DNA of 64,000 nucleotides from Salvelinus alpinus (taxonomy: Eukaryota > Chordata > Actinopteri > Salmoniformes > Salmonidae). Shown here piece after piece: positions 1 to 64,000 of this stretch. The stretch is taken from assembly GCF_045679555.1 (NCBI RefSeq), contig NC_092089.1, forward strand, positions 1,936,663-2,000,662, given 5' to 3'. Position numbers and translations under genes: made by a program. Position 1 is the first letter of the stretch. Each line of letters starts with the position of its first letter. The notes beneath the pieces were generated by a model, which was not told where the DNA came from, searched no databases, and saw only the letters and a list, made by a program, of their open reading frames with translations.

Positions 1-343
1 ATACTTGTCAGATCTGTGAATCGACGGTGTGTGTATGTCTGTGTGTGTGTCCTACCAGCTCTCACAGTCTCACGTCAAAATTAGACGTTCATCCATGTTT
101 CTCAAACGTCACATTTTAAAGTTGTTCCAAATGTCAAATTTGGAAGTGTTTAAGGTTAAATTTAGGTATTAAGTCAGAATTGTTAAGGTTAAGCTTAGGC
201 ATTAACTCCAAATTCTTAAGGTTAGACATTAACTCTGAATGGTTAAGGTAAGGGTTAAGATTTGGCATAGGCTTAATTTAAAAAAAATCGGAAACAACTT
301 TCTATTGCTGGATTTGAACATGCAACCTTTGGAATGATGATGC
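1..343. other. No gene seen; TTAAGG-rich dispersed repeat
   Basis: I see no coding potential here. From about 125 to 275 the sequence is a loose series of short units such as GGTTAAG and GGCATTAACTC, a degenerate interspersed repeat style common in salmonid non-coding DNA. In gene terms it would lie in CDH17 intron 3 or further 3', because the CDH17 exons further right read leftward. No CDH17 exon 4 was recognised here. Confidence 0.4.
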
Positions 344-1830
344 AATCTCTATTGCACTCCACACTGTCCTTTCCCACCTATTGCACTCCACACTGTCCTT
401 TCCCAGCGTTCAACACCATAGTACCCTCAAAGCTCATCACTAATCTAGGGAACCTGGGACTAAACACCTCCCTCTGCAACTGGATCCTGGACTTCCTGAC
501 GGGCCGCCCCCCAGGTGGTGAGGGTAGGTAGCAACACATCTGCCACGTTGATCCTCAACACTGGAGCTCCCCAGGGGTGTGTGCTCAGTCCCCTCCTGTA
601 CTCCCTGTTCACCCACGACTGCATGGCCAGGCACGACTCCAACACCATCATTAAGTTTGCAGATGACACAACAGTGGTAGGCCTGATCACCGACAACGAC
701 GAGGCAGCCTATAGGGAGGAGGTCAGAGACCTGGCCGGGTGGTGCCAGAATAACAACCTATCCCTCAACATAACCAAGACTAAGGAGATGATTGTGGACT
801 ACAGGAAAAGGAGCACCGAGCACGTCCCCATTCTCATCGACGGGGCTGTAGTGGAGCAGGTTGAGAGCTTCAAATTCCTTGGTGTCCACATCAACAACAA
901 ACTAGAATGGTCCAAACACACCAAGACAGTCGTGAAGAGGGCACGACAAAGCCTATTCCCCCTCAGGAAACTAAAAAGATTTGGCATAGGTCCTGAGATC
1001 CTCAAAAGGTTCTACAGCTGCAACATCGAGAGCATCCTGACCGGTTGCATCACTGCCTGGTACGGCAATTGCTCGGCCTCTGACCGCAAGGCACTTCAGA
1101 GGGTAGTGCGAACAGCCCAGTACATCACTGAGGCAAAGCTGCCTGCCATCCAGGACCTCTACACCAGGCGGTGTCAGAGGAAGGCCCTAAAAATTGTCAA
1201 AGACCCTAGCCACCCCAGTCATAGACTGTTCTCTCTACTACCGCATGGCAAGTGGTACCGGAGTGCCAAGTCCAGGACAAAAAGGCTTCTCAACAGTTTT
1301 TACCCCCAAGCCATAAGTCTCCTGAACAGGTAACCAAATGGTTGCCCGGACTATTTGCATTGTGTGCCCCCCAACCCCTCTTTTACTCTGCTGCTACTCT
1401 CTGTTTATTTTATATGCATAGTCATTTTAACTATACATTCATGTACATACTACCTCAATTGGCCGGACCAACCAGTGCTCCCGCACATTGGCTAAGAGGA
1501 GAAGAGGAGAACTGCATTGTGTCCCGCCACCAGCCAACCCTTCTTTTTACGCTACTGCTACTCTCTGTTCATCATATATGCATAGTCACTTTAACCATAC
1601 CTACATGTACATACTACCTCAATAAGCCTGACTAACCGGTGTCTGAATATAGCCTTGCTACTGTTATTTTCAAATGTCTTTTTACTGTTGTTTTATTTCT
1701 TTACATACACACACACATAACTTTTTTTCGCACTATTGGTTAGTAAGCATTTCACTGTAAGGTCTATCTACACCTGTTGTATTCGGCGCACGTGACAAAT
1801 AAACTTTGATCTGATTTGATTTGATTTGAA
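344..1830 (+). mobile_element. 5'-truncated L2-type LINE, reverse transcriptase fragment plus 3' tail
   Basis: A decayed non-LTR retrotransposon. The first piece (about 405-510) reads [14 protein letters not shown]...[11 protein letters not shown] frameshift near 515 then leads into a 272-codon frame (515-1333) with the RT block GAPQGCVLSPLLYSLF and the catalytic FADD box in KFADDTTVVGL, followed by the C-terminal domain. The stretch before 405 duplicates CTATTGCACTCCACACTGTC and then jumps into the RT, which suggests an internal deletion. The 3' UTR (1334-1660) holds two diverged copies of a segment around TATGCATAGTCA. The tail includes GTAAGCATTTCACTGTAAGG and ends in TGATTTGATTTGAT repeats, typical of salmonid L2/RSg-1-like LINEs and HpaI-type SINEs. 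No ORF1, endonuclease or 5' end is present, so this copy is dead on arrival. The clade assignment is from memory of the tail and RT style. Confidence 0.8.
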
Positions 1831-2055
1831 TCAGAGGCAGATGCTTATGCCCATCCACCATCCCCGTCCACAATGCCAAAACCTACTTGAAGGTAACATC
1901 ACTCACTGTTGCCCCTAGTGGGCAGTTTCCACATCATCTCCTGTCTATCCACATCCATGACATGGATGGACATCAAATACTAACTTGTATCACGTGTATG
2001 TTAACTACATTGTGTGGTCTGTGTATGTTAACTACTATAGTGTTTGTCTGTGTGT

Positions 2056-2684
2056 GTTTAAAACCTCTTCAGGATCGGACCCATTTTTAAAATTTTCGCC
2101 TAAAATGACATACCCAAATCTATCTGCCTGTAACTCAGGCCCTGAAGCAAGGATATGCATATTCTTGATACCATTTGAATGGAAACACTTTGAAGTTTGT
2201 GGAATACAACACAATAGATCCGGTAAAAGATAATACAAAGAAAAAAACAACCGTTCTTTTGTATTTTCTTTTTACCATCACCTTTGAAATGCAAGAGAAA
2301 GGCCATCATGTTTTATTCCAGCTGCAATTTAGATTTTGGCCACTAGATGACAGAAGTGTATGTGCAAAGTTTTAGACTGATCCAATGAGCCATTGCATTT
2401 CTGTTCAACATTTTGTATCAAGACTGCCCAAATGTGCCTAATTGGTTTATTAATCACTTTTCATGTTCAAAACTGTGCACTCTCAAACAATAGCATGGTA
2501 TTATTTCACTGTAATAGCTACTGTAAATTGGACAGTGCAGTTAGTTTAACAAAAATGTAAGCCAATATCAGATATGTCTATGTCCTGGGAAATGTTCTTG
2601 TTACTTACAACCTCATGCTAATCGCATTAGCCTACGTTAGCTCAACCGTACCGAGGGGGACCCACCGATCCTGAAGAAGTTTTT
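2056..2684. mobile_element. Non-autonomous DNA transposon with short terminal inverted repeats
   Basis: The left end reads CCTCTTCAGGATCGGACCC and the right end, read on the other strand, AACTTCTTCAGGATCGGTGG, so the two ends are inverted copies of about 18-20 bp. The interior has no coding frame of note. I recognise the interior as a repeat that recurs widely in salmonid sequence. Family name not assigned. It abuts the GT-rich satellite on its right. Confidence 0.6.
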
Positions 2685-2689
2685 AACTT

Positions 2690-3385
<696 letters not shown>

Positions 3386-3387
3386 AC

Positions 3388-4387
<1,000 letters not shown>

Positions 4388-4506
4388 GATGAGCTTCAGG
4401 GATGAGACTCTGAGAGGAGAGGGAGAGGAGGGGGTGGAGGAGGAGGATTAGAATACACAGAGGTAGACTGTAATAAACCCTTTGTCAATGAGAGGTTGTG
4501 TAGGTC

Positions 4507-4953
<447 letters not shown>

Positions 4954-5076
4954 TAGTCCACCAGTGGTGAGAAGTGGTTCGTTTTTCAGCACATTCCCTT
5001 TGGTACAGGAGCTGGTAGTAGAGTTTGTTACTAATTCACCTGAAGGACTAGAGTCAAGGGCAAACAGGCTCTCTCT

Positions 5077-6961
5077 TAGTATCACTAACAGGGATCCACT
5101 AAGGGAGTGTTACTGTAGTCCAACTGTCCCCTGCCAGGGCCACACTATCTCTCTCTCTTAGTATCACTAACAGGGATCCACTAAGGGGGTGTTACTGTAG
5201 TCCAACTGTCCCCTGCCAGGGCCACACTATCTCTCTCTCTTAGTATCACTAACAGGGATCCACTAAGGGAGTGTTACTGTAGTCCAACTGTCCCCTGCCA
5301 GGGCCACACTATCTCTCTCTCTTAGTATCACTAACAGGGATCCACTAAGGGAGTGTTACTGTAGTCCAACTGTCCCCTGCCAGGGCCACACTATCTCTCT
5401 CTCTTAGTATCACTAACATGGATCCACTAAGGGAGTGTTACTGTAGTCCAACTGTTCCCTGCCAGGGCCACACTATCTCTCTCTCTTAGTATCACTAACA
5501 GGGATCCACTAAGGGAGTGTTACTGTAGTCCAACTGTTCCCTGCCAGGGCCACACTATCTCTCTCTCTTAGTATCACTAACAGGGATCCACTAAGGGAGT
5601 GTTACTGTAGTCCAACTGTTCCCTGCCAGGGCCACACTATCTCTCTCTCTTAGTATCACTAACAGGGATCCACTAAGGGAGTGTTACTGTAGTCCAACTG
5701 TTCCCTGCCAGGGCCACACTATCTCTCTCTCTTAGTATCACTAACAGGGATCCACTAAGGGGGTGTTACTGTAGTCCAACTGTCCCCTGCCAGGGCCACA
5801 CTATCTCTCTCTCTTAGTATCACTAACAGGGATCCACTAAGGGAGTGTTACTGTAGTCCAACTGTTCCCTGCCAGGGCCACACTATCTCTCTCTCTTAGT
5901 ATCACTAACAGGGATCCACTAAGGGGGTGTTACTGTAGTCCAACTGTTCCCTGCCAGGGCCACACTATCTCTCTCTCTTAGTATCACTAACAGGGATCCA
6001 CTAAGGGAGTGTTACTGTAGTCCAACTGTCCCCTGCCAGGGCCACACTATCTCTCTCTCTTAGTATCACTAACAGGGATCCACTAAGGGAGTGTTACTGT
6101 AGTCCAACTGTTCCCTGCCAGGGCCACACTATCTCTCTCTCTTAGTATCACTAACAGGGATCCACTAAGGGAGTGTTACTGTAGTCCAACTGTTCCCTGC
6201 CAGGGCCACACTATCTCTCTCTCTTAGTATCACTAACAGGGATCCACTAAGGGAGTGTTACTGTAGTCCAACTGTTCCCTGCCAGGGCCACACTATCTCT
6301 CTCTCTTAGTATCACTAACAGGGATCCACTAAGGGAGTGTTACTGTAGTCCAACTGTTCCCTGCCAGGGCCACACTATCTCTCTCTCTTAGTATCACTAA
6401 CAGGGATCCACTAAGGGGGTGTTACTGTAGTCCAACTGTCCCCTGCCAGGGCCACACTATCTCTCTCTCTTAGTATCACTAACAGGGATCCACTAAGGGA
6501 GTGTTACTGTAGTCCAACTGTTCCCTGCCAGGGCCACACTATCTCTCTCTCTTAGTATCACTAACAGGGATCCACTAAGGGAGTGTTACTGTAGTCCAAC
6601 TGTTCCCTGCCAGGGCCACACTATCTCTCTCTCTTAGTATCACTAACAGGGATCCACTAAGGGAGTGTTACTGTAGTCCAACTGTTCCCTGCCAGGGCCA
6701 CACTATCTCTCTCTCTTAGTATCACTAACAGGGATCCACTAAGGGAGTGTTACTGTAGTCCAACTGTCCCCTGCCAGGGCCACACTAGCTCTCTCTCTTA
6801 GTATCACTAACAGGGATCCACTAAGGGAGTGTTACTGTAGTCCAACTGTCCCCTGCCAGGGCCACACTATCTCTCTCTCTTAGTATCACTAACAGGGATC
6901 CACTAAGGGAGTGTTACTGTAGTCCAACTGTCCCCTGCCAGGGCCACACTATCTCTCTCTC
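5077..6961 (+). repeat. 82-bp minisatellite, about 23 copies
   Basis: The unit begins TAGTATCACTAACAGGGATC and ends in GGGCCACACTATCTCTCTCT. Starts at 5077, 5159 and 5241 give the period of 82. Copies are nearly identical. Variation is limited to G/A in AAGGG(A/G)GTG, T/C in ACTG(T/C)CCCCTG-type positions and a few single changes (CATGGATCC near 5415, CACTAGCTC near 6783). Almost every copy holds a GGATCC (BamHI) site. The array is upstream of the CDH17 signal-peptide exon, probably in the first intron. Confidence 0.97.
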
Positions 6962-7529
6962 TATCAGACAGACTTTGAGCTGATGGGGAAGTCAATGGCC
7001 TTCATGTGCAGGACTCCTCCCACTCAACCAGAAAGCCTCGCCCCCTGGTTAGAAACAGAAAGTTTGAGCCAGCGGCAGCCATGACTGACCATACATGGGA
7101 GTTTTAAGCTCTAGGGGCAGAGAGGGGAGAGGTAGCTAGGCTATCTAGAGGAAGTATTCCCTTTTGAAGATGACTGGATGACCACCACCCCCCTCCCCCT
7201 CCAGACATGACTCATTCGTTAGTGAAAGGTCTCTCAGGTGTGCGACCCCCCATGACCTGACATTGACCTCAGAGCCTGATATAACAGCTTAGGGCGGGGG
7301 AACAGAGAGCGTAAAACCACCCTAAAGGTGTGTGTGTATTACTGTAGATTGAAATAGTGTCCGTCTGTGAGCTCCTCCTTGCCCCAACAGCAGCACAGTC
7401 ATACAGAGACAGATATGAGGAACAGAATACATCTACTGAGAGCCAAGTCTTATCTCTACTGACACTCCTTCACTATAAACACTCATGAGGATTCACAACA
7501 CACACCTGTCAACCTTACAAATATATATA
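6962..7529. other. No gene seen; low-repeat stretch upstream of CDH17 exon 1
   Basis: Apparently single-copy sequence between the 82-bp array and a Tc1 element. I found no splice-bounded coding exon. Motifs such as TGACCTGACATTGACC (about 7255) resemble nuclear-receptor half-sites, but this is only a string match. Confidence 0.3.
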
Positions 7530-9137
7530 CAGTGCCTTCAGAAAGTATTCAGACCCCTTGACTTTTTCCACATTTTGTTATGTTACAGCCTTATTCTAAA
7601 ATTGATTAAATCGTTTTTTCCACCCTCATCAATCTACACACAATACCCAATAATGACATCACAACACCCATAATGACAAAGCAAAAACAGGTTTTTAGAA
7701 CATTTTGCTAATTTACTACAAACATAAAACTGAAATATCACATTTACATAAGTATTCAGACCCTTTACTCAGTACTTTGTTGAAGCAACTTTGGCAACGA
7801 TTACAGCCTCTACTCTTCTTGGGTATGACGCTACAAGCTTTGCACACCTGTATTTTGGGAGTTTCTCCCATTCTTCTCTGCAGATCCTCTCAAGCTCTGT
7901 CAGGTTGGATGGGGAGTGTCGCTACACAGCTATTTTCAGGTCTCTCAAGAGAAGTTCAATCGGGTTCAAGTTCGGACTCTGGCTGGGCCACTCAAGGACA
8001 TTCAGAGACTTGTCCTGAAGCCACTCCTGCGTTGTCTTGGCTGTGTGCTTAGGGTTGTTGTCCTGTTGGAAGGTGAACCTTCGCCCCCAGTCTGAGGTCC
8101 TGAAAGCTCTGGAGAAGGTTTTCATCAAGGATCTCTCTGTACTTTGCTCCATTCATCTTTGCCTCGATCCTGGCTAGTCTCCCAGTCCCTGCCGCTGAAA
8201 AACATCCCCAGAGCATGATGCTGCCACCGCCATGCTTCACCGTAGGGATTATGCCAGGTTTCTTCCAGACGTGACGCTTGGCATTTAGGCCAAATCTTGG
8301 TTTCATCAGACCAGAGAATCTTGTTTCTCATGGTCTGAGAGTCTTTAGGTGCCTTTTGACAAACTCCAAGCAGGCTGTCTTGTGCCTTTTACTGAGGAGT
8401 GGCATCTGCTTGGCCTCTCTACCATAAAGGCCTGATTGGTGGAGTGCTGCAGAGATGGTTGTCCTTCTGGAAGTTCCTCCCATCTCCACAGAGGAACTCT
8501 AGAGCTCTGCGAGAGTGACCATCGGATTCTTGGTCACCTCCCTGACCAAGGCCCTTCTCCCCCGATTGCTCAGTTTGGCCAGGTGACCAGCTCTAGGAAG
8601 AGTCTTTGTGGTTCTAAACTTCTTCCATTTAAGAATGATTGAGGCCACTGTGTTATTGGGGACCTTCAATGCTGCAGACATTTTTTGGTACCCTTCCCCA
8701 GATCTGTGCCTCGACACAATCCTGTCTCAGAGCTCTTCGGACAATTCTTTCGACCTCATGGCTTGGTTTTTGCTCTGACATGCACTGTCAACTGTGGGAA
8801 CTTTTATAGACAGGTGTGTGCCTTTCCAAATCAGGTCAAATCAATGTAATTTACCACAAGTGGACTCAAATCAAGTTGTGGAAACATCTCAAAGCTGATC
8901 AATGAAAACAGGATGCTTCAATTCAAGTCTCATAGCAAAGGGTCTGAATACTTATGTAAATAAGGTATGTCTGTTTTTATTTTTTTATACATGTGCAAAC
9001 ATTTCTAAAACCTGTTTTTGTTTTGTCATTATGGGGTATTGTGTGTAGATTGATGAGGAAAAACATTTATTTAATCCATTTTAGAATAAGGCTGTAACGT
9101 AACAAAATGTGGAAAAAGTCAATGAGTCTGAATACTT
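7530..9137 (-). mobile_element. Decayed Tc1-like transposon (CAGTGCCTTCAGAAAG ends), right end lost
   Basis: The left terminal repeat CAGTGCCTTCAGAAAGTATT starts at 7530 after a TA. The matching inverted sequence comes back at 9100-9137 but breaks off after GTCTGAATACTTA, where a LINE/SINE tail begins. The transposase reads right to left in broken frames. A helix-turn-helix N-terminus (8717-8499) contains KMSAALKVPNNTVASIILKW. The central block has KILWSDETK (first catalytic Asp) and [20 protein letters not shown]. The C-terminal block has [12 protein letters not shown] (second Asp region, Asn in place of the usual D of DNDPKH) and [15 protein letters not shown], covering the third acidic position. 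Several frameshifts and stops make it inactive. It is the same family as the copy at 19889-21410. Confidence 0.85.
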
Positions 9138-9200
9138 ACTTGTAAGTCGCTCTGGATAAGAGCGTCTGCTAAATGACTTAAATGTAAATGTAAATGTAAC
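9138..9200 (+). mobile_element. LINE/SINE 3' tail of the UnaL2 stem-loop type
   Basis: The sequence TAAGTCGCTCTGGATAAGAG, then CGTCTGCTAAATGAC, then AAATGTAAATGTAAATGTAA is the short stem-loop plus (TGTAA)-like repeat tail shared by L2-clade LINEs and dependent SINEs in fish. GCTCTGGATAAGAGC can form a hairpin. No body of the element is visible; it is fused to the broken end of the Tc1 element. Confidence 0.6.
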
Positions 9201-9508
9201 CGTCTCCATTTCAGGCTACAGGACATTCTGTTATGTACACGTCTCCATGACAGACTACAGGACATTCTGTTATGTACACGTCTCCATTTCAGGCTACAGG
9301 ACATTCTGTTATGTACATGTCTCCATGACAGACTACAGGACATTCTGTTATGTACACGTCTCCATGACAGACTACAGGACATTCTGTTATGTACACGTCT
9401 CCATTTCAAGCAACAGGACATTCTGTTATGTACACGTCTTCATGACAGGCTACAGGACATTCTGTTATGTACACGTCTCCATTTCAGGCTACAGGACATT
9501 CTGTTATG
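9201..9508 (+). repeat. 39-bp minisatellite, about 8 copies
   Basis: The unit contains CGTCTCCAT(TTC/GAC)AGGCTACAGG and ACATTCTGTTATGTACA. Starts at 9201 and 9240 give the 39-bp period. Because 39 is a multiple of 3, all frames stay open, which creates spurious 90-100 codon frames on both strands. Confidence 0.92.
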
Positions 9509-9556
9509 TACAACAACAACAGACTAGATAGAATACACCTCAACAGGATGTGCATC

Positions 9557-9660
9557 TGTACAGTGTCTGTTACCTGTTTCTCTGTCTGTACAGTGTGTTT
9601 TACCTGTTTCTCTGTCTGTGTCAGTGTGTTTTACCTGTTTCTCTATCTGTGTCAGTGTGT
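9557..9660 (+). repeat. Short tandem repeat, unit about 30 bp, 3 copies
   Basis: Three imperfect copies of TTACCTGTTTCTCTGTCTGT followed by (G)TCAGTGTGT(T). It runs directly into the 26-bp array. Confidence 0.8.
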
Positions 9661-10905
9661 CCAGTACATGTGAGTCTATAGTGTGTCCAGTACATGTGAG
9701 TCTATAGTGTGTCCAGTACATAGTGTGTCCAGTACATGAGTCTATAATATGTCCACTACATGTGAGTCTATAGTGTGTCCAGTACATGTGAGTCTATAGT
9801 GTGTCCAGTACGTGTGAGTCTATAGTGTGTCCAGTACATGTGAGTCTATAGTGTGTCCAGTACATGTGAGTCTATAGTGTGTCCAGTACATGTGAGTCTA
9901 TAGTGTGTCCAGTACATGTGAGTCTATAGTGTGTCCAGTACATGTGAGTCTATAGTGTGTCCAGTACATGTGAGTCTATAGTGTGTCCAGTACATGGGAG
10001 TCTATAGTGTGGCCAGTACATGTGAGTCTATAGTGTGTCCAGTACATGTGAGTCTATAGTGTGTCCAGTACATAGTGTGTCCAGTACATGAGTCTATAAT
10101 ATGTCCACTACATGTGAGTCTATAGTGTGTCCACTACATGTGAGTCTATAGTGTGTCCATTACATGTGAGTCTATAGTGTGTCCAGTGCGTGTGAGTCTA
10201 TAGTGTGTCCAGTACATGTGAGTCTATAGTGTGTCCAGTACATGTGAGTCTATAGTGTGTCCAGTACATGTGAGTCTATAGTGTGTCCAGTACATGTGAG
10301 TCTATAGAGTGTCCAGTACATGTGAGTCTATAGTGTGTCCAGTACATGTGAGTCTATAGTGTGTCCAGTACATGTGAGTCTATAGTGTGTCCAGTGCGTG
10401 TGAGTCTATAGTGTGTCCAGTACATGTGAGTCTATAGTGTGTCCAGTGCGTGTGAGTCTATAGTGTGTCCAATACATGTGAGTCTATAGTGTGTCCAGTA
10501 CATGTGAGTCTATAGTGTGTCCAGTACATGTGAGTCTGTAGTGTGTCCAGTACATGTGAGTCTATAGTGTGTCCAGTACATGTGAGTCTATAGTGTGTCC
10601 AGTACATGTGAGTCTATAGTGTGTCCAGTACATGTGAGTCTATAGTGTGTCCAGTGCGTGTGAGTCTATAGTGTGTCCAGTGTGTGTGAGTCTATAGTGT
10701 GTCCAGTACATGTGAGTCTATAGTGTGTCCAGTACATGTGAGTCTATAGTGTGTCCAGTACATGTGAGTCTATAGTGTGTCCAGTACAGGTGAGTCTATA
10801 GTGTGTCCAGTACATGTGAGTCTATAGTGTGTCAAGTACATGTGAGTCTATAGTGTGTCCAGTATATGTGAGTCTATAGTGTGTCCAGTATATGTGAGTC
10901 TATGT
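9661..10905 (+). repeat. 26-bp minisatellite, about 47 copies
   Basis: The unit is built on TGAGTCTATAGTGTGTCCAG plus TACATG. Common variants are GTGCGTG for GTACATG, and shortened copies lacking the ATGTGAGTCT part (near 9715 and 10075), which repeat as the same two-unit block and suggest an internal duplication. On the minus strand it reads CATGTACTGGACACACTATA. Intergenic or in the first intron of CDH17. Confidence 0.96.
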
Positions 10906-11049
10906 GTATGACCAGTCTTGCAGAGGGCAGAGAGAGGTGATAGGGAGATATTAAGAGTGTGAATGTGACTTTGAGGCTTGCCGCTGCAGACGACCTTTGC
11001 TTTCCTCACAGCACGATACGCTCCACCTGACACTCCATTTACACTCCAT

Positions 11050-11215
11050 GTTCCCTACCACAGATGGCTGCTGAGGGGAGGATGACTCATAATAATGGCT
11101 GGAATGGAGTGAATGGAATCAAACACATAGAAACCATGTTTTTGATGTGTTCGATACCATTCCATTTATTCCATGCCAGCCATTACTAGGAGCCTGTCCT
11201 CCCCAACTAAGGTGC
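11050..11215. mobile_element. Fold-back MITE-like element
   Basis: The left arm GCTGCTGAGGGGAGGATGAC, then TCATAATAATGGCTGGAATG, is mirrored on the right by CCATGCCAGCCATTACTAGG and AGCCTGTCCTCCCCAACTAA. The centre holds ACACATAGAAACCATGTTTTTGATGTG. This inverted-repeat layout is a frequent salmonid dispersed element. No coding sequence. Confidence 0.6.
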
Positions 11216-12012
11216 CACCAGCCGCCTGTGGTGCCTACATAGAACTTCCATTACCTGTCTCACTATCTACCTACTGCTATGACCTTTTCTACAACCTTCT
11301 CCTAAAACACAAATTGTCTTCTGTTAGTCACCTGTTACATCTCTCTCCTGCTGGCTCTCTGCACTCTCTGTGTCTCCAGGAGTTCTGTCCCTGCTGACTG
11401 GCTGACTGACTGACTGGTTGGATGACTGACACACGCCAGAATCGCAATAACTAATCATGCACAACACATGGGGATCAGAACACAGCAAACCGGCACTCCC
11501 AGACAAGCACCAGATGGAGGACTAAAGGAAACACACTAGTCTGACATGTTGGGACATGTCTCCCTTATAAAACAGATTCCTCTCAACCTGTAGAATGCAT
11601 TTTTCAAACTTTGTGTGAGGCCTGATGTAGGCCTGTCTCTAGAAGGCCGACACTGAGTGACCTTTAGTGTCTTTCTGCCCCCAAGACCAGACCAGAACAG
11701 ACTGATCAAACCCAGGCTCCTGTGTCTGACCCAGAAACCAGAGCCCAGAGGCTCCAGGACAGTGGTGCTCAATAACACAGACTTCAAGATGCCATATATA
11801 CACACAGGCCCTGGCAAAGTCAAGTCAAGATCACAACACACACCCAAAAGAAATCCCCTAATGGAAAATGCTCAATATTAAACACGCATATAGAAAACAG
11901 AAGTAACCAACATATAGATACAGGCTTCAACTCAACATTCAGACACAGAAAAAGACAGAGAGAGAGAGAAAGAGAGATAGGGAGAGAAAGAGTGAGCGAG
12001 GAAGAGGGAGAG
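11216..12012. other. No gene seen
   Basis: Mixed sequence without a supportable exon. 11400-11424 is a short CTGACTGG repeat. 11945-12012 is a purine-rich GAGA tract, which on the CDH17 sense strand lies just inside the putative first intron. Confidence 0.3.
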
Positions 12013-12018
12013 ACATAC

Positions 12019-12115
12019 CTTGCTTAAAAGAGTTCCCGTTTCACTCCTTGGACTGTAGTGTGATCACTACTGCCCCATCCAGCCTGGTCAAACGTTAACT
12101 CAACATTAACACGCA
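12019..12115 (-). other. Possible non-coding first exon and promoter of CDH17
   Basis: On the minus strand the sequence GGGAACTCTTTTAAGCAAG is followed by GTATGTCTCTCCC, a good 5' splice site at 12018/12019 with a pyrimidine-rich intron start. Just upstream on the sense strand are GTTAATGTTGAGTTAAC (two GTTAA half-sites of HNF1 style) and CAATAAAGTATT (Cdx-like ATAAA). Mammalian CDH17 has an untranslated first exon and is driven by HNF1 and CDX2, so position and motifs fit. The 5' boundary given is arbitrary and no transcript evidence is available. Confidence 0.25.
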
Positions 12116-12794
12116 ATACTTTATTGAACCTATTCATTGTCTAATCTCCCCGCCCCTACAACAGGCCGAGCCAATAGAGAAACAGGGGGACAGGAGAAGT
12201 GAGTGTAACTAAGGGATGTAATAAATTAATATAACATTATTATAGTATAATATAACATGATCGTCACAGAATGGCAACCATGAACAGGACACAGGAACCA
12301 AAGTACTGTAGGTTGTAATGTATGTATGAATATTCAGTGCTAAGCCCCTATTAGAGTTCTTACTGTTACTACAAGCTAAAGGCTCATCTCTGTAGAACCA
12401 TACAACTGGCTACTGGACTCAACACCACACAGTCAGAACCAGCAGGCAGACTGAACAATCTGTAAGGGTGGAGGTGGGGATTACAAAGGACTGGAAAAGT
12501 TTCTCACTCAAAGAGGACTTTAACCTTTGACTTTATGAACTGCTTCCTGTCTGAGAATGTCTAGTAGTAAGCTGTTTAGAGGAGCTTAGCTGAGACACAG
12601 ATATGACTGCTTCTCACACAGACACACACACCTCTGACAGGTCCCCTGTAATGATGAACAGATACAGTGTGCTGATTGGTGGAATAAGGAACTGTATCCC
12701 AAATAGTCAGACAGACCAGGTGATCTGGTCGTATTTACAGTTGCTGACTTGGTGTTGTGCACTTAGCATCACAAGAAGATTCAAAAGGCTCCAG

Positions 12795-12950
12795 GCTGCA
12801 TCACCTCCGTGATTGGGAGTCCCACAGGGCGGAGCACAATCGACCCAGCGTCGTCTGGGTTTGGCCGGGGTAGGCCGTCATTGTAAATAAGAATTTGTTC
12901 TTAACTGACTTGCCTAGTTAAATAAAGGTAAAATAAAAAATAAACCAAAA
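12795..12950 (+). mobile_element. Salmonid SINE (3' part, with AAATAAAGGTAAAATAAA tail)
   Basis: The body carries GATTGGGAGTCCCACAGGGC, then GGTTTGGCCGGGGTAGGCCG. The tail is TTGTTCTTAACTGACTTGCC followed by TAGTTAAATAAAGGTAAAAT. This is a common salmonid tRNA-derived SINE type. The tail resembles the 3' tail of the LINE at 53.4-55.1 kb. Which named SINE family it belongs to I cannot say from memory. Surrounding sequence 12116-12794 and 12951-13808 shows no gene. Confidence 0.65.
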
Positions 12951-13807
12951 AGTTAAAAACCACTGGTCTAATCTAAAGGTACCATGTGGTTATTTGAGAA
13001 TTACGCAAATGTATAAGCACAAACCCATGTCTCTGTAGTTCTCTGTCCCTCCGTGAAAGGTTGGTCAGTAATAGTGCTGCCATCCTGCAAACCCTTCAAT
13101 GATGATGATGAGGATGAAGGTATTCATCTCCCTGCTGACTCGTTCAATAGGTGATCCATAATCGATAATTATCTACTTTGATCAATCAGTGTTGAAGTAC
13201 TGAAACAAGATTAGGATATCAACCTAATCTACCTTGCCTCTGAGATAAGGAACGCAAATACACACGCATGCACACATACACATACACCAGGGGAATAGCC
13301 AGAAATTAGTTTGTGGGTAGGCCTGCATTTTTTTGTTTTTGCTCAATCTAATTGGGTGGACCTGGCAGGGCCTGTCTCCCCAGTGGATGGGCCTGTGTCC
13401 ACCCCAGCCCACCCATGCCTATGCCCCTGACACACACACAGACAGACAAACACAATTTAATCAGGCTTCTATCTAACCACTTCCTGGTTCTTGACTCCTC
13501 CTCCAGGATGTTACCTTGACAACTCACTCACTTCACACAATCTGAGATGCCACTGTACAAGACGTGTCTGTGTGTCCAGTTTCCCTTCATCAATTGAAGG
13601 AGTGTTTCTAAAGGCAGCCCTCTCCAGTCAGTCATTAATCCAGACATGGCTCTCTCATTCCCCGCTGGCTTCAATCTCGTAACAGACTTAACTGGACCCC
13701 AAACACACTCTGGCTGAAGGTAGCCTAATTATCCCTCTCTCACACACGCTACTGCCCTGGCCCCAATCCTAGGTCTCTAGGGGGTCAGTGCCAATCATCC
13801 TGGTGGG

Positions 13808-13964
<157 letters not shown>

Positions 13965-14108
13965 GAGTTACCTCTGAGGGGAGGATAACTGCTCTGTGTC
14001 ACCTATTGAGTCATGTTCCAATAGCATGTTTGTGTGTGTGATGTTATTGGAGTCTAGCTAGACAAATACAACAAGTGAACGAAATTACATTTGAAAGAAA
14101 ATATGGAT

Positions 14109-14114
14109 TTTATT
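14109..14114 (-). terminator. gem: Probable GEM polyadenylation signal AATAAA
   Basis: TTTATT on the plus strand gives AATAAA on the sense strand, 482 bases after the GEM stop codon. It is the first canonical hexamer I noticed there and gives a plausible 3' UTR length. GT-rich sequence downstream (about 14030) fits a cleavage-site context. Confidence 0.4.
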
Positions 14115-14595
14115 CCACTGCTAAACAAAACCAACGGTAAATATCCACACACAGCAGAACATACACAAGATGAGCAGTGCAGATTGTCAGTTATCTCAAT
14201 CGGACAGATAGGACTATGTACAAAACCATGGACATACAAACACCTTGTTATCAGGCTTCAAATTGTCCGGGTAACCTAGGTAACCTAGGTAAAGCACTTG
14301 GGAGAGAGAACGAGGGATGATAGAGAGAGAGGAGAGAGTCTCAGTGAGGGATGAAAAAAGGACAGGAATTAACATCTCTCTCATGACCCTAAAAGGATTA
14401 GAGATCACTAATTATCTCGCACCTCTCTCTCTTTTCCTATTTCAATCTTTCTGTCGGTTGAGATTGTCAGAACACTGCATGTCCATTGGTTGATTCTCCA
14501 GACCGTCACAGAGGCTGGTGAATGGGGTGACAGTTTTGAGGGGTCAGTCTAATGTAGACTGCAGTAGGGGTGGGGTTGTGTGTGTGTCCTGGGTC

Positions 14596-17839
<3,244 letters not shown>

Positions 17840-18253
17840 GATGATAAGATAATAAAATAAATCAAACTAATAAAACTCGCCCTTTAAAATAAAGGTGCGC
17901 TGAAAAACACCCCTGGACTATAATTTTTTTTTTTGAAACAGATGAGAATCTCCAAAGTATTCTCAGAAAGTAAAATAAATCCTACAAGTCCATAATTGAG
18001 TGAAATGGATTGAGACTGGATACAACCGAATGTCCAAACTCAGGAATAAGAGTTCATCAAGAGCTACGAGCAAACGTCAGAAGTTGTCCCACATCAGTGG
18101 AAGTCACGCATCAGTGCAGGTAGACAGTTAAATTCTCGAGATGGGAAAGAAAGAGGCTGTTTGGTTGTTGAGGTCTCTGAACACTGTGAGCGCGTGTAAT
18201 CCCGTAAATCGGTCTCTCTCTAATGTTATAATGGGATTTCTTCTGCGGCGAGA

Positions 18254-18261
18254 TTTATATA
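18254..18261 (-). promoter_or_regulatory. gem: TATA box of GEM
   Basis: TATATAAA on the minus strand, within CTTTATATAAATCTCGCCGC, about 415 bases upstream of the GEM start codon. A transcription start near 18225 would leave a 5' UTR or short untranslated exon before 17839. No other TATA match is better placed in the 18.0-18.5 kb interval. Confidence 0.55.
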
Positions 18262-18292
18262 AAGAAGGGCTCAGCGCGAGATAGGGTTTCCT

Positions 18293-18300
18293 TGACGTCA
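18293..18300. promoter_or_regulatory. gem: Palindromic CRE (TGACGTCA) upstream of the GEM TATA box
   Basis: A perfect 8-bp CREB/ATF site, 31 bases upstream of the TATA box on the GEM sense strand. A full CRE this close to a TATA box is typical of immediate-early promoters, in line with the known mitogen and activity induction of mammalian GEM. Binding is inferred. Confidence 0.55.
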
Positions 18301-18564
18301 AGTCTGTGTCTCCTCCCTCACCCTTGTGCGTTCTCACGGCTCGGGACCAGTGGTGTTGAGGGGGTCTGGCCCTCCCACCCAGAGGCAGCAGTGGATAAGT
18401 GGAGATGTGTGTTTCCACATGTGTAGGCTACTGTATCCCTGCCAATGTTTCTGATACTGTTGAGGCTGAGCAGGGACATATCACAACAGCCTGGTTTCAT
18501 AGACTAGACATAACATAGTAAACGTAATTCCGGGATACCAAATTAGTATAGCAGTAGTATGATA

Positions 18565-19743
<1,179 letters not shown>

Positions 19744-19888
19744 ATGTGTCCTGTTTTAAAAATAGGAATAATAAGTTGTTGTTTCTCTGTAATACTACTA
19801 GCCACATAGCAATTTTATGAAGTTGGCTTTAGCTAGCCTCATAACTAGCTACCAAGAGCCATTTCAGGCTATCAAGTTAGAGTAGCTA

Positions 19889-21410
19889 CAGTGCATTTGG
19901 AAAGTATTCAGACCCCTTGACTTTTTCCACATTTTATTACGTTACAGCCTTATTATAAAATTGATTACATTGTTTTCCCCCTCACCAATCTACACACAAT
20001 GCCCCATAATGACAAAGCAAAAACAGGTTTATAGAAATGTTTGCAAATGTATAAAAATAAAAATAAAACGTCCATTTACGTAAGTATTCAGACCCTTTAC
20101 TCAGTACTTTGCTGAAGCACGTTTGGCAGCGATTACAGCCTCAAGTCTTCTTGGGTATGACGCTACAAGCTTGGCACACCTGTATTTGGGAAGTTTCTCA
20201 CATTCTTCTCTGCAGATCCTCTCAAAATCTGTCAGGTTAGATGGGGAGTGTCGCTGCGCAGCTATTTTCAGGTCTCTCCAGAGATCTTCGATTGGGTTCA
20301 AGTCCGGGCTCTGGCTGGGCCACTCAAGAACATTCAGAGACTTGTCCCGAAGCCACTCATGTGTTTTCTTGGCTGTGTGCTTAGGGTTGTTGTCCTGTTG
20401 GAAGGTGAACCTTCGCCCCAGTCTGAGGTCCTGAGCGCTCTGCAGCAGGTTTTGCCAAGGATGTCTCTGTACTTTGCTCCGTTCATCTTTGCCTCGATCC
20501 TGACTAGTCCCCTTGCCGCTGAAAAACATTCCCACAGCATGATGCTGCCACCACCATGCTTGACTGTAGGGATGGTGCCAGGTTTCCTCCAGACGTGACA
20601 CTTGGCATTCAGGCCAAAGAGTTCAATCTTGGTTTCGTCAGACCAGAGAATCTTGTTTCTCATGGTTTGAGAGTCCTTTAGGTGCCTTTTGGCAAACTCC
20701 AAGCAGGCTGTCTTGTGGCTTTACTGAGGCTTCCGTCTGGCCACTCTACCATAAAGGCCTGAGAGATGGTTGTCCCTCTGGAAGGTTCTCCCATCTCCAC
20801 AGAGGAACTCTGGAGCTCTGTTAGAGTGACTTTCGGGTTCTTGGTCACCTCCCTGACCAAGGCCATTCTCCCCCGATTGTTCAGTTTGGCCGGGGGGCCA
20901 GCTCTAGGAAGAATCCAAACTTCTTCCATTTAAGAATGATGGAGGCCACTGTGTTCTTGGGGACCTTCAATGCTGTCTAGGAGCTCTACGAACAAACCCT
21001 TCGACCTCTTGACTTGGTTTTTGATCTGACATGCACTGTCAACTGTGGGACCAGAAAAGGCACAGGTGTGTGCATTTCCAAATCATGTACAATCAATTGA
21101 ATTTACCACAGGTGGACTCAAGTCAAGTTGTAGAAACATCTCAAGGATGATCAATGGAAACAGGATGCACCTGAGCTCAATTTTGAGACTCATAGCAAAA
21201 TGTCTGAATACTTCTGTAAATAAGGTATTTCTGTTTTTCATTTTGAATAAAGTTGCAAAAATGTCTAAAAAACTGTTTTCATTTGTCATTATGGGGTACT
21301 GTGTGTAGACTGATGAGGTAAAAACATTATTTAATCCACTTTAGAATAAGGCTGAAATGTAACAAAATGTGGAAAAAGTCAAGGGGTCTGAACACTTTCC
21401 GAATGCACTG
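19889..21410 (-). mobile_element. Tc1-like transposon with both ends (CAGTGCATTTGGAAAG type)
   Basis: Ends are CAGTGCATTTGGAAAGTATT at 19889 and the inverted CGGAAAGTGTTCAGACCCC form at 21410, flanked by TA on both sides (19887-19888, 21411-21412). The transposase runs right to left and is broken into at least three frames: 20929-20678 (HTH remnant), 20702-20334 ([32 protein letters not shown]) and 20601-20101 ([32 protein letters not shown]). Length and layout match a full-size element with small deletions. Same family as 7530-9137. Confidence 0.9.
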
Positions 21411-21772
21411 TAGCTTGTCTAACTAACAAGCCTGCTGGCAAGGTTGGTAGACTTTAGAAAAGAAAGACATTACTAAACGTAGTGAATAGTACTCACATTC
21501 CTTTGAATCTTTTACCCAGATTTTAGCAAAGAATAATTTGTTTCTTTAGTGCCCCCCCCATCCCCAGGTACTTTGTGCCCCCTGCCTCTAGATGAGGTAT
21601 ATAGGGCATCAGAATGCATTTACGATATCATTATCACATTTCCTCTTGAAGCAGGTCTATGTCTCCATTAACCTCTGACTGGTAAAGAAGCTGAATGAAC
21701 AGATAGATTTAGAGGCCGCCTTAATGCCGTAGGCTTACGGAAGACCTCGATTAATACCGCCAATGAGTAACA
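21411..21772. other. No gene seen
   Basis: Short intergenic segment with a C-run (TGCCCCCCCCATCCCC near 21550). No exon or recognisable element. Confidence 0.3.
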
Positions 21773-21896
21773 GTCACACTGGGCCAGGAGTAAAACCATG
21801 AGTCACACTGGGCCAGGAGTTACACCACAAGTCACACTGGGCCAGGAGTAAAACCACGAGTCACACTGGGCCAGGAGTTACATCACGAGTCACACA
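21773..21896 (+). repeat. 29-bp tandem repeat, about 4 copies
   Basis: Unit GTCACACTGGGCCAGGAGTA plus AAACCACGA, starting at 21773, 21802, 21831 and 21860, with a partial copy at 21889. Confidence 0.85.
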
Positions 21897-21913
21897 GTCC
21901 TCTGATGTCCTCA

Positions 21914-23160
21914 CTAGAGGTCGACCGATTAATCGGAATGGGCGATTAATCGGGGCCGATTTCAAGTTTTCATAACAATCGGAAATCGGTATTTTTGAGC
22001 GCCGATTTACACCTTTATTTAATCTTTATTTAACTAGGCAAGTCAGTTAAGAACACATTCTTATTTTCAATGACGGCCTAGGAACGTTAGTACGACAGAT
22101 TTTTAACCTTGTCAGCTCGGGTGATCCAATCTTGCATTGATTACATTGCACTCCACGAGGAGCCTGCCTGTTAGCGAATGCAGTAAGCTAAGGTAAGTTG
22201 CTAGCTAGCATTAAACTTATCTTATAAAAAACAATCAATCAAAGACTGTCATTGCTCCAATGTGTACTTAACCATAAACATCAATGCCTTTCTTAAAATC
22301 AAAACACAAGTATATATTTTTAAACCTGCATATTTAGCTAAAAGAAATCCAGGTTAGCAGGCAATATTAACCAGTTGAAATTGTGTCATTTCTCTTGCGT
22401 TCATTGCACGCAGAGTCAGGGTATATGCAACAGTTTGGGCCGCCTGGCTCTTTACGTAATTATGACAACATTGAAGGTTGTGCAATGTAACAGGAATATT
22501 TAGACTCATGGATGCCACCCGTTAGATAAAATACGGAATGGAATAAACGTTTTGTTTTCGAGGTGATAGTTTCCGGATTAGTCAAAGGTATATGGTTTAG
22601 AGAGAAATAGTCGACGCGTTATAATTCCTGTAATAACTTGCGGCTGAATTTGAAAGGGGTTCCTTCGTTATTTTACCGTTCATGTCTTCCATAGAGAATG
22701 TCTTGATCAACTTCAAATAAGGTCTGTGTTTCGTGCAGGCTTAAACTGCCTCGACGTTTTGATACCCGTGTAAATCTCACTAGGATAAGGTAACGTTTGT
22801 CAACATATTTTCATAAATCCACTCTACAATTTTTTTTATCTTCGCTTATATTTAGCCAATATTGATCAGAGTTACCTTGTCCTATGGATAGCTACACAGT
22901 TATAAAATTGGCACGGTGATGTAAGCCTACACGAAACACAGACCTTATTTTAAGTGAATCTAAAAATATCCTATGGAATAAATGAAGGAACCGCTTTTCA
23001 GATTTTGCTAGGTGTCATGGGAATTATGACTCGCACTTTGGTTGTCAATTTTTACCATGCCCATTATTAAAATAGGATTTCCTGCATATAGAAATTAAAG
23101 TTTTTGTTTTCAACATTCATCACAGGTAACTTAAATTCTATTTTTATTCAAACAGTTGAG
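21914..23160. mobile_element. hAT-like non-autonomous element (CTAGAGGTCGACCGATTAAT end), partial
   Basis: The left end CTAGAGGTCGACCGATTAAT is followed by CGGGGCCGATTTCAAG and a GATTTTAATCTTTATTTAAC segment that is an antisense SINE tail (CTAGGCAAGTCAGTTAAGAA). Further blocks are GTAAGTTGCTAGCTAGCATT, ACCATAAACATCAATGCCTT and GGCCGCCTGGCTC. I recognise these as one widespread salmonid repeat. No inverted right end (ATCGGTCGACCTCTAG) is visible, so the copy is truncated and its right limit is approximate. Confidence 0.6.
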
Positions 23161-23220
23161 ATTATTTGTCTCCTACATGTCTATAAGGTGCAGTAGTCCA
23201 GGTTTCATTTCACATGTCTA

Positions 23221-23410
23221 TAAGGTGCAGTAGTCCAGGGTTCCAGCCCCCCCCCCCCTGGGTGCACATTTAGGTTTTTGCCCCAGGCACTACACAGCTG
23301 ATTCAAATAACCAACTCATCACCAAGCTTTGATTATTTGAGTCAGCTGTGTAGTGCTGGGGCAAAAAACTAAATGTGCACCCATGTGGACCTAGTTTGGG
23401 AAACCGTGCA
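23221..23410. mobile_element. Fold-back element, near-perfect palindrome
   Basis: The left arm GGGTGCACATTTAGGTTTTT, then GCCCCAGGCACTACACAGCT, is inverted on the right as AGCTGTGTAGTGCTGGGGCA, then AAAAACTAAATGTGCACCCA. The loop is around ACTCATCACCAAGCTTTG. A run of 12 C (about 23248) marks the left shoulder. Same family as 4507-4818. Confidence 0.7.
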
Positions 23411-23874
23411 GTAGTCCAAACGGTTGTCACATCCCCAGGTCTCCTCAGGTAACAGCATGAAGGTTGGTTGGCTCACTGATCCTAACACTGTAATCTGGAG
23501 CTGTTCTAACTTGGGGTCAGGATCAATCAGATTCACCTGAGGACAGCCAGACCGACAGGCAGGCAGAGAGCAGAGATGAGGAGCGCTCACACACACACTG
23601 CTGTAGACAATGAAGGATGGCGCTGAGTTTCAAACCTATGCCTGTTCACCGAGTGTAGGATCTAGACCCGGGTGTAGCAGAAGGAAGGACATGCCTGGAT
23701 GTTACGTCTGGGTGGTGCAACAGGTATAATGGGCTGGTCTGACCTAGTGAATGCTACGTTGGACATTCATAGCGTTATGTCATAAGCCCAGCAGATGCAC
23801 CAGACCCCAGGTGCTTGGCCCTGTACACTTGGTCCCCCAGTCCTGCCCTGTACACTGGCACTCTCATGTCCACT

Positions 23875-24525
23875 GCTGTGGTGTCAGGTCCTGGTCAGAG
23901 AGGAGAGGCTGCTGTGGTATCAGGTCCTGGTCAGAGAGGAGAGGCTGCTGTAGTATCAGGTCCTGGTCAGAGAGGAGAGGCTGCTGTGGTATCGGGTCCT
24001 GGTCAGAGAGGCTGCTGTGGTATCGGGTCCTAGTCAGAGAGGAGAGGCTGCTGTGGTATCGGGTCCTGGTCAGAGAGGAGAGGCTGCTGTGGTATCAGGT
24101 CCTGGTCAGAGAGGAGAGGCTGCTGTGGTATCGGGTCCTGGTCAGAGAGGCTGCTGTGGTATCGGGTCCTGGTCAGAGAGGCTGCTGTGGTATCAGGTCC
24201 TGGTCAGAGAGGCTGCTGTGGTATCAGGTCCTGGTCAGAGAGGAGAGGCTGCTGTGGTATCGGGTCCTGGTCAGAGAGGCTGCTGTGGTATCGGGTCCTG
24301 GTCAGAGAGGCTGCTGTGGTATCAGGTCCTGGTCAGAGAGGAGAGGCTGCTGTGGTATCAGGTCCTGGTCAGAGAGGAGAGGCTGCTGTGGTATCGGGTC
24401 CTGGTCAGAGAGGCTGCTGTGGTATCGGGTCCTGGTCAGAGAGGCTGCTGTGGTATCGGGTCCTGGTCAGAGAGGCTGCTGTGGTATCAGGTCCTGGTCA
24501 GAGAGGAGAGGCTGCTGTGTATTAA
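23875..24525 (+). repeat. 36/31-bp minisatellite, about 19 copies
   Basis: The unit is GGTCCTGGTCAGAGAGG then (AGAGG)CTGCTGTGGTATC(A/G). Long (36) and short (31) forms differ by one AGAGG-type pentamer and are mixed along the array. Frames of 112-264 codons crossing it are low-complexity and not genes. Confidence 0.95.
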
Positions 24526-24580
24526 ACCCTGCTGATCTCATCTGATCTCATCGGCTGGACCGATGGCTGAGAGGACAGGA

Positions 24581-24602
24581 GGGGGGGGGGGGGGGGGGGG
24601 GG
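24581..24602 (+). repeat. Poly-G run of 22
   Basis: Twenty-two consecutive G after GAGGACAGGA. It can form intramolecular G-quadruplexes and is a likely site of length error in sequencing or assembly. Confidence 0.9.
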
Positions 24603-24831
24603 TGTAGCTGCTGTTGGAGTCCTGGCTGTTCAGCTCCCGAGACAGCCGAGGGCCAAGGTAGGACTGCAAGTCTTGTTCTTGAACTTGGACCAAAACAACA
24701 AATCTCCTCTCTCTCTTGCCTGGGTGACAACAACTTTCAGTGACTATATCCACACTATATTATTCTCTGACCCCTGGATTATCGTCTCCTGGGTGGGTTT
24801 CCATGTGTCCAATGGCCTCTAGAGATTCAGA

Positions 24832-25925
24832 GCCTCTGAGCAGCCAGTCCAGTCAGAGCAGCCAGTCCAATCAGAGTCAGAGCAGCCAGTTCAGTCAGAG
24901 TCAGAGCAGCCAGTCCAGTCAGAGCAGCCAGTCCAGTCAGAGCAGCCAGTCCAGTCAGAGCAGCCAGTCCAATCAGAGCAGCCAGTCCAGTCAGAGCAGC
25001 CAGTCCAATCAGAGTCAGAGCAGCCAGTCCAATCAGAGTCAGAGCAATCAGTCAGAGCAGCCAGTCCAGTCAGAGTCAGAGCAGCCAGTCCAGTCAGAGC
25101 AGCCAGTCCAATCAGAGTCAGAGCAGCCAGTCCAGTCAGAGCAGCCAGTCCAATCAGAGCAGCCAGTCCAGTCAGAGCAGCCAGTCCAATCAGAGCAGCC
25201 AGTCCAGTCAGAGCAGCCAGTCCAATCAGAGTCAGAGCAGCCAGTCCAATCAGAGTCAGAGCAATCAGTCAGAGCAGCCAGTCCAGTCAGAGTCAGAGCA
25301 GCCAGTCCAGTCAGAGCAGCCAGTCCAATCAGAGTCAGAGCAGCCAGTCCAGTCAGAGCAGCCAGTCCAGTCAGAGTCAGAGCAGCCAGGCCAGTCAGTC
25401 AGTCAGAACAGCCAGTCCAGTCAGAGTCAGAGCAGCCAGTCCAGTCAGAGCAGCCAGTCCAGTCAGAGCAGCCAGCCCAGTCAGAGTCAGAGCAGCCAGT
25501 CCAGTCAGAGCAGCCAGTCCAATCAGCCAGAGCAGCCAGTCCAGTCAGAGTCAGAGCAGCCAGTCAGAGCAGCCAGTCAGAGTCAGAGCAGCCAGTCAGA
25601 GTCAGAGCAGCCGGTCAGAGTCAGAGCAGCCGGTCCAGTCAGAGTCAGAGCAGCCGGTCCAGTCAGAGTCAGAGCAGCCAGTCCAATCAGAGTCAGAGCA
25701 GCCAGTCCAGTCAGAGTCAGAGCAGCCAGTCCAATCAGAGTCAGAGCAGCCAGTCCAATCAGAGTCAGAGCAGCCGGTCTAGTCAGAGTCAGAGCAGCTG
25801 GTCCAGTCAGTCAGAGTCAGAGCAGCCAGTCCAGTCAGAGCAGCCGGTCCAGTCAGTCAGAGCAGCCGGTCCAGTCAGAGTCAGAGCAGCCGGTCCAGTC
25901 AGAGTCAGAACAGCCAGTCCAGTCC
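24832..25925 (+). repeat. 18/24-bp minisatellite (CAGTCCAGTCAGAGCAGC)
   Basis: About 1.1 kb of AGCAGCCAGTCC(A/A)(G/A)TCAG units, 18 bp long, with 24-bp forms carrying an extra AGTCAG. All periods are multiples of 6, so a 411-codon frame stays open (24740-25975) and reads Ser-Gln and Glu-Gln-Pro-Val repeats. I regard it as satellite and not as a gene: there is no homologous flanking domain, and its coding content is entirely the repeat. Confidence 0.9.
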
Positions 25926-26143
25926 CAAACATGCCCTTTTATCATCTGCTGCTAATGCTTGTTGTTTGCTATTAATATATTTTTGATGAATAGACACGAC
26001 AGTAAAACGGTGAGTCTGTGGGCCCTGGATTAAAGCCTAGTGAATGGATATGCACTAATACACTATTACAGTGACCTATAAGGTTAATACCACATCTCTA
26101 TTCATACCTTTAACAATAAGCCTGGACTCACACACAGTCTACT

Positions 26144-26234
<91 letters not shown>

Positions 26235-26751
26235 TTGTGCGTGCGTGTTAGACACACAGGAGCGTTTCTAACATCTTTCCATTAGTGTGTGTCATGTCCT
26301 CAACAAAGATCACTGTCTGGATAGAGAGTGACTGTTTGACTCTTTTGTCTGCTGGACACGTGAAAAACAACATGGTCTATAGAACCCACAATGCACTGTG
26401 TCTGAGGCGAGATGCGTCTCACGGCACCATGACGTGCTCTAAGCGGGAGTGCGAGGCTGAATGCGATCATGAGTTATATAGAGATGGTTGCTATGGTGAT
26501 GCCATTTTGCAAAGAACTCTAGGTAGTACTTTAACTGTCTCTTCTCTCTGTATGGACGCAGATGTAGAGGAAGTGGTTTGGGAAACTGCGTTCGTATGAT
26601 GAGTCATCTTGCCTGTGCCATGAAGACTCGAATCTCATGCATATACCGATACGGACAGCCTGAGACTGTCCTACATAACATACAACTGACTACACACACA
26701 CACCAAAGGACACACAATTCAAATGTGCAGACATCTAGCAGCAGGAAATAA
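25926..26751. other. No gene seen; contains (GT)n at about 26145-26232
   Basis: A GT tract of about 44 units interrupts otherwise unremarkable sequence. A 104-codon frame at 26285-26599 has no recognisable domain, splice support or conserved residues. Confidence 0.4.
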
Positions 26752-29700
26752 GAGGCTCTCCATCTCTACCAGTAGTAACTACAGTACTGAGGCTCTCCAT
26801 CTCTACCAGTAGTAACTACAGTACTGAGGCTCTCCATCTCTACCAGTAGTAACTACAGTACTGAGGCTCTCCATCTCTACCAGTAGTAACTACAGTACTG
26901 AGGCTCTCCATCTCTACCAGTAGTAACTACAGTACTGAGGCTCTCCATCTCTACCAGTAGTAACTACAGTACTGAGGCTCTCCATCTCTACCAGTAGTAA
27001 CTACATGACTGAGTTACTCCATCTCTACCAGTAGTAACTACAGTACTGAGGCTCTCTATCTCTACCAGTAGTAACTACAGTACTGAGGCTCTCCATCTCT
27101 ACCAGTAGTAACTACAGTACTGAGGCTCCATCTCTACCAGTAGTAACTACAGTACTGAGGCTCTCCATCTCTACCAGTAGTAACTACAGTACTGAGGCTC
27201 TCCATCTCTACCAGTAGTAACTACAGTACTGAGGCTCTCCATCTCTACCAGTAGTAACTACAGTACTGAGGCTCTCCATCTCTACCAGTAGTAACAACAG
27301 TACTGAGTTACTCCATCTCTACCAGTAGTAACTACATGACTGAGGTTCTCCATCTCTACCAGTAGTAACTACAGTACTGAGGCTCTCCATCTCTACCAGT
27401 AGTAACTACAGTACTGAGGCTCTCCATCTCTACCAGTAGTAACTACAGTACTGAGGCTCTCCATCTCTACCAGTAGTAACTACAGTACTGAGGCTCTCCA
27501 TCTCTACCAGTAGTAACTACAGTACTGAGGCTCTCCATCTCTACCAGTAGTAACTACAGTACTGAGGCTCTCCATCTCTACCAGTAGTAACTACAGTACT
27601 GAGGCTCTCCATCTCTACCAGTAGTAACTACAGTACTGAGGCTCTCCATCTCTACCAGTAGTAACTACAGTACTGAGGCTCTCCATCTCTACCAGTAGTA
27701 ACTACAGTACTGAGGCTCTCCATCTCTACCAGTAGTAACAACAGTACTGAGTTACTCCATCTCTACCAGTAGTAACTACATGACTGAGTTACTCCATCTC
27801 TACCAGTAGTAACTACAGTACTGAGGCTCTCCATCTCTACCAGTAGTAACTACAGTACTGAGGCTCTCCATCTCTACCAGTAGTAACTACAGTACTGAGG
27901 CTCTCCATCTCTACCAGTAGTAACTACAGTACTGAGGCTCTCCATCTCTACCAGTAGTAACAACAGTACTGAGTTACTCCATCTCTACCAGTAGTAACTA
28001 CATGACTGAGGTTCTCCATCTCTACCAGTAGTAACTACAGTACTGAGGCTCTCCATCTCTACCAGTAGTAACTACAGTACTGAGGCTCTCCATCTCTACC
28101 AGTAGTAACTACAGTACTGAGGCTCTCCATCTCTACCAGTAGTAACTACAGTACTGAGGCTCTCCATCTCTACCAGTAGTAACTACAGTACTGAGGTTCT
28201 CCATCTCTACCAGTAGTAACTACAGTACTGAGGCTCTCCATCTCTACCAGTAGTAACTACAGTACTGAGGCTCTCCATCTCTACCAGTAGTAACTACAGT
28301 ACTGAGGCTCCATCTCTACCAGTAGTAACTACAGTACTGAGGCTCTCCATCTCTACCAGTAGTAACTACAGTACTGAGGCTCTCCATCTCTACCAGTAGT
28401 AACAACAGTACTGAGGCTCTCTATCTCTACCAGTAGTAACTACAGTACTGAGGCTCTCTATCTCTACCAGTAGTAACAAAAGCACTGAGGCTCTCCATCT
28501 CTACCAGTAGTAACTACAGTACTGAGGCTCTCCATCTCTACCAGTAGTAACTACAGTACTGAGGCTCTCCATCTCTACCAGTAGTAACTACAGTACTGAG
28601 GCTCTCCATCTCTACCAGTAGTAACTACAGTACTGAGGCTCTCCATCTCTACCAGTAGTAACTACAGTACTGAGGCTCTCCATCTCTACCAGTAGTAACT
28701 ACAGTACTGAGGCTCTCTATCTCTACCAGTAGTAACTACAGTACTGAGGCTCTCCATCTCTACCAGTAGTAACTACAGTACTGAGGCTCTCTATCTCTAC
28801 CAGTAGTAACAACAGTACTGAGGCTCTCTATCTCTACCAGTAGTAACAACAGTACTGGGGCTCTCCATCTCTACCAGTAGTAACTACAGTACTGAGGCTC
28901 TCCATCTCTACCAGTAGTAACAACAGTACTGAGTTACTCCATCTCTACCAGTAGTAACTACATGACTGAGGCTCTCCATCTCTACCAGTAGTAACTACCG
29001 TACTGAGGCTCTCCATCTCTACCAGTAGTAACTACAGTACTGAGGCTCTCTATCTCTACCGGTAGTAACAACAGTACTGAGGCTCTCTATCTCTACCGGT
29101 AGTAACAACAGTACTGGGGCTCTCCATCTCTACCAGTAGTAACTACAGTACTGAGGCTCTCCATCTCTACCAGTAGTAACAACAGTACTGAGGTTCTCCA
29201 TCTCTACCAGTAGTAACTACAGTACTGAGGCTCTCCATCTCTACCAGTAGTAACTACAGTACTGAGGCTCTCCATCTCTACCAGTAGTAACTACAGTACT
29301 GAGGCTCTCCATCTCTACCAGTAGTAACTACAGTACTGAGGCTCTCCATCTCTACCAGTAGTAACTACAGTACTGAGGCTCTCCATCTCTACCAGTAGTA
29401 ACTACAGTACTGAGGTTCTCCATCTCTACCAGTAGTAACTACAGTACTGAGGCTCTCCATCTCTACCAGTAGTAACTACAGTACTGAGGCTCTCCATCTC
29501 TACCAGTAGTAACTACAGTACTGAGGCTCCATCTCTACCAGTAGTAACTACAGTACTGAGGCTCTCCATCTCTACCAGTAGTAACTACAGTACTGAGGCT
29601 CTCTATCTCTACCAGTAGTAACAACAGTACTGAGGCTCTCTATCTCTACCAGTAGTAACAACAGTACTGGGGCTCTCTATCTCTACCAGTAGTAACTACA

Positions 29701-32700
29701 GTACTGAGGCTCTCCATCTCTACCAGTAGTAACTACAGTACTGAGGCTCTCCATCTCTACCAGTAGTAACAACAGTACTGAGTTACTCCATCTCTACCAG
29801 TAGTAACTACATGACTGAGGCTCTCCATCTCTACCAGTAGTAACTACAGTACTGAGGCTCTCCATCTCTACCAGTAGTAACTACAGTACTGAGGCTCTCC
29901 ATCTCTACCAGTAGTAACTACAGTACTGAGGCTCCATCTCTACCAGTAGTAACTACAGTACTGAGGCTCTCCATCTCTACCAGTAGTAACTACAGTACTG
30001 AGGCTCTCCATCTCTACCAGTAGTAACAACAGTACTGAGGCTCTCTATCTCTACCAGTAGTAACTACAGTACTGAGGCTCTCCATCTCTACCAGTAGTAA
30101 CTACAGTACTGAGGCTCTCCATCTCTACCAGTAGTAACTACAGTACTGAGGCTCTCCATCTCTACCAGTAGTAACTACAGTACTGAGGCTCTCTATCTCT
30201 ACCAGTAGTAACTACAGTACTGAGGCTCTCCATCTCTACCAGTAGTAACTACAGTACTGAGGCTCTCTATCTCTACCAGTAGTAACAACAGTACTGAGGC
30301 TCTCTATCTCTACCAGTAGTAACAACAGTACTGGGGCTCTCTATCTCTACCAGTAGTAACTACAGTACTGAGGCTCTCCATCTCTACCAGTAGTAACTAC
30401 AGTACTGAGGCTCTCCATCTCTACCAGTAGTAACAACAGTACTGAGTTACTCCATCTCTACCAGTATTAACTACATGACTGAGGCTCTCCATCTCTACCA
30501 GTAGTAACTACAGTACTGAGGCTCTCCATCTCTACCAGTAGTAACAACAGTACTGAGTTACTCCATCTCTACCAGTATTAACTACATGACTGAGGTTCTC
30601 CATCTCTACCAGTAGTAACTACAGTACTGAGGCTCTCCATCTCTACCAGTAGTAACTACAGTACTGAGGCTCTCCATCTCTACCAGTAGTAACAACAGTA
30701 CTGAGGCTCTCTATCTCTACCAGTAGTAACTACAGTACTGAGGCTCCATCTCTACCAGTAGTAACTACAGTACTGAGGCTCTCTATCTCTACCAGTAGTA
30801 ACAACAGCACTGAGGCTCTCCATCTCTACCAGTAGTAACTACAGTACTGAGGCTCTCCATCTCTACCAGTAGTAACTACAGTACTGAGGCTCTCCATCTC
30901 TACCAGTAGTAACAACAGTACTGAGGCTCTCTATCTCTACCAGTAGTAACTACAGTACTGAGGCTCCATCTCTACCAGTAGTAACTACAGTACTGAGGCT
31001 CTCTATCTCTACCAGTAGTAACAACAGCACTGAGGCTCTCCATCTCTACCAGTAGTAACTACAGTACTGAGGCTCTATCTCTACCAGTAGTAACTACAGT
31101 ACTGAGGCTCCATCTCTACCAGTAGTAACTACAGTACTGAGGCTCTCTATCTCTACCAGTAGTAACAACAGCACTGAGGCTCTCCATCTCTACCAGTAGT
31201 AACTACAGTACTGAGGCTCTCCATCTCCACCAGTAGTAACTACAGTACTGAGGCTCTCCATCTCTACCAGTAGTAACTACAGTACTGAGGTTCTCCATCT
31301 CTACCAGTAGTAACTACAGTACTGAGGCTCTCTATGTCTACCAGTAGTAACAAAAGCACTGAGGCTCTCCATCTCTACCAGTAGTAACTACAGTACTGAG
31401 GCTCTCCATCTCTACCAGTAGTAACTACAGTACTGAGGCTCTCCATCTCTACCAGTAGTAACTACAGTACTGAGGCTCTCCATCTCTACCAGTAGTAACT
31501 ACAGTACTGAGGCTCTCCATCTCTACCAGTAGTAACTACAGTACTGAGGCTCTCCATCTCTACCAGTAGTAACTACAGTACTGAGGCTCTCTATCTCTAC
31601 CAGTAGTAACTACAGTACTGAGGCTCTCCATCTCTACCAGTAGTAACTACAGTACTGAGGCTCTCTATCTCTACCAGTAGTAACAAAAGTACTGAGGCTC
31701 TCTATCTCTACCAGTAGTAACAACAGTACTGGGGCTCTCTATCTCTACCAGTAGTAACTACAGTACTGAGGCTCTCCATCTCTACCAGTAGTAACTACAG
31801 TACTGAGGCTCTCCATCTCTACCAGTAGTAACAACAGTACTGAGTTACTCCATCTCTACCAGTAGTAACTACATGACTGAGGCTCTCCATCTCTACCAGT
31901 AGTAACTACAGTACTGAGGCTCTCCATCTCTACCAGTAGTAACTACAGTACTGAGGCTCTCCATCTCTACCAGTAGTAACTACAGTACTGAGGCTCCATC
32001 TCTACCAGTAGTAACTACAGTACTGAGGCTCTCCATCTCTACCAGTAGTAACTACAGTACTGAGGCTCCATCTCTACCAGTAGTAACTACAGTACTGAGG
32101 CTCTCCATCTCTACCAGTAGTAACAACAGTACTGAGGCTCTCTATCTCTACCAGTAGTAACTACAGTACTGAGGCTCCATCTCTACCAGTAGTAACTACA
32201 GTACTGAGGCTCTCTATCTCTACCAGTAGTAACAACAGCACTGAGGCTCTCCATCTCTACCAGTAGTAACTACAGTACTGAGGCTCTCCATCTCTACCAG
32301 TAGTAACTACAGTACTGAGGCTCTCCATCTCTACCAGTAGTAACTACAGTACTGAGGCTCTCCATCTCTACCAGTAGTAACAACAGTACTGAGGCTCTCT
32401 ATCTCTACCAGTAGTAACTACAGTACTGAGGCTCCATCTCTACCAGTAGTAACTACAGTACTGAGGCTCTCTATCTCTACCAGTAGTAACAACAGCACTG
32501 AGGCTCTCCATCTCTACCAGTAGTAACTACAGTACTGAGGCTCTCCATCTCCACCAGTAGTAACTACAGTACTGAGGCTCTCCATCTCTACCAGTAGTAA
32601 CTACAGTACTGAGGTTCTCCATCTCTACCAGTAGTAACTACAGTACTGAGGCTCTCTATGTCTACCAGTAGTAACAAAAGCACTGAGGCTCTCCATCTCT

Positions 32701-35700
32701 ACCAGTAGTAACTACAGTACTGAGGCTCTCCATCTCTACCAGTAGTAACTACAGTACAGAGGCTCTCCATCTCTACCAGTAGTAACTACAGTACTGAGGC
32801 TCTCCATCTCTACCAGTAGTAACTACAGTACTGAGGCTCTCCATCTCTACCAGTAGTAACTACAGTACTGAGGCTCTCCATCTCTACCAGTAGTAACTAC
32901 AGTACTGAGGCTCTCTATCTCTACCAGTAGTAACTACAGTACTGAGGCTCTCCATCTCTACCAGTAGTAACTACAGTACTGAGGCTCTCTATCTCTACCA
33001 GTAGTAACTACAGTACTGAGGCTCTCCATCTCTACCAGTAGTAACTACAGTACTGGGGCTCTCTATCTCTACCAGTAGTAACTACAGTACTGAGGCTCTC
33101 CATCTCTACCAGTAGTAACTACAGTACTGAGGCTCTCCATCTCTACCAGTAGTAACAACAGTACTGAGTTACTCCATCTCTACCAGTAGTAACTACATGA
33201 CTGAGGCTCTCCATCTCTACCAGTAGTAACTACAGTACTGAGGCTCTCCATCTCTACCAGTAGTAACTACAGTACTGAGGCTCTCCATCTCTACCAGTAG
33301 TAACTACAGTACTGAGGCTCCATCTCTACCAGTAGTAACTACAGTACTGAGGCTCTCCATCTCTACCAGTAGTAACTACAGTACTGAGGCTCTCCATCTC
33401 TACCAGTAGTAACAACAGTACTGAGGCTCTCTATCTCTACCAGTAGTAACTACAGTACTGAGGCTCCATCTCTACCAGTAGTAACTACAGTACTGAGGCT
33501 CTCTATCTCTACCAGTAGTAACAACAGCACTGAGGCTCTCCATCTCTACCAGTAGTAACTACAGTACTGAGGCTCTCCATCTCTACCAGTAGTAACTACA
33601 GTACTGAGGCTCTCTATCTCTACCAGTAGTAACTACAGTACTGAGGCTCTCCATCTCTACCAGTAGTAACTACAGTACTGAGGCTCTCCATCTCTACCAG
33701 TAGTAACTACAGTACTGAGGCTCTCTATCTCTACCAGTAGTAACTACAGTACTGAGGCTCTCTATCTCTACCAGTAGTAACTACAGTACTGAGGTTCTCC
33801 ATCTCTACCAGTAGTAATTACAGTACTGAGGCTCTCCATCTCTACCAGTAGTAACTACAGTACTGAGGCTCTCTATCTCTACCAGTAGTAACTACAGTAC
33901 TGAGGTTCTCCATCTCTACCAGTAGTAACTACAGTACTGAGGTTCTCCATCTCTACCAGTAGTAACTACAGTACTGAGGCTCTCTATCTCTACCAGTAGT
34001 AACTACAGTACTGAGGCTCTCCATCTCTACCAGTAGTAACTACAGCACTGAGGCTCTCCATCTCTACCAGTAGTAACTACATGACTGAGGTTCTCCATCT
34101 CTACCAGTAGTAACTACAGTACTGAGGCTCCATCTCTACCAGTAGTAACTACAGTACTGAGGTTCTCCATCTCTACCAGTAGTAACTACAGTACTGAGGC
34201 TCTCTATCTCTACCAGTAGTAACAACAGTACTGAGGCTTTCCATCTCTACCAGTAGTAACTACAGTACTGGGGCTCCATCTCTACCAGTAGTAACTACAG
34301 TACTGAGGCTCTCTATCTCTACCAGTAGTAACTACAGTACTGAGGCTCTCCATCTCTACCAGTAGTAACTACAGTACTGAGGCTCTCCATCTCTACCAGT
34401 AGTAACTACAGTACTGAGGCTCTCCATCTCTACCAGTAGTAACTACAGTACTGAGGCTCTCCATCTCTACCAGTAGTAACTACAGTACTGAGGCTCTCCA
34501 TCTCTACCAGTAGTAACTACAGTACTGAGGCTCTCCATCTCTACCAGTAGTAACTACGGTACTGAGGCTCTCCATCTCTACCAGTAGTAACTACAGTACT
34601 GAGGCTCTCTATCTCTACCAGTAGTAACTACAGTACTGAGGCTCTCCATCTCTACCAGTAGTAACTACAGTACTGAGGCTCTCTATCTCTACCAGTAGTA
34701 ACAACAGTACTGAGGCTCTCTATCTCTACCAGTAGTAACAACAGTACTGGGGCTCTCCATCTCTACCAGTAGTAACTACAGTACTGAGGCTCTCCATCTC
34801 TACCAGTAGTAACAACAGTACTGAGTTACTCCATCTCTACCAGTAGTAACTACATGACTGAGGTTCTCCATCTCTACCAGTAGTAACTACAGTACTGAGG
34901 CTCTCCATCTCTACCAGTAGTAACTACAGTACTGAGGCTCTCCATCTCTACCAGTAGTAACTACAGTACTGAGGCTCTCCATCTCTACCAGTAGTAACTA
35001 CAGTACTGAGGCTCTCCATCTCTACCAGTAGTAACTACAGTACTGAGGTTCTCCATCTCTACCAGTAGTAACTACAGTACTGAGGCGCTCCATCTCTACC
35101 AGTAGTAACTACAGTACTGAGGCTCTCCATCTCTACCAGTAGTAACTACAGTACTGAGCCTCCATCTCTACCAGTAGTAACTACAGTACTGAGGCTCTCC
35201 ATCTCTACCAGTAGTAACTACAGTACTGAGGCTCTCCATCTCTACCAGTAGTAACAACAGTACTGAGGCTCTCTATCTCTACCAGTAGTAACTACAGTAC
35301 TGAGGCTCTCTATCTCTACCAGTAGTAACAAAAGCACTGAGGCTCTCCATCTCTACCAGTAGTAACTACAGTACTGAGGCTCTCCATCTCTACCAGTAGT
35401 AACTACAGTACTGAGGCTCTCCATCTCTACCAGTAGTAACTACAGTACTGAGGCTCTCCATCTCTACCAGTAGTAACTACAGTACTGAGGCTCTCCATCT
35501 CTACCAGTAGTAACTACAGTACTGAGGCTCTCCATCTCTACCAGTAGTAACTACAGTACTGAGGCTCTCTATCTCTACCAGTAGTAACTACAGTACTGAG
35601 GATCTCCATCTCTACCAGTAGTAACTACAGTACTGAGGCTCTCTATCTCTACCAGTAGTAACAACAGTACTGAGGCTCTCTATCTCTACCAGTAGTAACA

Positions 35701-38700
35701 ACAGTACTGGCGCTCTCCATCTCTACCAGTAGTAACTACAGTACTGAGGCTCTCCATCTCTACCAGTAGTAACAACAGTACTGAGTTACTCCATCTCTAC
35801 CAGTAGTAACTACATGACTGAGGCTCTCCATCTCTACCAGTAGTAACTACAGTACTGAGGCTCTCCATCTCTACCAGTAGTAACTACAGTACTGAGGCTC
35901 TCTATTTCTACCGGTAGTAACAACAGTACTGAGGCTCTCTATCTCTACCGGTAGTAACAACAGTACTGGGGCTCTCCATCTCTACCAGTAGTAACTACAG
36001 TACTGAGGCTCTCCATCTCTACCAGTAGTAACAACAGTACTGAGGTTCTCCATCTCTACCAGTAGTAACTACAGTACTGAGGCTCTCCATCTCTACCAGT
36101 AGTAACTACAGTACTGAGGCTCTCCATCTCTACCAGTAGTAACTACAGTACTGAGGCTCTCCATCTCTACCAGTAGTAACTACAGTACTGAGGCTCTCCA
36201 TCTCTACCAGTAGTAACTACAGTACTGAGGCTCTCCATCTCTACCAGTAGTAACTACAGTACTGAGGTTCTCCATCTCTACCAGCAGTAACTACAGTACT
36301 GAGGCTCTCCATCTCTACCAGTAGTAACTACAGTACTGAGGCTCTCCATCTCTACCAGTAGTAACTACAGTACTGAGGCTCCATCTCTACCAGTAGTAAC
36401 TACAGTACTGAGGCTCTCCATCTCTACCAGTAGTAACTACAGTACTGAGGCTCTCCATCTCTACCAGTAGTAACAACAGTACTGAGGCTCTCTATCTCTA
36501 CCAGTAGTAACTACAGTACTGAGGCTCTCTATCTCTACCAGTAGTAACAAAAGCACTGAGGCTCTCCATCTCTACCAGTAGTAACTACAGTACTGAGGCT
36601 CTCCATCTCTACCAGTAGTAACTACAGTACTGAGGCTCTCCATCTCTACCAGTAGTAACTACAGTACTGAGGCTCTCCATCTCTACCAGTAGTAACTACA
36701 GTACTGAGGCTCTCCATCTCTACCAGTAGTAACTACAGTACTGAGGCTCTCCATCTCTACCAGTAGTAACTACAGTACTGAGGCTCTCTATCTCTACCAG
36801 TAGTAACTACAGTACTGAGGCTCTCCATCTCTACCAGTAGTAACTACAGTACTGAGGCTCTCTATCTCTACCAGTAGTAACAACAGTACTGAGGCTCTCT
36901 ATCTCTACCAGTAGTAACAACAGTACTGGGGCTCTCTATCTCTACCAGTAGTAACTACAGTACTGAGGCTCTCCATCTCTACCAGTAGTAACTACAGTAC
37001 TGAGGCTCTCCATCTCTACCAGTAGTAACAACAGTACTGAGTTACTCCATCTCTACCAGTAGTAACTACATGACTGAGGCTCTCCATCTCTACCAGTAGT
37101 AACTACAGTACTGAGGCTCTCCATCTCTACCAGTAGTAACTACAGTACTGAGGCTCTCCATCTCTACCAGTAGTAACTACAGTACTGAGGCTCTCCATCT
37201 CTACCAGTAGTAACTACAGTACTGAGGCTCTCCATCTCTACCAGTAGTAACAACAGTACTGAGGCTCTCTATCTCTACCAGTAGTAACTACAGTACTGAG
37301 GCTCTCCATCTCTACCAGTAGTAACTACAGTACTGAGGCTCTCTATCTCTACCAGTAGTAACAACAGCACTGAGGCTCTCCATCTCTACCAGTAGTAACT
37401 ACAGTACTGAGGCTCTCCATCTCCACCAGTAGTAACTACAGTACTGAGGCTCTCCATCTCTACCAGTAGTAACTACAGTACTGAGGTTCTCCATCTCTAC
37501 CAGTAGTAACTACAGTACTGAGGCTCTCTATCTCTACCAGTAGTAACAAAAGCACTGAGGCTCTCCATCTCTACCAGTAGTAACTACAGTACTGAGGCTC
37601 TCCATCTCTACCAGTAGTAACTACAGTACTGAGGCTCTCCATCTCTACCAGTAGTAACTACAGTACTGAGGCTCTCCATCTCTACCAGTAGTAACTACAG
37701 TACTGAGGCTCTCCATCTCTACCAGTAGTAACTACAGTACTGAGGCTCTCCATCTCTACCAGTAGTAACTACAGTACTGAGGCTCTCCATCTCTACCAGT
37801 AGTAACTACAGTACTGAGGCTCTCCATCTCTACCAGTAGTAACTACAGTACTGAGGCTCTCCATCTCTACCAGTAGTAACTACAGTACTGAGGCTCTCCA
37901 TCTCTACCAGTAGTAACTACAGTACTGAGGTTCTCCATCTCTACCAGCAGTAACTACAGTACTGAGGCTCTCCATCTCTACCAGTAGTAACTACAGTACT
38001 GAGGCTCTCCATCTCTACCAGTAGTAACTACAGTACTGAGGCTCCATCTCTACCAGTAGTAACTACAGTACTGAGGCTCTCCATCTCTACCAGTAGTAAC
38101 TACAGTACTGAGGCTCTCCATCTCTACCAGTAGTAACAACAGTACTGAGGCTCTCTATCTCTACCAGTAGTAACTACAGTACTGAGGCTCTCTATCTCTA
38201 CCAGTAGTAACAAAAGCACTGAGGCTCTCCATCTCTACCAGTAGTAACTACAGTACTGAGGCTCTCCATCTCTACCAGTAGTAACTACAGTACTGAGGCT
38301 CTCCATCTCTACCAGTAGTAACTACAGTACTGAGGCTCTCCATCTCTACCAGTAGTAACTACAGTACTGAGGCTCTCCATCTCTACCAGTAGTAACTACA
38401 GTACTGAGGCTCTCCATCTCTACCAGTAGTAACTACAGTACTGAGGCTCTCCATCTCTACCAGTAGTAACTACAGTACTGAGGCTCTCCATCTCTACCAG
38501 TAGTAACTACAGTACTGAGGCTCTCCATCTCTACCAGTAGTAACTACAGTACTGAGGCTCTCCATCTCTACCAGTAGTAACTACAGTACTGAGGTTCTCC
38601 ATCTCTACCAGCAGTAACTACAGTACTGAGGCTCTCCATCTCTACCAGTAGTAACTACAGTACTGAGGCTCTCCATCTCTACCAGTAGTAACTACAGTAC

Positions 38701-41700
38701 TGAGGCTCCATCTCTACCAGTAGTAACTACAGTACTGAGGCTCTCCATCTCTACCAGTAGTAACTACAGTACTGAGGCTCTCCATCTCTACCAGTAGTAA
38801 CAACAGTACTGAGGCTCTCTATCTCTACCAGTAGTAACTACAGTACTGAGGCTCTCTATCTCTACCAGTAGTAACAAAAGCACTGAGGCTCTCCATCTCT
38901 ACCAGTAGTAACTACAGTACTGAGGCTCTCCATCTCTACCAGTAGTAACTACAGTACTGAGGCTCTCCATCTCTACCAGTAGTAACTACAGTACTGAGGC
39001 TCTCCATCTCTACCAGTAGTAACTACAGTACTGAGGCTCTCCATCTCTACCAGTAGTAACTACAGTACTGAGGCTCTCCATCTCTACCAGTAGTAACTAC
39101 AGTACTGAGGCTCTCTATCTCTACCAGTAGTAACTACAGTACTGAGGCTCTCCATCTCTACCAGTAGTAACTACAGTACTGAGGCTCTCTATCTCTACCA
39201 GTAGTAACAACAGTACTGAGGCTCTCTATCTCTACCAGTAGTAACAACAGTACTGGGGCTCTCTATCTCTACCAGTAGTAACTACAGTACTGAGGCTCTC
39301 CATCTCTACCAGTAGTAACTACAGTACTGAGGCTCTCCATCTCTACCAGTAGTAACAACAGTACTGAGTTACTCCATCTCTACCAGTAGTAACTACATGA
39401 CTGAGGCTCTCCATCTCTACCAGTAGTAACTACAGTACTGAGGCTCTCCATCTCTACCAGTAGTAACTACAGTACTGAGGTTCTCCATCTCTACCAGCAG
39501 TAACTACAGTACTGAGGCTCTCCATCTCTACCAGTAGTAACTACAGTACTGAGGCTCTCCATCTCTACCAGTAGTAACTACAGTACTGAGGCTCCATCTC
39601 TACCAGTAGTAACTACAGTACTGAGGCTCTCCATCTCTACCAGTAGTAACTACAGTACTGAGGCTCTCCATCTCTACCAGTAGTAACAACAGTACTGAGG
39701 CTCTCTATCTCTACCAGTAGTAACTACAGTACTGAGGCTCTCTATCTCTACCAGTAGTAACAAAAGCACTGAGGCTCTCCATCTCTACCAGTAGTAACTA
39801 CAGTACTGAGGCTCTCCATCTCTACCAGTAGTAACTACAGTACTGAGGCTCTCCATCTCTACCAGTAGTAACTACAGTACTGAGGCTCTCCATCTCTACC
39901 AGTAGTAACTACAGTACTGAGGCTCTCCATCTCTACCAGTAGTAACTACAGTACTGAGGCTCTCCATCTCTACCAGTAGTAACTACAGTACTGAGGCTCT
40001 CTATCTCTACCAGTAGTAACTACAGTACTGAGGCTCTCCATCTCTACCAGTAGTAACTACAGTACTGAGGCTCTCTATCTCTACCAGTAGTAACAACAGT
40101 ACTGAGGCTCTCTATCTCTACCAGTAGTAACAACAGTACTGGGGCTCTCTATCTCTACCAGTAGTAACTACAGTACTGAGGCTCTCCATCTCTACCAGTA
40201 GTAACTACAGTACTGAGGCTCTCCATCTCTACCAGTAGTAACAACAGTACTGAGTTACTCCATCTCTACCAGTAGTAACTACATGACTGAGGCTCTCCAT
40301 CTCTACCAGTAGTAACTACAGTACTGAGGCTCTCCATCTCTACCAGTAGTAACTACAGTACTGAGGTTCTCCATCTCTACCAGCAGTAACTACAGTACTG
40401 AGGCTCTCCATCTCTACCAGTAGTAACTACAGTACTGAGGCTCTCCATCTCTACCAGTAGTAACTACAGTACTGAGGCTCCATCTCTACCAGTAGTAACT
40501 ACAGTACTGAGGCTCTCCATCTCTACCAGTAGTAACTACAGTACTGAGGCTCTCCATCTCTACCAGTAGTAACAACAGTACTGAGGCTCTCTATCTCTAC
40601 CAGTAGTAACTACAGTACTGAGGCTCTCTATCTCTACCAGTAGTAACAAAAGCACTGAGGCTCTCCATCTCTACCAGTAGTAACTACAGTACTGAGGCTC
40701 TCCATCTCTACCAGTAGTAACTACAGTACTGAGGCTCTCCATCTCTACCAGTAGTAACTACAGTACTGAGGCTCTCCATCTCTACCAGTAGTAACTACAG
40801 TACTGAGGCTCTCCATCTCTACCAGTAGTAACTACAGTACTGAGGCTCTCCATCTCTACCAGTAGTAACTACAGTACTGAGGCTCTCTATCTCTACCAGT
40901 AGTAACTACAGTACTGAGGCTCTCCATCTCTACCAGTAGTAACTACAGTACTGAGGCTCTCTATCTCTACCAGTAGTAACAACAGTACTGAGGCTCTCTA
41001 TCTCTACCAGTAGTAACAACAGTACTGGGGCTCTCTATCTCTACCAGTAGTAACTACAGTACTGAGGCTCTCCATCTCTACCAGTAGTAACTACAGTACT
41101 GAGGCTCTCCATCTCTACCAGTAGTAACAACAGTACTGAGTTACTCCATCTCTACCAGTAGTAACTACATGACTGAGGCTCTCCATCTCTACCAGTAGTA
41201 ACTACAGTACTGAGGCTCTCCATCTCTACCAGTAGTAACTACAGTACTGAGGTTCTCCATCTCTACCAGCAGTAACTACAGTACTGAGGCTCTCCATCTC
41301 TACCAGTAGTAACTACAGTACTGAGGCTCTCCATCTCTACCAGTAGTAACTACAGTACTGAGGCTCCATCTCTACCAGTAGTAACTACAGTACTGAGGCT
41401 CTCCATCTCTACCAGTAGTAACTACAGTACTGAGGCTCTCCATCTCTACCAGTAGTAACAACAGTACTGAGGCTCTCTATCTCTACCAGTAGTAACTACA
41501 GTACTGAGGCTCTCTATCTCTACCAGTAGTAACAAAAGCACTGAGGCTCTCCATCTCTACCAGTAGTAACTACAGTACTGAGGCTCTCCATCTCTACCAG
41601 TAGTAACTACAGTACTGAGGCTCTCCATCTCTACCAGTAGTAACTACAGTACTGAGGCTCTCCATCTCTACCAGTAGTAACTACAGTACTGAGGCTCTCT

Positions 41701-43585
41701 ATCTCTACCAGTAGTAACTACAGTACTGAGGCTCTCCATCTCTACCAGTAGTAACTACAGTACTGAGGCTCTCTATCTCTACCAGTAGTAACAACAGTAC
41801 TGAGGCTCTCTATCTCTACCAGTAGTAACAACAGTACTGGGGCTCTCTATCTCTACCAGTAGTAACTACAGTACTGAGGCTCTCCATCTCTACCAGTAGT
41901 AACTACAGTACTGAGGCTCTCCATCTCTACCAGTAGTAACAACAGTACTGAGTTACTCCATCTCTACCAGTAGTAACTACATGACTGAGGCTCTCCATCT
42001 CTACCAGTAGTAACTACAGTACTGAGGCTCTCCATCTCTACCAGTAGTAACTACAGTACTGAGGCTCTCCATCTCTACCAGTAGTAACTACAGTACTGAG
42101 GCTCTCCATCTCTACCAGTAGTAACTACAGTACTGAGGCTCTCCATCTCTACCAGTAGTAACAACAGTACTGAGGCTCTCTATCTCTACCAGTAGTAACT
42201 ACAGTACTGAGGCTCTCTATTTCTACCGGTAGTAACAACAGTACTGAGGCTCTCTATCTCTACCGGTAGTAACAACAGTACTGGGGCTCTCCATCTCTAC
42301 CAGTAGTAACTACAGTACTGAGGCTCTCCATCTCTACCAGTAGTAACAACAGTACTGAGGTTCTCCATCTCTACCAGTAGTAACTACAGTACTGAGGCTC
42401 TCCATCTCTACCAGTAGTAACTACAGTACTGAGGCTCTCCATCTCTACCAGTAGTAACTACAGTACTGAGGCTCTCCATCTCTACCAGTAGTAACTACAG
42501 TACTGAGGCTCTCCATCTCTACCAGTAGTAACTACAGTACTGAGGCTCTCCATCTCTACCAGTAGTAACTACAGTACTGAGGTTCTCCATCTCTACCAGC
42601 AGTAACTACAGTACTGAGGCTCTCCATCTCTACCAGTAGTAACTACAGTACTGAGGCTCTCCATCTCTACCAGTAGTAACTACAGTACTGAGGCTCCATC
42701 TCTACCAGTAGTAACTACAGTACTGAGGCTCTCCATCTCTACCAGTAGTAACTACAGTACTGAGGCTCTCCATCTCTACCAGTAGTAACAACAGTACTGA
42801 GGCTCTCTATCTCTACCAGTAGTAACTACAGTACTGAGGCTCTCTATCTCTACCAGTAGTAACAAAAGCACTGAGGCTCTCCATCTCTACCAGTAGTAAC
42901 TACAGTACTGAGGCTCTCCATCTCTACCAGTAGTAACTACAGTACTGAGGCTCTCCATCTCTACCAGTAGTAACTACAGTACTGAGGCTCTCCATCTCTA
43001 CCAGTAGTAACTACAGTACTGAGGCTCTCTATCTCTACCAGTAGTAACTACAGTACTGAGGCTCTCCATCTCTACCAGTAGTAACTACAGTACTGAGGCT
43101 CTCTATCTCTACCAGTAGTAACAACAGTACTGAGGCTCTCTATCTCTACCAGTAGTAACAACAGTACTGGGGCTCTCTATCTCTACCAGTAGTAACTACA
43201 GTACTGAGGCTCTCCATCTCTACCAGTAGTAACAACAGTACTGAGTTACTCCATCTCTACCAGTAGTAACTACATGACTGAGGCTCTCCATCTCTACCAG
43301 TAGTAACTACAGTACTGAGGCTCTCCATCTCTACCAGTAGTAACTACAGTACTGAGGCTCTCCATCTCTACCAGTAGTAACTACAGTACTGAGGCTCTCT
43401 ATCTCTACCAGTAGTAACTACAGTACTGAGGCTCTCCATCTCTACCAGTAGTAACTACAGTACTGAGGCTCTCCATCTCTACCAGTAGTAACTACAGTAC
43501 TGAGGCTCTCCATCTCTACCAGTAGTAACTACAGTACTGAGGCTCTCCATCTCTACCAGTAGTAACTACAGTACTGAGGCTCTCC
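26752..43585 (+). repeat. 16.8-kb minisatellite, 37-bp unit, about 455 copies, with higher-order repeats
   Basis: The standard unit holds GAGGCTCTCCATCTCTACCA then GTAGTAACTACAGTACT. Recurrent variants are a 35-bp unit (GAGGCTCCATC), AACAACAGTACT, CTCTATCTC, AACAAAAGCACT, a paired GAGTTACTCC...TACATGACT block, and GGGGCTC. Variants recur in fixed order, for example the GAGTTACTCC marker at 39365, 40252, 41138, 41950 and 43243, giving intervals of 887, 886, 812 and 1293 that equal whole numbers of units minus one short unit. Most copies carry the palindrome CAGTACTG with a ScaI site. There is no ORF of any length inside. It lies between the GEM promoter and the RAD54B 3' end. Confidence 0.98.
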
Positions 43586-43857
43586 CAGGGTGGTGGTGTG
43601 TGTACACATTCCCTTCATGCCAGCCTTGCTGTGTGTGTGGTCCTGGACTACAACTCAGATAATATAAACCTTTATGAAACAGTTGAAGACAGTGGAAACA
43701 CACACTTTGCCAAGAATGAAACAGTTGACATGGACACACTCATTCAGCTGGATTCCTCTCATTCCAGCATTTCCACTTCTCCATCCCTAAAAGTCAAACA
43801 CAGGTTCTAATAGAGAGTGTTTAGTTCATCTGCAGTGTTTGATACATTTGCAGTGTT
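43586..43857. other. No gene seen
   Basis: A 70-codon frame (43598-43810) has no recognised homology and no splice context; it is probably chance. Confidence 0.3.
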
Positions 43858-44057
43858 TAGATACTACTGCACTGTTGGAGCTAGGAACACAAGCATTTCA
43901 CTACACCTGCAATAACATCTGCTAAACATGTGTATGTGACCAATACAATTTGATTAGATTAATTTGCAGCGTTTGATTCATGTAAGTAAGCATTTCACGG
44001 TCAGGTCTACACCTGTTGTATTTGGCGCATGTCACAAATAACATTTGATTTGATCTT
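43858..44057 (+). mobile_element. Two L2/HpaI-SINE-type 3' tails
   Basis: The first piece includes ACACAAGCATTTCACTACAC and ends GACCAATACAATTTGATTAG. The second includes GTAAGTAAGCATTTCACGGT and ends AATAACATTTGATTTGAT. Both match the 3' tail of the LINE at 344-1830. They appear as adjacent short insertions with no coding body. Confidence 0.65.
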
Positions 44058-44343
44058 CAGTGTATGATTCATCTTCAGTGTATGATTCATCTGCAGTGTA
44101 TGATTCATCTACAATGTTTGATTCATCTACAATGTTTGATTCATCTACAGTGTATGATTCATCTTCAGTGTATGATTCATCTAGTGTTTGATTCATCTAC
44201 AATGTTTGATTCATCTACAGTGTATGATTCATCTACAGTGTATGATTCATCTGCAGTGTATGATTCATCTGCAGTGTATGATTCATCTTCAGTGTTTGAT
44301 TCATCTTCAGTGTATGATTCATCTTCATTGTTTGATTCATCTT
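44053..44343 (+). repeat. 18-bp minisatellite, about 16 copies
   Basis: Unit GATTCATCT(A/T/G)CAGTGTAT, with ACAATGTTT variants and one short copy near 44183. Because 18 is a multiple of 3, two 66-109 codon frames stay open. It lies just past the RAD54B polyadenylation signal. Confidence 0.93.
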
Positions 44344-44396
44344 GTTATTTCTGCAACAGAAAAAAGACAGATGGAATACGCAGTATAACTTAGCAG

Positions 44397-44402
44397 TTTA
44401 TT
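44397..44402 (-). terminator. rad54b: Probable RAD54B polyadenylation signal AATAAA
   Basis: TTTATT on the plus strand (AATAAA in sense) 367 bases after the in-frame RAD54B stop codon, past the duplicated terminal segment. It is the first canonical hexamer downstream that I noticed. Confidence 0.4.
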
Positions 44403-44536
44403 CCATAATTTACACTTTCTCTTCTATCAAACTGTAAAAACAGTAGAGAATATAAAGAAAGAATAACATAGTCCAATGTTTCTCAGAAAGGAACACTTCT
44501 TAGGTCTCTGCATGAGGTCATTTGTGGAAAGCCTGT

Positions 44537-44729
<193 letters not shown>

Positions 44730-44768
44730 TGTGGTGTGTGAGTGTGAGTGTGTGTGTGTGTGTGTGTG

Positions 44769-45819
44769 TTACTGAGTGGTGTGTGAGATGGTGGACTGGA
44801 AGGCGAAGGAGATGTGGTTTCGTGCGTGGTCCAGGTAAGCATCTCTGAAGGTGTGCGTGTCCCCTGCGAAGTGTCTCCACTGCATCAGCTCTGACATGCT
44901 CAGATGCTTCTGCCCCGCCCCACCACGGTCACCTTGACGACCCAGCTGGCACGGCCTATCAGACGCAGGCTCCTCATCCTCTCCTTCTTCTATAATACAC
45001 ACAAGAAACACATTAAATAAAAACACAAGCAGACAACGGGTGTGAATATATAGATATATATATATATTACCCGGGGCTGATCCGTCCATACTGCAGCTGC
45101 AGTGTAGCAGGTCGTGAGTGAGACAGGGTGTGTCTGTCAGGCTGAAGAGATCTCGCAGCTCATTGGAGGAGAAGCTGGTGTGCTCCGCCCCTTTCCCCAA
45201 GTCCACCACTGTCCCAGAAAGCCCCTGTTTGGACACCTGCCTCTGGAAGATACGCTCCTCTATGGTACCTGCAGTGAGCAGGCGGTAGATGTGAACAGTC
45301 TTCTTCTGTCCGTCTCTCCACACTCGTGCCATTGCCTGGAGGGGGACAAACACACAGACAGACAGACACACAGACAGACACACACACACATCAGCCCAAC
45401 TATCACATTAGGAGGAAGGCCTCTTCCTCATCCTCACTCCTCCAAGAGCATAGCAGGTACTGACTGACCAGTAACGTGTACATGTGTGTTTCAGATGTGA
45501 ACGAAACATACACTAATGGTGGTGAGTGAGAGTGTGTGTGTGAGTGTGTGTGTACCTGTATATCGTTGGCAGGGTTCCAGTCGATGTCGTATAGGACCAG
45601 GTGGGAGGCGCCGATCAGGTTAAGCCCCACCCCTCCGGCTTTAGAACTCAGGAGGAAAAGGAAGTGGGCGGAGTGAGGGCTGTTGAAGTTGTCCACCAAT
45701 CGCTGCCTCTGGATGGTGGGGGTGTTGCCGTCCAGGCGACAGTAGGTGTAGTCCAGGTGGACACACAGGTCCTGGAGTAGGTCTAACGTCTGAGTGTAGT
45801 TGGACACCAACACCACCCT

Positions 45820-45889
<70 letters not shown>

Positions 45890-48800
45890 TCAAGATGGTC
45901 AAGATCATCTCACAGTTATGTGCCAGAGTATGAGTGTGTCAACCATAGAATTAGAATACTAGACTGGACATGAAGCTTCTTATGATGGTCTAAAGGTCAG
46001 CCATGTTGGTCAGGGAGTTGGACAACCATGGTTAGCCAGTGCTGTGATATGATATTGTATAAAGTAATGCATTTGAAGAATTTATCTGCACTGTGTTTGT
46101 TAGCCAGCCAGTTTTAGAGGAATGATTCTACAAATGTTTCTAATTAACTGCCAATATGCCAACATTCATCAGTTGACGATAGGACTGAGACAAGTTGTAA
46201 ATGTAACAAGTACTGATAGTGTATCATATAACTCACACCTTTCCAAGAAAACTAAAATGTTGATATTTATGGTCTGTTTACATATATTTCAAAGGCTATT
46301 TATAAAGAAAATGTGTATAAAATCCATATAAATTTTATTTATAATAATATGAAAATATTTTAGGTTGACAATAATTCTATTACACAATTTCTGATATCAC
46401 ATGCTTTGCTTTTATTTTCCTCTATAAGAAACATCTGGATTCTGCCTCTACTGCCATTCATTCCAATTAGACAGGTTTGGATTTCTCCCTGGCCAATATG
46501 GCTGCCATTTTCACCCCATTCTGGAACTTTGAGGGTTTATGACAGCCCATCTAGTTATTTAATAGGATCCGTATGGTGTCAACAAACCAATGCCAGTGTG
46601 CCCGGATCCCTTGACACACTTCATACTAACACGCACACACAGACACACACGCACAGACACACACGCACACCTACCTGTCAGTAGGGCTGAGGTGGCGAAT
46701 AGTGGTCAGTAGGTCAGACAGGACCAGTAGTTTCCCTGAATCAGCTGTACTGAAGCCCCCAGAAGAGTAAGACTCTGGAAAGACACCTCTTAGCCCTTCA
46801 TACAGAGAACCCTCTGCTGAGCCGCCATCAGAACGCTCCTGGAACACACACACAATCATCATCATCATCATCATCACCATCATCATCAGCGTGTCTTTAT
46901 GTGTCATACCTGTACAGTGGAGTAGAGCAGTCCTGGGTGGTTGCAGAGCTTTTTCAGGGCGGTGATGCAGGCGAGGTGTGTGTGAGTCTGTGTCGACCCC
47001 TGTAGACAGGCTCGGATGACACGGTGCGAGAGGAGAGCCTGGTACAGCTCCCGCTGCAAGGGGGAGGGGCTACAGAACACTGTCCAATCATGACGAGGTG
47101 GCAGGTAGCGGTTGATGATCTCTTGGGTCCGCCTCAGAATAAACAGACCAGTCAGACGAGAGAGCTCAGCCGCTCGCTCCTCCCCCAAAACTCTCTCCTC
47201 CTACAGGGAGAGATATAGAGAAGGAATGAAGGGAGAGACAGAGATGGGGACAGTACCTCAGTGCAGGAGGGCTGTTGTGAGCGTACAATAGAGAGATAGT
47301 GTAGAGGTATAGAGACAGAGATAGAGATGGGGACAGTACCTCAGTGCAGGAGGGCTGTTGTGAGAGTACAATAGAGAGAAAGTGTAGAGGTATAGAGATG
47401 GGGACAGTACCTCAGTGCAGGAGGGCTGTTGTGAGCGTACAATAGAGAGATAGTGTAGAGGTATAGAGAAAGAGATGGGGACAGTACCTCAGTGCAGGAG
47501 GGCTGTTGTGAGAGTACAATAGAGAGATAGTGTAGAGGTATAGAGAAAGAGATGGGGACAGTACCTCAGTGCAGGAGGGCTGTTGTGAGCGTACAATAGA
47601 GAGATAGTGTAGAGGTATAGAGATGGGGACAGTACCTCAGTGCAGGAGGGCTGTTGTGAGAGTACAATAGAGAGAAAGTGTAGAGGTATAGAGACAGAGA
47701 TGGGGACAGTACCTCAGTGCAGGAGGGCTGTTGTGAGAGTACAATAGAGAGATAGTGTAGAGGTATAGAGACAGAGAAAGAGATGGGGACAGTACCTCAG
47801 TGCAGGAGGGCTGTTGTGAGAGTACAATAGAGAGAAAGTGTAGAGGTATAGAGACAGAGATGGGGACAGTACCTCAGTGCAGGAGGGCTGTTGTGAGAGT
47901 ACAATAGAGAGATAGTGTAGAGGTATAGAGACAGAGAAAGAGATGGGGACAGTACCTCAGTGCAGGAGGGCTGTTGTGAGCGTACAATAGAGAGATAGTG
48001 TAGAGGTATAGAGAAAGAGATGGGGACAGTACCTCAGTGCAGGAGGGCTGTTGTGAGAGTACAATAGAGAGATAGTGTAGAGGTATAGAGACAGAGATGG
48101 GGACAGTACCTCAGTGCAGGAGGGCTGTTGTGAGTGTACAATAGAGAGAAAATGTAGAGGTATAGAGACAGAGATAGAGATGGGAACAGTACCTCAGTGC
48201 AGGAGGGCTGTTGTGAGCGTACAATAGAGAGAAAGTGTAGAGGTATAGAGATAGAGATGGGGACAGTACCTCAGTGCAGGAGGGCTGTTGTGAGCGTACA
48301 ATAGAGAGAAAGTGTAGAGGTATAGAGATAGAGATGGGGACAGTACCTCAGTGCAGGAGGGCTGTTGTGAGCGTACAATAGAGAGATAGTGTAGAGGTAT
48401 AGAGATAGAGATGGGGACAGTACCTCAGTGCAGGAGGGCTGTTGTGAGCGTACAATAGAGAGAACGTGTAGAGGTATAGAGAAAGAGATGGGGACAGTAC
48501 CTCAGTGCAGGAGGGCTGTTGTGAGCGTACAATAGAGAGAACGTGTAGAGGTATAGAGAAAGAGATGGGGACAGTACCTCAGTGCAGGAGGGCTGTTGTG
48601 AGAGTACAATAGAGAGATAGAGTAGAGGTATAGAGATAGAGATGGGGACAGTACCTCAGTGCAGGAGGGCTGTTGTGAGCGTACAATAGAGAGATAGTGT
48701 AGAGGTATAGAGAAAGAGATGGGGACAGTACCTCAGTGCAGGAGGGCTGTTGTGAGAGTACAATAGAGAGAAAGTGTAGAGGTATAGAGACAGAGATGGG

Positions 48801-51800
48801 GACAGTACCTCAGTGCAGGAGGGCTGTTGTGAGAGTACAATAGAGAGATAGTGTAGAGGTATAGAGACAGAGAAAGAGATGGGGACAGTACCTCAGTGCA
48901 GGAGGGCTGTTGTGAGCGTACAATAGAGAGATAGTGTAGAGGTATAGAGACAGAGATAGAGATGGGGACAGTACCTCAGTGCAGGAGGGCTGTTGTGAGC
49001 GTACAATAGAGAGATAGTGTAGAGGTATAGAGAAAGAGATGGGGACAGTACCTCAGTGCAGGAGGGCTGTTGTGAGAGTACAATAGAGAGAAAGTGTAGA
49101 GGTATAGAGACAGAGATGGGGACAGTACCTCAGTGCAGGAGGGCTGTTGTGAGAGTACAATAGAGAGATAGTGTAGAGGTATAGAGACAGAGAAAGAGAT
49201 GGGGACAGTACCTCAGTGCAGGAGGGCTGTTGTGAGCGTACAATAGAGAGATAGTGTAGAGGTATAGAGACAGAGATGGGGACAGTACCTCAGTGCAGGA
49301 GGGCTGTTGTGAGAGTACAATAGAGAGATAGTGTAGAGGTATAGAGATGGGGACAGTACCTCAGTGCAGGAGGGCTGTTGTGAGCGTACAATAGAGAGAT
49401 AGTGTAGAGGTATAGAGAAAGAGAGTGTAGATGTGTAATGTACCTCAGTGCAGAAGGGCTGTCGGGAGCGGAGGATTGGCTCCTCGTACACCTTCCTGTA
49501 GGCAGCAGACGACCCCAGAATGCCCGGGTTCACAAACTCTATGATGGCATAGAACTCCTGCAGGTCATTCTGGACAGGAGTTCCTACAGTACAGCACACA
49601 CAATATATCAGAAAACACTAGGAGAAAGTAAAAGGTCAATAAAACAGAGGGCTGTGTGTGTACCTGTCAGAATAACTCTGCGTGTACAGCTGAGACCACT
49701 GAGGGCAGAGGAAGTCTTGATGCTGCTGTTCTTCAACCTGTGACCCTCATCACAGATCACCAGCTCAAACTCCAGCTTCTGTACCTAGACACACACACAC
49801 ACCTTTATGATGTCCCATGAGTGTATCATCCATCGTACTCCTAATCTGTGTCATTTAGGAGTTGAGGTGTAATTCAACAGTGTTGTAACACTGGTACTTC
49901 CCACCCCTGTTAGATAAGCTGCTGTGAACCAACTCACCACTTCCAGAGAGCGTAGCAGCATCTCATAGCTGATCACTAATACACTGTGGAGAGGAGACGC
50001 TGCAAACAGCTCCACCCTGTGGTCCTAATGAACAACGCGGAACACACATCACCATATGGATCAGAAACAGCACTACAGGGAAACACACTCTTCCTCTCTT
50101 TCTCCAAACACACCCCTACCTGGTTAACAGTGTAGACACTGATCAAACACACCCCGACCTGGTTAACAGTGTAGACACTGATCAAACACACCCCGACCTG
50201 GTTAACAGTGTAGACACTGATCAAACACACCCCTACCTGGTTAACAGTGTAGACACTGATCAAACACACCCCGACCTGGTTAACAGTGTAGACACTGATC
50301 AAACACACCCCTACCTGGTTAACAGTGTAGACACTGATCAAACACACCCCTACCTGGTTAACAGTGTAGACACTGATCAAACACACCCCTACCTGGTTAA
50401 CAGTGTAGACACTGATCACACACCCCGACCTGGTTAACAGTGTAGACACTGATCAAACACACCCCGACCTGGTTAACAGTGTAGACACTGATCAAACACA
50501 CCCCGACCTGGTTAACAGTGTAGACACTGATCAAACACACCCCTACCTGGTTAACAGTGTAGACACTGATCAAACACACCCCGACCTGGTTAACAGTGTA
50601 GACACTGATCAAACACACCCCTACCTGGTTAACAGTGTAGACACTGATCAAACACACCCCTACCTGGTTAACAGTGTAGACACTGATCAAACACACCCCT
50701 ACCTGGTTAACAGTGTAGACACTGATCAAACACACCCCGACCTGGTTAACAGTGTAGACACTGATCAAACACACTCCTACCTGGTTAACAGTGTAGACAC
50801 TGATCAAACACACCCCTACCTGGTTAACAGTGTAGACACTGATCAAACACACCCCTACCTGGTTAACAGTGTAGACACTGATCAAACACACCCCTACCTG
50901 GTTAACAGTGTAGACACTGATCAAACACACCCCGACCTGGTTAACAGTGTAGACACTGATCAAACACACCCCTACCTGGTTAACAGTGTAGACACTGATC
51001 AAACACACCCCGACCTGGTTAACAGTGTAGACACTGATCAAACACACCCCTACCTGGTTAACAGTGTAGACACTGATCAAACACACCCCTACCTGGTTAA
51101 CAGTGTAGACACTGATCAAACACACCCCGACCTGGTTAACAGTGTAGACACTGATCAAACACACCCCGACCTGGTTAACAGTGTAGACACTGATCAAACA
51201 CACCCCTACCTGGTTAACAGTGTAGACGTTGATCCTCTCACTGCCAAGCCACTTCTTAAACTCCGCCCCCCAGTTCTGCACCAGGCTGCCGGGGGCAACC
51301 ACCAGCACAAGCTTAGCAACCGGCTTCCCGCCGTATGGGCCCTGCTTTAGCAGCGTCCACGTCAAAGCCACGCTCTGGAGGGTCTTACCCAGACCCATCT
51401 CATCTGCCAGGATAGCACCGTACCTACATGTAGCCCTGACACACACACACACCCCACACACATAATCAATCAAAGTAAATAAATAGCAGCCCCAGCACAG
51501 AGCCTTGTGGAACACAACATACATTTTGTAGTGATCAGAGGATTCATCATTCATCATCTCCCATTACCTCATCCCCATGACACACTCGTAGAGGAACAGC
51601 AGACCGTCTCGCTGGTGGGGTCGGAGGTGAGCGGTCAAGTAGGGGTCAACCACCACATCCACCAGTGGGAGGCCTGCCTTGTTATACGCCCACTGGTGAT
51701 TGGTTGAGGGCCGGGGCATGACAATGGCTCCTACACACACCATTAGAGAGATGATGTGTGTGGTGTGTTTGAAGTGTGTGAGAATGTGTAACTTCATGTG

Positions 51801-52555
51801 TGTGTGTGATGAGAGAGAGAGAGTGTACTGTATGTCTGTGTATTTACCTGGTGCTAGAGGGTCATGGCGTGGTTTACATGGCCCCTCCTCCTGAGGCTTG
51901 GCCACTCCCCTATCAGTCTCTCCGCCCAATAGCGTCGGACGGCAGAACGGTTTGGAAGCTGGGCGTCGTGAGGGGGGAGGAGCTGATATCTTAGGCTCCT
52001 CCTTCTCCACATGGACGTCAAGGAAACAGCGGCCCTTATTGTAGTCCAGCTCTGATATGAGTCCCATCACCTCCACCTGTTTAGCTCCTATCATCAAGGT
52101 CTCTCCTTCACCCAGCGATGCCAGCTCTGATACCTTATAGCCACTACCTACACACACAATCTGAATCACTCTCCGATGCACTCGGAAAATAACCCTCAGG
52201 GCCGGTCTCCTGGCCACAGAGTAGCCCTAGTTCTGGACTAAAACCACTTTCAAATCTGAATTCTCCATTGAGCATGATTTTTAGTCAAGGACTATGTTTA
52301 ATCTGTGTTGGGGGAAACCTAAAATGTGCACACACTCACCCTTGCCGATGTCCTTGCCCTCCATGTCTTTAAGCGTGGCAGTGCGCCCTTGTGTCACCAG
52401 GACAGCGTCTCCCTGCCAGCGTTTGTGTTTCCTCCCACTGGCCTTACACCACATCACACTGAAGTACCGCGGCCCGTCAGAACCAGCACCGCTACCTGCC
52501 CCGACCACACCTGGACCACACCCTCCTGCCGGACTCTGTGAGGAACATCTGAAGT
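44769..52555 (-). CDS. rad54b: RAD54B, Swi2/Snf2 DNA-repair translocase, last 12 coding exons
   Basis: Exons in sense order: 52555-52340, 52147-51848, 51730-51568, 51435-51210, 50024-49938, 49784-49664, 49583-49444, 47210-46917, 46838-46675, 45817-45556, 45335-45071, 44989-44769. All junctions are GT/AG and the phases agree, giving about 818 residues; human RAD54B has 910, so roughly the first 140 codons are missing. Motifs: [20 protein letters not shown] (RAD54B-specific N-terminal region), HLRPHQRDG, motif I DEMGLGKT (about residue 236), Ia [60 protein letters not shown] with [22 protein letters not shown]54 itself is excluded by the WCK...GDAV region and the C-terminal QWRHFAGD. The protein promotes RAD51-dependent homologous recombination by ATP-driven translocation on double-stranded DNA in the nucleus. 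Odd points: two introns contain arrays of copied 5' splice sites and the terminal segment is duplicated. Confidence 0.93.
45823..45887 (+). repeat. (CA)n tract forming the 3' splice-site region of a RAD54B intron
   Basis: About 33 CA units. In sense it is (TG)n ending TGTACAG at the acceptor of exon 45817-45556, so the usual polypyrimidine tract is replaced by a TG repeat. Confidence 0.9.
47246..49440 (-). repeat. 71/77/83-bp minisatellite built on a RAD54B 5' splice site, 28 copies
   Basis: Every unit carries, on the sense strand, CAGCCCTCCTGCACTGAG followed by GTACTGTCCCC, a copy of the end of exon 49583-49444 (CAGCCCTTCTGCACTGAG) plus its donor. Copy starts (plus-strand ACCTCAGTG) include 47255, 47338, 47409, 47487, 48345, 48422, 48499, 48576 and 49358, with the true exon at 49442-49443. 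Unit lengths differ in steps of 6 because of AGAGAT/AGACAG hexamers. The whole array lies in the intron before exon 47210-46917. Confidence 0.95.
50111..51209 (-). repeat. 39-bp minisatellite built on a RAD54B 5' splice site, 28 extra copies
   Basis: The true exon ends at 51210 with GATCAACGTCTACACTG then TTAACCAG. Each repeat holds GATCAGTGTCTACACTG then TTAACCAG (2 mismatches in 25 bases) plus the first 14 intron bases. Copied donors end at 51171, 51132, 51093 and so on, every 39 bp, down to 50430; one 37-bp unit follows, then 50393 down to 50120. Counting the true site there are 29 donors: 17 read CAG/GTAGGG and 12 read CAG/GTCGGG. The frame stays open through the first 20 extra copies, each adding [13 protein letters not shown]. 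Confidence 0.97.
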
Positions 52556-52794
52556 CTGAAACCCAAAAAACATCAACACTAATAATCAGAGCATTAACAC
52601 ACACATTACTGCTCACACAAACAGCAGCCAGAAAACTGTAAATATACTGGAACACACCAGTGGACACAAGTAGCTCAACTCTTTTTCACTACAAGATCCT
52701 GATTGGTCTTTTATATAAGCTAAAGCAGGAAGGTATGAAAGCGTGAATTCCTATTTTAAATGTATGTAGTTCTGTCCATAATTTTTCTGTATTA

Positions 52795-52880
52795 TGTCAT
52801 GTTTCATGTTTTGTGTGGACACCAGAAAGAGTAGCTGCTGTTTCAGCAGTAGCTAATGGGGCTCCTAATAATAAAATACT
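52795..52880 (+). mobile_element. Short retroelement 3' tail
   Basis: GAAAGAGTAGCTGCTGTTTC then AGCAGTAGCTAATGGGGCTC and CTAATAATAAAATAC is a recurrent fish retroelement tail with a small hairpin (GCTGCTG...CAGCAG). No body is recognisable. Confidence 0.5.
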
Positions 52881-53439
52881 ACACCCTGAACCAAGGCTTT
52901 GAATTGCTCTTTAAAAAACATTTGTTTTCAATTCTGTTATTGACAGCAGCAACATACAATTTTGAAAAGTGTGAATTGCGTGTGTACACAAATGTCAAAT
53001 TATTATTCACTAAGGTTTTATGCAAGATCTGCTGAGTGTATTCACATGTTCACCAGCAGAGGTTGCTACTTCACTGAGGCCTCCACTCTACTTGCAGCCT
53101 GGGACTTTCCTACAGTGCATTGCCCAGGATGAGACATTAGCCCTGGGCCGCAAGAGGCTGTCCAAGCCATTTCACTATATTTATCTCTATAGAGGGTCTC
53201 CCTTGCCTTACAGAGAAACATTCAATCCAGTTTCCTCTAAAATTACCATATTAGGACTGTATAGTCACTGTAGTTGTTAAGCATCACTGCATCCGTGCTT
53301 TACCTCACTTCTTCACTAGTGAAGTGTAAAAGTTACCTGCAGGCAGGGTCTGAATTACACATTCACTCTTACAGGTAGCAGGCTTACAGTGAAGATAACC
53401 TCATATTGAGGCCAGACCAAAGAGGAGAGGTGAGGAGAT
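52881..53439. other. No gene seen
   Basis: Sequence between RAD54B's first visible exon and a LINE, presumably within a RAD54B intron. An 86-codon frame (53020-53280) shows no recognisable domain. No RAD54B N-terminal exon was found. Confidence 0.3.
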
Positions 53440-55070
53440 ATATTTTATATTTGATTTAACCAGGTAGGCTAGTTGAGAACAAGTTCTCATTTGCAACTGC
53501 GACCTGGACAAGATAAAGCATAGCAATTTGACACATACAACAACACAGAGTTACACGTGGAATAAACAAAACATACAGTCAATAATACAGTAGAAAAATT
53601 AGTCTATATACAATGTGAGCAAGTGAGGTGAGATGAGGGAGGTAAAGGCAAAAAAAAGGCCATGGTGGCGAGGAAAATACAATATAGCAAGTAAAACACT
53701 GGAATGGTAGATTTGCAGTGGATGAATGTGCAAAGTAGAAATAGAAATAATGGGGGGCAAAGGAGCAAAATAAATAAAATAAATACAGTAGGGGAAGAGG
53801 TAGTTGTTTGGGCTAAATTATAGATGGTCTATGTACAGGTGCAGTAATCTGTGAGCTGCTCTGACAGCAGGTGCTTAAAGCTAGTGAGGGAGATAAGTGT
53901 TTCCAGCTTCAGAGATTTTTGCAGTTCGTTCCAGTCATTGGCAGCAGAGAACTGGAAGGAAAGACGACCAAAGGAGGAATTGGCTTTGGGGGTGACCAGT
54001 GAGATATACCTGCTGGAGCGCGTGCTACGAGTGGGTGCTGCTATGGTGACCAGTGAGCTGAGATAAGGCGGGGCTTTACCTAGCAGAGACTTGTAGATAA
54101 CCTGTAGCCAGTGGGTTTGGCGACGAGTATGAAGCGAGGGCCAACCAACAAGAGCATACAGGTCACAATGGTGGGTAGTGTATGGGGCTTTGGTGACAAA
54201 ACGGATGGCATTGTGATAGACTGCATCCAGTTTCAGTTTGTTGAGTAGAGTGTTGGATGCTATTTTATAGATGACATCACCGAAGTCGAGGATCGGTAAG
54301 ATGGTCAGTTTTACGAGGGTATGTTTGGCAGCATGAGTGAAGGATGCTTTGTTGCGATATAGGAAGCCAATTCTAGATTTAATTTTGGATTGGAGATGCT
54401 TAATGTGAGTCTGGAAGAAGAGTTTACCGTCTAACCAGACACCTAGGTATTTGTAGTTATCCACGTATTCTAAGTCAGAGCCGTCCAGAGTAGTGATGCT
54501 GGACGGGCGAGTAGGTGCGGGCAGTGATCGGTTGAATAGCATGCATTTAGTTTTACTTGCGTTTAAGAGCAGTTGGAGGCCACGGAAGGAGAGTTGTATG
54601 GCATTGAAGCTTGTCTGGAGGTTAGTTAACACAGTGTCCAAAGAAGGGCCAGAAGTATACAGAATGGTGTCGTCTGCGTAGAGGTGTATCAGAGAATCAC
54701 CAGCAGAAGAGCAACATCATTGATGTATACAGAGATAAGTCGGCCCGAGGATTGAACCCTGTGGCACCCCCATAAAGACTGCCAGAGGTCCGGACAACAG
54801 GCCCTCCGATTTGACACACTGAACTCTATCAGAGAAGTAGTTGGTAAACCAGGCGAGGCAATCATTTGAGAAACCAAGGCTGTCGAGTCTGCCAATAAGA
54901 ATGTGGTGATTGACAGAGTCGAAAGCCTTGGCCAGGTCGGTGAATACGGCTGCGCAGTAATGTCTCTTATCGATGGCGGTTATGATGTTGTTTAGGACTC
55001 TGAGCGTGGCTGAGGTGCACCCATGACCAGCTCTGAAACTAGATTGCATAGCGGAGAAGGTACGGTGGGG
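53440..55070 (-). mobile_element. 5'-truncated LINE, reverse transcriptase and C-terminal region
   Basis: In sense order the RT starts at about 55060 with SSFRAGHGCTSATLRVLNNI, then FTDLAKAFDSVNHHILIGRL (catalytic Asp region), LAVFMGVPQGSILGP, a frameshift into VYINDVALL, a further shift into the YADD box (LYADDTILYTSG, about 54670), then the frame 54641-53829 with NASKTKCMLFNRS, YKYLGVWLDGKL and WPSLHTRRQTHWLQVIYKSL, ending at a stop near 53829. The 3' UTR and tail run to about 53440 with GAACTTGTTCTCAACTAGCC and ACCTGGTTAAAT. The endonuclease and 5' end are missing. Clade not certain. Non-functional because of frameshifts. Confidence 0.85.
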
Positions 55071-55429
55071 GCGTGGGGGTAAAGAAGAGGGGAGGAGAGA
55101 GGGATAGAGAAGGGGAGGTTGGAGAAGGGAAGAGGTGATAAAGCACAAAACCAAATTAGAAAAACTATTTTAATAGAAAACAATGAAACCACAGAAGATC
55201 TGAACAACAAACACTGAACATCACACCACTGTAACAGCCCCTTCTAAACCCCTCCTCCCTCCCCATCACTTAACATCTTCCCTCCTAATGGGATGGTAAA
55301 GCAACACATGGTTTTGAACCAAATGAAACCAGTCAAAATAGTACCAGTTTTAAAACCAGTGATAGTAGCGCCTCTCGTCTGACAAAAGCAGAGATCTGTA
55401 TTGTCTTTTGCTCCAGAGTCATAGCTCAA

Positions 55430-56822
55430 ATATATTTTTGATTCTTCAAAAGTAGCCACCCTTTGCCTTGATGACAGCTTCGCACACTCTTGGCATTCTC
55501 TCAACCAGCTTCATGAGGTAGTCACCTTGAAAGCATTTCCATTAACAGGTGTGCCATGTTAAAACATTTATTTCCTTCTTATTGCGTTTGAGCCAATCAG
55601 TTGTGTTGTGACAAGGTAGGGTTGGTATACAGAAGATAGCCCTATTTGGTAAAAGACCAAGTCCATATTATGGCAAGAACAGCTCAAATAAGCAAAGAGA
55701 AACAACAGTCCATCATTACTTAAAGACATGAAGGTCAGTCAATAGGGAACATTAAGAACTTTTAAAGTTTCTTCAACTGCAGTCACAAAAATCAAGCACT
55801 ATAATGAAACTGGCTCTCATTAAGACTGCCACAGGAAAGAAAGACCCAGAGTTACCTCTGCTGCAGAGGATAAGTTCATTAGAGTTACCAGTCTCAGAAA
55901 TAACAGCCCAAATAAATGCTTCAGAGTTCAAGTAACAGACATCTCAACATCAACTGTTCAGAGGAGACTGCTTGAATCAGGCCTTCATGGTCTAATTGCT
56001 GCAAAGAAACCACTACTAAAGGACACCAATAAGAAAATACTTTTTGGGGCCAAGAAACACGAGCAATGGACATCAGATCGTTGGAAATATGTCCTTTGGT
56101 CTGATGAGTCCAAATGTGAGATTTTTGGTTCCAACCGCCATGTCTTTGTGAAACACAGAGTAGGTGAACGGATAATCTCCGCATGTGTGGTTCCCACCGT
56201 GAAGCATGGAGGAGGTGTGATGGTGCTTTGTTCATGACACTATCTGTGATTTATTTAGAATTCAAGGCACACTTAACCAGCATAGTTACCACAGCATTCT
56301 GCAGCGATACGCCATCCCATCTGGTTTACGCTTAGTGGGACTATCATTAATATATCAACAGGACAATGACCTAAAACACACCTCCAGGCTGTGTAAGGGC
56401 TATTTGACCAAGAAGGAGAGAGATGGTGCAGCATCAGCTGACCTGGCCTCCACAATCACCCGACCTCAACCCAATTGAGATGGTTTGGGATGAGTTGGAC
56501 TGCAGAGTGGAGGAAAAGCAGCCAACAAGTGGTCAGCATTTGTGGGAACTCCTTCAAGACTGTTGGAAAAACATTCCTCATGAAGCTGGTTGAGAAAATG
56601 CCAAGAGAGTGCAAAGATGTCATCAAGACAAACGGGTGGCTACTTCGAAGAATATTAAATATATTTTGATTTGTTGAACACTTTTTTGGTGCAATATGTG
56701 TTTGTTTTTTATTCAATATGTGTTATTTCATAGTTTTGATGTCTTCACTATTATTCTACAATGTAGAAAATAGTACAATTGAATTAGTAGATGTGTCCAA
56801 GCTTTTGACTGGTACTGTATAT
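55430..56822 (+). mobile_element. Decayed Tc1-like transposon with long inverted ends
   Basis: The left side contains an inverted copy of the terminal coding/UTR segment (AAATATATTTTTGATTCTTC, TTGATGACAGCTTCGCACAC). The right side holds ATATTTTGATTTGTTGAACA and ends TTTTGACTGGTACTGTA. A transposase in plus orientation is recognisable from nucleotide blocks such as GGTCTGATGAGTCCAAATG (first Asp region), CACCGTGAAGCATGGAGGAG and CAACAGGACAATGACCTAAA (second Asp region), and CACCCGACCTCAACCCAATT (third acidic region). Many frameshifts and stops are present, so no long frame survives. Flanking 55071-55429 and 56823-57378 show no gene. Confidence 0.75.
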
Positions 56823-57378
56823 TTCCACACTATGAGATTGGAATACTGTGAAATGGTGAAATTAATGATAATGCCTTTTTAGCGTAAGAGATGTTTAAAA
56901 ATATCGGCTGAAATTTCAGCCTGTTCTGATGGGATGGAGTTTTGGCCTGCCTGGTGACATCACCATAAATGTGTTAATAGACCAATAAGAAAGAGAGTTC
57001 CAAACTGTTCTGCCAATAACAGTTTGTTTTCAGTTTTCCCCTCCCCACTCAGACCACTCGCAGAGAATCCTAGCAAAAATCTTACTTGAGAAATTGAACT
57101 TTGCTAAGAATCTATTTTTGTCTCTTTTTGATCATTTTAATGGAAAACAATCACAGTAAGGTAATTCATTGTTACCCAGAAATGATTTGATATTGAGATA
57201 GAGAAGGCTGCATTGGACCTTTAAATCCTGCCTCAAACTCACTGTTCATCACACAAACATTATTTCTCAAGCCAAACCCCTCTTCCACACGCTAAACATT
57301 CAACACAGAAATACAAACAATTCAGAGCATCCTCCTGAGTGCCAAATGGTCAGTCCAATCAGGCAATGAGTGTGTTAG

Positions 57379-60300
57379 TTATAGGGGCAGTGGTAGTCCA
57401 TGTCTCAGCCTGGCTGCCCTCAGTTTCTCTACTTTGATTTTTGCTCTCAGAAGCTCCTCCTCCAGTTCCTGCTTCCTCTTTAGCCCCTCCCTCTTCTCCT
57501 CCAGGTATACGCCCATCTTTCTGTGATTGGTCATGACCTGCTCGTGCTCCTCCTTGGCCAGCTGAAGGGGACGGAGCCTGTCAGGGTCACGGCGGGGGTA
57601 GTGGTCATGAGGGTAAAGGTCACGTTGCAGTGGAACGGGTGAGGTGGAGAGGGGCAGGACGACGGAGGATGGGCAGGGAGAGAGGGAGCCGTCATAACCA
57701 TGGACACTGCCCAACTCCTCATCTTCCTCCTCTGCCCCCTCTCCTCCTAGCACCACCCCCACACGCGTGGAGAGGATGGTCAGGTCTGGCGGAGGCTTCA
57801 CGTCCACATCCTGGTCCAGCCTGACCACATCCTGGTCCAGCCTGACCACATCCTGGTCCAGCCTGACCACATCCTGGTCCAGGTGGTGTGTGACGGGGTT
57901 TGATGGGTAGTCTGGGAGGGAGGAGCTGCTGCCAGGTTGCTCCATGGGAGAGTCATGCTTATACATCATCCTGCAGATAAACAGAATAATACAGCTTTAT
58001 TACTGTATCATTATACATCATCCTGCAGATAAACAGAATAATAAAGCTTTATTACTGTATCATTATACATCATCCTGCAGATAAACAGAATAATAAAGCT
58101 TTATTACTGTATCATTATAGATCACCCTGCAGATAAACAGAATAATACAGCTTCATTACTGTATCATTATAGATCATCCTGCAGATTAACAGTATAATAC
58201 AGCTTTATTACTGTATCATTATACATCACCCTGCAGATAAACAGAATAATACAGCTTTATTACTGTATCATTATAGATCACCCTGCAGATAAACAGAATA
58301 ATACAGCTTTATTACTGTATCATTATACATCACCCAGCAGAGACAATATGGAATAGAATACAGCTTTATTACTACAGCCATACATGTATAAGTGGCACTA
58401 GGTGGGGGTATTGAGAGTATTCAATCAATCAAATGTATTTATAAAGCCCTTTTTACATCAGCCGATGTCACAAAGTGATGTACAGAAACCCAGCATAAAA
58501 CCACAAACAGCAAGAAATGCAGGTGTAGAAGACCGGCTGTGTAGAAATACAACCGGTCTTCGGGAAGGTCAAAAACATTCTTCTTAAAACCCTTTTCATG
58601 ACCATCTCATACTTTGCTAAAGAATGCATTCTGCTACTGTGGGCTAATACCTCTCCTACGTTTAAAATGTGAATTGACCAGATTGTTGACTTTCTGCCTC
58701 TTGAAAAGCGGGTTTGATAGACTCGTCTCCACAACTCAAATATATTTTGAACTGGACAGAATGAATGGGATGATATGTGTGTAGACATGACGTGTAAGGG
58801 TGCTGTAAACATGACGTGTAAGGGTGCTGTAGACATGACGTGTAAGGTGCTGTAAACATGACGTGTAAGGCGCTGTAGACATGACGTGTAAGGTGCTGTA
58901 GACATGACGTGTAAGGTGCTGTAAACATGACGTGTAAGGGCGCTGTAGACATGACGTGTAAGGGCGCTGTAGACATGACGTGTAAGGGCGCTGTAAACAT
59001 GACGTGTAAGGGCGCTGTAAACATGACGTGTAAGGGCGCTGTAGACATGACGTGTAAGGTGCTGTAAACATGACGTGTAAGGGCGCTGTAGACATGACGT
59101 GTAAGGGCGCTGTAAACATGACGTGTAGGGTGCTGTAAACATGACGTGTAAGGGCGCTGTAGACAAGGCCTTTTAAGGGCGCTGTAGACATGACGTGTAA
59201 GGGCGCTGTAGACATGACGTGTAAGGGTGCTGTAAACATGACGTGTAAGGGCGCTGTAAACATGACGTGTAAGGGCGCTGTAAACATGACGTGTAAGGGC
59301 GCTGTAAACATGACGTGTAAGGCGCTGTAAACATGACGTGTAAGGGCGCTGTAAACATGACGTGTAAGGGCGCTGTAAACATGACGTGTAAGGGCGCTGT
59401 AGACATGACGTGTAAGGGCGCTGTAAACATGACGTGTAAGGCGCTGTAGACATGACGTGTAAGGGCGCTGTAGACATGACGTGTAAGGTGCTGTAAACAT
59501 GACGTGTAAGGGCGCTGTAAACATGACGTGTAAGGGCGCTGTAAACATGACGTGTAAGGGCGCTGTAAACATGACGTGTAAGGCGCTGTAAACATGACGT
59601 GTAAGGGCGCTGTAAACATGACGTGTAAGGGCGCTGTAGACATGACGTGTAAGGGCGCTGTAAACATGACGTGTAAGGCGCTGTAGACATGACGTGTAAG
59701 GGCGCTGTAAACATGACGTGTAAGGGCGCTGTAAACATGACGTGTAAGGGCGCTGTAAACATGACGTGTAAGGGCGCTGTAGACATGACGTGTAAGGGCG
59801 CTGTAAACATGACGTGTAAGGCGCTGTAGACATGACGTGTAAGGGCGCTGTAAACATGACGTGTAAGGGCGCTGTAAACATGACGTGTAAGGCGCTGTAG
59901 ACATGACGTGTAAGGGCGCTGTAAACATGACGTGTAAGGGCGCTGTAAACATGACGTGTAAGGGCGCTGTAAACATGACGTGTAAGGGCGCTGTAAACAT
60001 GACGTGTAAGGGCGCTGTAAACATGACGTGTAAGGGCGCTGTAAACATGACGTGTAAGGGCGCTGTAAACATGACGTGTAAGGGCGCTGTAAACATGACG
60101 TGTAAGGGCTCTGTAAACATGACGTGTAAGGGCGCTGTAAACATGACGTGTAAGGGCGCTGTAGACATGACGTGTAAGGGCGCTGTAAACATGACGTGTA
60201 AGGCGCTGTAGACATGACGTGTAAGGGCGCTGTAAACATGACGTGTAAGGCGCTGTAGACATGACGTGTAAGGGCGCTGTAAACATGACGTGTAAGGGCG

Positions 60301-62177
60301 CTGTAAACATGACGTGTAAGGGCGCTGTAAACATGACGTGTAAGGGCGCTGTAAACATGACGTGTAAGGGCGCTGTAAACATGACGTGTAAGGGCGCTGT
60401 AAACATGACGTGTAAGGGCGCTGTAAACATGACGTGTAAGGGCGCTGTAAACATGACGTGTAAGGGCGCTGTAAACATGACGTGTAAGGGCGCTGTAAAC
60501 ATGACGTGTAAGGGCTCTGTAAACATGACGTGTAAGGGCGCTGTAAACATGACGTGTAAGGGCGCTGTAGACATGACGTGTAAGGGCGCTGTAGACATGA
60601 CGTGTAAGGGCGCTGTAAACATGACGTGTAAGGGCGCTGTAGACATGACGTGTAAGGGCGCTGTAAACATGACGTGTAAGGGCGCTGTAGACATGACGTG
60701 TAAGGGCGCTGTAAACATGACGTGTAAGGGCGCTGTAGACATGACGTGTAAGGGCGCTGTAAACATGACGTGTAAGGCGCTGTAGACATGACGTGTAAGG
60801 GCGCTGTAGACATGACGTGTAAGGGCGCTGTAAACATGACGTGTAAGGCGCTGTAAACATGACGTGTAAGGGCGCTGTAAACATGACGTGTAAGGGCGCT
60901 GTAGACATGACGTGTAAGGGCGCTGTAAACATGACGTGTAAGGGCGCTGTAAACATGACGTGTAAGGCGCTGTAAACATGACGTGTAAGGCGCTGTAGAC
61001 ATGACGTGTAAGGGCGCTGTAGACATGACGTGTAAGGGCGCTGTAAACATGACGTGTAAGGCGCTGTAAACATCACGTGTAAGGCACTGTAAACTCATAT
61101 TTTGCTTGTTGTCTCAGTTAAAGCTGGAACTATCATCTAATAATAAATTATACACTGAGTATACAAAACATTAAGAACAAATGCTCTTTCCATGACAGAC
61201 TAACCAGGTGAATCTAGGTGAAAACTATGATCCCTTATTGATGTCATTTTTTAAATCGACCTGAAATCAGTGTAGATGAAAGGGGGAGACAGGTTAAAAG
61301 GGGGATTTTAAAGCCTTGAGACAATTGAGAATGTGTGCCATTCATAGGATGAATGGGCAAGACATAAAATGTAAGAACCTTTGAACGGGTTATGGTAGTA
61401 GGTACCAGGTGCACCTGTACGTGTCAAGAACTGCAATGCTGCTGGGTTTTTCACACTCAACAGTTTCCCGTGTGTATCAATAATGGTCCACCACCCAAAG
61501 GACATCCAGTCAACCAGACACAACTATGGTCCATAATCCCTGTGGAACACCTTGTAGAATCCATGCCCTGACAAATTGAGGCTGTTCTGAGGTCAAGAGT
61601 GTGAGCCTGAGGAGTGTGTATGTGTGCATGTGTGCATGTGTAAACTGATTGAGGTTAGCTCTGTGTTCAGTTCTACAGAGCAGCCCCTCCCCTCTCTAGT
61701 AGAGCAGCCCCTCCCCTCCCCTCTAGTAGAGCAGCCCCTCCCCTCTCTAGTTACCAGTAGAGCTCTACAGAGCAACCCCTCCCCTCTAGTAGAGCAGCCC
61801 CTCCCCTCTAGTAGAGCAGCCCCGCCCCTCTCCTCTAGTTACTAGTAGAGCTCTACAGAGCAGCCCCTCCCCTCTAGTTACTAGCAGAGCTCTACAGAGC
61901 AGCCCCTCCCCTCTCCTTTAGTTTCTAGTAGAGCTCTACAGAGCAGCCCCTCCATAGTAGAGCTCTACAGAGCAGCCCCTCCCCTCTAGTTACTAGCAGA
62001 GCTCTACAGAGCAGCCCCTCCCCTCTCCTTTAGTTTCTAGTAGAGCAGCCCCTCCATAGTAGAGCTCTACAGAGCAGCCCCTCCCCTCTAGTTACTAGTA
62101 GAGCTCTACAGAGCAGCCCCTCCCCTCTAATTACTAGTAGAGCAGCCCCTCCCCTCTCGGAGAGCTGTACAGAGCAG

Positions 62178-62229
<52 letters not shown>

Positions 62230-62649
62230 TCACCTGTGCATCGTTGCTGGGTCTTTATCATGGTGGATAGCTCCGTGATGGAAAAGGTGAGGTATCATCT
62301 CCATCACTCTCCTGGTTGGTTCAGATATACTTCCTCTGTACTCTGGCTGGGCGTGTCTCCGTTGCATCACTTCCTGTTTGGCCGACTCCTTCAGCCTCTT
62401 GTAGAGGGTGCGTAGGCCCTGGGCAGTGCGGGGGGGCCTGTCCCCCCCCAGGACGTTGTACTGCTCAGACACTGTGTCCCAGCACTTGTTCTTGTCCACG
62501 ATGACAGCGTGCTTGTTGGTGTGCTCCTCCAGGATGAGAATGTGTGGGCGGACCAGCTTCAGCAGGTCCAGTTTCTCAGACAGGGTGAAGTTGGACGAGC
62601 GAGCCTTACCCACCATACTGGACGACATGTAGACGGACCCAGACGCCAT
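57379..62649 (-). CDS. fsbp: FSBP, fibrinogen silencer-binding protein, two exons
   Basis: Exon 1 is 62649-62234 and exon 2 is 57970-57379, joined in phase 2 (CAC AG / G ATG). The frame has 335 residues from the first ATG, or 324 from the ATG at 62616 ([20 protein letters not shown]), where the mammalian protein (299 residues) starts; I prefer 62616, though the 11-codon extension [11 protein letters not shown] is open. Exon 1 encodes a Myb/SANT-like trihelix DNA-binding domain with [20 protein letters not shown] and [18 protein letters not shown]. Exon 2 encodes a low-complexity middle and a C-terminal coiled coil ([38 protein letters not shown]). The human protein represses the fibrinogen gamma promoter. 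The middle contains four in-frame LDQDVVR heptads made from a 21-bp DNA repeat. The intron holds two large minisatellites. The gene probably lies inside a RAD54B intron. Confidence 0.93.
57961..58345 (-). repeat. 52-bp tandem repeat built on the FSBP exon 2 acceptor, 8 junction copies
   Basis: The true 3' splice junction reads TTTATCTGCAG/GATGATGTATAA on the sense strand at 57971/57970. The same junction recurs upstream at about 58022, 58074, 58126, 58178, 58230, 58282 and, degenerate, 58334. The period is 52 bp, as ATACATCATC starts at 57961 and 58013. The repeated part includes the first 10-12 exon bases. Use of an upstream copy would shift frame, because 52 is not a multiple of 3. Confidence 0.92.
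58425..58545 (+). mobile_element. Dispersed teleost repeat fragment
   Basis: Contains AAATGTATTTATAAAGCCCT, then TTTTACATCAGCCGATGTCA and CAAAGTGATGTACAGAAACC, a highly recurrent fish sequence. CATCAGCCGATG is a small palindrome. No coding content; located in the FSBP intron. Confidence 0.5.
58786..61092 (+). repeat. 24-bp minisatellite in the FSBP intron, roughly 95-100 copies
   Basis: Unit ACATGACGTGTAAGGGCGCT plus GT(A)A(G)A, mostly 24 bp, with 22-23-bp forms that lack one or two G of GGGCG. Each unit contains TGACGTG and two CpG (ACGT and GCGC). Larger blocks repeat, for example a single GGGCTCTG variant at about 60110 and again at about 60512, roughly 400 bp apart in the same context. 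Minus-strand frames of 641-804 codons are an artefact of the repeat period. Confidence 0.97.
61148..61585 (+). mobile_element. Tc1/mariner-type fragment (CACTGAGTATACAAAACATT end)
   Basis: The left end TACACTGAGTATACAAAACA is followed by TTAAGAACAAATGCTCTTTC, a recurrent salmonid element. The body includes ATGAATGGGCAAGACATAAA and CAGTTTCCCGTGTGTATCAA, remnants of a transposase. The expected inverted right end is missing; the copy stops near TGTTCTGAGGTCAAG. Non-coding. Confidence 0.6.
61675..62178 (-). repeat. Minisatellite rich in CAGCCCCTCCCC units, FSBP intron
   Basis: Irregular units of AGAGCAGCCCCTCCCCTCTA, GTAGAGCTCTACAG and TTACTAGTAG. On the FSBP sense strand each unit is GGGGAGGGGCTGCTCT, so the nascent transcript carries repeated G4-A-G4 runs shortly after the exon 1 donor. 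AGAGCTCTACAGAGC includes palindromes (GAGCTC). Confidence 0.93.
62180..62229 (+). repeat. (GT)n beside the FSBP exon 1 donor
   Basis: About 25 GT units. On the sense strand the intron begins GTGAGACACACA and continues as CA, the same arrangement as CDH17 introns 2 and 3. Confidence 0.95.
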
Positions 62650-63550
62650 CTTAGAACATAGCCCAGGGAACCAGACTGGACCGAGCCAGGCCTAGACACC
62701 AGCACTAACTCAACACAATATCTCGCTTCTTTTGAGATTTGGTCTGGTTCTCTACCTCCCTTTTCTTTCTGTTCTGTGATGAGGCTCAGGCTAATACTGG
62801 TTTAACTCTCACTCACTCTCTTCCTTGTCCCTCTTCTTTCTCCCCCTTCATGGATTCTCAATCAAACAGTCTCTGTCTAACGCATGTACTCTCTCTCATC
62901 CGAGGTCTTCTCTGCTCTGTGTTACACAACACACACGGCAACAATAAGAATCAGGCTTAACTAGGCCAGCCTCGTTTAGGCCCCCGCCTACCGCGGAGGG
63001 CTTTGGGTGAATTCCTCCCAGCTTAGGCTGACGCAGGCTAAAGCCGCTTAAACCCAGCCCGACCTACTTACAGCCCGGTCTCTCTAAACCTCAAATCAGC
63101 GCTCGTTCTAACTGCTATACACCAAATACTAACATACGGGGGGAATGTGTGTGCTTACATGGGGAAATACCGATGAAATTGTAAAGATGCATTTTCTTTA
63201 TTCTTATTTCCGTTTAACTAGAAAAGAGGAAACGTCGCTGGTTTAACCGGAGAGGTGTGCGCGCAGCGCGAGTCCGTGCGAATGCGCGTTTTCTTTTCTT
63301 CACACAAAGGAAAATCAAAGCTGCTTCTCAAAGAGAAACACACGAATCATCCGCCGACGGGAACAACAGAATGAGGGAAAACTAGTGAAAAGCTAAAGAG
63401 AGAGGAAAAGCAGAGAAAGGAGAGAAGACAGACAGAGGCACTAGTTGCTCTGAGAGGGAGGGGGACAGAGCGCGTGTGCTCACTGATCCCAGGCACAGCT
63501 CTAATCTGCCTCGCGCTGCCGCTGCACTACCCACGCTCATTTGCATAATG
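62650..63550 (-). promoter_or_regulatory. fsbp: Probable FSBP promoter and 5' UTR region
   Basis: Sequence upstream of the FSBP start. It has a CpG-dense patch (63240-63300, GTGCGCGCAGCGCGAGTCCG) and no clear TATA box, as expected for a broad CpG promoter. The exact start site cannot be read. Part of it could also serve other transcripts of the nested RAD54B locus. Confidence 0.35.
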
Positions 63551-64000
63551 CTGGACCTGCTGTCATTAAAACATAGGCTTGTTACAGTTGGCTAGGCTTC
63601 ATTCAGTGTGTGTTTGTTTCACTGAAGCACAAGCCAGAGCATTAAATAAATCCCTGTCAGTCCTAAATGGATAGACTAAGTGTCGCTCACCTTAGAAAGG
63701 CGATATTGGTTTGCTGCATTTCCTTTCTAAAGCAGCATATACATGACCTTGGTTTCAAGGAAAAATTATAACCACAAATAGGTGTTAAGTGGCATTAAAA
63801 ATTCCAAGTCCAGGCACACGTGAGGGTTTGCAAATTAAAAATCCTTTAATTTGTAGTCATAATTAAAATACACCAACGAGTATCAGCTAAGGCCTAAATC
63901 AGGCTGACATAAATGATCATATTTTTAACTGAGCCTGTTGGTCTGAGAGCTGGTGCTCCAATAGCGTTTGCCAGACGGTAGCAGAGTAAACAGTCTATGG
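63551..64000. other. No feature recognised
   Basis: AT-rich, apparently single-copy sequence up to the window edge. RAD54B 5' exons are expected further right but none is identifiable here. Confidence 0.3.

Follow-up and report, generated by a model that had tools for sequence, protein, structure and literature searches.

How does splicing proceed where an exon is followed by dozens of 5' splice sites in line instead of one? This question is raised by RAD54B of Salvelinus alpinus, in which an exon end and its donor are repeated in tandem along the adjoining intron. The original prediction offered two readings of this locus, a ready-made splice-choice device that could insert n x 13 residues into the protein, and a site where splicing copes with 29 competing donors. 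To answer the question we analyzed a window, the whole 64,000-nucleotide stretch C4:1936663-2000662 in the 2.37-Gb genome.

Two donor-bearing minisatellites in RAD54B

RAD54B lies on the minus strand of the window, from residue 121 to its end (numbering of S. alpinus RAD54B, P0121), and its identity was established by comparison with whale shark RAD54B (67% identity over a 288-residue core). The coding exons are intact and, exon-edge residues aside, near-identical to P0121; the single difference seen is an Ile to Phe replacement in the segment RQPICTE, which reads RQPFCTE in the window. The neighboring gene is presumably FSBP, and an open frame in this apparent FSBP gene contains a perfect 21-bp repeat (3.8 copies at 57804-57882, encoding LDQDVVR repeats). 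The window as a whole is rich in repeats: TRF masks 31,675 of its 64,000 bases, and a 37-bp-unit array of 16.8 kb (26752-43585, 456 copies) lies just past the RAD54B 3' end, its counterpart in the paralogous region described below measuring ~7.8 kb.

Table 1 Coordinates of RAD54B exons and repeat features in the window
Feature	Position	Strand	Remarks
Exon encoding helicase motifs I and Ia	51210..51435	-	End ...INVYTVNQ; true donor CAG/GTAGGG
39-bp minisatellite opening the intron	50105..51209	-	28 extra copies of exon end and donor; unit of 14 intron and 25 exon-end bases
37-bp unit	50393..50429	-	Reading frame lost here after 20 extra copies
Exon next after the 39-bp array	49938..50024	-	29 residues
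Exon before the second array	49444..49583	-	End ...RQPFCTE; true donor GAG/GTACAT
Second minisatellite	47234..49443	-	Steps of 71-84 bp, mostly 77; 28 extra copies of the preceding exon's end with donor GAG/GTACTG
Exon next after the second array	46910..47200	-	Starts at 47200
End of last exon including stop codon, tandem duplicate	44598..44860	-	126 bp x 2.1

A listing of CAG/GT sites after the exon carrying motifs I and Ia revealed 29 in-line donors, with the last exon-like bases at 51210, 51171 and so on to 50120, in steps of 39 bp and a single one of 37 bp. TRF likewise reported a period of 39 with 29.0 copies and 97% matches (50105-51234), and both results bear out the 28 extra copies that had been predicted. 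The donors had been divided into 17 GTAGGG and 12 GTCGGG sites; the latter number is correct, while the former breaks down into 16 GTAGGG sites and one GTAGGA (50781). Thirteen of the 29 donors depart from GTAGGG at +3 or +6, and among the extra copies 15 are identical to the true donor (GTAGGG) and one is close (GTAGGA). Every unit departs from the true exon end at the same two of 25 bases, the exon having AAC (Asn) where the units have AGT (Ser). Full-length units (27, the 28th being the 37-bp one) differ from each other at two positions, chiefly donor +3.

The reading frame in the window stays open over the first 20 extra copies out of 28 and is lost at the 37-bp unit, as originally described. 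A random intron part leaves a 39-bp unit open in 81% of cases, given the 39-bp length and an exon part in frame; multiplied by the ~1/3 of lengths that are divisible by three, this gives a chance of ~0.27, about one quarter, for an open frame. The observed frame is thus near chance and is not kept beyond it. The peptide inserted by a unit is strongly hydrophobic (GRAVY 1.34 vs 0.11 for the exon), and neither the open frame nor the hydrophobic peptide speaks for selection.

The original prediction did not include a second array, which fills the intron after the exon at 49583-49444 and whose units carry CTGCACTGAG/GTACTG. It comprises 29 donors in all, the last at 47257. The two arrays are unrelated to each other and share the same design in the same gene. 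Frame-breaking donors, also absent from the earlier description, predominate in the second array, where just 1 of the 28 extra donors is frame-safe without a stop codon in the window, and 1 of 12 in the paralogue.

A scan with the last 20 bases of each exon (at most 4 mismatches, 6 kb on either side) found 28 copies at each of two exon ends and none at the other six of the eight covered, and the same scan found tandem copies at 0 of 9 exon starts; two further ends without a marker, one with a marker that could not be located, and the exons outside the window are not among the eight. Two 28-copy arrays at exon ends are not chance. The number of exactly 28 extra copies in both looks like a coincidence, the paralogue having 24 and 12. 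A wider occurrence of exon-end arrays was considered in a nearby survey of 254 kb (C4:1936663-2190662; period 15-250, at least 3 copies), which yielded 75 arrays, with 19 of 150 array-strands bearing a donor scoring at least 6 in at least 40% of copies; the 77-bp array fell below this donor threshold. The RAD54B 39-bp array alone followed a recognized exon, which is weak evidence against such arrays being common nearby, other genes there being unannotated. Genome-wide counts gave no support for an enrichment of donors in the genome's minisatellites (14,180 triple motifs vs 17,894 for the backwards motif), nor did a fold of 311 bases of DNA support a hairpin in the unit as driver of expansion (z-score -0.03).

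A paralogous region and the history of the arrays

The window aligns end to end with a region at ~27.62 Mb on the same contig, 25.6 Mb away (C4 about 27.576-27.633 Mb), a paralogue that had also gone unnoticed in the original prediction. Identity is 94-100% in most of the collinear blocks outside repeats and 80-93% in seven of them, with insertions on both sides. Both arrays recur there with different copy numbers, 25 donors vs 29 in the window for the 39-bp array and 13 vs 29 for the second. The paralogue 39-bp array contains 25 live donors and one dead site (CAG/TTAGGG) with all steps in register, its frame is open at 24 of 24 extra donors, and its full-length units vary at three positions (25 units). 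The two regions also differ in how types A and C of the unit are interspersed along the 39-bp array. The paralogue second array has 13 exact donors and one 154-bp step, which probably hides a diverged copy. The locus is therefore more striking than first noted, since the arrangement occurs twice in one gene and is common to the paralogue.

The two regions may represent a whole-genome-duplication pair, a later segmental duplication or a misjoin; among the matches listed, two Salvelinus fontinalis RAD54B proteins are assigned to contigs that differ in length. The segment 53444-55065 is absent from the collinear paralogue alignment and contains a minus-strand open frame (54716-53832) that encodes a YADD motif. 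By eye this frame resembles a non-LTR retrotransposon reverse transcriptase, and it was perhaps inserted after the duplication. Upstream of the second array, codon 49453-49455 is TTC (Phe) in the window, ATC (Ile) in the paralogue and TCC (Ser) in the units read, and the first T of the window codon could reflect a small conversion from the second array, or chance.

The 39-bp array is young or well homogenized, as its full-length units vary at so few positions in either region. The residue at which units and exon differ offers a clue to its origin. Among the proteins with the junction displayed, Ser is found in Salmo trutta (P0128, P0183), Coregonus (P0141, P0160) and the outgroups Umbra, Esox and Dallia (P0135, P0136, P0138), and Asn in Salvelinus and Oncorhynchus; the array itself was read in the S. 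alpinus genome alone. On the simplest reading, the unit would have been copied from the exon before the Ser to Asn change, and hence before the split of Salvelinus and Oncorhynchus; a parallel change is an alternative.

Choice among the donors

To gain insight into donor use we examined 120 fish RAD54B proteins, the best of 7,002 matches and 18 of them salmonid by label; the records derive from public databases, many being predictions, and the set was clustered at 90%, so that rare isoforms could be hidden. The 13-residue insert was found in 0 of these 120 proteins, whose species may or may not carry the arrays, and the same 120 contained neither GVC nor more than one VYTVNQ-like word. The clean junction NQ/DHRVE is displayed by 16 of the 18 salmonid proteins, the pattern being unmatched in P0131 and P0133. 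A repeat-stretch search, scored on 102 repeat residues followed by the 19 that open the next exon, returned 16 matches, none with a repeat array. Fifteen are salmonid RAD54B proteins, all within the 120; their alignments span ~22% of the query, consistent with the final repeat end plus the next exon. The remaining match is a metagenomic protein with 39% identity. Neither the 120 proteins nor this search thus contained an isoform made with a downstream donor, although rare isoforms may exist beyond such protein records.

Donor strength was scored, as the original prediction had proposed, here with a position weight matrix based on human frequencies. The GTAGGG copies score the same as the true donor (9.0) and the GTCGGG copies are weaker (4.7), while the true donor of the second array scores 5.4 and its copies 4.0. 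Since copies in the first array score like the true donor, position and not strength must decide there. An RNA fold of 400 bases covering the first eight donors showed the true donor to be the least open (0.22 vs 0.25-0.38), and none of the eight clearly stood out as more open. At the second array, frequent use of later donors would wreck the protein, and splicing must largely ignore them. First-donor use is therefore the likely rule there, and we consider it likely at both arrays. These data agree with the second original reading, in which splicing has to cope with 29 competing donors.

The explanation that we consider very probable is that two minisatellites captured 5' splice sites, that the first donor is used and that the arrays are passengers. 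Tandem duplication across RAD54B exon-intron boundaries would have produced two independent minisatellites, which would then have expanded and been homogenized, every unit carrying an exon end and a 5' splice site. Splicing would take the exon-proximal first donor, the remaining copies would leave with the intron, and the arrays would drift in length as tolerated passengers. The use of the first donor, modeled on human F7 (factor VII) intron 7, and the absence of function are both inferences. Against this explanation count the extra donors identical or close to the true one in the 39-bp array, the modest score gap in the second array, so that strength alone leaves first-donor choice unexplained, and the low openness of the true donor in the RNA fold.

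A length-variable device, in which some tissues would splice from later donors of the 39-bp array and thereby lengthen the stretch from motif Ia to motif II by n x 13 residues, could draw on the frame kept at most extra donors in the window and at all of them in the paralogue, and on the 15 extra donors identical to the true one. We nevertheless regard it as very unlikely, and this part of the original prediction is not supported: the insert appeared neither in the 120 listed fish proteins nor in the repeat-stretch search, the sister array is frame-breaking, the open frame is near chance, the insert is strongly hydrophobic, and donors decay, 13 of 29 having left GTAGGG in the window and one being dead in the paralogue. 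An assembly artefact, with repeats collapsed or inflated, has next to no likelihood. Arrays of this kind are hard to assemble, and the number of copies given may not be precise, but arrays of the same units and other lengths occur at two separate places of the contig with diverged flanks, and the differing interleaving of types A and C also argues against it.

The arrays might instead act as U1-binding sites that leave the exon end unchanged, raising exon definition or shielding the transcript from early cleavage, so that length tunes RAD54B expression. From 12 to 28 extra donor-like sites persist in each of the four arrays, as such a role would have it. The minisatellite in intron 7 of human F7 (IVS7) has 5-8 repeats, and its copy number is reportedly linked to F7 mRNA level. 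Against this stand the 12 of 29 donors in the weak GTCGGG form and the genome-wide donor triples (7446+6734 vs 8994+8900 for the backwards motif, a crude control, as microsatellites sway the counts), and we judge a U1-binding role unlikely. There is similarly a slim chance that the arrays are more than passengers: the dozens of U1 sites lined up behind two exons of this repair gene, and kept in both paralogues, would set RAD54B output through array length or yield minor repeat-bearing isoforms in the germ line.

Relation to known boundary repeats

The RAD54B arrays are of a kind already known and imply no new mechanism. The closest relative is the 37-bp minisatellite of human F7 IVS7. Its tandem units stand at the start of the intron; the first contains the natural 5' splice site, highly homologous ones follow, and only the most upstream donor is used (PMC6627357). 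In RAD54B, too, the unit consists of an exon end and a GT donor and the true donor lies in the first unit. F7 is described as having a "variable number" of repeats, against 29 donors in RAD54B (PMC6627357). RAD54B further differs in bearing two arrays per gene in two paralogues, and first-donor use, reported in F7, is a likely rather than a reported feature of RAD54B.

Two other systems share part of this design. Recently duplicated human genes in segmental duplications likewise contain minisatellites at exon-intron boundaries, with units averaging 30 bp and copy numbers that differ between paralogues; unlike RAD54B, they average 4 repetitions, and some give rise to new introns or to alternative transcripts, for which there is RNA evidence (De Grassi and Ciccarelli 2009, PMC2812944). 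Rainbow trout irak3 is also a salmonid gene with exon pieces repeated in the adjoining intron, but there an exon start is repeated (15-17 nt of exon 5, four times) along with exon 7 copies, whereas RAD54B repeats exon ends with donors 28 times (PMC6763605).

Such loci may lead aligners and annotators into error. For the choice of the spliceosome among identical neighboring 5' splice sites, F7 intron 7 is a natural model. RAD54B, with what looks like a larger version of the F7 repeat, offers a good natural test of this choice: gene and paralogue together provide four arrays of 29, 29, 25 and 13 donors. One pair leaves the frame mostly intact and the other breaks it, and together they allow first-donor choice to be measured across a far wider range.
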